This document shows positions 1-49,089 of a DNA stretch of 49,089 bases, piece by piece. The stretch's first letter is position 1; every line of letters starts with the position of its first letter. Under the pieces are notes generated by a model that did no database searches, was not told where the DNA came from, and saw nothing but the letters and a program-made list of their open reading frames with translations. The stretch spans positions 1 through 49,089 of the forward strand of contig JABMNN010000057.1 of assembly GCA_013204545.1 (NCBI GenBank), read 5' to 3'. The stretch comes from Chloroflexota bacterium. GTDB taxonomy: Bacteria > Chloroflexota > Dehalococcoidia > Lucifugimonadales > Lucifugimonadaceae. The position numbers and the translations under genes are program-made.

Positions 1-500
1 AGCAGCCAGACTGATATCTCAGCTTTTTCACCCTCTTCAAGAAGGCTATCTGAGTTGCTATTGCCAACCCATGAAACAGTCCATGGGACGTCTGACAGGT
101 ACTGGTTCTTGTCTATGTACGAGACAACAGTCTTGTACTCAGCACTTGCGGAGATATCTGGGTCGGTGCCGGAGCCGCCAACGGTGTACGGAGGAGTCAG
201 ATCGACTGGCTCACCCGAAACAGCGTTAGAGACCACGAACGATACCTTGTAGATGGTGTCGTTTGTGCCCTCGTTACCCTTGTAGGCAATGACAGAACCA
301 CGTGGTTCGATCGAGCTCTTCGCTTCTTCGAGTCCGGCGAATACCGTCTCTTTTGATCGCTCTGAGGCAAAGATACCTGTCGAGAGAACAGTGAAAGCGA
401 ACACCGATGCAACGACCACGAAAGCGATGAGGATGATTGCGGTCTCAAGACCGGTGATTCCCTTTTCGCTCTTCGGTGAGCCGAAGTTTTGCGTAAACAT
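1..500 (-). CDS. arlB: Archaellin (archaeal-type flagellin), 3' part cut by window start
   Basis: The minus-strand frame opens with ATG at 500 and stays open to the window edge (166 codons seen). The leader is MFTQNFGSPKSEKG, followed by the hydrophobic helix ITGLETAIILIAFVVVAS. This is the class III (prepilin-type) signal of archaellins, expected to be cut after the Gly at residue 14 by an ArlK/PibD-type peptidase. The mature protein would polymerise into the archaellum filament through this helix. AGGAG lies 7 bases upstream of the ATG and supports the start. The next ~45 residues are almost the same as in the two archaellins downstream in the window, and the globular part shares the TDPDI, LSDVPWT and LLEEGEKAE blocks. 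The C-terminus is missing only because the window ends. Family assignment is strong; the place in a filament is inferred. Confidence 0.9.
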   Translation of the reverse strand, partial: MFTQNFGSPKSEKGITGLETAIILIAFVVVASVFAFTVLSTGIFASERSKETVFAGLEEAKSSIEPRGSVIAYKGNEGTNDTIYKVSFVVSNAVSGEPVDLTPPYTVGGSGTDPDISASAEYKTVVSYIDKNQYLSDVPWTVSWVGNSNSDSLLEEGEKAEISVWL

Positions 501-697
501 TTTTTTGTCTCCTAGATCCGTCATCGCTGACGGTAGCCAGTTGGTCATCCTCATTTGCTGTTCCTGTCGTTCAGTTCTGGCTATGTACCAAGCAACAATC
601 GTCGCAGCTATGCGTACCAAGTTAGCCTTAGTTTGATTGTTGGGGAATTGAGTTGACTCCAACGCTGGGGGTGTGGAAACCCACAGAGCGTGTTAAC

Positions 698-730
698 AAA
701 AACAGCCACCGGAAAACCCATGGCTGTTTC
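698..730 (-). terminator. Intrinsic terminator after the second archaellin
   Basis: On the minus strand, AAACAGCCA pairs with TGGCTGTTT (729-721 with 708-700) around a 12-base loop, and the right arm runs into further T residues. It lies 33 bases past the stop of the archaellin at 763-1473. The first archaellin therefore probably has its own promoter between 501 and 697. Confidence 0.75.
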
Positions 731-762
731 AAAAGATCCGTAGAACGTTGGAAGTTCAGGAA

Positions 763-1473
763 CTATTTGAGGTCCATGACCGTGTCGAGTCTGGAAGGAG
801 CTGTACGCTGCATTGTTAAAACTGCTCCACTGTTCGGCTTCATTTCGAATGTGAACTGGCCGTTCGCTGCGATTAGAGTTCCTGAAGAGAGCATTCCGTG
901 CGAACCATTTACATCGGCAACCCAGTAACCGGTGGACGCCGCATCTGTAACAGCGGTACCGGTTTCGCGTTTCAAAAGCCAAACAGTTACTTCGGCTTTT
1001 TCACCCTCTTCAAGAAGGTTGTCCCCGTTGCTGTTACCGACCCAAGAAACTGTCCAAGGGACATCTGAAAGATGCTGGTTGTGGTCTGTATATGAAATAA
1101 CAGTTTTGTACTCAGCACTTGCGACAATATCCGGGTCTGTGCCAGTTCCCCCTTCGGTATACGGTGGCGTTAGGTCGACTGGTGCACCAGAGACTGAGTT
1201 CGATACGACCCACGAAACTTTGTAGATGGTCTCTGTTCCTCCACGGTTCGCTTTAAAAGCAATAACCGAACCGCGTGGTTCGATCGAACTCTTCGCTTCT
1301 TCGAGTCCGGCGAACACTGTCTCTTTTGAACGTTCAGAAGCGAATATGCCTGTGGACAAAACGGTAAATGCGAATACCGATGCCACTACTACAAAGGCAA
1401 TAAGGATGATGGCGGTCTCAAGACCGGTAATACCCTTTTGTGCCACAGCCTTTGTTTCTATATTTAACAGCAT
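763..1473 (-). CDS. arlB: Archaellin (archaeal-type flagellin)
   Basis: Complete archaellin of 236 residues. I chose ATG at 1473, giving the leader MLLNIETKAVAQKG. It is 14 residues, the same length as the leaders of both neighbouring archaellins, and has GGGGAG 9 bases upstream. An in-frame ATG at 1496, also with a good GGGAG, would add 8 residues; an ATG start at 1536 is less likely. After the predicted cut (KG/ITG) comes the polymerisation helix ITGLETAIILIAFVVVAS, then a conserved ASERSKETVFAGLEE segment and a beta-rich globular domain with TDPDI, LSDVPWT and EEGEKAEVTVWLL. One N-glycosylation-type sequon (NGS) is present. Multiple archaellin paralogues in tandem are usual in archaea, where they give major and minor filament subunits; the division of labour here is unknown. 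Confidence 0.93.
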   Translation of the reverse strand: MLLNIETKAVAQKGITGLETAIILIAFVVVASVFAFTVLSTGIFASERSKETVFAGLEEAKSSIEPRGSVIAFKANRGGTETIYKVSWVVSNSVSGAPVDLTPPYTEGGTGTDPDIVASAEYKTVISYTDHNQHLSDVPWTVSWVGNSNGDNLLEEGEKAEVTVWLLKRETGTAVTDAASTGYWVADVNGSHGMLSSGTLIAANGQFTFEMKPNSGAVLTMQRTAPSRLDTVMDLK

Positions 1474-1646
1474 TTCTGCAGTCTCCCCAACTCTCATACT
1501 TGCTCTCCCAGCGTCTGCCAGTTTCGTTGTGAACAACTGAACCTAACGGCGCTTCCATTGAATACAACATTAGGCAATGAGAAATCTAAGGTCGGTCGGG
1601 TCGGCACACATTCATGAGTGTGTTTACACCAGTGATTATTACGAAG

Positions 1647-1674
1647 AATGTCCAACGAATATTCGTTGGACATT
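1647..1674. repeat. 28-bp perfect palindrome between archaellin genes
   Basis: The 28 bases read the same on both strands (arms AATGTCCAACGAAT and its complement, no spacer). It lies 27 bases past the stop of the 1701-2426 archaellin and about 170 bases before the start of the next one. There is no T-run, so it is not a textbook intrinsic terminator. It could be a processing or attenuation hairpin that sets the ratio of the archaellins, or a dimeric operator for the 763-1473 gene. Confidence 0.6.
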
Positions 1675-1700
1675 TGTACCTTGCCCTTGATGCCTGAAAG

Positions 1701-2426
1701 TTATTTTAGGTCCATGATCGTATCGAGCTTAGATGGTGCTGTTCGCTGAATCGCTAGCGTAGAGCCGCTCTCGGGCTTCACTTCCAGAGTGAACTGGTCG
1801 TTGACGTTGATGAGTGTCCCAGCTGTCAGGATGCCGCTACTACCGTTGGAGTCAACCGAGGCGTACTTCTGTACTCCGTTACTTGCGGTCGGATCAGAAA
1901 CGCCGTTGAGTCGTTGGAGCAACCAGACGGTAATTTCGGCCTTTTCACCTTGCTCTAGGAGATTGTCACTGGCTGACAGACCAAGAAACTTGATTGTCCA
2001 TGGTACGTCAGAAAGGTACTGGTTTTTGTCCTGGTACGAGATGACTGTCTTGTACTCAGCAAGTGCGACGATATCTGGGTCGGTGGATGAGTCATCATAA
2101 GAATACGGCGGGGTTAGATCCATTGGTTCACCGGAGACCGCGTTGCCGACGACGAAGCTAATCTTGAATATTGCGTCATCTGCACTCGTTGTGCCTGCGC
2201 GCCCTTTGAAAGCGATAACACTTCCACGGGGTTCTAGAGAACTCTTGGTTTCTTCTAGACCTGCGTAAACGGTTTCCTTGGATCGCTCAGAAGCGAACAT
2301 ACCTGTCGACAAGACTGTAAACGAGAAAACTGAAGCAACTACGACGAATGCAATCAAAATGATAGCCGTCTCTAGCCCGGTAATTCCGCGCTGACAATTT
2401 TGTGCGACCGGCTTGCTCATTTTCAT
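1701..2426 (-). CDS. arlB: Archaellin (archaeal-type flagellin), first of the array
   Basis: Complete archaellin of 241 residues, the promoter-proximal gene of the minus-strand array. ATG at 2426 is supported by AAGGAG 10 bases upstream and gives the 14-residue leader MKMSKPVAQNCQRG; the ATG at 2420 is too far from the ribosome site. Cleavage is expected at RG/ITG, before the helix ITGLETAIILIAFVVVAS. The globular part keeps the TDPDI, LSDVPWT and LLEQGEKAEITVWLL blocks but is the most divergent of the three, with insertions near residues 75 and 190 (one NGS sequon). No other archaellum gene (arlF, arlG, arlH, arlI, arlJ) lies in the window, so the motor genes must be elsewhere or beyond the left edge. 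Confidence 0.93.
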   Translation of the reverse strand: MKMSKPVAQNCQRGITGLETAIILIAFVVVASVFSFTVLSTGMFASERSKETVYAGLEETKSSLEPRGSVIAFKGRAGTTSADDAIFKISFVVGNAVSGEPMDLTPPYSYDDSSTDPDIVALAEYKTVISYQDKNQYLSDVPWTIKFLGLSASDNLLEQGEKAEITVWLLQRLNGVSDPTASNGVQKYASVDSNGSSGILTAGTLINVNDQFTLEVKPESGSTLAIQRTAPSKLDTIMDLK

Positions 2427-2875
2427 CTCTCGGATACTCCTTAAGATTTGGGCGTATCCAAATTCCCCTTGTGTGTTGAGTGGGAATTAGGTTGGTGGGA
2501 ATGAACATGCGCACGAGAGCGCGTACTCGACCTGACCGTCCAAATTTATCTACTAGTGCAACGTTATTTACACATAGACATATGTGGTATTGGGATCGCA
2601 CCAAGAACCCCGACGTGCCTCCCCTAAAGGAGTGCCTGGTGGGGCGTACGAATAGAGTGTGGGAATGCACTCATGTATTGGCACCTAGCACGACGCGTGG
2701 GTTGCTCTAACGACGCCTGAACTATCGACAGACAGTATTAGGTAATACGTTCGGTGGATAACGGCTAGCGATACCCGGCATCAGTATTGCGCCTTCAGCC
2801 AGCACCTATCCGTAACGGGGGCAAGCGAATCAAGTAATCCCGTCAGATTCTTGGTCGTATACAGGGGAATTTTGA
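2427..2875. other. Divergent intergenic region, archaellin array / response regulator
   Basis: 449 bases with no credible gene. It must hold the promoter of the archaellin array (minus) and of the response regulator (plus). Seen in it: an inverted repeat at 2571-2586, and AGGGGA at 2863-2868 serving the regulator start. Short frames crossing it on both strands have no family-like content. Confidence 0.6.
2571..2586. promoter_or_regulatory. Inverted repeat, candidate operator
   Basis: CACATA-GACA-TATGTG, two 6-base arms with a 4-base centre, about 145 bases upstream of the first archaellin and 290 upstream of the response regulator. Dimeric NarL-type regulators bind sites of this kind. The link to the neighbouring regulator is a guess from position only. 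Confidence 0.3.
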
Positions 2876-3604
2876 ATGCAAACAATATCTGTTCTTATTG
2901 CGGACGATCACGAATTGACTCGTGAAAGCCTCGCAGTTCTTCTCGACCGTGAGTCGGGAATCGAAGTAATCGGCGTTGCAGCCGACGGTCGTAGTGCTAT
3001 TACAATGGCGAAATCGCTTCAACCATCAGTAGCGATTCTTGATGTCAGCCTACCTATGATCAATGGCATACAAGTCGCACGTCAGTTGCGTGTAGACAGC
3101 CCACGCACGGGTATCGTCATGCTTTCAACTCACGATCGTGGAGAGTATCTGAAAGAGTTCATGCGTGACGATTCGGCAGGCAAGGCATTCTTGCTGAAGT
3201 CGACTCTGCGAAACACTCGTGACATCGTACGGTCCATAGAGGATGTAGTGGCCGGACGTACGGTTCTCGACCCTGCAATGGTGTCGAAACTTACTTCCGA
3301 TGAAGGTGTTCGCCTGAGCGGTGCGCTAAAGAATCTCAGCCCACGGGAACTACAGGTTCTCGGTCTGATGGCTAGAGCTCATTCGAACCGCGCTATTGCT
3401 GAAGCTCTGTTCATCCAACCACGTACAGTGGAACATCACATCAGTAGTGTTCTCGCAAAGCTTGGATTCAATTCCAGTGGTGATAGACATGGACGAGTAT
3501 TCGCCATTCTTACGTATCTGGAATCGACAGGCCAGTTGCCGATGCACGAGGGTGATGTTGAGCGGGCTTTTGATGTCGTGCCACATCTCCAGATGATTGC
3601 CTAG
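2876..3604 (+). CDS. NarL/LuxR-family response regulator
   Basis: 242 residues. Residues 1-125 form a receiver domain: acidic pair D10-D11, phospho-acceptor D56 in AILDVSLP, and the late Lys in AFLLKS. Residues ~150-215 form a LuxR-type helix-turn-helix beginning LSPRELQVLGLMA and containing NRAIAEALFIQPRTVEHH. The start has AGGGGA 7 bases upstream. No histidine kinase is adjacent, so its sensor is unknown. It is transcribed away from the archaellin array across a shared 449-base region, which makes it a natural candidate regulator of archaellin expression. That link is inferred from position alone. A stem-loop terminator follows directly. Confidence 0.92.
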   Translation: MQTISVLIADDHELTRESLAVLLDRESGIEVIGVAADGRSAITMAKSLQPSVAILDVSLPMINGIQVARQLRVDSPRTGIVMLSTHDRGEYLKEFMRDDSAGKAFLLKSTLRNTRDIVRSIEDVVAGRTVLDPAMVSKLTSDEGVRLSGALKNLSPRELQVLGLMARAHSNRAIAEALFIQPRTVEHHISSVLAKLGFNSSGDRHGRVFAILTYLESTGQLPMHEGDVERAFDVVPHLQMIA

Positions 3605-3621
3605 TCAGGTTTTCGATGAGT

Positions 3622-3663
3622 AAAAGGAAAGAGTCGGTGCGTCGCACCGACTCTTTCCTTTTT
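3622..3663. terminator. Bidirectional intrinsic terminator
   Basis: Perfect 19-bp stem (3622-3640 with 3644-3662), 3-base loop, T-tract on the plus side and TTTT on the minus side. It lies between the convergent response regulator (ends 3604) and S9 peptidase (ends 3731) and can serve both. Confidence 0.9.
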
Positions 3664-3730
3664 AACTGGTACTCGCGTAAGGAGAGTTATGTGATGTGCC
3701 TTTATGAGCAAGTAACATCCATGAACTCTG

Positions 3731-5710
3731 CTAATCATTGTGGCGTTGGAACCAATTAAGCATCCGACGGAAGTATTCGCTTCTGATCATAGGGTGCTTT
3801 GCCCTGAAAATTCCGTGGCTCGTTCCAGGCAACCGAACGAACTCAATCTCCTTGGCATGCCGTTTAAGAGCAACAAAATACTGTTCTGACTGTTCGATAG
3901 GAACCCGAATATCATCCTCGCCATGAATCAACAAGACCGGTGTTTTGACGTTCCTCGCGTATGTGAGCGGCGAGTGCTCTCGGTAGTGTTCAATTTGTTC
4001 AAATCGCTCTCCGCCAAGTTGAGTCTCGGAAAAATTAACTCCGATGTCCGACGTCCCATAAAAGCTCGATAGGTTAGTTACAGGGGCGGCAATTACCGCA
4101 GCATTGAATCTGTCGGTGTGCCCAACCGCCCAACTCGACATGAACCCACCATAGCTAGATCCATGTATCACTACTCGGGTTTCATCTATGTAGTCTCTCG
4201 AAGCAACCTGTTCCATTGCAGCCATCACATCCTCATAATCCCCCACGCCCCAGTCGCCATGAACTGCTGTGGCGAACTTGAGTCCGTAAGTAGAAGACCC
4301 ACGTGGGTTGGGGGCTACGACGACGTAACCTGCCCCCGTTGCAACCTGATGAATTGGGTAGAACGAATCGTAGAAGGCACTATGCGGCCCACCGTGAACA
4401 TCGAGCAGCAGCGGGTATTTCTGCGACGGATCGAATTCTGGCGGGAACCACACTCTTGATTCGATGTCGAAGCCTTCTCGTTCGATAGAGAATTTCTCTA
4501 GCGTTGCAACTGAGTGATTGTCGAAGAACTTAGTATTAAGATTCGTAACTGTATGGACATCTCCAGAATTGAGATCGACTAGAAATAGTTCGCCATGTGA
4601 TCTCGGAGAGCTAGCTGCAACCACTGCGAACCCTGCAGATGAACTGCTCGACATCTCGGTGATAGCCCAACCATCGGTCACAAGCCTCACGTCACCGGGT
4701 GATTTAGGGTTGCTGATGGCGATGTGAGACTGACCCTTTGAGTCAGCTCCAAACACTATTCCAGCGCCATGTTCTGGCCACGACATGAATGGGCTGTCGG
4801 CAGTAACAGGGAAACCTGTTCCATTTGCGTGTGGGCGAATCGAATCATCGGTGAGTTTTAGTGGAATCTTACCCGGCTCTAGAATGTAGACGCTCGATTG
4901 GGTCGTAAGTCCATATCCGCCTACTTCTGATTTATTCTGCCCTCCTGTCACAGCGATTCGGTTACCGGAAGGCGACCATGCAATCGACTCGATCATGAAC
5001 ATGTCGCCAGACCACTTCGTAAGAGATGAACCGTCAGTGTTGCGTGTATACAGTTCAGTTTTTGAAGTTTGTTCACGCTCGGTGTTTTGATCAGTTATAA
5101 ACGCGATTTGCTTGCCGTTGGGTGACCATACTGGCGGTCCGTCATCACCTTCACCGTTAGTGATCTGGACGGATTTATTACTAGAAAGATCATGAACAAA
5201 AATGTGGTAAAACGAGTCTCCACGCCATCCGACGCCGTCTTGTTGATATCTAATTCGGCGTGCTGTTCGGATTTTCGGAATCGATGGGTCTGCATTTATG
5301 GCTTCGAGTTCGTCTGAGCCTGGTTCCAGCCCACGAAAAGCGATTTTCGAACCGTCGGGCGACCACGCTATAGCATCAATGTTGGCGACTTGGGATGTGA
5401 TCATCTTTGGCTCGCCGCCTGATGCGATACGCGTGAATATTTGCCTTACACCCGAATCGTCTTCATCCAAATATGCGATCGTCTTGCTATCAGGTGACCA
5501 TGCGGGCTTCGATGCTGTGCCCGTGCTAGTGATCTGGTTCAGTGCCGATGCACTTCCAAGGCTCTTAACGAAAATGTCGGTACTCGCCTGATGTGAACTT
5601 CTATCGAATTGATGAACTGTGAAAGCGACCGCCTTGTCGTTCGGGCTGACAGAGGGATTGGATGCAGTTTTGAGATCGTAGTGATAATCGGGTTGTACAG
5701 TTTTCGCCAA
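3731..5710 (-). CDS. S9 family peptidase (prolyl oligopeptidase / acylaminoacyl-peptidase type)
   Basis: 659 residues, no signal peptide, so probably cytoplasmic. Residues ~1-390 are a beta-propeller built from WD40-like/TolB-type blades (repeated motifs such as AWSPDGSKIAF and VWSPNGKQIAF). The C-terminal ~260 residues are the alpha/beta-hydrolase catalytic domain: nucleophile S519 in GSSYGG, D600 in HGEDDIRVP and H632 in GTSHGIF. The family cleaves short peptides; exact specificity (acyl-aminoacyl, dipeptidyl or oligopeptidyl) cannot be read from the sequence. The start is TTG: an in-frame TAG lies four codons upstream and the next Met is about 100 residues in. Only a weak GTAGG is present before it. 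Divergent from the enolase-superfamily gene. Confidence 0.93.
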   Translation of the reverse strand: MAKTVQPDYHYDLKTASNPSVSPNDKAVAFTVHQFDRSSHQASTDIFVKSLGSASALNQITSTGTASKPAWSPDSKTIAYLDEDDSGVRQIFTRIASGGEPKMITSQVANIDAIAWSPDGSKIAFRGLEPGSDELEAINADPSIPKIRTARRIRYQQDGVGWRGDSFYHIFVHDLSSNKSVQITNGEGDDGPPVWSPNGKQIAFITDQNTEREQTSKTELYTRNTDGSSLTKWSGDMFMIESIAWSPSGNRIAVTGGQNKSEVGGYGLTTQSSVYILEPGKIPLKLTDDSIRPHANGTGFPVTADSPFMSWPEHGAGIVFGADSKGQSHIAISNPKSPGDVRLVTDGWAITEMSSSSSAGFAVVAASSPRSHGELFLVDLNSGDVHTVTNLNTKFFDNHSVATLEKFSIEREGFDIESRVWFPPEFDPSQKYPLLLDVHGGPHSAFYDSFYPIHQVATGAGYVVVAPNPRGSSTYGLKFATAVHGDWGVGDYEDVMAAMEQVASRDYIDETRVVIHGSSYGGFMSSWAVGHTDRFNAAVIAAPVTNLSSFYGTSDIGVNFSETQLGGERFEQIEHYREHSPLTYARNVKTPVLLIHGEDDIRVPIEQSEQYFVALKRHAKEIEFVRLPGTSHGIFRAKHPMIRSEYFRRMLNWFQRHND

Positions 5711-5891
5711 GTTGATTGCCTACTGAGGTGGTTCGTAAGTTGGTGAGCGAACGAGATTGTTCTTGGGCGAGATTGTATTCCTGATTCTGGCTCGTTAACT
5801 CGCCCATACTCCTGATCACACGAAGTAAAATTCAGGGCGACCTGGTTTGCTCTGAATCATGTCAATCCATGAGCACCGCTGGAGCAGCTGA

Positions 5892-7037
5892 ATGAAGATT
5901 GCCGACGTAAGAACGGTTGTAGTTGGGAATCCGTGGAAAAATTGGATTTACGTCGTAGTCGAAACCGATGAAGGTCTGATTGGTGTTGGTGAAGCGACAG
6001 GAGGGTCAGAAACTCAGCCACGAGTAGCCGCTGTCGAGGAGATTAAGCACCTCATCATCGGCATGGATCCACGCAATGTTCATGAAATCTTCCACAAGCT
6101 TTATCTCACTGCGTTTATTCGAGTAACGACAGCCATGGCCGGAATCGAGATGGCATGCTGGGACATCCTCGGAAAGTCGTTGGGTGTTCCGGTTCATATT
6201 CTTCTTGGCGGAAAGGTACGCGAGAACGTTCGCGTCTACGCCAACGGTTGGTACTCGGGCGAACGCACTCCGGAAGGATTCGCCGAAAGAGCCTCAGAGG
6301 TTGTAGCGAAAGGTTACACCGCTCTGAAATTTGATCCGTTCGGTGACGCTCACATGCAGATGTCTCGAAAAGAGACGACGGAGGCAAAAGCCCTTATCGG
6401 TGCGGTGCGGGATGCTGTGGGTGATGATGTAGATATTTTAATCGAGGCACATGATCGGTTCAGCACATACGCCGCGATCGAGATAGGCAACTGGCTAGCG
6501 GATTACGACGTTACTTGGTTTGAAACACCGGTGCTTTCGACTGATGTGAGTGCGTTGGTCGAAGTCGCACGTCGGATTCCCGTCAGAATTGTCGCCGGTG
6601 AACGTATGCACGCCATTCACGAGTTTGGCGAATTTTTATCTCACAACGTCACAGACGTGATTAATCCTGAACCACTTGGCGTGGGTGGTATCTGGCGTTC
6701 TCTTCAGATTGCCGGCATTGCCGAAGCACATCACGCCGAAATTGCTCTTCACAACGCAGAAAGTCCGTTCAAGACAATGGTCGCACTGCATATTGATGCG
6801 GTCACTCCAAATGTGTTCATTCAAGAGTGTTTTGACGATTTCTTAGAGCCCTGGGTGAACGATGTGCTATCGGGATTCCTTCGGGTAGAAGATGGATACC
6901 TGTCTATGCCGACCGCTCCCGGGATCGGTGTAACCCTCAATGAAGAAGAGGCAAAGAAGCACCCATATGGTAAAAGCAACTTCTTGCGTATGTTCCGCCC
7001 TGGTTGGGAGAAGCGAGACATAGCGAAACTGGAGTAG
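5892..7037 (+). CDS. Enolase-superfamily sugar-acid dehydratase (mandelate racemase / galactonate dehydratase group)
   Basis: 381 residues with the full two-domain layout. There is an N-terminal capping domain (to ~125) and a barrel with K146 and D148 in LKFDPFG. Likely Mg2+ ligands are E185 (IEAHDRF), E211 (WFETPV) and E237 (AGERMH); H288 in IALHNAE is a candidate general acid/base. Members abstract the proton alpha to a carboxylate and mostly dehydrate aldonic or uronic-derived acids to 2-keto-3-deoxy acids; the spacing and KFDPFG motif resemble galactonate-dehydratase-like proteins. The exact sugar acid cannot be told. GGAG lies 7 bases before ATG. The P-loop gene follows after 5 bases. 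Uronate-dehydrogenase-like, SDR and sugar isomerase-like genes nearby fit a sugar-acid pathway. Confidence 0.9.
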   Translation: MKIADVRTVVVGNPWKNWIYVVVETDEGLIGVGEATGGSETQPRVAAVEEIKHLIIGMDPRNVHEIFHKLYLTAFIRVTTAMAGIEMACWDILGKSLGVPVHILLGGKVRENVRVYANGWYSGERTPEGFAERASEVVAKGYTALKFDPFGDAHMQMSRKETTEAKALIGAVRDAVGDDVDILIEAHDRFSTYAAIEIGNWLADYDVTWFETPVLSTDVSALVEVARRIPVRIVAGERMHAIHEFGEFLSHNVTDVINPEPLGVGGIWRSLQIAGIAEAHHAEIALHNAESPFKTMVALHIDAVTPNVFIQECFDDFLEPWVNDVLSGFLRVEDGYLSMPTAPGIGVTLNEEEAKKHPYGKSNFLRMFRPGWEKRDIAKLE

Positions 7038-7042
7038 GAAAC

Positions 7043-7585
7043 TTGCCAGACAAAGTCATTCTGATCTCTGGACCAGCTGGTGCGGGTAAGTCGGCAGTTG
7101 CTAGGCAGTGGGCATCAACTCGTAACGGCGCGTGTTCACATCTACCCTTGGACGATTTTCGAGAGTTGGTGAAAGCCGGCTATCATGACCCAAGAATCGG
7201 TTGGAACGCGGAAGCACAGCGACAGCTCGATTTAGCGAGAAGCAATGTTTCGAACGTTGCGAACAATTTCCTTCGAGCAGGAGTTGAGGTAGTAATTGAC
7301 GACGTGGTTTTTCCTGACTGGGAACCTTCTGGCTTCGCAGGATGGCAGAATGCCTTAGGAACCACGGAAATCGATTTCGTCGTCCTGTTTCCTGGATGGG
7401 AAGTTGTTCGTGACCGAAATTCCAACAGAAACTAACATGATCGACTTCCCGAAAAAATGCTCGCTAAAATATTCGAGGATATGTCTGGCTGGAGTGGGCG
7501 ATCCGAAGCGAATATCATCGACAACTCAAACCTCACTATTACCGAAACAGTGAGTGAGATCGAACGAATACTTTATTCAGCTTAG
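7043..7585 (+). pseudogene. P-loop kinase-like (AAA_33 / chloramphenicol-phosphotransferase-like) gene with an in-frame stop
   Basis: The likely start is TTG at 7043, preceded by GGAG and AGGA at 7031-7039. It opens LPDKVILISGPAGAGKSAVA, a Walker A P-loop, then LPLDDF and VEVVIDDVVFPDW, as in small-molecule kinases of the AAA_33/CPT/zeta-toxin type. After 130 codons there is TAA at 7433-7435. The same frame then continues without interruption for 49 codons, with a family-like ending (RLPEKMLAKIFEDMSGW, then a final IERILYSA), to TAG at 7583. No frame change is needed, so this looks like a single nonsense change. Alternatives are a sequencing or assembly error, or a functional truncated product of 130 residues. 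It overlaps nothing and ends 4 bases from the convergent SDR gene. Confidence 0.75.
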
Positions 7586-7589
7586 CTAA

Positions 7590-8336
7590 TTACCGCGTTC
7601 GTACGCTGCCCTTGACCATACTGGCTTCGTCGCTGGCAAGGAAGGCGTAGACCTTCGAGATTTCGTCGGGCGAGACAAGTGCGTCTACCTTCTCTTTAAG
7701 ATTGCCAGATTTGCCACCAGCGTCGTGCATGTCTTTTACATTGGTAATTTTGAGTGGGGTGGCAACAGCACCAGGAAGAACATCGTTCACACGAATGTTG
7801 TACTTCTCGAGATGTGACTCCATGACCAGTGCAAGACCATGCACTCCACCTTTTGACGAACCGTAAGCAAGTGATGAGCTTCCACCGTGAACTCCGGCAC
7901 CCGATGCAGTAAGAATGATCACCCCTTTGTTCTGCTTCTTCATTACTCCGGTCACGTACTTGCAGATAATGAACGATCCGCGTAGGTTGATATCTAGCAC
8001 GGTGTCCCATATTTCTGCAGGGAATTCGTCGAGCTCGATCGCTGCACCTTGCAACACGCCAGCTACATGAATGAGCACATCAACTCCGCCGAGCCACGTT
8101 TCTGCTGCTGCAACGGCACCCGCTACCGCAGTTTCGTCGCGCACATCAACATGCCAGTATCGGGCGTCACCACCAGCCTCGTTCACGTCGCCGATTGTGG
8201 CGGCTCCATCGGCATCATTCACGTCGAATGCTGCAACTTTCGCGCCATTCGCAGATACACGAAGTGTGGTTGATCGACCAATGCCAGTTGCGGCACCTGT
8301 GATGATTATTCGCTTGCCGGAAAGATCAACGGGCAT
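7590..8336 (-). CDS. Short-chain dehydrogenase/reductase (SDR)
   Basis: 248 residues, classical SDR. It has the cofactor motif TGAATGIG (residues 13-20), HVAGV at 90-94 in the usual NNAG place, and a catalytic triad of S145, Y158 and K162 (YGSSK). Asp at 38 after the second strand suggests preference for NAD(H). The protein ends VKGSVRTR, a little early compared with the usual GG(Y/x) tail, but within the normal size range. AAGGAG 6 bases before the ATG gives a secure start. It lies in a region of sugar and organic-acid genes; the substrate, probably a hydroxyl group on a sugar or hydroxy acid, is not identifiable. Confidence 0.92.
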   Translation of the reverse strand: MPVDLSGKRIIITGAATGIGRSTTLRVSANGAKVAAFDVNDADGAATIGDVNEAGGDARYWHVDVRDETAVAGAVAAAETWLGGVDVLIHVAGVLQGAAIELDEFPAEIWDTVLDINLRGSFIICKYVTGVMKKQNKGVIILTASGAGVHGGSSSLAYGSSKGGVHGLALVMESHLEKYNIRVNDVLPGAVATPLKITNVKDMHDAGGKSGNLKEKVDALVSPDEISKVYAFLASDEASMVKGSVRTR

Positions 8337-8450
8337 GATTGGCTCCTTAGAAGGTCGAACAGATTGTTGATGAGGTTAGCTATTTACCGAATGCCAGAAT
8401 GGTTTTACATCCAACTTGGGCGTACAGAAACCTTGAAACTTAAGCGGCAT

Positions 8451-9314
8451 TTAGTCCCACTTGATGCCGATCTGTTCGGCGATTTTTCGAATTCCTGCGG
8501 CGGCAACCGGGATCTTATCGTCAGGCAGGTGCTCGACTAGCACGTGTGCCTTCGGGTTCACTTTCTGAAGGCCAAGTAGCAATGCTTCGTTGTCGAGCAG
8601 GCTTTCGGGTTGTCCAATGATCGACTCTTCGAAGTGCGGGAGTAGTGCATCTACGACGGTGAAATCCTTAGCGTGGCAGCCAACGATTCGATCGGGAATA
8701 AGTTCGTAGAACTCGTTGATGAGCGAAGTAGTGTCGTAGGCGATGTCAAGCGAGCCAATGAAGTTCACGGGATCCATGTTCAGGCCGAGTGCCTTTGATC
8801 CAACAGCGTCGATGAGATCCTTCATGCGTTGGGGTGAGTCAATTGGGCAGACCGTTCCGCCTTCGACTGCCATCATGATTCCTTCGTTCTCGGCAACTTG
8901 GCAAATCTGTTTTGTGCTGTCGACGAGTCGATCGAATACCTCATTTGAATGATTCAATGGATGAGGCATCCAGCCGCCTTTTGGACTAAGACTTCCGGGG
9001 CGAAGGTATGTGTTTGGGCTACCGAGGCGAGCCGTGAGGTTGACCATACGCTTTACGAATTTGATCTCGTTCTTGCGTTGGGTTTCATCTTCAGCGATGA
9101 GCTTACCACCGTAATTACCGACGGTTTGTGGCATAGCAAACCCACGTGCATCAAACATGGATCGCAGACGTTTTACATCTGTGTCCTTCATGGACTCTGG
9201 ATCAGATACTCGGATTTGAACGGTCTTGAATCCGTGCTTGGCAACGTTGTCGAGCACTGCCCCATCAATTGATCTCCAGTCGCCTGGTACCAGACCCGCA
9301 ACACCTAACAGCAT
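8451..9314 (-). CDS. Sugar phosphate isomerase/epimerase-like TIM-barrel protein
   Basis: 287 residues, AP-endonuclease-2/xylose-isomerase-like barrel family. Conserved features: VEGG around residue 152 (metal-ligand Glu), LGLNMDPVNFIG (Asp), VGCHAKDF (His and Asp) and VLVEHL near the end (Glu). These resemble the four metal-binding positions of the family. Members interconvert keto- and aldo-sugars or epimerise them. GGAGAGG 7 bases before ATG supports the start. It is upstream of the SDR gene on the same strand (114-base gap) and may be co-transcribed with it as a sugar-catabolism pair. Confidence 0.85.
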   Translation of the reverse strand: MLLGVAGLVPGDWRSIDGAVLDNVAKHGFKTVQIRVSDPESMKDTDVKRLRSMFDARGFAMPQTVGNYGGKLIAEDETQRKNEIKFVKRMVNLTARLGSPNTYLRPGSLSPKGGWMPHPLNHSNEVFDRLVDSTKQICQVAENEGIMMAVEGGTVCPIDSPQRMKDLIDAVGSKALGLNMDPVNFIGSLDIAYDTTSLINEFYELIPDRIVGCHAKDFTVVDALLPHFEESIIGQPESLLDNEALLLGLQKVNPKAHVLVEHLPDDKIPVAAAGIRKIAEQIGIKWD

Positions 9315-9505
9315 GAGAAAACCTCTCCACGAATATCACGTCGAATTGCAGGAAGGTCAGCGTCATCCCTGCATAATTTGGAATACGCGCCTCGTGCAGC
9401 ACCGTAGGTAACCCTACGAACGGTGACCAAGCTTATCGGCAACGAGGGCTACTTGGGTAGTTTCGCTAATAGATTTTTAGAGAGCAACTGCAGAAATGGT
9501 AAGCA

Positions 9506-10342
9506 ATGATTGAAGAAAACACTACCAAGTCTGGCATTGAGTGGCAGAGAACAGTCGAAGGTGAGCATGCCCAGTCTGATCGCGTTAGAGAAGAGACTGC
9601 ATCTGACGATTTTTGGCGTCCTGTAGCTCATAGATTTGTCCCACCAATGAAGGGTGAATCGGCGGCAGATGACACTGTCGAAAGGCTTGCCGAGCTTGTC
9701 TCTCCAACAGAAACTGTCCTTGATGTTGGAGCGGGTGGCGGGCGTTTGGCGGTTCCGCTAGCTGAATATTGTTTTCACGTTACGGCGGTCGAGCCTTCTG
9801 AGGCGATGAGGGAACAACTTGTTGCAACCGCAGAAGCATGGGGCGTTCAGAACATTTCGGTGGTTCCGGGCACATGGGAAGAAGCGGTAGTAGAACCTCA
9901 CGATCTAGTGGTGTGCGCTCACGTGGTATATACCGTTACAGGAATCGAGAGTTTTATACGTAAGTTGAGCAGTAGTGCTCGCAATACAGCGGCACTCATC
10001 ACATTCGAACGCCCGGCTACTGCCACCTTTCTTCCGCTGTGGTCGTATATTCACGACGAAGAGAGAATCGAACTTCCTACTCTTCCTCAGATCGAATCTC
10101 TTCTCAGTGAAATGGATATTGAGTTCAGTAAAGTGCGACTCAAAGAGTGGATTTCTAGGCCGTTCAAGAGCAAAGAACAAGCGTTTACTGAGTGTCAGGC
10201 GCGATTGTTCATATCACCCGATTCAGATAAAACTAGAAAGCTCTGGGACGTACTTGGTGAAGTTCTGGTTGAAGTCGATGGTGGCTTTAGACTCAAATGG
10301 ACTGAACCTCACCGCCCGCAAATTGTTAGTTGGGATGTTTAG
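9506..10342 (+). CDS. Class I SAM-dependent methyltransferase
   Basis: 278 residues. Motif I is VLDVGAGGGRLAVPL (about residues 72-86), followed by VTAVEPSEAM (acidic residue binding the SAM ribose) and VVPGTWEE. The sequence then has DLVVCAHVVYTV, the position of motif IV. The C-terminal half has no clear family, so the methyl acceptor is unknown. No strong Shine-Dalgarno is seen before ATG 9506. It stands alone, divergent from the TIM-barrel gene and 72 bases before mgtE on the same strand. Confidence 0.85.
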   Translation: MIEENTTKSGIEWQRTVEGEHAQSDRVREETASDDFWRPVAHRFVPPMKGESAADDTVERLAELVSPTETVLDVGAGGGRLAVPLAEYCFHVTAVEPSEAMREQLVATAEAWGVQNISVVPGTWEEAVVEPHDLVVCAHVVYTVTGIESFIRKLSSSARNTAALITFERPATATFLPLWSYIHDEERIELPTLPQIESLLSEMDIEFSKVRLKEWISRPFKSKEQAFTECQARLFISPDSDKTRKLWDVLGEVLVEVDGGFRLKWTEPHRPQIVSWDV

Positions 10343-10414
10343 CACGAGTTCGTTCGGGCACTAGATATCACTTACCTAGTACGATGTTGTGATCACTAGT
10401 TATCACGAAGGTCG

Positions 10415-11869
10415 ATGTGGGAGATGCCCGATCAGTTGCTGAATGATCACAACACATCTCGTAATCCGAATCAAGATTCGGATTCGTATATTCGCGTCCA
10501 TAGTTCAAATACCCCTGACGCTGACCAGCTTGACGATATTCAAGAGTCGATCGAAGAGCTTGTTGAATCCGGTGATGCTGAACAAGCGTTATCTGAGCTA
10601 CAAGAACTTCGGGTGCCAGACAAGGCCGAGGTGCTTGCTGACCTTGAGCCAGAGAATCGTCGCGCACTTCTTGGCAGCCTTTCGAACGAAGAAATTGCTG
10701 ACGTTCTTGAGCACATGGATGTTGATGAGGCGGTAGAAGTTTCGGGTCTTATTGACGTCAATCGTATGGCAGCTGTACTCGAAAGCGTTTCGAACGACGT
10801 AGCAGCGGACGTGTTGCGCGGGATCGATTGGGCTGACGCCAGCAACATTTTAGTTCGTATGAAAGATCGCTCGGCTATCAGTAATTTGTTGCTGTATCAG
10901 GACGATGACGCCGGTGGACTCATGTCGACCGAATTCGTTGCCATACGTCAGTCATGGACAACTAATCGTGCGGTAACGGTGCTCAGAAATTCTGGTCTGG
11001 AACCTGAAGACATGCGCCAGTTATTTGCTGTGGATGCTCAAGGGTTGTTAGTCGGTGTTCTTGAATTGCCTGATCTTGTGTTTGCACGTGCTGGCTCGCT
11101 TGTTTCGGATGTTATGAGTGCCGATGTTGTTTCGGTACAGACGGGTACTGACCAAGAAGACGCGGCTCGCTTGATGCAACGGTACGAGATCCGTTCAATT
11201 CCGGTTGTAGATGTCGAAGGTCGACTCGAAGGCACGATAGCGATCGAAGATCTTGTCGATGTAGTTGAAGCTGAAGCAACAGAAGACATGTTCAGAATGT
11301 TGGGTGTTCGAGGTGACGCCCGAAATATCGAATCGGTGCGTGGTTCAGTTAAAAATCGTCTTCCGTGGTTGCTGATAAACCTGGCTACTGTAATTGGAAC
11401 CGGATTTGTGCTCAATTTGTTCACTGAAACGTTGAGTTCACTCACGATATTGGCAGTGTTCCTGCCAGTTGTGATGGGGCAAGCAGGAGTCGCAGGAACT
11501 CAGACGTTGACGATTATCGTGCGGTCGATGGCAATCGGCGAAGTCACCGGTAGTGACGCACGCAGGCTCATGATACGAGAGGCTGTGCTGGCAATTGCGC
11601 AGGGTATTGTGGTGGGAGTAGTAATTGCGTGTGTTGTGTTCATCTGGAGGGGTGATGGCTACTTAGCTGGGGTCGTCGCCGGCGCGTTGTTCTTGAATTT
11701 GGTCATTGCAGCACTATCTGGTGTTCTAATACCATTCACACTTAAGGCACTGAAAATTGACCCGGCAACATCGTCTGCGGTGTTTCTAACAACGATTACC
11801 GATATCGTCGGAATTTCCGCCTATATGGGACTTGCGACCGCGTTCTTATCACTGCTCGAAAAGAGCTAA
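10415..11869 (+). CDS. mgtE: MgtE-type magnesium transporter
   Basis: 484 residues with the standard MgtE order. There is an N-terminal helical Mg-sensing domain (~35-140, ending in repeated DVLEHMDVDEA/DVLRGIDWADA units), two CBS domains (~155-275), a connecting helix with SVRGSVKNRLPWLLIN, and five membrane helices at ~310-484. The membrane part includes PVVMGQAGVAGTQTLTIIVR, the pore region conserved in the family, and the final SSAVFLTTITDIVG helix. It imports Mg2+ when cytoplasmic Mg2+ is low. The N-terminus has about 35 extra polar residues; ATG at 10415 has GAAGG close by, and ATG 10424 is an alternative. A small hairpin (GTGAT/ATCAC, 10389-10406) lies just upstream and could affect initiation. 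Confidence 0.95.
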   Translation: MWEMPDQLLNDHNTSRNPNQDSDSYIRVHSSNTPDADQLDDIQESIEELVESGDAEQALSELQELRVPDKAEVLADLEPENRRALLGSLSNEEIADVLEHMDVDEAVEVSGLIDVNRMAAVLESVSNDVAADVLRGIDWADASNILVRMKDRSAISNLLLYQDDDAGGLMSTEFVAIRQSWTTNRAVTVLRNSGLEPEDMRQLFAVDAQGLLVGVLELPDLVFARAGSLVSDVMSADVVSVQTGTDQEDAARLMQRYEIRSIPVVDVEGRLEGTIAIEDLVDVVEAEATEDMFRMLGVRGDARNIESVRGSVKNRLPWLLINLATVIGTGFVLNLFTETLSSLTILAVFLPVVMGQAGVAGTQTLTIIVRSMAIGEVTGSDARRLMIREAVLAIAQGIVVGVVIACVVFIWRGDGYLAGVVAGALFLNLVIAALSGVLIPFTLKALKIDPATSSAVFLTTITDIVGISAYMGLATAFLSLLEKS

Positions 11870-11909
11870 CTGCCTGTATGGACGTCGCTAGTTAATCGCG
11901 GGCAACAGT

Positions 11910-11938
11910 CAGATCAATACTCGCAAGCGAGTCATCTG
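11910..11938. terminator. Hairpin between convergent genes, possible terminator
   Basis: Interrupted stem CAGAT...ATCTG enclosing ACTCGC-AA-GCGAGT. It lies between the ends of mgtE (11869) and the acyl-CoA synthetase (11959). There is no T-run, so a role in termination is only likely from position. Confidence 0.4.
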
Positions 11939-11958
11939 AACTCACCATATATGTCGAA

Positions 11959-13467
11959 CTATTTGCCCTTTACGAACGCGGTAACCATGTGTCGACGTTG
12001 AATCTTTCCGGTTGCGGTTCGTGGCAGAGAATCGGCGATGTAAATAACGTCGGGGACCTTGAATCCTGCCATCTGTTCTAGGCAGTAAGCCCTGATCGTT
12101 TCTTGATCGGCATCGCCCTTTAGAACGACAGCTGCATGAACTACTTCGCCATACTTTTCGTCTGGAACAGCAAAACACACGGCTTCCGCTACGGCGGGAT
12201 GCTTGAGCAGGATTCCATCGATCTCGAGTGGAGAAATCTTCTCGCCAGCCCGGTTTATTAGCTCTTTTATTCGACCCGTAAGCGCTAAGTAACCTTCGGC
12301 ATCAAGGAATCCCTGATCACCTGTTCGGAACCAGCCATTAACGAATGCTTCGGCATTCGCTTCCGAGTTGTTGTTGTAGCCATGCATCACGTTTTCGCCC
12401 TTGATGACGATTTCGCCGATGTCTCCTGGCTTCTGGAGCTGACCCGTGGCCGCCATATCCATAATTGCCACCTCAACTCCGGTTGCCAGACCAACTGTTC
12501 CTGGAATCCGCTTGCCGGGAGGCATTGGACTGGACGACATTTGGTGTGACGCTTCGGTCATTCCATACGCCTCGAGAACCGGGGCACCAAATCGGTCTTC
12601 CAGTCGCTTGAATACCACTGGAGCGAGCGCCGATGAGCAAGATCGAATGAACCGGAACGACTCACGAGGGGCGTCATCGTCATCGGCACGCATGAGTAAA
12701 ATCTGGTGAATAGTTGGAACTGCTGAGTACCAAGTTGCTGAGTAATCTTTTTGGAGTCCCCAAAATTTTGATGCTGAGAATCGCTCTGGAATAACGAGTG
12801 ATCCACCTGAGTTTAGGGTTGAAAGTGAAGCCCCCATCAAACCATGAACGTGGAACAGAGGCATCACGATTATCGAGGTGTCATCAGGCGTCAGTTCGTA
12901 GTGGCTCTTGATGTTGCTGATCGACTTCATCAGGTTGGCGTGAGTTAGCGGTACACCTTTTGGTCGGCTTGTCGTGCCTGATGTGTGAAGGAACAGAGCG
13001 ATATCGCTCGCTGAAGGCGGTTGGGCATCGGCAGACTTTGTGAGAGTCCCACTACCGTTGCTCAAAACTACAGACCCACTGTTGATCGATGCGTCTATAA
13101 CCGGAATACCGAGCTGGGTTGCTGCTTCTCGACCGAGATGTGCTCCGGGTGGAACTATTGTCAGTTGGGAATCGGCATCTTCCATGAAAAATTTGAATTC
13201 GTCTACGGTATAAGCGGAGTTCAAAGGAGCGGCGACGGCTCCTGCACGGGCGACCGCGAGGAATAGCACCATGAATTCGAGATTATTAACGAGAACGATG
13301 GAAACAGGTCGCCCCGGCTTCACCCCTGCCCCGGCAAGCAAGCCCGCTACTCGTTCGATTTCTTCTGCGTACTTGGCGTACGAAAGGGTCGGACCACCAG
13401 GAATGATGATCGAGTTGTCAGTCGATGACGACGGGTTGAGTAGGTTTGCAAGCGTATTTGTAGACAT
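11959..13467 (-). CDS. Acyl-CoA synthetase of the Pcs60/AAE3 type (oxalyl-CoA-synthetase-like)
   Basis: 502 residues of the adenylate-forming (ANL) family. Visible are the P-loop LHTSGTTSRPKGVPLTHAN, PLFHVHGL, EAYGMTEASHQMSSSP, the hinge TGRIKELINRAGEKISP and the A10 Lys in LPRTATGKIQRR. The TSRPKG core, the ATWYSAVPTIHQI and FIRSCSSALAP segments and the MSSSPMPPG stretch match what I recall of plant AAE3 and yeast Pcs60, which activate oxalate to oxalyl-CoA. Oxalate is therefore the best guess for substrate, but other small acids are possible. No oxalyl-CoA decarboxylase or formyl-CoA transferase is intact in the window. ATG 13467 is accepted as the start. It is separated by 133 bases from the ABC permease. 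Confidence 0.88.
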   Translation of the reverse strand: MSTNTLANLLNPSSSTDNSIIIPGGPTLSYAKYAEEIERVAGLLAGAGVKPGRPVSIVLVNNLEFMVLFLAVARAGAVAAPLNSAYTVDEFKFFMEDADSQLTIVPPGAHLGREAATQLGIPVIDASINSGSVVLSNGSGTLTKSADAQPPSASDIALFLHTSGTTSRPKGVPLTHANLMKSISNIKSHYELTPDDTSIIVMPLFHVHGLMGASLSTLNSGGSLVIPERFSASKFWGLQKDYSATWYSAVPTIHQILLMRADDDDAPRESFRFIRSCSSALAPVVFKRLEDRFGAPVLEAYGMTEASHQMSSSPMPPGKRIPGTVGLATGVEVAIMDMAATGQLQKPGDIGEIVIKGENVMHGYNNNSEANAEAFVNGWFRTGDQGFLDAEGYLALTGRIKELINRAGEKISPLEIDGILLKHPAVAEAVCFAVPDEKYGEVVHAAVVLKGDADQETIRAYCLEQMAGFKVPDVIYIADSLPRTATGKIQRRHMVTAFVKGK

Positions 13468-13600
13468 GAGTACCTGAATGTTCGAGACTGCTGGCCAATG
13501 ATCGTGCGCAATTCGTCGTGAAGCTGCTAAGTGCGAACGAGTTCACGAATTGTAGTACGGACAAAACGGTTTGGTTGGGCGAATTCTAAATGCGGTGGGC

Positions 13601-14335
13601 TCAGGTTTTTCGTACTGTAACTGCCGCCGCTACCAGCATGGCAATAGCGAATAATGCCAGTATGCCTATTTCCAAGGACACATCGCTTAACGACGCACCG
13701 CGGAGCATGATGTCCCTCAGTGCTCGATTGGCGTAAGTAAGCGGAAGTGCTCCGCTGATGCCCTGGAAATAACCAGGCAGTTGAGAAGTTGGAATAATGA
13801 CTCCCGATAGGAATATCTGTGGCGCCAGAAGCAGTGGTATGAATTGCACAACCTGAAATTCGTTTTTGGCGAAGGTCGAAACGAATATTCCCATGCTCAC
13901 TGAAGTTATCGTGACGACCAACAAGATCAGGATGATGTCCCAAATCTTCCCTGAGTATTCAACGTCGACTACGTACAGCGTGTACAGCAGGATGATGATC
14001 GATTGGATAAGAGCGAATATCAGGAACCCTGCCAGGTAACCGATAAGAAGATCTGATCGAGAAACTGCCGTTGAGAGCAGTCGTTCTAGCGTTCCCTGTG
14101 TTCTTTCGCGCAGGAAGCTGATGCCGGTAAGAACAAATACGAAGAACATCACCATAGTTGCGATAAGGGCGGGTGCCGCCTGATTTAGAACAGGTTTTTG
14201 ATCTTGGAAGCTGAAGCCGATTAACGACATCACGATCACCGGAGCTCCGATGATCATGGCAAGCGACCGGCGGTCTCTTCGGATTTCCCTTGCAATTCTC
14301 GTAGCGATCGCTAACTTCCGATCGAAAGACATCAT
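13601..14335 (-). CDS. ABC-2 type transporter permease
   Basis: 244 residues. The start is the first ATG of the ATGATG pair at 14335, which overlaps the stop of the ATPase gene (ATGA), so the two are translationally coupled. The protein has a cytoplasmic amphipathic N-terminus (LAIATRIAREIRRDRRSLAMI), then six hydrophobic segments. The region between TM2 and TM3 contains ERTQGTLERLLSTAVSRSDLL, and TM5-6 contains the LSGVIIPTSQLPGYFQGISGALPLTYA signature of drug/lipid exporters of the DrrB/NodJ kind. With the ATPase it would form an exporter; the cargo (drug, lipid or polysaccharide) is unknown. Confidence 0.92.
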   Translation of the reverse strand: MMSFDRKLAIATRIAREIRRDRRSLAMIIGAPVIVMSLIGFSFQDQKPVLNQAAPALIATMVMFFVFVLTGISFLRERTQGTLERLLSTAVSRSDLLIGYLAGFLIFALIQSIIILLYTLYVVDVEYSGKIWDIILILLVVTITSVSMGIFVSTFAKNEFQVVQFIPLLLAPQIFLSGVIIPTSQLPGYFQGISGALPLTYANRALRDIMLRGASLSDVSLEIGILALFAIAMLVAAAVTVRKT

Positions 14336-15075
14336 GCGCTCGCTCTCGATAAGTGAAGAAAAGCATCTTCCAAATTGGAATCTGGTTTGCCAGTAGATTG
14401 TCGAAGTTCGTCGGGGGTACCGGTTGCGATGAACTTGCCGTCGCGCATGAACCCCAGAGTATCGCAATGGGCTGCGTCATCCATTGTGTGGCTCGATATC
14501 AAGATAGTCGTGCCATTGTCGGTCATATCCTTGAAGTGCTGCCAGAATGTGGCGCGTAGCTCGGGGTCGAGACCAACTGTGGGTTCATCGAGTAGTAGTA
14601 AATCAGGTTCGTGAACGAGCGCTGCACCGAGACTGACACGTTGTCGCATGCCCCCGCTTAGTTCGTTCATCACACTTTCGGCACGATCTGATAGGTCGAC
14701 CAGATCCATTGCACGTTCGACTGCCTTAGCCCGATGTTCACTGTTCGAGAGACCGAGCATTCTGGCGAAGAAATCTAGGTTTTCGTGAACGGATAACGCC
14801 TCATAAAGGGCGTTAAGTTGAGGCATGTAGCCAACTGAACTAGAAAGTTCTGGACCGGGTTGCTGGCCGAATATCTGCACCGATCCTGCGGTAGCTTTTA
14901 GCCGACCTATTAACAAGCGAACCAAAGTGGTTTTGCCAGCTCCATTCGCACCTAGCACGCCGAACGCAATACCTCTCGGAATCTCAAGATCGATTCCCTT
15001 TAGGACAGGTCGATTTCCGTAAGCGAATTCAAGTCCGCTAATCGAAATTGCTGGTGTGTTGCTTGTGGTATCCAC
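14332..15075 (-). CDS. ABC transporter ATP-binding protein
   Basis: 247 residues. Walker A GANGAGKTT, Q-loop region GYMPQLNALYEALSV, signature LSGGMRQRVSL, Walker B LLLLDEPTVGLDP and the switch His in ISSHTMDDA are all present. The domain is of the DrrA/NodI/CcmA-type exporter class and pairs with the overlapping permease gene. The start is GTG at 15075, nine bases past the stop of the aldose-epimerase gene, which suggests an operon of epimerase, ATPase and permease. There is no strong ribosome site, so coupling to the upstream gene is likely. Confidence 0.94.
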   Translation of the reverse strand: MDTTSNTPAISISGLEFAYGNRPVLKGIDLEIPRGIAFGVLGANGAGKTTLVRLLIGRLKATAGSVQIFGQQPGPELSSSVGYMPQLNALYEALSVHENLDFFARMLGLSNSEHRAKAVERAMDLVDLSDRAESVMNELSGGMRQRVSLGAALVHEPDLLLLDEPTVGLDPELRATFWQHFKDMTDNGTTILISSHTMDDAAHCDTLGFMRDGKFIATGTPDELRQSTGKPDSNLEDAFLHLSRASA

Positions 15076-15084
15076 GGTCTATCG

Positions 15085-15975
15085 TTATTCCCAACTCCAA
15101 GTAGTTGTGGCGATCAACGGATTTTCTCGGTCGACGATTAAGTGCCCAGTATTTGCGATCCCACGATTAGCCAATTGCGCCGCATCGACTGTACAGGTTT
15201 GTGGCTCGACACAGAGTGCGTGCTCAGGAGAGTAAAACATGAAATGAGAGATTGTTTCCGATCCCGACATAGTCATCGTCAGTTCTGGCCAACTGAGAAC
15301 CACCGACCCGCCTGGATTTCGCCGGAAGCAGCCATCGACTTCATGAACCTTAAACTGTGTCCCAGTTTGAAGGCGCTCAGTAATATCAGTTACCGATAGG
15401 TTGCCAGTTGCCGTAACTGTCTCGTCCAGCTCCCATTGGCCTGATACGTCAGCAGTCGCGATGACAGGATCCGATCCTAGGTTTGTGTTGAACCACGGAT
15501 GCCAGCCAACGCTTCCAGGGAATGGTCGGGTTTCACGGTCATCTGCGATTAGTTGCATTGTTTGAACTAGAGCGGAACCTTCGACAGTAAGTGAATATTC
15601 AATTCGTCCGGCGTAAGGCCAAGGCTCAGCCAACATGATTTCTAGTTCTAGCGTGGAATCAGTCACTTCTTTGATGGTCCATGCCCGTTCTCTTACAAGA
15701 CCATGAATAGCGTGTGGTGGGGTGTTAACTGGAATGTTGTGGATGCCACCTGGAGCGACGAGTCGCCCATCACGAATACGATTCACCCAGGGTGCCATGA
15801 TGAACGAGCCTTCGCCATGAGGCAGATCGGTTGGATCATGTGAGTTGTCTCCGCCAGACAATAGTTCGTACTCATGACTGTTCTTGTTCACTTTGATCGA
15901 ACGTAACGAAGCTCCTGCACCCGGGGAGACGGTCACCGAGACAGATTCGTTACTTATCGTGATGTTTGCTGGCAT
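15085..15975 (-). CDS. Aldose 1-epimerase (GalM family)
   Basis: 296 residues from ATG 15975. The open frame extends to 16176, but the extra 67 residues have no family likeness and would overlap the divergent dehydrogenase gene. Family marks: APWVNRIRDGRL, HAIHGLVRERAW (first catalytic His), PGSVGWHPWF (second His) and LCVEPQT (catalytic Glu). The family equilibrates the alpha and beta forms of sugars such as galactose or glucose; some members act on phosphorylated or uronic sugars. First gene of a probable operon with an ABC exporter, which is an unusual pairing. No clear Shine-Dalgarno. Confidence 0.88.
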   Translation of the reverse strand: MPANITISNESVSVTVSPGAGASLRSIKVNKNSHEYELLSGGDNSHDPTDLPHGEGSFIMAPWVNRIRDGRLVAPGGIHNIPVNTPPHAIHGLVRERAWTIKEVTDSTLELEIMLAEPWPYAGRIEYSLTVEGSALVQTMQLIADDRETRPFPGSVGWHPWFNTNLGSDPVIATADVSGQWELDETVTATGNLSVTDITERLQTGTQFKVHEVDGCFRRNPGGSVVLSWPELTMTMSGSETISHFMFYSPEHALCVEPQTCTVDAAQLANRGIANTGHLIVDRENPLIATTTWSWE

Positions 15976-16141
15976 AAACGTTCTTGTGGTCACTTTGCTG
16001 CATTGAACGGTATGATTCAGTGCCGCTGGACGAATCGGTACTGTGTCATCGGGCTGTTGGCTAATAGATTCCTGCCTAATCCAAGGATTGTCCAGCACCA
16101 ACTGCGCAATTCGCGTGATTAATACTTCGATTGGAGAAGTT

Positions 16142-17119
16142 ATGTCTGAAGGTTTTCCGTCCGCAGTGGACACCACGGTTCACTTTGCCCACGTCGCATA
16201 TCGGATGGAGGAGCGGTACGCCGCACGCAGTCCGGCAGTGAACTATTTCCAGACTTGGTCGGCAGACGACACGATGAGTCGAATAGAAGATGCCGATGTT
16301 TTCGTAGTCTCCGGTTATTGGAACAATGCGCTACTGGATCGAGCGACCAAGCTGAAATACATACAATCGATTGGTGCTGGATACGATCAATTTCCTCTAG
16401 ATGAACTGAAAAAACGCGGCATTCGACTCGCCAATGCATCTGGAGTGAATCAGAACGCAGTTGCAGAGCACGCGATGTCGATGATCCTCGGACTTAATCG
16501 TCATATTCACACGGGTCGTGATAATCAGAACAGTCACACGTGGCGAGGTATGCTCGGTGATCTCACTCAACGTGAGGACGAGTTGATAGGTAAGACGATT
16601 TTGATCGTCGGGATGGGCGCTATAGGATCAAGGTTGGCTCGATTCGCCAAAGCCTTCGATATGAAAGTTATTGCAACCAAGCGGGATCCCTCAACGGCTG
16701 TTGGTCCGGCCGATGAAGTCGTAGCGCCCGATAGGATGAATGAACTTGTTCCTCAGGCTGATTTCGTCGCTCTGACGTGCCCGTTAACCCCTGAAACAAC
16801 AAATATTGTCGATGCCGGCGTGCTGAGTTCAATGAAGTCGACCGCATATTTGATAAACGTGGCCCGGGGGCAATGTGTCGATGAACCTGCGTTAGCGAAC
16901 GCGCTGAAATCAGGTCAAATTGCCGGTGCTGGAATCGATCATTTCTGGGAAGATCCGCTTGGAGCCGATTCGGTGTTCTGGGACTTACAGAATGTGATTA
17001 TCACTCCTCACACAGGAGGTGAAACTCGACTTTACGAAGAGCGGGTTATCAACATTCTCAATGATAATTTAGGTCGACTTTGGAATGGTGAAACAACTTT
17101 ACGAAACCAGATCGTTTAG
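16142..17119 (+). CDS. D-isomer-specific 2-hydroxyacid dehydrogenase
   Basis: 325 residues from ATG 16142, with GGAG 5 bases upstream. An upstream in-frame extension to 16043 is not family-like. The NAD-binding domain shows GMGAIGSRLARFAKAF (GxGxxG). The catalytic Arg lies in NVARGQCVDEPAL, the Glu/Asp region is AGIDHFWEDPL, and the His is in ITPHTGG. The family reduces 2-keto acids or oxidises D-2-hydroxy acids with NAD(P). Substrate unknown; the sugar-acid context suggests a hydroxy or keto acid from that pathway. Divergent from the aldose epimerase and followed by a strong terminator. Confidence 0.92.
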   Translation: MSEGFPSAVDTTVHFAHVAYRMEERYAARSPAVNYFQTWSADDTMSRIEDADVFVVSGYWNNALLDRATKLKYIQSIGAGYDQFPLDELKKRGIRLANASGVNQNAVAEHAMSMILGLNRHIHTGRDNQNSHTWRGMLGDLTQREDELIGKTILIVGMGAIGSRLARFAKAFDMKVIATKRDPSTAVGPADEVVAPDRMNELVPQADFVALTCPLTPETTNIVDAGVLSSMKSTAYLINVARGQCVDEPALANALKSGQIAGAGIDHFWEDPLGADSVFWDLQNVIITPHTGGETRLYEERVINILNDNLGRLWNGETTLRNQIV

Positions 17120-17148
17120 ATGGCTTGGTCGAGTGTTCAGAATTGAGC

Positions 17149-17181
17149 AAAAAGGGCGATGCACTTGCATCGCCCTTTTTT
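17149..17181. terminator. Bidirectional intrinsic terminator
   Basis: Stem AAAAAGGGCGATGC (17149-17162) with GCATCGCCCTTTTT (17167-17180), 4-base loop, T-runs on both strands. It lies between the convergent dehydrogenase (ends 17119) and globin (ends 17199) genes. Confidence 0.92.
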
Positions 17182-17198
17182 ATTTACGAATTGGCGTA

Positions 17199-17624
17199 CT
17201 ACGCAGCTGCCGCTTTGGCTGAGCCGATCATCGTAGTCGAGAGGACACCGTATACCTCAGTCCAAGCAGTTTTTGCCTCTGGGGTCCATGCTTCACCTAG
17301 ACCCTGCTCAAGTGTCCAGAGCAAGGCTTTTCCGACGGTTCCGTAGTGTGCTGGAGTCACGCCGTATTTGCCGTGGCGCGCTCCCAGCTCCTGAACTGCT
17401 GGTACGAGTTTGTCAGGGTGATTTAGAGTCGCAACAGCGAATGAAATTGTCGCCATCAGTGCTTTCTTCTGAATCGAAATGTCTTCCCTGAACAGTGATC
17501 GTATGGATGGGTCGAGCTCGAACAATTTGTTGTAGAAGAGTTCAGCAGCGGTTTCTTTGATTGGCTTTACTGCTGCCCAATTTGCCTTAACCAGCTTGAC
17601 CTGATCGTCGGTAAGTCCTGCCAT
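17199..17624 (-). CDS. Single-domain haemoglobin (flavohaemoglobin-type globin)
   Basis: 141 residues, full-length three-over-three globin without the FAD/NAD reductase domain of Hmp. Phe at CD1 is F45 (SLFRED), a distal-side Gln is Q52, and the proximal His is H84 in LGARHGKYGV. ALLWTLEQGLGEAWTPE matches the G/H region of Vitreoscilla-type haemoglobins. It should bind haem and O2 or NO; likely roles are NO removal or oxygen delivery, with a separate reductase. AAGGAA 9 bases before ATG supports the start. It is a single-gene unit with its own terminator. Confidence 0.93.
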   Translation of the reverse strand: MAGLTDDQVKLVKANWAAVKPIKETAAELFYNKLFELDPSIRSLFREDISIQKKALMATISFAVATLNHPDKLVPAVQELGARHGKYGVTPAHYGTVGKALLWTLEQGLGEAWTPEAKTAWTEVYGVLSTTMIGSAKAAAA

Positions 17625-17842
17625 GACTATTTATTCCTTATTCTGCGAGAAATTCGCGAGACTCCAATTGAGATATTTCCAACTGGCGCGAATGGCGAGT
17701 TCATATCTATCTAAGATTGCTCGCACTGGTACGCAGCCGCCTACGTGGAATGTACAACTTGAATTATGGAATTCATCAGTAAGTGAAGATGATTCCAAGA
17801 CGTGAAATTCAGGGACATCACTTTTATCAACAGATAGAAGGA

Positions 17843-18637
17843 CTAATCGCTGCGTATGTACTCGCGTGGAGTGAAGTCCGAACCAGCTCGATCTTCAGGT
17901 TTGTAATCGAGTGTTTCTTTGGCGTGAGAGATATCAAAAATTTTCCACGTGTTGTCCGAAGTCGCATTGAAAATGTCGTAACGATGCGATTCCGGAGCAC
18001 TGATGCACAGATCAATTATTTGTGCCGTATCCCGATGGCTGAGCCAGAGAGACAGCGCGTAGGCCGAGAAAGTTGGGTCGTCAGTTTCTATCACCCAGCC
18101 GATTCTAAGGTGGAATGAACTTACACCGTGATAGTCGTTGTAGTAGCTGCCTAGCGCTTCTCCATAGGCCTTTGCTACGCCGTAGTAGCTGTCGGGACGA
18201 ATCATATGGCTCTCGGTCACAAGCTCGTAGTTATCTTGCTCAAGCAAGTGGAAATTGCCGTCATTCACATGCTTCCACGGAGCATCGAGGTAGAACCCAC
18301 CTTCAGCATGGTTGGAACTAGCGAAAATCACTCGCTTCACCCCTGCACGTTTCGAGGCTTCGAATACGTTGTAAGTTGCAACAAAATTGTTCTTGAGTAT
18401 CGATTCCCAAGAGCCTGCTGGAGAACGATCGGCGGCGAGATGCACGACGGTATCGATACCATCGAACGCTGGGGTGATCGCGCCGAGGTCATCGAGATTG
18501 GCGACTGTCGACTTGATCCCGTTGGCTTCTCGTAAATCGAGGGACGAAAATTCGTATTTGTCACCGAGTTTGCCGATCATGATTGAGCCGATGAGTCCTG
18601 CACCGCCGGTAATTAGAACTTTTCGTTTTTCGGTCAC
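17843..18637 (-). CDS. NAD-dependent epimerase/dehydratase, uronate-dehydrogenase-like (copy 1)
   Basis: 264 residues, extended-SDR fold. It has the NAD motif GGAGLIGS (residues 11-18), HLAADRSPAGSWES, FASSNHAEGGFY and the catalytic YYGVAKAYGEAL (YxxxK). The SSNHxxGFY-like block and the overall length fit uronate dehydrogenases, which oxidise glucuronate or galacturonate to the aldarolactone. The start appears to be GTG at 18637; no Shine-Dalgarno is visible. It is the last gene of the aldo/keto reductase - copy 2 - copy 1 unit. Its C-terminus is six residues longer than copy 2 and the two are otherwise closely alike along their whole length. Confidence 0.88.
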   Translation of the reverse strand: MTEKRKVLITGGAGLIGSIMIGKLGDKYEFSSLDLREANGIKSTVANLDDLGAITPAFDGIDTVVHLAADRSPAGSWESILKNNFVATYNVFEASKRAGVKRVIFASSNHAEGGFYLDAPWKHVNDGNFHLLEQDNYELVTESHMIRPDSYYGVAKAYGEALGSYYNDYHGVSSFHLRIGWVIETDDPTFSAYALSLWLSHRDTAQIIDLCISAPESHRYDIFNATSDNTWKIFDISHAKETLDYKPEDRAGSDFTPREYIRSD

Positions 18638-18716
18638 TGGTAATTTGACTCTCTGAATTGAATAGCGCGTACTTGAGCGTTGGTAGAAGTTGCGAGCGTT
18701 GACCTAATCACTCTAA

Positions 18717-19493
18717 TTAGTCAGATTTGAGTTCAGATCCTGCTCTATCTGCAGGTTTGTAGCCGAGCGCCTCTTTAGCGTGCGCAATATCAAAAATTTT
18801 CCACGTGTTATCCGAGGTAGCGTTGAAAATATCGTAGCGATACGACTCTGGAGCACTGATACATAAATCCATGATCTGTACCAGATCGCGATGACTTAAC
18901 CAGAGAGCAAGTCCGTGTGAAGAAACGGTTGGATCGTTATCTCTGATTACCCAACCGATGCGCAGATGAAACGAACTTAGACTGTGGTAATCGTTGTAGT
19001 AGCTTCCCAGTGCCTCTCCGTAAGCCTTGGCAACTCCGTAATAACCGTCGGGTCTTATCCTGTGATTTTCAGTCACGAGTTCGTAGTTATCTTGTTCAAG
19101 CAGGTGGTAATTACCTTCGTTCACATGCTTCCAAGGAGCATCAAGGTAGTTGCCGCCTTCGGAGTGGTTGGAGCTAGCGAATATGACCCGCTTCACTCCA
19201 GCACGTTTGGATAGTTCGAACACGTTATAGGTGGCTATGAAGTTGTTTTGAAGGTTTGATTCCCACGAACCATCTGGTGATGGATCAGCTGCCAAATGAA
19301 TAACAGTGTCGATGCCATCGAATGCAGGGCTGATGGCATCGAAATCATCTAGATTGGCGACAGTGGACGGCACCGTCTCGGCTTTGCGGAGATCAAGAGA
19401 TGAAAATTCATACTTCTCTCCGAGGTTATTGATCATAAGGGAGCCGATAAGCCCTGCTCCACCGGTGATTAGAACCTTTGATTTTTCGGTCAT
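18717..19493 (-). CDS. NAD-dependent epimerase/dehydratase, uronate-dehydrogenase-like (copy 2)
   Basis: 258 residues and a clear tandem paralogue of the gene just downstream: MTEKSKVLITGGAGLIGS against MTEKRKVLITGGAGLIGS, the same FASSNH block, and the same YYGVAKAYGEALGSYYNDYH stretch. Differences concentrate around residues 35-50, 80-95 and 180-195. Both keep the NAD motif and the YxxxK pair, so both could be active. Two copies may act on different uronic or aldonic sugars, or reflect recent gene dosage increase. ATG 19493 is used; it starts 26 bases after the aldo/keto reductase stop, which supports co-transcription. Confidence 0.88.
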   Translation of the reverse strand: MTEKSKVLITGGAGLIGSLMINNLGEKYEFSSLDLRKAETVPSTVANLDDFDAISPAFDGIDTVIHLAADPSPDGSWESNLQNNFIATYNVFELSKRAGVKRVIFASSNHSEGGNYLDAPWKHVNEGNYHLLEQDNYELVTENHRIRPDGYYGVAKAYGEALGSYYNDYHSLSSFHLRIGWVIRDNDPTVSSHGLALWLSHRDLVQIMDLCISAPESYRYDIFNATSDNTWKIFDIAHAKEALGYKPADRAGSELKSD

Positions 19494-19519
19494 GTATTGA
19501 ATTGTTCTCAGGTGATTTA

Positions 19520-20524
19520 CTAGAAGCGGTGGGCGTTGGGTTTAAAGCTCGCTTCATAGTAATCAGCGGCATTAGTACCCGGTGGTGCAAGACGGTCTAT
19601 TTCCTCGAAATCATCCTGTGTGAGTTCGAGGTTGAGAGCACCTAGATTGTCGATAAGTTGTTCCAACGTTCTCGGTCCGGCTATTGGGGCTGTGACGCCG
19701 GGCTGGGCGGCGACCCATGCGAGTGCAACCTGAGCCACTGTTGCATTGTGGGTTTTAGCGATAGGCACGAGACCATCGGCGATGTCCATCACACCATCAC
19801 TGAATCGTTTCAACTTTCCGGGGTCGGTTTCATCGCCGAACCGAGTTCCCGAAGCTTGTTGAGCGGTTCGCGTGTACTTTCCAGTAAGACCTCCAGCTGC
19901 TAGAGGCGACCACGGAATAAATGCCATGCTGTATGTCTGGCACATAGGCAGATGTTCTCGTTCGGCACGGCGATCGGCGAGGTTGAACGGCGACTGCTCG
20001 CTGACGAATCGGTTGAGGTTGAGTTTTTCAGATGCCCAGAGCGATTCAACGACCTGCCATGATCCGAAATTGCTGGTGCCCGCATATCGAACTTTTCCAG
20101 AAGAGACCAGATCGTCCATTGCTCGCAACGTTTCGTCGATCGCTATGTGCGGGTTTGGGCGGTGGAGTTGATAGAGGTCGATATGGTCGGTCTTTAGGCG
20201 TTTTAGGCTCGCTTCACAACCTTCTACGATGTGGAGCCGACTTGTTCCGATGGCGTTTGGCTCATCGGACATTCTGCCGTTGACCTTAGTGGCGAGGAAC
20301 ACCTTGTCGCGCTTGCCATTGCGTTGAAGTGCTTCACCAACAAATTTTTCAGATGCGCCGTTCCCGTAGACATCTGCGGTATCAAGGAAGTTGATGCCTT
20401 CGCCGATGGCGTAGTCGATGATATTGCATGTGTCATCGAGGTCGGTTTTCTGACCGAACATCATGCATCCCAAAACGAGGGGGCTGATGTAGACCCCGGT
20501 GCGTCCAAATAGCTTGTATTCCAT
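19520..20524 (-). CDS. Aldo/keto reductase
   Basis: 334 residues, AKR barrel. The catalytic tetrad can be read: Asp and Tyr in FLDTADVYGNG, Lys in FLATKVNGR and His in LYQLHRPNP. The C-terminal cofactor-binding part contains APIAGPRTLEQLIDNL. It reduces or oxidises carbonyl/alcohol groups with NADPH; the family includes L-glyceraldehyde and sugar reductases. AGGGAA just before ATG 20524 supports the start. First gene of a three-gene unit with the two uronate-dehydrogenase-like paralogues. Confidence 0.92.
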   Translation of the reverse strand: MEYKLFGRTGVYISPLVLGCMMFGQKTDLDDTCNIIDYAIGEGINFLDTADVYGNGASEKFVGEALQRNGKRDKVFLATKVNGRMSDEPNAIGTSRLHIVEGCEASLKRLKTDHIDLYQLHRPNPHIAIDETLRAMDDLVSSGKVRYAGTSNFGSWQVVESLWASEKLNLNRFVSEQSPFNLADRRAEREHLPMCQTYSMAFIPWSPLAAGGLTGKYTRTAQQASGTRFGDETDPGKLKRFSDGVMDIADGLVPIAKTHNATVAQVALAWVAAQPGVTAPIAGPRTLEQLIDNLGALNLELTQDDFEEIDRLAPPGTNAADYYEASFKPNAHRF

Positions 20525-20692
20525 GGATTCCCTATGATGTGTTTTGTAACGTTTGGAACTAATCGCGTATCTAGAACGTTATACCAGTAGAAACCCAGTT
20601 ATAACTGGGTAACCAGACATCCATATCATAACCAAATGGTATTGATGAAGTGTTCGGCGAATGATCGTTCACTTTCATTGTGAGGGACAGAC

Positions 20693-22351
20693 ATGAACAT
20701 ACGAATTTATCCACGGTACTTGATTGCGGTGGTGGCGATATTTGCTCTCGCGCTCGTTGGAGCGTGTGCGTCGGGATCGTCTGACGAGAGCAGTGGTTAT
20801 CCGGGCGCTGCCGGTGCGCCGGCGGATTATGATGCGCTCGTCAGGATGGAGGGTTCGGACGGATCTGTCGTTAAGGGAACATATTCAACGTCATCAGGAT
20901 CAGGTATGGCGTTTGCGACTGCAGCACCATCAGTTTCTAAAGATGACTTCCTCCGTGACGTAGTTATTCCTGGGGACACAGTCGAACAGTCCGGTTCATC
21001 AACTGGAAATAGCGGTTCAGCTTCCATCGAAAACGAGATCGCCTCGGCTACCGACGGCCGTGTGATTATTCGCACTGCCGATCTCCAAGTAACGGTCGGT
21101 GATGTTACGCAGTCGATGGATGATATTTCCAATATCACCACTGCGGCTGGTGGATGGATTGTTACTTCGGTTCAGCCACGAAACTTTTCTGGAACGATTT
21201 CTATACGTGTTCCTGCTGATCGATTTGATGACGTTATCGAGCAGCTTTCTGATCTCGCTGTGAAGGTGAAATCTATTTCGACAAGAAGCGAAGACTTCAC
21301 CGAAGAGTTCACAGATGTTTCGGCGAGAGCCCAGACCCTTGATGACACGCTTACTCAATTGCGTGTTCTCTACGAACGCGCACTCACTGTTGAAGATGCG
21401 ATAACAATTCAGAAGGAAATAACCAACGTTCAGAGCGATCTTGAATCACTTCAAGCGCGGTTGAACTTCCTTTCGCAAAGCTCAGCATTTTCGTTCATTT
21501 CGGTTTCACTTGAGTCTGTGCCGGTTGAACTGGTTATCGATGCAGGTGAAGACATTGCCGCTGCTGTTGGGCACCCAGTTACATTTCGTACAAAGTTCAC
21601 TCCTCCGGAAGGGATTGAGGATTTCTTCGTGACGTGGAATTTCGGCGACGGATCACGCGAAGAAACTGTCAACAGGATTGCTCCTACAGGAAATGGCGAC
21701 GAAGTAATCACTTCACCGATCATTCACTACTTTGATCGTGACGAGGACTCGCCGTTCATCGTCACTGCTGAACTTACAGGCTCAGGTGACGCTGGTCTTG
21801 CCGAGGGTAAAGATACTCTCGTTACGACCGTTAGCAGGTTGCCGGTGATCGAGGTGTTCGCAGGCGAATACCAGACGGTCGAAGCTGGCAGCAAAGTCAA
21901 ATTCTATGCGTCGTTCACACGGCCTGAGGGCGTCACTGATATTTCGTACTCATGGAACTTCGGAGACGGCTCAGCCCCTGCCGAGGGCGATATCGGATCG
22001 ATCGACGATGGCGATCAGGTTAGTACAACTCACACCTATCAGAACTTCCGACCGAATCCGTATGTAGTCGTGCTGACAGTTACGGGCCAGACGGATGTCG
22101 GCGAGGCAGAGGTGAAAGGCGAGGTACTCGTATTCGTACGAGAAACTATCGGCGTAGCAGCTTCTGAGCTCGATGCAGGAAATACGACTCGTGATGCAGT
22201 TCGCACGTTGCAGTCGGTAGGAGTATTCCTTGCAAAAGCCGGACTCTGGTTGCTGATTCTCAGCCCTGCATGGTTGATTGGTGGCGCTGTTCTGTTCGTA
22301 GTATTGAAGCGCAGGAGTGCAGTTCGAGTTTTTGGACGCCGTACGAAATAG
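20693..22351 (+). CDS. DUF4349 lipoprotein with two PKD domains
   Basis: 552 residues. A signal peptide ends at a lipobox (ALVGAC), so the N-terminal Cys is probably lipidated. Residues ~115-280 match DUF4349 (VIIRTADLQVTVGDV, GTISIRVPADRFDDVIEQL, then a coiled-coil stretch EEFTDVSARAQTLDDTL to SLQARLNFL). Two PKD-like immunoglobulin folds follow, each with the family core WNFGDGS (~325 and ~425). The last ~40 residues hold a membrane helix (LWLLILSPAWLIGGAVLFVVL) and a basic tail, giving two membrane attachments. GAGG precedes the ATG by 7 bases. Function unknown; DUF4349 proteins are envelope proteins. The added PKD pair is not usual for DUF4349 as I know it. Confidence 0.85.
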   Translation: MNIRIYPRYLIAVVAIFALALVGACASGSSDESSGYPGAAGAPADYDALVRMEGSDGSVVKGTYSTSSGSGMAFATAAPSVSKDDFLRDVVIPGDTVEQSGSSTGNSGSASIENEIASATDGRVIIRTADLQVTVGDVTQSMDDISNITTAAGGWIVTSVQPRNFSGTISIRVPADRFDDVIEQLSDLAVKVKSISTRSEDFTEEFTDVSARAQTLDDTLTQLRVLYERALTVEDAITIQKEITNVQSDLESLQARLNFLSQSSAFSFISVSLESVPVELVIDAGEDIAAAVGHPVTFRTKFTPPEGIEDFFVTWNFGDGSREETVNRIAPTGNGDEVITSPIIHYFDRDEDSPFIVTAELTGSGDAGLAEGKDTLVTTVSRLPVIEVFAGEYQTVEAGSKVKFYASFTRPEGVTDISYSWNFGDGSAPAEGDIGSIDDGDQVSTTHTYQNFRPNPYVVVLTVTGQTDVGEAEVKGEVLVFVRETIGVAASELDAGNTTRDAVRTLQSVGVFLAKAGLWLLILSPAWLIGGAVLFVVLKRRSAVRVFGRRTK

Positions 22352-22371
22352 CGGTTTGCAGGTAATTACTG

Positions 22372-22407
22372 AAAAGGGCGGGGCAAGTAACGGCTCCGCC
22401 CTTTTTT
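22372..22407 (+). terminator. Intrinsic terminator
   Basis: Stem AAAAGGGCGGGGC with GCTCCGCCCTTTT (one G-T pair), 7-8-base loop, then TT. It lies 20 bases after the DUF4349-PKD gene. Confidence 0.9.
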
Positions 22408-22547
22408 GTATTCGCTCTTGCCTAGTGATAAGTGGAGACCGTTACATCATTGTCGGGCGACTTCATAATGTGTGAAGTACGGTCGTATTCGACCAATTGC
22501 GTTGGCTGTTATCTCAGGCGTTGCGAAGGATTTCACAGGAAACTAAC

Positions 22548-23171
22548 TTATGGCAGCCGAGAATGCACGCCTTGCGCTGAGTCAACCAATTTTTGACCGC
22601 CGAGTAGTGCGTTGCTTTCGTCATCGGCTGTCGAGCTCATTGAGATGAATGTGGAATCATAAACGTAAACAACGATTGCGCCGATCCCTCCGGCTTTTAC
22701 ATTCATAAGGTACGAATCGTTGCCGATCACACCTTGCTGGATTTCTGCGAGTTCGCCTACCTGCTCCGCAGTGACAATTGCAGCGGCCAAAGCAGAATGG
22801 AAGAGGCTGATTGCAAGCTCGTTTGTTTCAAAGCGAACCAATGACAGCGATACCGATTCACCGGGCGCGACGGAATCGGATCCATCAACTGTTCGGAAGA
22901 CTTCGATCAAGCAATTATTGATCGCACCACTTTCAGGAGTACCAGAAATCGAATCAATTTCGAGAATTCGTACCTCATCCACAAGACCCGACACTCCGGT
23001 CTCATCTTCGACGATCTGGGCAGTGATGAATCCTTCACAGGTTTCGTAACTGCCGGTCAAGGAGGCAGGTGTAGCTTCTGGTTTAGCTTCGCTAGAGCAG
23101 GCCGCGGTTGCGAGTAGAACTAGTAGCAATGCTGAGATGATTAATGTTGTTCGGTGCTGTAAATGCGACAT
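22548..23171 (-). CDS. Putative lipoprotein of unknown function
   Basis: 207 residues from ATG 23171 (MSHLQHRTTLIIS...). The frame could begin at a TTG 13 codons earlier, but this start puts the charged n-region directly before the hydrophobic core. The lipobox is LLATAAC, cut before Cys. The mature part is about 180 residues, acidic, with two further Cys (ETCEGF and NNCLIE) that could form one disulfide, and no known domain. It is not in an obvious operon: the GAF-winged-helix gene on the same strand is upstream by 72 bases. Confidence 0.75.
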   Translation of the reverse strand: MSHLQHRTTLIISALLLVLLATAACSSEAKPEATPASLTGSYETCEGFITAQIVEDETGVSGLVDEVRILEIDSISGTPESGAINNCLIEVFRTVDGSDSVAPGESVSLSLVRFETNELAISLFHSALAAAIVTAEQVGELAEIQQGVIGNDSYLMNVKAGGIGAIVVYVYDSTFISMSSTADDESNALLGGQKLVDSAQGVHSRLP

Positions 23172-23243
23172 GGAACTACTGTATAGCCGATACCGAGTTA
23201 GCGAAAACAAGTCGGCGTGTTGAATTTGTGCAAGGTAGCTTGT

Positions 23244-24134
23244 TTATGCCTTCAGCACATATCCGTAGGCTCTGAGCGAATGGATCACTCGTGGTTCACC
23301 CTCCGCTTCAAGTTTTTCGCGAAGATTTTTTATGGTGACGCTTAAAACGTTTGAACTAATACCGTTACGTTCGATCCAAACACGCGAGATGATTTGGATT
23401 CGAGACAATGCTGTTCTGGGGCTTTGTAAGAAGGTATCGAGTAGATCGAACTCTCGGCGTGTGAGATTGAGTTTACGTTCACCGCGCATACCAGTCTGGG
23501 TGTCGAGTGAGAGTCGAATGTCGCCGAACGACCTTGGTGTTCGAGTGGTCGCGTCCCGCCGTTGTGTCAAGCACAGAGGATCGTTTATTTGAACGAGACG
23601 ACGTTGTTCGGTTAGCTTTTCGATCTGCTCGGTTAGGGATCTCTCTTTAAGAAGGTTAGACATCGATTTGGTGCACTGTTCGGTAAATGCTTTGCACACT
23701 TCTTCTTGAGATTTTGTGAGCCTATCGGGTGATGCAAAAAAAAGTGCAGCATAGGTACTGTCGTCGATGATGATGGGTATGCCGATGCACCAGCATTCAC
23801 TGAATCGAGCGAATGATGAATTCATTAATGTTGGAGAAATAGCTCCAGACATAACGTCTTTGACCGGAGCCGTGATTGATTTTTTGCCGTGAAATAGCGT
23901 CTGTATCATCGGATTAACGTTCGACCCAGTAGTGATCGTTGGGTGCCATCCACTGTGGGACCGGCGTGCCGAGTTGTTAACCTGTGAGAAAAGCTGAGTG
24001 CTTGTACCTGATACTGAGGTAATCGTAATTTCCTCGGAGTCGGAATCGAATGTAGCAAGGCAAGCAAAGGCTGCCGGCGTTAGATCGGCAGCAAGGCGAG
24101 CTATTCGATTGTGGGTGATTAAATCGCGCGGCAT
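23244..24134 (-). CDS. GAF-like sensor fused to OmpR/PhoB-type winged helix
   Basis: 296 residues. Residues ~1-165 look like a GAF domain (AAFACLATFDSDSEEITITSV, WCIGIPIIIDDSTYAALFFASPD, then EEVCKAFTEQC). A helical linker follows, and residues ~205-296 form an OmpR-type winged helix (LNLTRREFDLLDTFLQSPRTALSR, ISSNVLSVTIKNLREKLE, and the closing IHSLRAYGYVLKA). There is no receiver domain, so the GAF part probably senses a ligand or redox state directly and controls DNA binding. GAF-to-OmpR-type fusions without a receiver are uncommon. The start at ATG 24134 lacks a strong ribosome site. Target genes unknown; it sits between two exported-protein genes. Confidence 0.8.
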   Translation of the reverse strand: MPRDLITHNRIARLAADLTPAAFACLATFDSDSEEITITSVSGTSTQLFSQVNNSARRSHSGWHPTITTGSNVNPMIQTLFHGKKSITAPVKDVMSGAISPTLMNSSFARFSECWCIGIPIIIDDSTYAALFFASPDRLTKSQEEVCKAFTEQCTKSMSNLLKERSLTEQIEKLTEQRRLVQINDPLCLTQRRDATTRTPRSFGDIRLSLDTQTGMRGERKLNLTRREFDLLDTFLQSPRTALSRIQIISRVWIERNGISSNVLSVTIKNLREKLEAEGEPRVIHSLRAYGYVLKA

Positions 24135-24539
24135 TTCGTGTCTTTAATTTGCAATTTATTCTTCTCGATTCCAATATTTCACTATTGCACAGACCTGTTT
24201 AGCATGAATTACGCGGGACAGTTATATCTATTCGTGGTTCGATCCGGTTTGGTTGCCTCCAGATCGTTTTTGATTCCTGTGACCGTTTCTCTATGGGTAC
24301 GCTCTACGCGTTGTTCAGGCGTATCGCAATAGAATTTGGCATTTGTTCATCTTCAATTGCGAACAACTTGAAAATATAGATGAGCCTCTGATTCGAAACA
24401 AACGCCTGTTACTGCTGTACCCTCTCGCATGCGTAACAAATTACATCGAGATGTATCGATATTATTGCGGCAATAAAGTGAGCGTCGTGGGTTGATGTTC
24501 GTGCATGGCCTACGCTCTTGAATAGCATGGAGGGTGCAG
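24135..24539. other. AT-rich intergenic region
   Basis: 405 bases between the divergent GAF-winged-helix gene and the calcium-repeat protein gene. Short frames in it are hydrophobic or random in content and have no ribosome sites. GGAGG at 24529-24533 belongs to the downstream gene. No stable hairpin or repeat was noticed. Confidence 0.6.
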
Positions 24540-26033
24540 ATGAGTATTACAAATGAAGCCGGGCAGGTTGTCCGAAAACGGATCGGGCTGATGGTAGTGG
24601 CTGTTCTAGCTATTTTGGCAATTGGAACAGCAGCCGTAATCACCGGGTTGCCAGCAAGCGCTAATGACGGCGGTTTAACTTGGTATTTGGACAACGATGG
24701 GGACACATATGGTGATCCGACTATTTCGTGGATAGATAGCGATGAACCGGTATTGCATGTTCCGCCTGCAGGCTATGTATCAGCTGGTGGCGATTGTGAT
24801 GACAGCGACCACACGGTCCATCCAGGTGCTACAGAAATACCCGACGGAATAGACAACAACTGTGATGGTTCGATTGATGAGGGGTTAGCCGCTCAAGATT
24901 CAGACGGTGATGGCATCCCTGACTTAATAGAAGGCAATTTCGACTTTGATGGCGATGGGATTCCAAATTATCTGGACACCGATTCAGATGGTGATGGGAT
25001 TCTTGACTCAGTAGAAGGCACTATCGATTCAGATGGTGATGGGACTCCAAATTACTGGGACACAGATTCAGATAATGACGGCATCCCTGATTCAATAGAA
25101 GGCACTGTCGATACCGATGGTGACGGGATACCGAACTATCTTGACGTCGATTCTGACAACGATGGAATATTGGACGTTATAGAGGGTTACACAAGTGACT
25201 TCAACCATAACGGGATTCCTGATTACTTAGACCCGTTGCCTTCGGTGATTGATGCCGACGGTGATGGGTATGACAACACAATCGACTGTGATGACAGCGA
25301 CGCTACGGTCTATCCCGGTGCTATAGAAACATTGGATGGAAAAGATAACGACTGTGATGGTTTGATTGATGAGGACTTCACTGCGATCGACTCGGACCAA
25401 GATGGGCTGAGTGACTTTGAGGAGTTCAACGTATTCGGGACCGACCCATTCAATACAGATACTGATGGAGATACTTTTTCAGATTCAGAAGAGATTCTCG
25501 CGGGCACTGACCCACTAGATCCATATTCAGTACCTGGCACTCCTGTTATCGATACTGATGGTGATGGCATTGCCGATGGCGATGACAATTGTCCCAACGT
25601 TTCTAACTCGGGGCAGCAAGATAACGACAATGATGGAGTAGGGAACGCCTGCGATTCGACACCGAACAGCGACCCCGTTCCTCCGGTCCCAGATCCGAGT
25701 GGCCCAATCGTGTTGGTGGAATCCGGCGTAGTTGGAAACGACCAGTGCTTGGTCACGGTTCAGAAGTCCGTGCAAAGCCCGGTTCAGGATGGCGACATCG
25801 TGCGCGACGTTGAGATCGTTACTGTGATCTCGTCATGCGTCGACAAGGATGGATCGACAATGACCGTCGATACATCTATCGAATCGTTCATCGTCACCTG
25901 TGAGAAGGATGAACTTCTATTGAACATCGTGTGCACCACGACTGCTATGGAATCAGCTCCAAGCGTCGATGCCGACGTAGATGGTGATGACGACAGCGAT
26001 GGCGACAGAATAGGTAAGAAGGACAAAGACTAA
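24540..26033 (+). CDS. Secreted calcium-repeat protein (MopE-type and thrombospondin type 3-like repeats)
   Basis: 497 residues from ATG 24540, which has GGAGG 6 bases upstream (an in-frame GTG lies two codons earlier). A signal/anchor helix ([20 protein letters not shown]) is followed by a MopE-like metal-binding motif ([14 protein letters not shown]...[14 protein letters not shown]). Next come repeated DSDGDGIPD/IEGTx[10 protein letters not shown] units of about 28 residues (~120-220), a second MopE motif ([13 protein letters not shown]...[12 protein letters not shown]) and more DxDxDG loops. A ~100-residue C-terminal domain has three Cys. It ends in an Asp-rich tail closing with KKDKD. The Asp loops almost certainly bind many Ca2+ ions. 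Likely surface or exported; function unknown. Confidence 0.82.
24897..25187 (+). repeat. Tandem coding repeat (calcium-binding units)
   Basis: About three and a half imperfect 84-base units, each coding DTDSDxDGIxDSxEGTxDxD followed by GDGxPNYL, inside the calcium-repeat protein. Confidence 0.75.
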
Positions 26034-26356
26034 GTAATGGATGTACGGAGCGTGGCGTTATTTGTCCACGCTCCGTACGAAGTCGTGCTTATCGTTTCGA
26101 GTGTTGTTCGGAAGAAAAATTGCGGATAACTCTTACGGTAAATGCTGATCCAGCGCGTTTCGACGAGCGTCGAATTGCGGGTAGTGCGTCCACGAGTCGC
26201 CCTGTTTTTGCATCACTTCTTTAATGACTGCACGGCGCTCGATACTTGCGAGATTTTCGGCGATACAATTTAAGGGCTGGGTTGAAATTAATTCGCTCGC
26301 GTGGCTGATTGTTGAATTTTTGGTGTGGTGCATTTCGTTGCACAGCAAGGATCTAG
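26034..26356. other. Intergenic region with hairpin and doubtful short frame
   Basis: 323 bases. A 13-bp perfect hairpin lies near the left end (described separately). A minus-strand frame at 26133-26348 encodes 71 residues whose second half (ENLASIERRAVIKEVMQKQG) looks protein-like, but no family is recognised and no ribosome site is clear. It might be a short gene or the decayed end of one. AAGGA at the right end serves the acyltransferase. Confidence 0.4.
26043..26078 (+). terminator. Strong hairpin after the calcium-repeat gene
   Basis: GTACGGAGCGTGG (26043-26055) pairs perfectly with CCACGCTCCGTAC (26066-26078) around a 10-base loop, ten bases after the stop. There is no T-run, so this may be a mRNA 3'-end stabilising hairpin or a non-canonical terminator. 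Confidence 0.6.
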
Positions 26357-27145
26357 TTGGGCGTAAAGGAAAACTGGTGGCGGTTTAATTATCACGCCAT
26401 TCGTTTGGGGTTCATTCCTGTAACTAAGCGAGCTCTGCTGCTGAGTAGCAGAGTCGAGGGCGAGATACCTAACATCCGTCCAATTATGTTGGCGCCGGTT
26501 CACCGCACATCGGCGGATGTTTTCGCGCTTTCTCATGTAACGAGAGAGTTCATCAGTTTTGTTTCGACTGATTCGTTCGGTCACAACGGCGTGATCAACT
26601 TTATCCAGAAGAAAGTCACCGCTGCTATGGGGACGGTGATCTGGCAAGAAGGTGGAATTGGTAATCCTCGAAAGCGTGCAGTAGCGCTGGCAAAGGATGT
26701 TGAAGACCGTCTGGATCGTCGCTTGATTACAGCCGTTTTTACTCAGGGCGAGTATCAGTACAGTTCCGTCAAATCGGTCGAAGATGGATTGCTGGGTCTG
26801 TTGAAACGGTACGAGGTTCGTCATTTAAAGCAAAAGGGACATGAGCTGCGGATACCGATTGTTCCGGTTGGTATTGAGTACGACCGCAGAGGCAAAGGCC
26901 TTGAGCAATCGGCAGTCGGCAAGTGGATTTCCAAGTGGATTCCGTTCACCCCTAACTGGACCATTCCGGCGGTTCGAACGAAGATAACCGTCCGATTCGG
27001 AACGCCTCACTACTTCGAGGGGCAGAGCTCGCGTGCGCTGACTGAGGTCGTGATGAGAGAGGCCGCGGCTTTGAGCAACATACCGTACGAGGTTGATGGC
27101 GGGAGCGTGGTGGGTCGAAAGATCGACGACGTTGCTAACGCGTGA
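26357..27145 (+). CDS. 1-acyl-glycerol-3-phosphate acyltransferase-like (PlsC family)
   Basis: 262 residues. The start is TTG at 26357, backed by AAGGA 5 bases upstream; the first ATG is 42 codons in and would delete most of the segment before the active site. Acyltransferase block I is PVHRTSADVFAL (HX4D), block II-III is FTQGEYQYSS (in place of FPEGTRS), and IPIVPVGIEY is the block IV Pro region. Members transfer acyl chains to lysophosphatidate or related lipids at the membrane. Block III differs from the usual form (QGEY for EGTR), so the acceptor may differ. The last codons form part of a direct repeat found again at 32388-32434. Confidence 0.82.
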   Translation: MGVKENWWRFNYHAIRLGFIPVTKRALLLSSRVEGEIPNIRPIMLAPVHRTSADVFALSHVTREFISFVSTDSFGHNGVINFIQKKVTAAMGTVIWQEGGIGNPRKRAVALAKDVEDRLDRRLITAVFTQGEYQYSSVKSVEDGLLGLLKRYEVRHLKQKGHELRIPIVPVGIEYDRRGKGLEQSAVGKWISKWIPFTPNWTIPAVRTKITVRFGTPHYFEGQSSRALTEVVMREAAALSNIPYEVDGGSVVGRKIDDVANA

Positions 27146-27166
27146 TCGGTCGTTGAACGGGGCGCG
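27121..27166 (+). repeat. Direct repeat, left copy, first half
   Basis: Covers the last eight codons of the acyltransferase and 21 bases beyond its stop. It aligns with 32388-32434 at about 38 of 46 positions plus one single-base gap; the 27-base core (GCGTGATCGGT...GGGGCGCG) matches at 23 of 27. In both copies the TGA lies in the same place. Confidence 0.7.
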
Positions 27167-27620
27167 TCGAAAAGATAGCTCCATGAGCTGGCGCAAGATC
27201 AGGCGTGCTGCTGAAGAACGGCTTGGTTTGCTTTCGCGAGCCTGAATTACCAGATGTTCAAAGTCGGTTTATGGACGTTGAGTGCCATCATCTGGGTATC
27301 CAAACCTGAGATCGTGGGCTTTCACCTCACGTTATTGGACACCAGCGGTTTGTGAGTTCCGCTGAAGCCTGAGAAGGGCTTTTTAACGCCCGTAAGCGAA
27401 GATGAGGATTTATTCCGGTCGGGTTATGGAGCCGGCCTCATCCCGTGAGAGGGTTGTCTCGAGGTGATCGAGACGGTTATTGGCGTGTTGTGATTGATGG
27501 TCGTTTCACGCTGGGAATTTTTTTGCCATGTTTTGCATCGATCGCCGCGGATAAGTCGTTAGAGATATCCGTTCGAACGACGTGAGAATGCCGTTGTTCA
27601 GCAGCTACGCCTGACCCTGC

Positions 27621-27650
27621 GCGAGGTCATGGAGTTTTTCGTTACCTTTG
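27621..27650 (+). repeat. Direct repeat, left copy, second half
   Basis: 30 bases (GCGAGGT...TTTTTCGTTACCTTTG) matching 32454-32483 at 28 of 30 positions. It is separated from the first half by 454 bases here but by only 19 bases in the right copy. Confidence 0.8.
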
Positions 27651-27891
27651 TCCCGTTCTGGTTGAGCGGTTGCGGGTTTCTCTGCTATTTGTCAGGTTCT
27701 GTCATTTGGCCGGATTGGTCAAGTTCGGATGGCACACTTGGTGAATCATCGTTTTCTTGGGATCGACGAGTTCGCTTGGCGCTTGGCATGGAAGTCGTTA
27801 TGGGGCGTTTAACGACTAGCCCAATTGGAGGCTTCGGGGTTGCTGTCTAGCTTTACGCCACACTAAGAAAATACCGATCCTGCACCATATG

Positions 27892-27993
27892 CGTGAGCAT
27901 TCCATATAGGAAGCTTTGCTTGGAGCGAGGTACACTGCCGAGGAAATCAATGCTCTGGTCGAATCGGGCGTGGCTGTTGTCAACAACATCTAG
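27892..27993 (+). pseudogene. C-terminal remnant of a CaiB/BaiF-type CoA-transferase
   Basis: The frame reads REHSI, TAG (27907-27909), then EALLGARYTAEEINALVES and GVAVVNNI before a TAG at 27991. The order (R/G)EH..E.L...LG...EEI..L...G is the usual C-terminus of class III CoA-transferases. The internal stop and the lack of any upstream part mark it as a relic. This family includes formyl-CoA:oxalate CoA-transferase, but such a short piece cannot be assigned to a subfamily. Confidence 0.55.
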
Positions 27994-28032
27994 TACCGAT
28001 CACTAGAGCCGTGGGGCTGGGCGAGGACGAGT

Positions 28033-28617
28033 ATGCGAGGAGATTTGAACACGAATCGTGTTCGTTTGCTCGGCACCACGATGCCGCTGCTGTTCGTCGC
28101 ACTATTTTTTGCAGTTCTCGTTTCTTCCTGTTCAAGTTCCAGTGAAGATTCGAACGAACGAACGCCGACGGTTTCCGTGACGGCGTCTGATCCGGCAGCT
28201 TTGACACCAACGGTCATCGCCACTACAACTGTCGGTGATTCTCCAACTCCGATCCCACCCACTACAGTTCCTGCGGCGACAAAAGTACCACTGGCGACGA
28301 CTGCCGCAGCCGTACCAACAGCCACATCGGCTCCGCCTACTCCCACGCCGTTCCCGCTCGGTGGAGATTTCTTTCTCAATCTAGTTGAGCCTGTCGAACT
28401 CGATATATTCGCCACAACTTCAACGCTCAACGTGGTCGGACAAACGAGAGTAGATGCGGTTGTAACGGTAAACGACGATATCGTGATCCCTAATACCGAA
28501 GGAATTTTCGAGCATACGGTGTCACTTGAAGTAGGTATCAACATCATCGAAGTCGTAGGCAGCGTTTCTGCTGACGAACAGGCTAGCTACGTAATAACCG
28601 TTGTCTACTTGCCGTAG
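28033..28617 (+). CDS. Putative lipoprotein with Thr/Pro-rich stalk
   Basis: 194 residues; GAGG lies 6 bases before ATG. The signal peptide ends in LVSSC followed by SSSSEDS, a lipobox with a Ser/acidic spacer. Residues ~45-110 are a low-complexity Thr/Pro/Ala/Val linker (TPTP, TTTV, PPTPTPFP) that would hold the C-terminal domain away from the membrane. That domain (~115-194) resembles small beta-sandwiches of the glucodextranase-B/bacterial Ig type: an unconserved strand, then VTVNDDIVIPNTEGIFEH and LEVGINIIEVVGS. Likely a cell-surface binding or spacer protein. It is the first of three co-directional exported-protein genes. Confidence 0.75.
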   Translation: MRGDLNTNRVRLLGTTMPLLFVALFFAVLVSSCSSSSEDSNERTPTVSVTASDPAALTPTVIATTTVGDSPTPIPPTTVPAATKVPLATTAAAVPTATSAPPTPTPFPLGGDFFLNLVEPVELDIFATTSTLNVVGQTRVDAVVTVNDDIVIPNTEGIFEHTVSLEVGINIIEVVGSVSADEQASYVITVVYLP

Positions 28618-28687
28618 GCATCTGAGAAATAAGTGCGACGGACACGCTAAAGATAATGTTTGCAATGCTCGTGAAATGGAGAGAATT

Positions 28688-29449
28688 ATGAAAGCGAAAT
28701 TACTGACCGGAAGCGGTCTAGTTGCGTTAATAGCGGTTGCATCGCTAATAGCGTTTAACATTGGCAGCCGAAGCTTAGTGGAGCCATTGTTGGGGGCTAC
28801 TGTAGCGCACGAAATCTCAGTAGCTGGAATGGAAGAACCGATCGAGGTCTTGATGTCTGACATCACGACAAACCCCGGTGCCGAGTTACTGAGCTCTGTT
28901 GCTGGTCAGCCCAATGGTACCGATGAGGGCATTAAGGTTCACGGACGTTGGACGATCGAGGTAACTGAGCCAGATGGCAAACTTGTAAGTCTGAACGAAT
29001 TCGACAACGCTCTCACAACGAGTGGTGGAGAAACGCTGGCCAATTTCTTGGCGCATGTCTGGTCTGTCGGAAAATGGCAAGTCGAACTTGGTGGCAACGC
29101 GTGCGCCATCGGCTCGGGAAGTCCTGCCAATTGCGTGCTCGTCGAGCCACCGTACGTAAACGGGAATATCTCGAACTTGCCGCATTACTTCGATAGCCTA
29201 ACCGTAACGTCACCGACGACTGGCGTTAACAGCGGCAAACTCGTCCTTACCGGGTCTGCGACTGTTGCAAACGACACAGTCATCAATTCGGTAAGTAGTG
29301 CTGTCATCGGTTGCGCCCCGAGTGTCGCACCAGCTGATGCTAACTGTCCCGGTTCATATTTGCCTTTCACTGCTAAGACATTGAGCCCAACAGTGGCCGT
29401 ACTTGGGAATCAGGTCGTAAACGTCACAGTCGTTATTAGTTTCTCGTAG
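28688..29449 (+). CDS. Exported protein of unknown function
   Basis: 253 residues from ATG 28688 with GGAGAG 4 bases upstream; the frame is open to 28601 but the extra part overlaps the upstream stop and is not signal-like. An N-terminal hydrophobic helix (LLTGSGLVALIAVASLIAF) is a signal anchor. The mature part has WTIEVTEPDGKLVSLNEFDNAL at ~80-105, a beta-rich middle, and three Cys in ACAIG, NCVLV and related segments, with two more near the end (GCAPS, NCPGS). I do not recognise the family. It lies 70 bases after the lipoprotein gene and 23 before the 957-residue gene, so probably one operon. Confidence 0.7.
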   Translation: MKAKLLTGSGLVALIAVASLIAFNIGSRSLVEPLLGATVAHEISVAGMEEPIEVLMSDITTNPGAELLSSVAGQPNGTDEGIKVHGRWTIEVTEPDGKLVSLNEFDNALTTSGGETLANFLAHVWSVGKWQVELGGNACAIGSGSPANCVLVEPPYVNGNISNLPHYFDSLTVTSPTTGVNSGKLVLTGSATVANDTVINSVSSAVIGCAPSVAPADANCPGSYLPFTAKTLSPTVAVLGNQVVNVTVVISFS

Positions 29450-29472
29450 TTCGGCTGACGTAATCGCCAAAC

Positions 29473-32346
29473 ATGAAAAATTGTCAGGTTGTGGACTTGA
29501 GAATCGCCAGATCGCTCATATTGCTGACCGCCATCACTGCATTAGCAGTGATGGGAGGCAACACGCGTGTCTCAGCCCAAGACCCGCCGCCGATCGACAT
29601 CTTCGTACAAGAGCAGATCGGAGTCAGTGATTCTGATGAGACTACGGTTCCTGCAACCGTTGATGTAGACGACATGGTTCACGTCGAAGATGACGTATCC
29701 GTCATCGGTCCTGTGGTCATAGAAATTAGTGAATCCATCGGCATTTCAGACGGAATTTCTATCGTAGGTCCGGCGATAATTAACGTGTTCGAGCAAGTAA
29801 CTGTCACTGATACAGGTGGGCTAATAAATTCCGCACCGATCGTCGATGCAGGTATCGATAGCACTGTTGATGAAGGCATCACTCTAGACCTCGACGCCTC
29901 CGTAATCGTGCTCGATCCGCAACTCACGACTGCCACGATCAATTGGGGTGACGGCAGCACGTATGATCAAGTTGTTCCGACCGCTGTCGGTGCCATTGTC
30001 GCGTCGCACCTTTACGACAACGATGGCGTTTTTACAGTAACCGTGACCGTCGCCGGGCTGTTTGGTGATCAGGGTGTCGATACAACTCAGATCACGGTCA
30101 CAAATCTCCCGCCTATCGTAGATATCGGTGGGCCTTACACACTGGATGCAGCCGATACGAGTTCAACGGCAGTATTGACGGCAATTGCTTCAGATCCAGG
30201 CCAAGATCGTCTGATCTACGCTTGGGATCTTGATGAAGATGGAGATTTTGATGACAGCACGAATCAGACGGTCGTGTTCCAATCACCAACTGTTGGAGAG
30301 TTCCTTCTATCAGTCGAAGTAACAGACGACTCGGGAGCAACGGCAACTGACTCAGCAATAGTCACGGTAATCGACACGACAGCAGGCATAGCGCTTCCAG
30401 ACGAAAATCCGCAAGAGGTTGCCGGAGCGGATACAGCGGTGTTACGGCTACGCTCGTTTAACACAACCGCCAACACTGTACTTCGAGAAGGCCAACGTCT
30501 CGTTGTTAACGCCACTCTATTACTTGATCCGGGTGTCAATCCTAGTTCAGTAGGTGCTATCGAGTTCTTACTTGATGGCCATCCTCTGCCGGTAGATGCA
30601 CTTGTGGTTCGTATGTCAGCAACTACGTCTCGCGTTCAATTTGGCCGAAATACGATTGTCGCAGGAGAAACGCTAGTCATTAGCTCCACAGCATACGACC
30701 TCGCGGGTTCCGCAATTGCCATATCAACGCTATCACTGGCTGTCGCTTCAAATTTCACCTTTGAATTTAGCGCTGATAGATCGACCGTAAATGTGGGCGA
30801 TCCGGTCACATTCACGGCTCTCGGTCAATCGTCAAAATCAAGGGTCACATACAGTTTCTACGAGCTTGAAGATGATACCTCGACACAGCGGTTGCTTGCC
30901 CCTGCAAGCTCAGCCTCGACACTCACGGTGAGAGACTTCCAACCGGGCATTCATAAAGTGATGGCGAGAGCTGACGATGAATCCGGTGGAGTCGCTCGGT
31001 CAACGCTGGTAACGGTCACAGTGCTAGACCCTTCACAGAGTCGCTCCGAACAAACAGGGAGAGTATCGGGTCGGTCGGTTATTGGCAGACTAATTAGCCT
31101 TACGACAGAAGCCGTTGTTGTGGGAACCGATCTCGGACACGTTCAAGTTCACATCGATAGTAATGCAACCGAGATGGCGGCAGATATCGGTGCCGAAGCC
31201 TTCTCAACAGGCTCCAAAGTTGTGGTTATCGCCGACAGAGAGATATTGTCAGGCAATGCAATCGCTCTAAAAATTGTCGCGATCCCAGGAACAGCCACAA
31301 GAAGACATGGTCGAGTGTTGGTATCCGACTCTGGTGACGGAAATACCGCTGTTCTGGTTAGTGCCGATGACTCCGATGGCACATCGAGAATCAAAGATGA
31401 TGCAGGTCTGTACAGTGCAGGCGATCAACTCATCGTGCTCGTTTTTAGAGATGGCACGAGCCGAGGATCTGATGACCCGACCGTGCTTGGCAAGGTCGAT
31501 GACATCAATGATCGGCTCAATAATTACGCAGACCGAAAATTTAGTGATGGTGACAATGATGCCAGTGGTCTGATCGATCGATTGGCGGAAAAACAGCGTG
31601 AACTCGAACAACAGCGAATCGATGAAGCCAGCAAGCATGCAGATGAAGCCGTTCGACGGGCAGCTGAATTAGCCGCGGAAAAAGCGAGACGAGCGGCAGA
31701 AAACGATGCAGCAGACCCGGTAAAGGTTATTCGCAAACAAGCTGTCGCAGATTCAGAAGACGCGATTATCGCGTGCGCGTCACGGACGGTTGGACGGACA
31801 GTGAGCGGTGAGGGCGATCTGAATGATGACGAAATGCGACGTGTTAAGGCGGCTTGCTTAGGCGGAGATTCTGATGGAGGATCGGGACGTATGCCGGAGG
31901 CGAGCGATGGTGCGCAGAGCAACACTGCACCGCCAGAAGTTCTCGATTGCATTATCCGTGTATTAGGCAGCGTTCCCAACCGAGCGATAACCGATGAAGA
32001 GGAAGTACGACTCCAAGCCGCTTGCTCACTCGGCGATAGGAACAACGATGACGGGAAGACGACTGAGGAAAAAAAACAAGAGCGAAATACAGATTCAGCC
32101 TTGGACGATCGTAAAGTTGCGTTCTGTGAAGCAAATCCTTCAGATTCGCACTGCTCAGGCGTCTCCGCTGGATCCTCAGGAGGCAAGGGTGACACATCGG
32201 CTGGTGAGAAAGAAAAGCGTGCCTTTTGTGCCGATAATCCGAGGGATTCGCGTTGCGCTAACGTCGGTGTTAATACGGTCGACGATAGCGGTAAAGTCGA
32301 GCCTGAAACTAAGAACGATCCCGGCACTAAGCCACCCGGTAAGTAG
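29473..32346 (+). CDS. Large secreted PKD-domain protein with coiled coil and Cys-pair tail
   Basis: 957 residues. The signal peptide is RSLILLTAITALAVMGGNTRVSAQ (cut after AQ is plausible). Residues ~30-115 carry repeats of the form (VxVxDxVxVxGP). Two PKD-type domains follow (~119-215 with INWGDGS; ~216-305 with YAWDLDEDGD), then a beta-rich region to ~510. A DUF5666-like stretch (~520-645) starts TGRVSGRSVIGRLISL. A charged coiled coil at ~690-745 (EKQRELEQQRIDEASKHADE) leads to a tail with two helical Cys-pair units (IACASRT...KAACLGG; DCIIRVL...QAACSLG) and two short ones (FCEANPSDSHC; FCADNPRDSRC). No C-terminal anchor. Function unknown; adhesive or matrix role is a guess. Confidence 0.78.
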   Translation: MKNCQVVDLRIARSLILLTAITALAVMGGNTRVSAQDPPPIDIFVQEQIGVSDSDETTVPATVDVDDMVHVEDDVSVIGPVVIEISESIGISDGISIVGPAIINVFEQVTVTDTGGLINSAPIVDAGIDSTVDEGITLDLDASVIVLDPQLTTATINWGDGSTYDQVVPTAVGAIVASHLYDNDGVFTVTVTVAGLFGDQGVDTTQITVTNLPPIVDIGGPYTLDAADTSSTAVLTAIASDPGQDRLIYAWDLDEDGDFDDSTNQTVVFQSPTVGEFLLSVEVTDDSGATATDSAIVTVIDTTAGIALPDENPQEVAGADTAVLRLRSFNTTANTVLREGQRLVVNATLLLDPGVNPSSVGAIEFLLDGHPLPVDALVVRMSATTSRVQFGRNTIVAGETLVISSTAYDLAGSAIAISTLSLAVASNFTFEFSADRSTVNVGDPVTFTALGQSSKSRVTYSFYELEDDTSTQRLLAPASSASTLTVRDFQPGIHKVMARADDESGGVARSTLVTVTVLDPSQSRSEQTGRVSGRSVIGRLISLTTEAVVVGTDLGHVQVHIDSNATEMAADIGAEAFSTGSKVVVIADREILSGNAIALKIVAIPGTATRRHGRVLVSDSGDGNTAVLVSADDSDGTSRIKDDAGLYSAGDQLIVLVFRDGTSRGSDDPTVLGKVDDINDRLNNYADRKFSDGDNDASGLIDRLAEKQRELEQQRIDEASKHADEAVRRAAELAAEKARRAAENDAADPVKVIRKQAVADSEDAIIACASRTVGRTVSGEGDLNDDEMRRVKAACLGGDSDGGSGRMPEASDGAQSNTAPPEVLDCIIRVLGSVPNRAITDEEEVRLQAACSLGDRNNDDGKTTEEKKQERNTDSALDDRKVAFCEANPSDSHCSGVSAGSSGGKGDTSAGEKEKRAFCADNPRDSRCANVGVNTVDDSGKVEPETKNDPGTKPPGK

Positions 32347-32353
32347 TTAGAGA

Positions 32354-32388
32354 CTATCTAGCGGTTGTCGAACTCAGTTCGTAGATAG
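32354..32388 (+). terminator. Nested hairpin after the secreted-protein operon
   Basis: CTATCTA (32354-32360) pairs with TAGATAG (32382-32388), with an inner GAAC-TCA-GTTC hairpin, 8 bases past the stop of the 957-residue gene. No T-run follows, so its role as a terminator is uncertain. Confidence 0.4.
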
Positions 32389-32434
32389 ATCGACAGATGA
32401 TGCTGAGGCGTGATCGGTTATTGGATGGGGCGCG
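32388..32434 (+). repeat. Direct repeat, right copy, first half
   Basis: Counterpart of 27121-27166, about 38 of 46 aligned positions the same with one extra base. It resembles the 3' end and downstream bases of the acyltransferase gene, including the TGA, although no acyltransferase lies here. Confidence 0.7.
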
Positions 32435-32453
32435 GGATGGGGTGGTCCGAGGT

Positions 32454-32483
32454 GCGAGGTAAGGGAGTTTTTCGTTACCTTTG
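32454..32483 (+). repeat. Direct repeat, right copy, second half
   Basis: Counterpart of 27621-27650 with 28 of 30 bases the same. It ends 11 bases before the last codon of the convergent acetyl-CoA synthetase gene. Confidence 0.8.
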
Positions 32484-32494
32484 CTGTGGTTGAA

Positions 32495-34474
32495 CTATTT
32501 GCCTTTGTTGGCTATTAGGGCTTCCACTACTTCGGGGTCGGCTAGGGTTGAGGTGTCGCCTATTGTGTCGATTTCGTCGGTGGCGATTTTCCGCAGGATA
32601 CGGCGCATGATTTTTCCGGAGCGGGTTTTTGGTAGAGCGGGTGCCCAGTGGATAACGTCGGGTGCGGCGATGGGTCCGATTACTGTCCGGACTTGTGCTC
32701 GTAATACCTGCTTTAGATCGTCTGTGTATTCCTGTCCGACATTCAAAGTCACATAGGCGTAGATGCCTTGTCCCTTGATATCGTGCGGGAATCCAACAAC
32801 CGCAGCTTCAGCAACCGCTTCGTGCAGCACCAGAGCGCTTTCGACTTCGGCAGTGCCCATTCGGTGTCCTGAAACGTTGATAACGTCGTCAACACGTCCG
32901 GTGACCCAGTAGTAGCCATCCTCGTCACGCGTCGAGCCGTCGCCAGTGAAGTAGTAGCCCTTGTACATATCGAAGTAGGTATCTTCGAATCGCTTGTGAT
33001 CGCCGTAGAGCGTGCGCATTTGACCGGGCCATGTTGCTTTTAGTGCCAGCACGCCGGATACGCCGTTGCCTTCGAGCGGCTTACCGCTTTCGGGATCGAG
33101 TATTACAGGTTCGACGCCGAAGAACGGCATTGTGGCTGCGCCGGGTTTGGTTGGGATGGCGCCGGGGAGTGGAGTTATTAGTATTCCGCCGGTTTCGGTT
33201 TGCCACCACGTATCGACAATTGGGCAACGTCCTTTTCCGACGTGGGTGTTGTACCAGCGCCATGCTTCGGGATTGATTGGTTCACCAACAGATCCGAGGA
33301 GCTTTAGAGAAGGCATTTCGTACTTGTCGGGGTAGTCATCGCCCAAGCTGGCAATTGCTCGAATAGCTGTAGGGGCTGTGTAGAACTGGTTTACGTTCCA
33401 CTTTTCGACGATTTGCCAGAAACGATCGGGTGCAGGGTAGGTGGGAATACCTTCGAACATGATCGTTGTTGCACCGTTGGCTAGGGGTCCGTAAACGATG
33501 TAGGAGTGACCGGTGACCCAGCCGATATCGGCAGTGCAGAAATAGATATCGCCATCGTGGTAATCGAACACGTATTTGTGGGTTTGCGAGGCGTAGACCA
33601 TGTAGCCGGCGGTGGTGTGGAGCACGCCTTTTGGTTGGCCTGTAGAACCTGATGTGTAGAGGATGAAGAGGGGATCTTCCGATTCCATGTGTTCAGCTTC
33701 GGATTCGGCACCGGCGTTCGCCATAACATCGGCATACCAGACGTCACGGTCTTCTTTCATATCGTGTTCGACGCCGGTGCTGCCGGGTACACGTTCGATA
33801 ACGATGCAAGTTTCAACAGGGATGCCCATAGTCTTTTCGGCGATTGCCATCGCTTCGTCGGCGACAGATTTCATCTGGACGGGCTTGGCTCCGCGGTGGG
33901 TGCCGTTGCAGGTGACGAGGGTTGTGGATGTGGCATCGGCGATACGTCCGCCAAGAGCGTCGGCTGAGAATCCGCCGAAGACGATCGAGTGGATGGCTCC
34001 GATTCTGGCGCAGGCGAGCATGGCGACTGCTAGCTCGGGAATCATGGGCATGTAGATGGTGACGCGGTCGCCCTTTTTCACGCCTTGCGACTTCAGGACG
34101 TTCGAGAATTTGCTTACTTCTTCGTGAAGTTCGCGGTAGGTGATGACTCGTTCTTCGCCGGGTTCGTTGCCTTCCCAGATGATGGCAGTTTGGTCGCCAC
34201 GGGTTTCGAGGTGTCGGTCGAGGCAGTTGTAGGCGATGTTGGTTTGACCGCCTTCGAACCACTTGATATCGACGGGTCCTTTTCGGATGTCGTAGTTGAA
34301 CTGCCGGACGGTATCCCACTTCTTGAACCAGTGGTATTCAGAGGCTTTTTCTGCCCAGAACGCGTCGGGGTCGGTGATGGACCGTTCGTACTCGGCTTTA
34401 TATTCATCGAAGCTGCTTACGTGGGCGTTCGCTGCGAACGATTTCGAGGGTGAATAAAGTTCCGAATCAGACAT
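32495..34474 (-). CDS. acs: Acetyl-CoA synthetase
   Basis: 659 residues, full length for AMP-forming Acs. Motifs: [29 protein letters not shown], the P-loop [20 protein letters not shown], the CoA/acetate-site block [49 protein letters not shown], the hinge [20 protein letters not shown], and the reactive K621 in [11 protein letters not shown], the site usually controlled by acetylation. It makes acetyl-CoA from acetate, ATP and CoA. GGAG 6 bases before ATG 34474. It follows the OxlT-like carrier gene on the same strand after 143 bases, so carrier and enzyme may serve the same acid. Confidence 0.97.
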
Positions 34475-34617
34475 CAGTGACTCCAGTTACCTATAACTTG
34501 TGCTTACTGCTGGCGTTGCCTCGGGGATTTATACCCGTTTTTGTGCTTGTTGTGGGCGTTGATAACTGACCCGACTGCACGGTTTGATGGGAAGGATACA
34601 GATTATCGGCGATTTTG

Positions 34618-36051
34618 CTAAGCCAGAACAGGCTTGGCAACGGCATCGAGGCTTGGCTCTTTCGATGTTGCGACCAGTACTCCCGCAACCAAACATAGGA
34701 TTCCGGCGATCATAAATGGTGCGAGCCAGACGCTCAATCCTTGATCGGCTCCGGCGTCTTTGAACGTTCCCGCCATGATTGGGCCGACGATGCCACCGAT
34801 TCCGTATGCGGAGAACATGAGTCCGTAGTTGATGCCGAGGTTCTTTACGCCGAACCAGTTGGCAGTTGCGAGCGGGAAGAGGGCGAAGTTTCCGCCGAAG
34901 TTGAATCCGGTTAGAGCGAGGAATACATACAGGGCGACCAGCGAGCCACCGAAGTAGAAGAAGCTGATTACTAGGATGCTTTGTGTTACTGCCATGATCG
35001 TCATCGACTTGCGCCATCCGATTCGATCAGCGATAAAACCCCATCCGATTCTGCCGAGTCCGTTCGATAATGCGAATGCTACTGCATATGCAGTTGAAGC
35101 TGCAGCACCTGCTGCCGCGAGATCGGTAAACGCTCCGCTATCCATCAGGGCATCACGTCCGTAGAGCTTGTTGATGCCGATGAGCATGAGGCCTGCGAGG
35201 GCGAGGAACACGAACGAAAGCCACAATACGTAGAACTGTGGTTGAGTGAGCATTGAGTGCGGAGAGAATTCGTGTGCAGCGTCTTGCTGTACCTGAGAAG
35301 GGGGAGGGTTCCAGCCTGCGGGTTTCCATCCGTCGGGAGGGTAGGTCATTAGCAATCCACCGATGTGGACGAGGATTCCAAACACGACGCTGTAGATGAG
35401 GAACGTGCTGAGGACGCCGTAGTTTTGTATTAGGTGACCCCAATCGCCAGCGAGTTGCACCCAGAGCAAGGCACCAAAACCGAAACCTGCCACTGCAAAT
35501 CCGGTCATGAGTCCTTTTTTATCCGGGAACCAGCGAACACCGACGGCGATTGGTACAACGTAGACGAGTCCGATTCCTGCGCCACCCATTACGCCGATGC
35601 AGAGAACTTGCACCCAGAACTGTTGACCGAAAAAGCCTGCGAGTCCATAGCCCGTGCCTAAAAGAATTCCGCCAGCGATGGCAACCGGACGGGGGCCGAT
35701 ATGTGCGACAGCTTTACCGGCTACAAGCATCATCGCAGCGAAGGAGGCGAGTCCTACAGAAAATATCCATTGCGTTTGAGTAGTAGTGAAACCGAAATCA
35801 CCGCCCTTATCGGTTAGTTCTCCGGTGAAGACGCCCCAGGCGTAGATGGCTCCGAGCGACATTTGGATGAGGATTGCTCCCAATGCAACCAGCCAGCGGT
35901 GTCTTGTGAGTAGACCATGCTCGACCTTGTCGATTATATCGACCATTGGGTGGTGATGTTCGAAGCCGTTGATAGCTGTTTTTATGGTCATTTCTGCTTC
36001 GATTAACAGTTCGGACGGACGCATGTGGAGGAGGGAATGTTGTGTACTCAT
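34618..36051 (-). CDS. MFS carrier, oxalate:formate antiporter (OFA) family
   Basis: 477 residues with about 12 membrane helices after a ~50-residue hydrophilic N-terminus. OFA-type marks: LIQMSLGAIYAWGVFTGEL in TM1, GAGIGLVYVVPIAVGVRWFPDKKGLMTGFAVAGFGFG around TM4-5, NGLGRIGWGFIADRIGWRK between TM8-9 and FGGNFALFPLATANWFG in TM10-11. The family carries small carboxylates such as oxalate, formate, lactate or acetate. Position before acs suggests acetate or another monocarboxylate. The start is uncertain: ATG 36051 has no ribosome site and lies 12 bases from an inverted repeat; ATG 36024 or 35991 is possible. Confidence 0.88.
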   Translation of the reverse strand: MSTQHSLLHMRPSELLIEAEMTIKTAINGFEHHHPMVDIIDKVEHGLLTRHRWLVALGAILIQMSLGAIYAWGVFTGELTDKGGDFGFTTTQTQWIFSVGLASFAAMMLVAGKAVAHIGPRPVAIAGGILLGTGYGLAGFFGQQFWVQVLCIGVMGGAGIGLVYVVPIAVGVRWFPDKKGLMTGFAVAGFGFGALLWVQLAGDWGHLIQNYGVLSTFLIYSVVFGILVHIGGLLMTYPPDGWKPAGWNPPPSQVQQDAAHEFSPHSMLTQPQFYVLWLSFVFLALAGLMLIGINKLYGRDALMDSGAFTDLAAAGAAASTAYAVAFALSNGLGRIGWGFIADRIGWRKSMTIMAVTQSILVISFFYFGGSLVALYVFLALTGFNFGGNFALFPLATANWFGVKNLGINYGLMFSAYGIGGIVGPIMAGTFKDAGADQGLSVWLAPFMIAGILCLVAGVLVATSKEPSLDAVAKPVLA

Positions 36052-36063
36052 ACATCGATGATT

Positions 36064-36079
36064 TCACTCAGTTGAGTGA
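36064..36079. promoter_or_regulatory. Inverted repeat upstream of the OFA carrier, candidate operator
   Basis: TCACTCA-GT-TGAGTGA, 7-base arms with a 2-base centre, ending 12 bases before the carrier start codon. The position, in the leader or overlapping the promoter, suits a repressor site or a start-blocking hairpin for the carrier gene. The divergent 1574-residue gene starts 253 bases away. Confidence 0.45.
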
Positions 36080-36331
36080 GGAGATATGAGGGTGCGTGAG
36101 GCGATTGTGAGAAAAATCACAATAGGTGTAAATATGTGCAGTAACGGATGTGTTTGTTGGCAAATTCGTGTGAGTTGGTGGTGAGTTATTCACACAAATT
36201 ACATATAAGAATTCTGCATTTCTTTCATACCGTGGTAAATTTTCGGTCAATGAATAGGGATGACGATTCTTCCGGCAGAAAGAGTCTTCCCATAATCGAC
36301 ACGAGTTCGGTATATCGATACGGGGTGAGTT

Positions 36332-39300
36332 ATGACGTATTGGGCACGACGACTATTTCTGCTACTTCCGCTGCTAGCTGTATTTGCTGCGACGACAGCT
36401 TCAGCGACGACGGCATATTCGTTTAACTATTCGGTGACTGCGACCGGAACGCAGACGGTTACGACTGCGCCGGATCAATCGTTTATTTGGACGGTTGACG
36501 GAGCTGCGAACGAGAACTGGGTTTCGAGCAGTTCAATTACGTTTCCTATTTCGATATCTGGCCCCGCGCAGATAGACACTTATCACATATATCCGGATGT
36601 GCCGTATTCAGCGATTACTGGTTTCGCGGTTTCAAATGTTGTAGCTACCGTTACCAACACCACCGCGGGCGGTACAAATGTGTACCCGGTTGGGAGTCAG
36701 ATTTCCGCGATAGTTAAGGGGTATCACGGTCATCACTATTCTGGATATTTTGGGGGAAGTTGGAGTTATTACCCACTCTCACTTGAAGTCAAGGTTTCTT
36801 CGGGCGGAGACAAGTACGAGAGTTGTTCGTCGTGGACAGGGGGTTGTTCTACTACGATCAGAGCCAACGGTACGTATTCGGCTGATTACACGATCTATTT
36901 CAATTCAAATGAGACCACCCCTGTGATCGCTTCGAATGGCGGTGCAGGTGTTGTCAATTTCAACGAGGGCGACAAGGTCATCGATCCCTCAGTGCTTCCT
37001 GTATTCCCGACTCCTAATGGCGGAACTATTTCAGGGCAGTCGTACACCGTTTCTGACGACAGTGCCGTTGTAGTTACATCGTTGGTTGGAACAGCGATTC
37101 ACGCGACAACAGAGGTGCTAGGGACGGCTACGGCTCCATGGCTGGTAACTGAGTCGGGCGTTGGTTCTGTGAGCGAAGGTGAAATCGACATTCCGATCAC
37201 AACTTCTTCTCTTGTTGCGCCCAATGCCGACACGGTCTGGAGTGTGACAGACGATCATTTGCAGATGACAACCTCGATGGTCGGTGCTGACGTATTTGCA
37301 TCTGGTTTGCCCGCACCTGTGGGGTCTGGAAACTCGTTCAACTACACAGTCAGTGGTACTGGCACAGAGACATCTGATCAGTACTCAGATCAGTCGTTTA
37401 ACTGGACCATGAACGGAACGGCAACTGAATCATGGCAGGACCCTGGTAAAGCTTGGCCGGGTTATGCGGCCGGTTCCGGCGGGGCAGTCTATTACACTGG
37501 CGGCTCCTATGCGAACACGGTGACCAAAAGTCATACCGTTGAGGCTCCCGCACCGGGGGTGATCACCGGATTTACTCGAACATCTGTATCGCTAAGTCAC
37601 TCTGAGATCTTGAGCGAAACGATCAATATCGATGGGCAATTGATTGTTTCTATCCGGTACTCGGGGTACATGACCTGCCCTGGTTACACCCCGTGTTACG
37701 CCTCCAACGCCGGTGCACAGGTTTATTACGATCTTGTGGGTTACGACCAGAATCTCGACCCACTGACTGTTACTCAATCGGGCACGGCGACTGTTAATGC
37801 AGGCGAACTCGAAAAAATAGTTGCGAGTGTCACCGATATCATTCCGCTGAATGGTGGGACGCTGTCAGGCGAGACATACACTGTCACACACGATAATGCG
37901 TTAGTTAAGGCGTGGAAATCGGCAACCGATATTGTTGCTACTACCGCAGCGTTTGGTTCGATCACGAGCCCGTGGAGTGGTAGTGAAAGTGGAGCCGAGT
38001 GGGTAAGTCCACTCGATGGACTTAAACTAATCGGAACCACGCCATTGTCGGCTCCTAACGGCGATACATCGCTTTCGGTCAGTAACGACAACGCGAGCGT
38101 AATCACGATTCTCTCGGGAACGACGATTTATGCTCAAGCCGAGAACGATGGGGACGGAATATCGGACTCGGTGGATACTGATCCTCTGGCATTTACGAAC
38201 GATTTTGATGACGGATCGACTACTGGTTCAATTGTTGCTCGTGGTGATCAGACGTTAGTGATCACCGATGCGATCGATCCAGCTGCTGGTGTGCTTATAA
38301 CGGCGTTGGTAGGTGGTGGATTAGCTCCTGCTGAAGTCAGCGTTTCAGGTGGGGCTGGATCGGTACTTCTTGATGCAGGAGACTCGGTCGTCCTGACGAC
38401 GAGTAGTGCCGATATAGAAGTAATTGTTGGCCCTGTCGACGCGATACTTGTGGGTGTCGACGGAACTGTTGCGACTGTGACAGTGCCTGCTGGGAATGCG
38501 GTGATTTTCGATCCTAACACTCTCACAATCACAACTCCTGTTTCAAACCCGGATGTTTTGGTTATTACTGTTGCTGGTGAGCCGGGTAGCCCTGACCACA
38601 TTATTCTGCCTGGGGCACTGGAAATTCTGCCGTCTGTCGTGCCGCCGGTCGTCACGGTGCCAGTTGATTTCAGCATCGAGGCGACGAGTCCAACTGGTGC
38701 TATTGCTGTTTTCGTAGCGACGGCATTTGACGATATTGATGGGCCACTGGTTCCGACCTGTATTCCGGTTTCGGGAACCGAGCTTGCTCTGGGCGTTCAC
38801 ACCGTTACCTGTGAGGCGGTGGATTCAACTCCGCTCACTGGATCGGCTAGCTTCGATATAACTGTGGAAGACACTACACAGCCGAGTATTACGACGCCCA
38901 TAGCTGTTGCATTCGAAAATAACGTTCCTGAAGGTGCAATAGGCGTGGATATTGGTACGGCGACTGCCACCGATTTAGCCGACCCTGCTCCCGTGATAAG
39001 CAACGACGCGCCAATAACGCTCCCGGTTGGCGATACTCTCGTAGTGTGGCGAGCTGAAGATGCTTCAGGGAATTTCATCGAGAGCCCGCAGACAGTTACC
39101 GTGATATGTTCTGCCGGTTCTTATCAGGCTTCGGGCGAAACGGTCTGTACTCTTGCTCCAGCGGGATCATTTGTTCCTTCGGCGGGAGCTACAGCAGCGA
39201 CTCTCTGTGCACCAGGTTTTTACCAGTCGCTTACGGGCCAGATAAGTTGTGACCCTGCTCCAGCGGGTTCATTTGTTCCAGTGACAGGCGCATCGGTTGC

Positions 39301-41056
39301 GATCTTGTGTGCGCCTGGTACTTATCAATCGATTACGGGCCAGATCGTATGTTTGGATTCACCGGCAGGATCATTCGCACCAATATCGGGCGCTTCGGCT
39401 GCGACCTTGTGTGCTCCTGGCACTTACCAGCCTGACATCGGTCAAGTGGTATGTTTGGATTCACCGGCAGGATCGTTCGTGCCAGTATCGGGCGCTTCGG
39501 TGGCGACTTTGTGTGCGCCGGGTACTTACCAACCTGACATCGGCCAGATCGTATGTTTGGATTCACCGGCAGGATCGTTCGTGCCAGTATCTGGTGCGAT
39601 AGCCGCTGACCTGTGTGCGCCGGGTACTTACCAATCGCTTACCGGACAGATCGTCTGTCTCGATTCACCAGCCGGATCGTTTGTCCCCGGTTTTGGTGCA
39701 TCTATGGCGACGTTGTGTGCCCCCGGCACCTATCAGTCGCTGAGTGGCACGACATTTTGTGACCTCGCTCCATCCGGATCGTTTGTTCCAGTATTGGGCG
39801 CTTCGGCGGCAACGCTGTGTGCGCCGGGTAGCTTCCAGCCTTCATTTGGTCAGATCGTTTGTAATGAAGCTCCAATTGGTACTTATGTGAGTGTTTTCGG
39901 GGCGACCTCGACAACTGCCTGTGGCACTGGCTTAACAACTCTTACGGTTGGATCGACATCAAGTACGGATTGTGTGGACATTGTTCCACCGGTTTTGAGT
40001 ATTTCCGGAAGTTTCACAGTTGAAGGAAATACCGTTGGGGGCGCAAATGTTGTGTTACCGCCAGCGACGGCAACGGATATCGTAGATCCGGCACCGGGCG
40101 TGAGTTGTGACCTTAGTTCCGGGTACTTCTTGCTCGGTGCTCACACCGTTACTTGCACGGCAACCGATGCGAGTTTGAACGTCGCTCAAGGCAGTTACCT
40201 AGTGACGGTTGTTGATACTACATCGCCTCAATTGTTGGTTCCTTCAGGAATAACCGACCTTGCGAGTAGCTCGGTGGGGACGATTGTCAACTTCCCAGTG
40301 AGCGCATCGGACATCGTCGGTATATTGAGCGGACCAGACTGCACTCCGTTGTCGGGCACCTTGTTTGCAATTGGGACAACTCTGGTTTCATGCAGTGTCA
40401 TTGACACATCGAGTAATTCGACAATTGCATCGTTCACAATCACAGTGTTGGGTGGACGATCGTTAATTCAGGCAGCTGCTGACGCGATTGCTCCGTACTC
40501 AGGCGACGATGAACGCTTCCGTAATGCGTTTAGGGATCTAGAAAAGGCACTTGATCTGGGTATCTGGGCCGACGAAGTTCACCCTGACCCGAAGCATGGG
40601 AACAAGGTTTTTGATGAAATTAGAAGTGCGATAGAAGATCTTGAAAAACTGTTGTCACATGATGGTGATGACGATGGCGGCCATGACAAGAAGGGGTACG
40701 ACGATGAGCATGATGATGGCCTGACTGATGCGCAGATAATTGCGATTGAGTCTGCAATCGACAACGTTGTTACTGCTAGCCGAATCTTAGCTAGTACGGC
40801 TATTGCCGACGCTGAGGCTGGGACGACTTTAGATCCAGAAAATCAGCCGAAGGTCAATGCGGAACTGTCGAAAGCTCATGGCTATTTTGCAGATGCAGAA
40901 TCGTCAATAAAACTTGAAGACGTTATCAAGGACTTCAAGAAGGCTTGGGAACATGCCATTAAGGCCATCAAGGAGCAAAACAAGGTTCCTGAAATCGATG
41001 AGGCCGATGAAAGTGACCATGACGGCAGGCAAGACAAGAAAGACAAGAGAGACTGA
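36332..41056 (+). CDS. Giant secreted protein with HYR domains and cysteine repeats
   Basis: 1574 residues. Signal peptide RRLFLLLPLLAVFAATTASA. Two related beta domains open with SFNYSVTATGTQT (~30) and SFNYTVSGTGTET (~335), both followed by a DQSFxWTxxGxA motif. Residues ~600-770 hold a DGDGISDSVDTDP calcium loop and beta strands. Two HYR-like domains (~775-920; GVHTVTCEAVD) follow, then seven 34-residue Cys repeats plus a divergent eighth (~939-1213) resembling GCC2/GCC3 ephrin-receptor-type repeats. Two more HYR-like domains come next (~1215-1370; GAHTVTCTATDAS). The C-terminal ~200 residues are helical and highly charged, with His/Asp-rich DGDDDGGHDKKGYDDEHDD and a final KKDKRD. There is no membrane anchor or sorting signal. 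Start ATG 36332 has GGGGTGA upstream. Function unknown; a surface adhesin or matrix protein is likely. Confidence 0.82.
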   Translation: MTYWARRLFLLLPLLAVFAATTASATTAYSFNYSVTATGTQTVTTAPDQSFIWTVDGAANENWVSSSSITFPISISGPAQIDTYHIYPDVPYSAITGFAVSNVVATVTNTTAGGTNVYPVGSQISAIVKGYHGHHYSGYFGGSWSYYPLSLEVKVSSGGDKYESCSSWTGGCSTTIRANGTYSADYTIYFNSNETTPVIASNGGAGVVNFNEGDKVIDPSVLPVFPTPNGGTISGQSYTVSDDSAVVVTSLVGTAIHATTEVLGTATAPWLVTESGVGSVSEGEIDIPITTSSLVAPNADTVWSVTDDHLQMTTSMVGADVFASGLPAPVGSGNSFNYTVSGTGTETSDQYSDQSFNWTMNGTATESWQDPGKAWPGYAAGSGGAVYYTGGSYANTVTKSHTVEAPAPGVITGFTRTSVSLSHSEILSETINIDGQLIVSIRYSGYMTCPGYTPCYASNAGAQVYYDLVGYDQNLDPLTVTQSGTATVNAGELEKIVASVTDIIPLNGGTLSGETYTVTHDNALVKAWKSATDIVATTAAFGSITSPWSGSESGAEWVSPLDGLKLIGTTPLSAPNGDTSLSVSNDNASVITILSGTTIYAQAENDGDGISDSVDTDPLAFTNDFDDGSTTGSIVARGDQTLVITDAIDPAAGVLITALVGGGLAPAEVSVSGGAGSVLLDAGDSVVLTTSSADIEVIVGPVDAILVGVDGTVATVTVPAGNAVIFDPNTLTITTPVSNPDVLVITVAGEPGSPDHIILPGALEILPSVVPPVVTVPVDFSIEATSPTGAIAVFVATAFDDIDGPLVPTCIPVSGTELALGVHTVTCEAVDSTPLTGSASFDITVEDTTQPSITTPIAVAFENNVPEGAIGVDIGTATATDLADPAPVISNDAPITLPVGDTLVVWRAEDASGNFIESPQTVTVICSAGSYQASGETVCTLAPAGSFVPSAGATAATLCAPGFYQSLTGQISCDPAPAGSFVPVTGASVAILCAPGTYQSITGQIVCLDSPAGSFAPISGASAATLCAPGTYQPDIGQVVCLDSPAGSFVPVSGASVATLCAPGTYQPDIGQIVCLDSPAGSFVPVSGAIAADLCAPGTYQSLTGQIVCLDSPAGSFVPGFGASMATLCAPGTYQSLSGTTFCDLAPSGSFVPVLGASAATLCAPGSFQPSFGQIVCNEAPIGTYVSVFGATSTTACGTGLTTLTVGSTSSTDCVDIVPPVLSISGSFTVEGNTVGGANVVLPPATATDIVDPAPGVSCDLSSGYFLLGAHTVTCTATDASLNVAQGSYLVTVVDTTSPQLLVPSGITDLASSSVGTIVNFPVSASDIVGILSGPDCTPLSGTLFAIGTTLVSCSVIDTSSNSTIASFTITVLGGRSLIQAAADAIAPYSGDDERFRNAFRDLEKALDLGIWADEVHPDPKHGNKVFDEIRSAIEDLEKLLSHDGDDDGGHDKKGYDDEHDDGLTDAQIIAIESAIDNVVTASRILASTAIADAEAGTTLDPENQPKVNAELSKAHGYFADAESSIKLEDVIKDFKKAWEHAIKAIKEQNKVPEIDEADESDHDGRQDKKDKRD
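39146..39859 (+). repeat. Seven 102-base coding tandem repeats
   Basis: Seven in-frame 102-base units, each coding Cys-x3-P-A-G-S-F-V-P...ATLCAPGTYQ...GQIV, i.e. two Cys per unit. Units 3 to 5 are nearly the same at the base level, a sign of recent expansion or gene conversion. A divergent eighth unit starts at 39860. Confidence 0.9.
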
Positions 41057-41096
41057 TCGCCAGCGATCTTTGAGTAACTGAATAGAGCTGTAACTG

Positions 41097-41138
41097 GTAA
41101 AACGCCGACGTGTGATTGAGTCGGCGTTTTACTTTTAA
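41097..41138 (+). terminator. Intrinsic terminator of the giant gene
   Basis: GTAAAACGCCGAC (41097-41109) pairs with GTCGGCGTTTTAC (41120-41132), 10-base loop, followed by TTTT. It lies 40 bases after the stop. Confidence 0.9.
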
Positions 41139-41265
41139 TGGGAGTTATTTAGAGATTCGACACAGGTGGTCGTGGGGGTGAAACAGTTACTTGCCACGGT
41201 TGGGGTTCGAACATACATTTGTGGGTGGTCAAATCCGAGATGCCATCTAGAGGAGCGCAAGCTGT

Positions 41266-41733
41266 ATGTACCGAAAGATATTGGTTCCGATCGACGATAT
41301 TGAATCAGCGGGTCTGGCACTTAGTAACGCCACAGATCTTTCAAAGGCGATAGGTGCAAGCGTGGTGCTTTTGCACGTTGTAACTCCAGATCACCCGCTT
41401 GTGATCGGCGATGAGAGTGTTGCGGGTGTACATGCAGCAGCAGCGATTGTTGAGCAAGCTCGACATGACGAGTCGATTCATTTGGCGGAGCAACAGTCGA
41501 AACTGCAGTCAGTGGTAGACGGGTTAGTTGCGGACGGAATATCAGCTTCTGCCGAGGTAGTTTTGGGTCATGCTCACGAAGAGATAGTGCGAGTTGTGAA
41601 GCATTCGGGGATTGATCTAGTAATTCTTAGCACTCACGGTCGGCGTGGTGTTTCACGGGCACTTCTCGGGAGCGTTGCAGATCAAGTCGTGCATGACGTT
41701 GACGTACCGGTGATGCTCGTAGATCGCTCTTAG
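41266..41733 (+). CDS. Universal stress protein (UspA family)
   Basis: 155 residues, one Usp domain. It opens with YRKILVPIDDIESA and ends VHDVDVPVMLVD. The ATP-binding signature G-2x-G-9x-G(S/T) appears near the end (STHGRRGVSRALLGSVADQVV), so it probably binds ATP. A His-rich VHAAAAIVEQARHDESIHLAEQ loop extends the middle. Usp proteins help survival under starvation or stress. AGGAG lies 11 bases before ATG. Single gene, ended by a strong terminator shared with the convergent rhodanese gene. Confidence 0.94.
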   Translation: MYRKILVPIDDIESAGLALSNATDLSKAIGASVVLLHVVTPDHPLVIGDESVAGVHAAAAIVEQARHDESIHLAEQQSKLQSVVDGLVADGISASAEVVLGHAHEEIVRVVKHSGIDLVILSTHGRRGVSRALLGSVADQVVHDVDVPVMLVDRS

Positions 41734-41821
41734 GCGACTTACGATTCAATATATTTCTGTTGAATCGAGTGTCGCTGCTATTTATTAGCTGCTGATACGA
41801 AGCGGCTATCCAACCGAGTAC

Positions 41822-41857
41822 AAAAAACGCCGACTCAATTCGAGTCGGCGTTTTTTT
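41822..41857. terminator. Bidirectional intrinsic terminator
   Basis: AAAAAACGCCGACTC (41822-41836) with GAGTCGGCGTTTTTT (41842-41856), 5-base loop and T-runs on both strands. It lies between the convergent Usp and rhodanese genes. The core AACGCCGAC/GTCGGCGTT is the same as in the terminator at 41097-41138. Confidence 0.94.
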
Positions 41858-41904
41858 GATTTGCGAATACGTGACGGCTAGTAGCCGATTGCGATCGCAG
41901 GTTA

Positions 41905-42882
41905 TTAGCGAGTAGTGATCGGAAGATCGGTGCGGTTGCCCCACTCGGTCCATGATCCGTCGTAGACCTTCACGGTTGGGTATCCAAGAAGCTCTTGGAG
42001 TACGAACCACGAGTGTGTTGCTCGGACGGCGGTCTGGCAAAGCGTGAAAACGACTTTATCGCCCTGAATGCCTTCACCTTCGTAAATTTCACGTAGTTCA
42101 GCAACAGGAAGGAATTCACCTTCTGCGTTTACAGCTCGATTCCAGTTCACGTTGCTGGCATCGGGAATGTGACCACCGGCAGCGGCTCGAACATCCTTAC
42201 CTGAGAATTCTTCAGGTGAACGTGCGTCACACACGATCTTTGATGGGTCGTCGACCGAAGTCAGGACTTCTTCCCAGTTAGCAATGATGCTGGTGTTTGG
42301 TGCTGCGTTGAACGCGTAGCTTGTGGCGACGATTTCAGGAGCCTCGGTAGAAGTTTCGAGCTTGTGTGCGCTCCAGTAGTTCCACGCGCCATCGAGTAGA
42401 CGGGTGTCGCCGTGGCCGTAAACGTCCAACGCCCAGAGAGCTCGGCTTGACCAGAGGTTGGATGAGCCGTCATAGAACACAACGGTGTCATCTGCTTCGA
42501 TACCTAGCTCAGAAAGAGCAGCCGCAATGTGGTCGGCCGGTGGAAGCATACCTGCTACACCGTTCACGTCTTCCTGCTGGAATACCGTGTTAGGCGTGAG
42601 TCGAACAGCACCAGGAATGTGACCGGCTGCGTAGTCTTCAGCGTTTCGTAGATCTACGATAGCGACCTTTGCGTTATCGAGATTCTCGAGCATCCAGTCG
42701 CTGTTGACCAGCTTTTCAGAAGCTGCGACTGTGTCGGAAGCAACGATTGCAGCGACAGTGGGTTCACTGCTTACTGGTTCCTGTGTTGCTATTTCTTCAG
42801 ACGAACAAGCTGCGATAACCGTGGCAGCGACAACGAGTGCCGACAGTACGATTAATTGCAGAAATTTTGAACGAACAATCAC
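41905..42882 (-). CDS. Double-rhodanese lipoprotein (sulfurtransferase)
   Basis: 325 residues. The start is GTG at 42882 with TAGGAG 7 bases upstream. The signal peptide ends VIAAC, a lipobox, so the enzyme is anchored outside the cytoplasm. Two rhodanese domains follow: the first (~60-185) has DGSSNLWSSR where the active loop would be and no Cys, so it is structural. The second (~200-325) has active-site C282 in TLCQTAVRA, and CDARSPEEFSG upstream. It would take sulfane sulfur from thiosulfate or a persulfide outside the membrane. It is the last gene of the YeeE/YedE - TusA-like - TusA - rhodanese operon, which gives it a role in sulfur uptake or detoxification. Confidence 0.92.
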   Translation of the reverse strand: MIVRSKFLQLIVLSALVVAATVIAACSSEEIATQEPVSSEPTVAAIVASDTVAASEKLVNSDWMLENLDNAKVAIVDLRNAEDYAAGHIPGAVRLTPNTVFQQEDVNGVAGMLPPADHIAAALSELGIEADDTVVFYDGSSNLWSSRALWALDVYGHGDTRLLDGAWNYWSAHKLETSTEAPEIVATSYAFNAAPNTSIIANWEEVLTSVDDPSKIVCDARSPEEFSGKDVRAAAGGHIPDASNVNWNRAVNAEGEFLPVAELREIYEGEGIQGDKVVFTLCQTAVRATHSWFVLQELLGYPTVKVYDGSWTEWGNRTDLPITTR

Positions 42883-42898
42883 ACTTTTTCTCCTAGAA

Positions 42899-43135
42899 CT
42901 AAATTTTGGTTAAGCGCATGCGCCATTCGCCGGCGCCTAACTCATCTATCTCAACTTCGTAACCGCGCTTCATAGCTTGTGGCGGGACCGTCGAAAGTGC
43001 GGGCGGGTGATCGGTGAGAACGTCCAATATCAGGACGCCTTTTTGATCTCCGTCGAGCATTTCGTTTGTCTTCAACATTGGATATGGACAGATTTCTCCG
43101 CGGACATCCAATACAGGTATTTGCTCATCAGCCAT
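42899..43135 (-). CDS. tusA: TusA-family sulfur carrier protein
   Basis: 78 residues, normal length. The CPxP motif at C16-P19 (GEICPYPMLKTNEML) holds the Cys that carries the persulfide sulfur; the C-terminal strand ends WRMRLTKI. GGGAGG 7 bases before ATG. It lies 12 bases after the Cys-less paralogue and 16 bases before the rhodanese lipoprotein. In sulfur-oxidising and thiosulfate-using organisms such TusA proteins pass sulfur from transporters or rhodaneses to cytoplasmic enzymes. Here it is the probable acceptor for sulfur imported by the YeeE/YedE protein. Confidence 0.92.
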   Translation of the reverse strand: MADEQIPVLDVRGEICPYPMLKTNEMLDGDQKGVLILDVLTDHPPALSTVPPQAMKRGYEVEIDELGAGEWRMRLTKI

Positions 43136-43147
43136 ATACGTACCTCC

Positions 43148-43384
43148 CTACTGGTTTTTACCCGCTGATAATTTGATCTGCCAGACGTCTTCGGCTGGCA
43201 TGGACATACGCATCTTCACTCCCACTTTCGCGGCAGCAGATGGAACATATTTGATAATAATTTCTTTATCGGTAGTGAGAACAACTTCGTTGCCTTCAGC
43301 TGCTTTCTCTACTGCCTTGGTCGCCTGTTGCAGATGGTCAGGCATCGGGATGCCACGAAGGTCGATTTCGAGTATTTCGCTCAT
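43148..43384 (-). CDS. TusA-like protein lacking the catalytic cysteine
   Basis: 78 residues, the same length as its TusA neighbour. It opens MSEILEIDLRGIPMPDHLQQATKAV, the place of DVRGEICPYPM in TusA, but has IPMP for CPYP and no Cys anywhere. It cannot carry a persulfide in the known way. The rest keeps the TusA-like beta-alpha-beta pattern (EVVLTTDKEIIIKYVPSAAAKVG). Possible roles: a regulator, a partner or scaffold for the transporter, or a protein binding a different ligand. ATG follows directly after the transporter stop (TAAATG), so translation is coupled. Confidence 0.75.
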   Translation of the reverse strand: MSEILEIDLRGIPMPDHLQQATKAVEKAAEGNEVVLTTDKEIIIKYVPSAAAKVGVKMRMSMPAEDVWQIKLSAGKNQ

Positions 43385-44641
43385 TTATCCGATCCTCTTG
43401 ATGACCTGAGTACCGGTGAATGCACCGGCTGCCATGGCTAATCCGAACACCCATCCTGATAGGGACAATGAAGGAACGGCGGAGAAGAACGCTCCGATTG
43501 TGCAGCCGATCGCAAGGCCGGATGCGTAACCCATCATCACGCCACCGGTGATCGACTGAAAGTAGCGACGTTTCTTTTTTGGCAGGCGAATTTTGAATTC
43601 ACCGGCAAATAGTGCACCGATGAGTGCACCGGGAAGAAGCCCCACGGTAATAGCGAAAGTGTGACCGAGAAGCCCGGGTTCACCTGAGCGACCTGTGCAC
43701 CCGCCGAGAGTTGATAGGCCATCGAGTGTTGGTACATCGACTCCAGCCCAACCGAGTCCGAGTTGCGATGCTCGCATCAGTTCACCGGTCACGCCGAGCG
43801 GCATATGAACGGTGTACATCACGATACCTATTATGCCGAGTACAACTCCACCGATGGCGATAGGCCATCCGCGCTTGAATACTGGGTCGATGGTGGCTCT
43901 TACGCGCTCATCAAAATTTATCGCAGGTGCGATTTTCTTGTTGATGTGAGGCATGAACAACCCATTCTTTAACTCCATGAAAGTTACAAGAAGGTAGATA
44001 GCAACAAGACCGAGGAGAGTTATTACTATGGCGCCGGTGTAGCCGAGATTGGCGACGTTAGGGAACCAGACTTTTGGTTCAGTTGAGATGGTGAAGTTCC
44101 ACCACCAGTTCCAGGTGAGAGTGAGAGCGCCAAGGCCGATTATCACTCCTACTATCGCCACCCACGATGCGATGTAGCCTTCAGCCATTCGGTATAGAGA
44201 GCCGGAGACACAGCCGCCTGCGATTACCATTCCGACACCGAAAAGTAATCCTCCGACTACTACTGATAACCCGACTGGAAGGATGTGTGCTTCGGCAGGG
44301 AGTGTTCCTGATCCTGGGTTCGGCACTATCCAGTGCATGATTGCGGCAAATCCGATCGTCGCAATGCCCATGCCAACGATGATGCCTTTCATGTTGTGAC
44401 CTGATCCGAAAAGGAACAAGTCACGGAAGGCCGAGGCGAAACAGAAGCGTGCTCGTTGGAGGGTGAGCCCGAATGCCGTTGCGAGCATCCAGACGGCCGC
44501 AACTTCACCGTTTTGACGCGAAATAAGGAACGCTACAAGTAGTGTGAGGAATACCACGACGAACCCTGCGCGGGTTTGTCTTGAGATTGGTATTAGCGCG
44601 TTCGGTTTGGAGTTCTCTAATGAAAGAGAGTCTGTTGTCAT
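43385..44641 (-). CDS. YeeE/YedE-family (TsuA-like) sulfur-compound transporter
   Basis: 418 residues, about 10-12 membrane helices. YeeE/YedE marks: LQRARFCFASAFRDLFLFG, GMVIAGGCVSGSLYRMAEGYIASW, STLGGCTGRSGEPG and, near the C-terminus, GYASGLAIGCTIGAFFSAVPSLSLSGWVFGLAMAAGAFTG. The conserved Cys in the GGC, GGCTG and GC motifs line the path by which thiosulfate moves in TsuA as I recall it. It is likely a thiosulfate or related sulfur importer. First gene of the sulfur operon. ATG 44641 has no strong ribosome site. Confidence 0.92.
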   Translation of the reverse strand: MTTDSLSLENSKPNALIPISRQTRAGFVVVFLTLLVAFLISRQNGEVAAVWMLATAFGLTLQRARFCFASAFRDLFLFGSGHNMKGIIVGMGIATIGFAAIMHWIVPNPGSGTLPAEAHILPVGLSVVVGGLLFGVGMVIAGGCVSGSLYRMAEGYIASWVAIVGVIIGLGALTLTWNWWWNFTISTEPKVWFPNVANLGYTGAIVITLLGLVAIYLLVTFMELKNGLFMPHINKKIAPAINFDERVRATIDPVFKRGWPIAIGGVVLGIIGIVMYTVHMPLGVTGELMRASQLGLGWAGVDVPTLDGLSTLGGCTGRSGEPGLLGHTFAITVGLLPGALIGALFAGEFKIRLPKKKRRYFQSITGGVMMGYASGLAIGCTIGAFFSAVPSLSLSGWVFGLAMAAGAFTGTQVIKRIG

Positions 44642-44818
44642 TACCGTACGGTGATTCGTAGTGCCGTGTGCGAGACGGTCGAGACAGTAAACAACCCGGC
44701 CACCCCGGGATTTCTCAATTGTATAAGTGTACGTAATTGGTCAACAATTCGGCAAAGAAATTATTGAAAATTGATGATCATTACGCATGTGTAGTGCTCA
44801 TGCGTGTTGATCGGGCTT

Positions 44819-46192
44819 CTACGGCAATTCTATGTTGGGCTTTGAAGTCGACTCGGGCGGCGATACATTTTCACCGCGCCGCAATGTGGGCCACAGCCAC
44901 GCGGCTATCACGAGTGCGATCAGTCCTTCAATCGAAACAATGGTTACTGCGTTTGGTGCTCCATATAGAGTTGCCATCAACCCGATATTGAGTATGCCTA
45001 GTGGCCCTATGCCGATGCCGACCGCCAGTAACCCCAACATTCGAGAACGCATTTCGGGCGGTGAAGCCATGAGCACCAATGCCGACTGCGTTGCCGAGAA
45101 TGCTGCGAGTCCGAGTCCACCGATGAATACCAGCGGTAGTGACATAGCAAACCAATCGGACAGCGAAAACAGTGATGCAGGGATCAGGTACAGGAACGAA
45201 CCGTACATATAGATCCGTCCATATTTCTTTGGGTCGCCACGGAAGGCAATTACTGCTGCTCCGATGAGGGATCCGATGCCCTGAGACGACACCAGTACGC
45301 CCACTAGCAAAGGTGTTAGGCCTAGTTCACCTTTACCGATTACTGGAATCATGCTCCGGATCGGGGTTGCCCACAGATCGACGATTACGGTGACCGCCAG
45401 AATACCGATGATTATTCGCCGGGACCGTGCATAGCTGATTGCGGTGCGAAAATCCGAGACAAAGCTTGGGCGCCGAATGGCTTTGATCGGACGCTGATAC
45501 TTCACTGTCAAAGCAAGAATTCCACCGACTAGGTAAGCACCTGCTCCAAAAAAGTAGACGCCTTGCATGCCCGCGAGTTGCAGAATTCCGCCGCCTATTA
45601 CGGGACCGAGAGCTAGTGCTGAGATCATAAGTGCGCCATCGAGTCCCACGGCACGACCCACTCGTGAATCGCCAACACTTTCAGCCAGCATTGGCCTGCG
45701 TACCGAGAAATCGGTTGTCCAGATGACACCGTTGATAAACACCCCAATTCCGACGTGCCATATTTCGAGTCGGTCTTGGGATGCTAGTCGCCCGAGTATC
45801 GCGGCTTCTGTTGCTAATACCGCAAAGATCAACACGAATATCGTCTTGCGATTGAATCTATCGGCAACAACTCCGAAAACGAGTCCAAACGGAATGAGTG
45901 GAACTCGCTGAACGAACAGCATCATCGCAACGTAAAACGCGTTTCCAGTTTTCTGAAACACGAATACGGCGATGGCGAGTGTTTCGAACTGTCGCATCAC
46001 TTCGAGAAGCATTCCTGACAGGAGGAGCTTCCGAAAGTTCAGATTGGACCAGAGCGATTGGTCCGATTGGTTTGATGTCACTTGAGTGAGCAGGTGGTCG
46101 GAATTACAGAGTCGAAAAGTAATAAGCCGGAAGCATACGTCCGATGTGAGTGTTATTCGATAGTTCTCGGACCCTGAAAATCGCCCGAACAT
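44819..46192 (-). CDS. MFS transporter (Enterobactin exporter / MFS_3-like)
   Basis: Up to 457 residues with 12 predicted helices from ~residue 55. GVVADRFNRKTIFVL is the loop 2-3 motif; WTTDFSVRRPMLAESVGDSRVGRAVGLDGALM resembles the TM4-5 stretch of EntS-type and macrolide-efflux MFS_3 proteins; a matching ASPPEMRSRMLGLLAVGIGIGPLG lies in the second half. Probably an exporter of a small organic molecule. The start is doubtful: the first ~36 residues are not family-like and there is no Shine-Dalgarno before ATG 46192, so GTG/TTG codons further in may be used. Confidence 0.85.
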   Translation of the reverse strand: MFGRFSGSENYRITLTSDVCFRLITFRLCNSDHLLTQVTSNQSDQSLWSNLNFRKLLLSGMLLEVMRQFETLAIAVFVFQKTGNAFYVAMMLFVQRVPLIPFGLVFGVVADRFNRKTIFVLIFAVLATEAAILGRLASQDRLEIWHVGIGVFINGVIWTTDFSVRRPMLAESVGDSRVGRAVGLDGALMISALALGPVIGGGILQLAGMQGVYFFGAGAYLVGGILALTVKYQRPIKAIRRPSFVSDFRTAISYARSRRIIIGILAVTVIVDLWATPIRSMIPVIGKGELGLTPLLVGVLVSSQGIGSLIGAAVIAFRGDPKKYGRIYMYGSFLYLIPASLFSLSDWFAMSLPLVFIGGLGLAAFSATQSALVLMASPPEMRSRMLGLLAVGIGIGPLGILNIGLMATLYGAPNAVTIVSIEGLIALVIAAWLWPTLRRGENVSPPESTSKPNIELP

Positions 46193-46392
46193 TTCTTTGA
46201 GATTCGACTAATCGAAAATTGGAGTGTGCCTACTTAGAATCGAGAAGGGGTTTTGGGTGTGATGGCGTTTGGCTCTGGGCGTCGTCGGACGACTTGGTCA
46301 CGGTCGCAGGGTTTGGTCGATTCTGTGAGAGAGGACCGGACAGGTACGGGGGTGTTTTTGTTGTGGTCTTTCGGAAGTCTGAAAGTGGTGAT

Positions 46393-46412
46393 TTTGACCA
46401 AATTTGGACAAA
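46393..46412. promoter_or_regulatory. Imperfect palindrome, candidate operator
   Basis: TTTG-A-CCAAATTTGG-A-CAAA: a perfect 10-base centre with symmetric outer arms and one unpaired position per side. It lies in the intergenic region between the divergent MFS and secreted-protein genes. Confidence 0.35.
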
Positions 46413-46563
46413 TCTTGACTATACCCACACCGAAATAGCCTAAACGCATGACAGAAAATGATTACGCTACGTGCGTTCGAGGGTTGGGTGCCATCTACGT
46501 GGATGGGCTGGATCCGCGTTAAAAGACCATTTCATGCGTAATTTCAGGTGGGACAGTGCTATT

Positions 46564-46595
46564 CCGCACGCTTCGATCTAGATCGAAGCGTGCGG
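46564..46595. repeat. 32-bp perfect palindrome
   Basis: CCGCACGCTTCGATCT followed directly by its exact complement. No T-run follows on either strand. It is about 70 bases upstream of the last gene, so it could be an operator or an mRNA-leader hairpin. Confidence 0.6.
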
Positions 46596-46665
46596 CAACA
46601 AGCGAAACTCCTGATGGATGGAATTGAAGGTCATTGACAGATATAAGAGGAATTAACGACACAAA

Positions 46666-49089
46666 ATGGGCAACTTGAACAGACACTACAGGGTATTACT
46701 CGTACTTTCAGTCATGGTGATGGCTGTGGTAGCGAACCTGACGTTTACTGGAAATGCAAACGCTTCGGGGAATATAGCGGTAAATGGCGGGTTCGAGACC
46801 GTTAATCTGGGATGGACGTACACCAACGTCGACCAGGTCGGCGGTTGGAACGCACATGGCGGCGGCAATCTTGTCGACCTCAACGCGCTTTCTGCCGGTT
46901 CAATCAGCCAGTCGCTAACGACTGTTCCAGGTCGTCAGTATGACGTCAATTTCTGGATGTCAGGCAACCCGGCATGTACCGGTTTGCCGCCTAGCAAAGG
47001 ATTAACCGCATCGGCACCCGGTACGGCGCTTAACTATTTCTCGCCCCCAGGTCTTGCGACTAACAATTTGCAGTGGACAGGGTATTCGTTTTCGTTCACT
47101 GCGGTTGCTACTTCGAGCATTTTGAGTTTCGCTAGCTACAACACGTCCGGAGCCTGTGGAGCGCTGATCGATGATGTGAGTGTGAACGATCCAGGTCCTG
47201 CGACTTTGGGGCGTTCGCCTTGGCAAATGCTTGGCAACAACCCAATTGTGAGCCCGGTGCCGAACTATGGCGTGCATGGTGACCCACAGTATTACAATCA
47301 TGTTGGACCAATTCCTAGTGTGATTGATCCTGGTTGGGGTCCTGCACCGAATGGCTCCACCATCGGATTCGGCGGCGGGAGTGCATCAAGGCTTGGTGGG
47401 TACGGGTGTCTGACGTCCCTTGATTACACGTTCTTCCAAACTCTTGTCGATATTCCTAACGGTACGGTTCTCGCCAGTTTCACGATCGAGTTCATCGGTA
47501 TGGATGACGGCTCTCGTATCACTGTCTACAACTCGGTGAATCCGACTGGCCTCGTAATTCTTGGAAGCTACGTCTATCTGGGTGCTACGGGAACCACCGA
47601 CCTCGCGTCTTATATGGTGATTGGCGAGACCAACCGAGTGGTGATCACCCAGATTGACGACTGCTGGTCAGGCAACAATCTACAGACCGCAAATGTCGTA
47701 CTAAATGGTGCTGTAATCGCGCCACCACCGTCAAACGTTGCACCAACTATTGAGTCGATTACTGGTTCAACGATTGATGAAAATGACGTAGCTGGACTTA
47801 CTGTTGTGTTCTCGGATGATTCCGGAGATACACATGATGCTGTGGTCGATTGGGGTGAGGGTGTTCCGGAAGTATTCTCAGGAATTTTTAGTCCGTTTGC
47901 GCCAACTCACACGTACTTAGACGATAACCCACCAGGTACTTCGAGTGATTCATACGCTGTGTCTGTGATCATCACAGATCAGGCTGGTCTATCGGATTCC
48001 GGAAATAGTTTAGTCGTTGTGAATAACGTTGCCCCTGAATGGGATGTATTGGGTGTGACATCACCGATCGATGAGGGTGGTTCTGCCACTTTGACCGGAT
48101 CGTTCACTGATGTTGGAACGCTTGACACTCACACGGTTGTTATTGATTGGGGTGATGGGAATGTCGACACGATTCCTGTTGGAGTCGGTGTGTGGACAAT
48201 TAGTGCTTCTCACCCATATCCGGACGATAACCCAACTGGCACATCGAGCGACGATTACGATGTGACTGTCACTCTCAGTGATGATGATGGTGGCGTTGCC
48301 GGAGCTGCAAAACTCGGAGGGAACATTTTCCTGACCGGACATGATCCCGATTTCCACGCAGTGGGAACGTTCGAGCCAGGTGCTAAAAACCTCATGCGTG
48401 AGGCAATAGAGTTCGTTCGCAACGGTAGTGGTCTACCCATGCTTTGGGTCGAATCGAAGCTTGGTGTACCGGCAGGTCACAGACTTGGAAAATTGGGGTT
48501 AATTACCTCCGGAGTAAACCTTGTTGAAGGCGTGGACTTCGTTCATATGGACGCTGCTGAGCTCGGGACTATCGACTGGTCTACACTTTCGACAACTTAC
48601 AGTGCAATTGGTGTTGCATCGGATCACGGTGGAACGCTAAGCGAGTATGAAAAAGACGTATTGATTCTGCACAAAGCAGATATCGCAACTTTCGTGAATG
48701 CAGGAGGCGGCTTGTACGCTGGCTCGGAATGCTCGTGCCATGGGTGGAGTTTTGGCGGTGACCCAGCAAAGAACTTTGCGTTCTTGCCAATCACGGTTAC
48801 GGCGACCAGTAATGCTTTTCCACCGTATGTAGTCACAACGTTTGGTTTTGATACGTTTGGTTTGGTCGCTGGAGATGTGAATTCGCCATCGCACAGCCAC
48901 TTCGATGAAGATTTTGGATTGAACGTGGTTTCGCTTAGTTCTGGTACGGGTCAGATCATGACTCTGGCAGGTAACGTTTTAGTGACCGATACCGGTATCA
49001 GTCAGGGACTGACCGTCACAGTCAACAACGTTGCTCCTACTGGTTCTATTGCAGCTGATGCGTTCAATTCAGAGGTAACGGTTACGTTC
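46666..49089 (+). CDS. Large secreted multidomain protein, 3' end beyond the window
   Basis: Open from ATG 46666 to the last base (808 codons, no stop). A signal peptide (RVLLVLSVMVMAVVANLTFTGNANA) is followed by a choice-of-anchor/DUF642-like domain (~35-175: NGGFETVNLGW, SISQSLTTVPGRQYDVNFWMSGN, ALIDDVSVND). Then comes a beta domain (~175-350: SRITVYNSVNPTGLVIL), and two PKD/Calx-like units (~360-450 and ~455-545, with VVDWGEG, VIDWGDG and DDNPTGTSSD). Around residues 550-755 there is an alpha/beta stretch (IFLTGHDPDFHAVGTFEPGA, YSAIGVASDHGGTLSEYE, FVNAGGGLYAGSECSCHGW) resembling ThuA/GATase-like folds set between beta domains. Another PKD-type repeat begins at the edge. AGAGG is 15 bases before ATG, rather far. 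Function unknown; surface location is likely. Confidence 0.8.
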   Translation, partial: MGNLNRHYRVLLVLSVMVMAVVANLTFTGNANASGNIAVNGGFETVNLGWTYTNVDQVGGWNAHGGGNLVDLNALSAGSISQSLTTVPGRQYDVNFWMSGNPACTGLPPSKGLTASAPGTALNYFSPPGLATNNLQWTGYSFSFTAVATSSILSFASYNTSGACGALIDDVSVNDPGPATLGRSPWQMLGNNPIVSPVPNYGVHGDPQYYNHVGPIPSVIDPGWGPAPNGSTIGFGGGSASRLGGYGCLTSLDYTFFQTLVDIPNGTVLASFTIEFIGMDDGSRITVYNSVNPTGLVILGSYVYLGATGTTDLASYMVIGETNRVVITQIDDCWSGNNLQTANVVLNGAVIAPPPSNVAPTIESITGSTIDENDVAGLTVVFSDDSGDTHDAVVDWGEGVPEVFSGIFSPFAPTHTYLDDNPPGTSSDSYAVSVIITDQAGLSDSGNSLVVVNNVAPEWDVLGVTSPIDEGGSATLTGSFTDVGTLDTHTVVIDWGDGNVDTIPVGVGVWTISASHPYPDDNPTGTSSDDYDVTVTLSDDDGGVAGAAKLGGNIFLTGHDPDFHAVGTFEPGAKNLMREAIEFVRNGSGLPMLWVESKLGVPAGHRLGKLGLITSGVNLVEGVDFVHMDAAELGTIDWSTLSTTYSAIGVASDHGGTLSEYEKDVLILHKADIATFVNAGGGLYAGSECSCHGWSFGGDPAKNFAFLPITVTATSNAFPPYVVTTFGFDTFGLVAGDVNSPSHSHFDEDFGLNVVSLSSGTGQIMTLAGNVLVTDTGISQGLTVTVNNVAPTGSIAADAFNSEVTVTF

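Follow-up and report, generated by a model that had tools for sequence, protein, structure and literature searches.

The DNA analysed here (the window) is the entire contig C42, 49,089 b in length, of a genome of 2.95 Mb in 134 contigs (92.16% complete, 3.24% estimated contamination). Its first 2426 bases carry three tandem archaellin genes, all on the minus strand and the third truncated at the contig end, with a response regulator gene lying divergently beside them. The genes and elements identified in this part of the window are as follows.

1701..2426, minus strand: archaellin gene 1 (array position 1), complete, 241 aa, 14-residue leader, mature start I at base 2384
763..1473, minus strand: archaellin gene 2, complete, 14-residue leader, mature start I at base 1431
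1..500, minus strand: archaellin gene 3, ATG at 500, 14-residue leader, 3' end lost at the contig end
1649..1672, minus strand: intrinsic terminator after archaellin 1, 10-bp perfect stem and T-rich tail
700..729, minus strand: intrinsic terminator after archaellin 2, stem around CAGCCA/TGGCTG and T tail
2589..2604, minus strand: TTGGWG-N6-CAAT upstream of archaellin 1, candidate regulatory site
647..662, minus strand: TTGGWG-N6-CAAT upstream of archaellin 3, candidate regulatory site
518..533, minus strand: small hairpin 4 nt before the archaellin 3 Shine-Dalgarno, weak (9/100 shuffles reach its score)
2876..3604, plus strand: NarL/LuxR-type response regulator, divergent from the array

We found that all three archaellins matched PF01917 (Arch_flagellin) above the curated cut-off (E 4.0e-22, 1.9e-19 and 1.7e-20 for genes 1, 2 and 3), and the two complete ones also exceeded the cut-off of 20 with NCBIfam arch_flag_Nterm (30.5 and 28.1 bits). 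In each gene the ATG lies exactly 42 nt (14 codons) upstream of the mature ITGLETA, so that the mature helix ITGLETAIILIAFVVVASVF is preceded by a 42-nt leader, and the leaders end in QRG, QKG and EKG. The window genes thus have the class III leader and the conserved N-terminal helix of ArlB archaellins, and the earlier note, which had described three tandem archaellins with archaeal class III leaders of 14 residues each, was right on both points. The best match of gene 1 among solved structures was chain 9i5h, 'Flagellin' (E 1.6e-36), which we take to be the Litorilinea aerophila filament structure of PMC12488501: the position of the mature start and the residues of the metal site agree with the numbering used in that paper. 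Using this numbering, and counting by hand on the gene 1/9i5h alignment, we identified the metal-site residues D127, E131 and E134, retained as D-x-L-L-E-x-G-E in all three window archaellins, while D121 falls in an alignment gap in gene 1. The residue two before the D of D-x-L-L-E-x-G-E is N in genes 2 and 3, A in gene 1 and S in the position-1 copies of four relatives.

The left 10 kb of the contig, which the comparison covered, was collinear with the chromosome of Ca. Lucifugimonas marina JH1073 (CP046147.1; SAR202, Chloroflexota). The collinear genes comprise the archaellins, the response regulator, a peptidase, an enolase-superfamily gene and further genes; the main aligned pieces share 74.5-78.6% DNA identity, and archaellin gene 1 is 82% identical to its counterpart. 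The two genomes apparently belong to the same genus, because G086, a same-genus genome of the order survey, shares the archaellin coordinates of CP046147.1, from which we infer that G086 is JH1073. In the four relatives used for comparison, the response-regulator stretch likewise adjoins the array. Outside the array, the source genome carries four further, solitary archaellins (on C97, C134, C71 and C132, the last close to a contig end), and no further array-type archaellin was found in it. On C134 (L016:8354-10069), two adjacent response-regulator-like genes, named by eye, adjoin the solitary archaellin, as a regulator adjoins the array.

Motor, peptidase and chemotaxis genes

The motor genes that the earlier note proposed to look for elsewhere in the genome were found on contig C131. 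This contig begins with an archaellin 3' end, followed by a 43-residue ORF, a 320-aa ORF at the arlCDE place, arlG, arlF, arlH, arlI and arlJ, and then by a histidine kinase and two response regulators (one of them named by eye). ArlI scored 623.3 bits with NF058587 (cut-off 550), with FlaI ATPase 4ii7 as structure match (E 4.4e-116). ArlH scored 260.1 bits with the FlaH model NF004723 (cut-off 194) and 198.5 bits with the ArlH model NF052589, under the cut-off of 215; Walker motifs are present in both proteins. ArlJ was recognised by NF004703 over nearly its whole length (E 1.9e-117), at 392.8 against a curated cut-off of 570, while the ArlG match (E 2.5e-06, 27.6 bits) is far under the cut-off of 110. 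ArlF, at E 0.071 with PF22201, was named by position, as was the ORF at 365-1327 in the arlCDE place, for which the family-model search gave no meaningful match. With arlF so named, arlG precedes arlF, which is the Chloroflexota-type order. In 5/5 close genomes the short ORF separates the last archaellin from the arlCDE place.

L014:231-362 (C131): conserved 43-residue ORF, ending VFPLIADIRARVLSPGDEF
L020:15671, L021:15696, L022:14709, L023:14736: counterparts of the 43-residue ORF

In JH1073 the locus lies on a single chromosome and, read as far as arlI, runs response regulator, six archaellins, arlCDE place, arlG, an extra arlF-like gene that C131 lacks, arlF, arlH and arlI. The array on C42 and the motor genes on C131 are on separate contigs, and their predicted linkage rests on this synteny; the assembly is compatible with archaellin 3 running into C131 directly or via intervening archaellins. 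Outside the arl locus, two tandem ArlF-like genes were observed on C56 (L019:8472-8996 and 9229-9756), with PF01917 above its cut-off and a weak ArlF model match.

The only type IV leader peptidase found is on C47 (L073:1199-1957); it matches PF01478 and PF06750 and is therefore of the bacterial A24 type. A search of the genome for the PF06847 peptidase gave none. Of the ArlK/PibD-like peptidase that the earlier note looked for, then, a leader peptidase is present and its type is bacterial. The FlaK candidate of SAR202 isolates was likewise named by PF01478 (PMC10444878), and SAR202 members are stated to have an archaeal-like PibD (PMC12488501). The source genome seems to differ from the latter statement, unless a PibD gene lies in the unassembled part.

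For chemotaxis, family models identified CheA, CheC and CheD on C66, where CheY- and CheB-like genes adjoin them by eye, and CheW with an MCP on C12. Another MCP, on C44 (L074:2266-3897), carries a protoglobin domain, which suggests aerotaxis. Growth of cultured Ca. L. marina is inhibited by light. A Flagellin_N search of the genome returned no match. A separate T2SSE/T2SSF pair lies at C112:107450-109731, and a bacterial type IV pilus-like system therefore probably coexists with the archaellum genes. Of 197 genomes sampled from the order, 54 had a PF01917 match, as did 9 of 13 listed genomes of the same genus (the source genome among these). Because the family model also recognises ArlF/ArlG-like genes, such numbers do not count archaellins. 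The remaining four of the 13 (G114, G186, G188 and G192) had no PF01917 match, which may reflect either a loss of archaella inside the genus or incomplete assemblies.

Transcription signals of the array

We applied a strict rule of a hairpin followed by a T-run to the tails of genes with the stop in view. A terminator followed 19 of the 20 non-last array archaellins, namely both testable window genes and 17/18 in JH1073 and three MAGs, the sole miss being position 1 of L021. Among last array copies only one of four had a terminator, a weak 5-bp stem in L023 (the last copy on C131 was outside that test), and none of six solitary archaellins did (four in the source genome, two in JH1073). Shuffled tails passed the rule in 0-8 of 100. 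The stem letters vary on both sides between copies (CAGCCATTGG/CCAATGGCTG, CAGCCACTGG/CCAGTGGCTG, CAGCCACCGG/CCGGTGGCTG). This layout suggests that the array archaellins would form separate, abundant transcripts, the last copy alone being joined to the motor genes; processed polycistronic mRNAs are the analogy behind this reading.

Another element lies at the archaellin/motor junction, downstream of the last array copy:

L014:85-156 (C131): long hairpin, by eye with no T-run

It occurs in 5/5 close loci and is weakest in L023. The folding energies in C131, JH1073 and the three MAGs were -57.0, -52.3, -56.7, -50.9 and -30.0 kcal/mol, against shuffle means of -26.3, -29.9, -28.3, -31.1 and -21.3 kcal/mol in the same order. 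In the five-row alignment 3/22 pairs changed on both sides and several pairs were broken in some rows, and the RNAalifold covariation term of +0.68 gave no support. A model built from the five loci (R1), run over 51 sources, recovered those five (four on both strands, as is usual for a hairpin) and no convincing further locus, with a best other E of 0.082. Six other SAR202 loci with motor motifs after the last archaellin (L030, L033, L041, L045, L055 and L061) gave mixed tail z values of -1.2, -5.6, -3.2, -1.8, -3.7 and -3.3, respectively. On C97 (L015 from 10054) a solitary archaellin is followed by a strong fold (z -7.8) that failed the T-run rule and has no motor genes behind it. Given the lack of covariation, the limitation of R1 to its own loci, the mixed folds and the C97 fold, we rejected the hairpin as a widespread element. 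An Rfam scan of the window gave nothing at the gathering threshold; near the junction, Rfam gave one chance-level match.

Of 25 array copies, 17 have TTGGWG-N6-CAAT at a distance of 192-220 nt upstream of the mature start; it was found in none of the five position-2 copies, window archaellin 2 included, and before none of six solitary archaellins; shuffles contained it at 0.0036 and 0.011 per sequence. As a candidate element linked to the array this enrichment is suggestive only, because the compared rows are related. Exact matches genome-wide numbered 19, versus 5 for the reversed control, and two of the 17 off-array matches, on C54 and C66, were inspected and both lie within genes; a regulon is not claimed. 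Among the 15 array copies from position 3 onwards, 13 showed a stem ending 4-5 nt before the Shine-Dalgarno; this candidate was set aside, as shuffles matched its score in 0-23 of 100 and RNAalifold predicted no consensus pair. The words 'terminator', 'promoter' and 'paralog' are absent from the main text of PMC12488501, and no account of SAR202 array transcription signals was found within the openly available literature searched.

Host, paralogue age and function

The archaellin 1 loci found in the named genome collection (n=44) all bear titles of Chloroflexota/Chloroflexi, Dehalococcoidia, Dehalococcoidaceae, Dehalococcoides or Ca. Lucifugimonas. Based on these 44 loci, the JH1073 collinearity and the genus kinship, the host is identified, from sequence comparison, as a SAR202 bacterium. 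An archaeal contig, or archaeal contamination within a bacterial bin, might be suspected from the archaeal origin of the archaellins and of ArlH, ArlI and ArlJ, from the 3.24% contamination estimate and from the 16S search, which found none in the genome (and was also blank in 5/14 control genomes). However, the complete JH1073 chromosome carries the same archaellins with the same neighbours in unchanged order, intrinsic terminators lie within the array and a NarL-type regulator lies beside it. For the left 10 kb, synteny with CP046147.1 rules out an archaeal contig, and we give this explanation practically no weight; the bacterial host assumed by the earlier note is borne out by that synteny with a named Chloroflexota chromosome and by the genus kinship.

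A second alternative concerns the origin of the tandem copies, which could represent a recent amplification homogenised by gene conversion, for dosage or recombinational variation. Among the window copies, 50-55 of the first 55 residues of the mature protein do agree. A tree was built from 75 archaellins after 7 of the 82 rows had been removed; in it, positions 3-6 were intermixed and formed some lineage-specific pairs; in one such pair, JH1073 positions 3 and 4, 46/54 codons are identical. Yet the position-1 copies of five genomes (source, JH1073 and three MAGs) formed one clade with support 100/99. The position-2 copies of four genomes grouped weakly (84/36; 89/70), together and with the C97 archaellin, and that of the fifth genome (L023) fell with position-3 copies. 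Over the first 55 mature codons, where chance identity is 19.3 of 55, genes 1 and 2 shared 50/55 residues with 18/50 codons identical at those residues, and genes 1 and 3 shared 50/55 residues with 16/50 codons, both about chance; genes 2 and 3 shared 55/55 residues and 28/55 codons. Since the residues agree while the codons are near chance, the archaellin helix appears to be kept by selection and not by recent copying. The chance-level codon identity also argues against gene conversion for gene 1, and recent amplification is in our view quite improbable. The array archaellins are, by these comparisons, old paralogues; the test shows 'old' but not how old, because orthologous codon identity with JH1073 is only 24/53 for gene 1 (34/54 for gene 2 and 43/55 for gene 3), silent sites being nearly saturated.

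Taken together, the archaellin identity, the class III leaders and the motor genes on C131, in the contiguous order of the relative, make it very probable that the window genes are the upstream part of an arlB array in a bacterial arl locus of a SAR202 bacterium of the Ca. Lucifugimonas genus. As in known archaella, the leader peptidase would remove the 14-residue leader, ArlI, ArlJ and ArlH would assemble the mature subunits into a filament via the conserved N-terminal helix, and ArlI would then turn the filament against ArlF and ArlG, steered by the chemotaxis proteins. From the DNA layout, the array genes are predicted to be transcribed for the most part as separate units, each with a terminator at its end; only the last archaellin would read through into the motor genes, and filament subunits would thereby be made in large excess over motor parts. 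Given the age of the paralogues and the selection on their helix, the copies probably serve distinct segments of the filament or distinct conditions, and not only dosage.

Alternatively, the filament could be a non-rotating or vestigial archaellum-derived pilus, serving adhesion or surface sensing without a propeller: PMC10444878 (Lim et al.) calls SAR202 cells non-motile and reports archaella as not observed, and the number of archaellins is unusual. The presence of motor genes with Walker motifs, of CheA, CheC, CheD, CheW and two MCPs by family models, and of CheY and CheB by eye, speaks for a rotating archaellum instead, and we regard the pilus explanation as unlikely. An extended version of the arl-locus reading is possible but doubtful, namely a composite filament of anciently distinct subunits, with position 1 as a base or cap segment, and with bacterial transcription control laid on an archaeal machine through the terminators and through a junction hairpin that would process or stabilise the transcript. 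We keep it tentative, because R1 is limited to its own loci, the folds are mixed and the C97 fold stands without motor genes. Transfer of a working machine from archaea to bacteria is rare, and bacterial archaella are an example of it. The window suggests a way in which such a machine acquired the host's own transcription signals, and a reason why SAR202 retains many old archaellin paralogues despite cells described as non-motile; both ideas are testable in a cultured relative.

Comparison with known archaella

The locus adds one more SAR202 genome to those with a system of this known kind, and the new detail, paralogue age and transcription layout, is modest. Archaellum genes had been noted before in some Chloroflexota, as the earlier note stated, both in SAR202 isolates (PMC10444878) and in L. 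aerophila (PMC12488501); the same two reports supersede its description of bacterial archaella as little studied. PMC12488501 reports archaellum machinery in 243/3,780 Chloroflexota genomes, a 2.7 A filament, swimming of L. aerophila with a working archaellum, and transfer from euryarchaeal members; PMC13319060 treats the L. aerophila envelope. In the SAR202 isolates described in PMC10444878, a tandem run of six flaB precedes flaGFHIJ, six more flaB are scattered, and a FlaK candidate is named.

With the archaeal archaellum (arl/fla locus) the source genome shares ArlB, ArlH, ArlI and ArlJ homologues and ArlF/ArlG-like genes, but it differs in its bacterial host, its intrinsic terminators and its bacterial-type A24 peptidase, with no PF06847 peptidase found. 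With the L. aerophila archaellum it has kindred archaellin (9i5h), class III leader, arlG before arlF and most of the acidic metal-site residues in common. The metal-site D121 of L. aerophila has no counterpart in gene 1, and the source genome, unlike that system, has at least seven archaellin genes; filament and swimming have been seen in L. aerophila but not in SAR202. Compared with the Ca. L. marina arl (flaB) cluster, three array archaellins are visible before the contig end instead of six, the extra arlF-like gene inside that locus is absent from C131, and two ArlF-like genes lie apart on C56. The two clusters are alike in the flanking genes over the left 10 kb, in apparent genus, in the tandem archaellins followed by the arlCDE place, G, F, H and I, and in the extra solitary archaellins.
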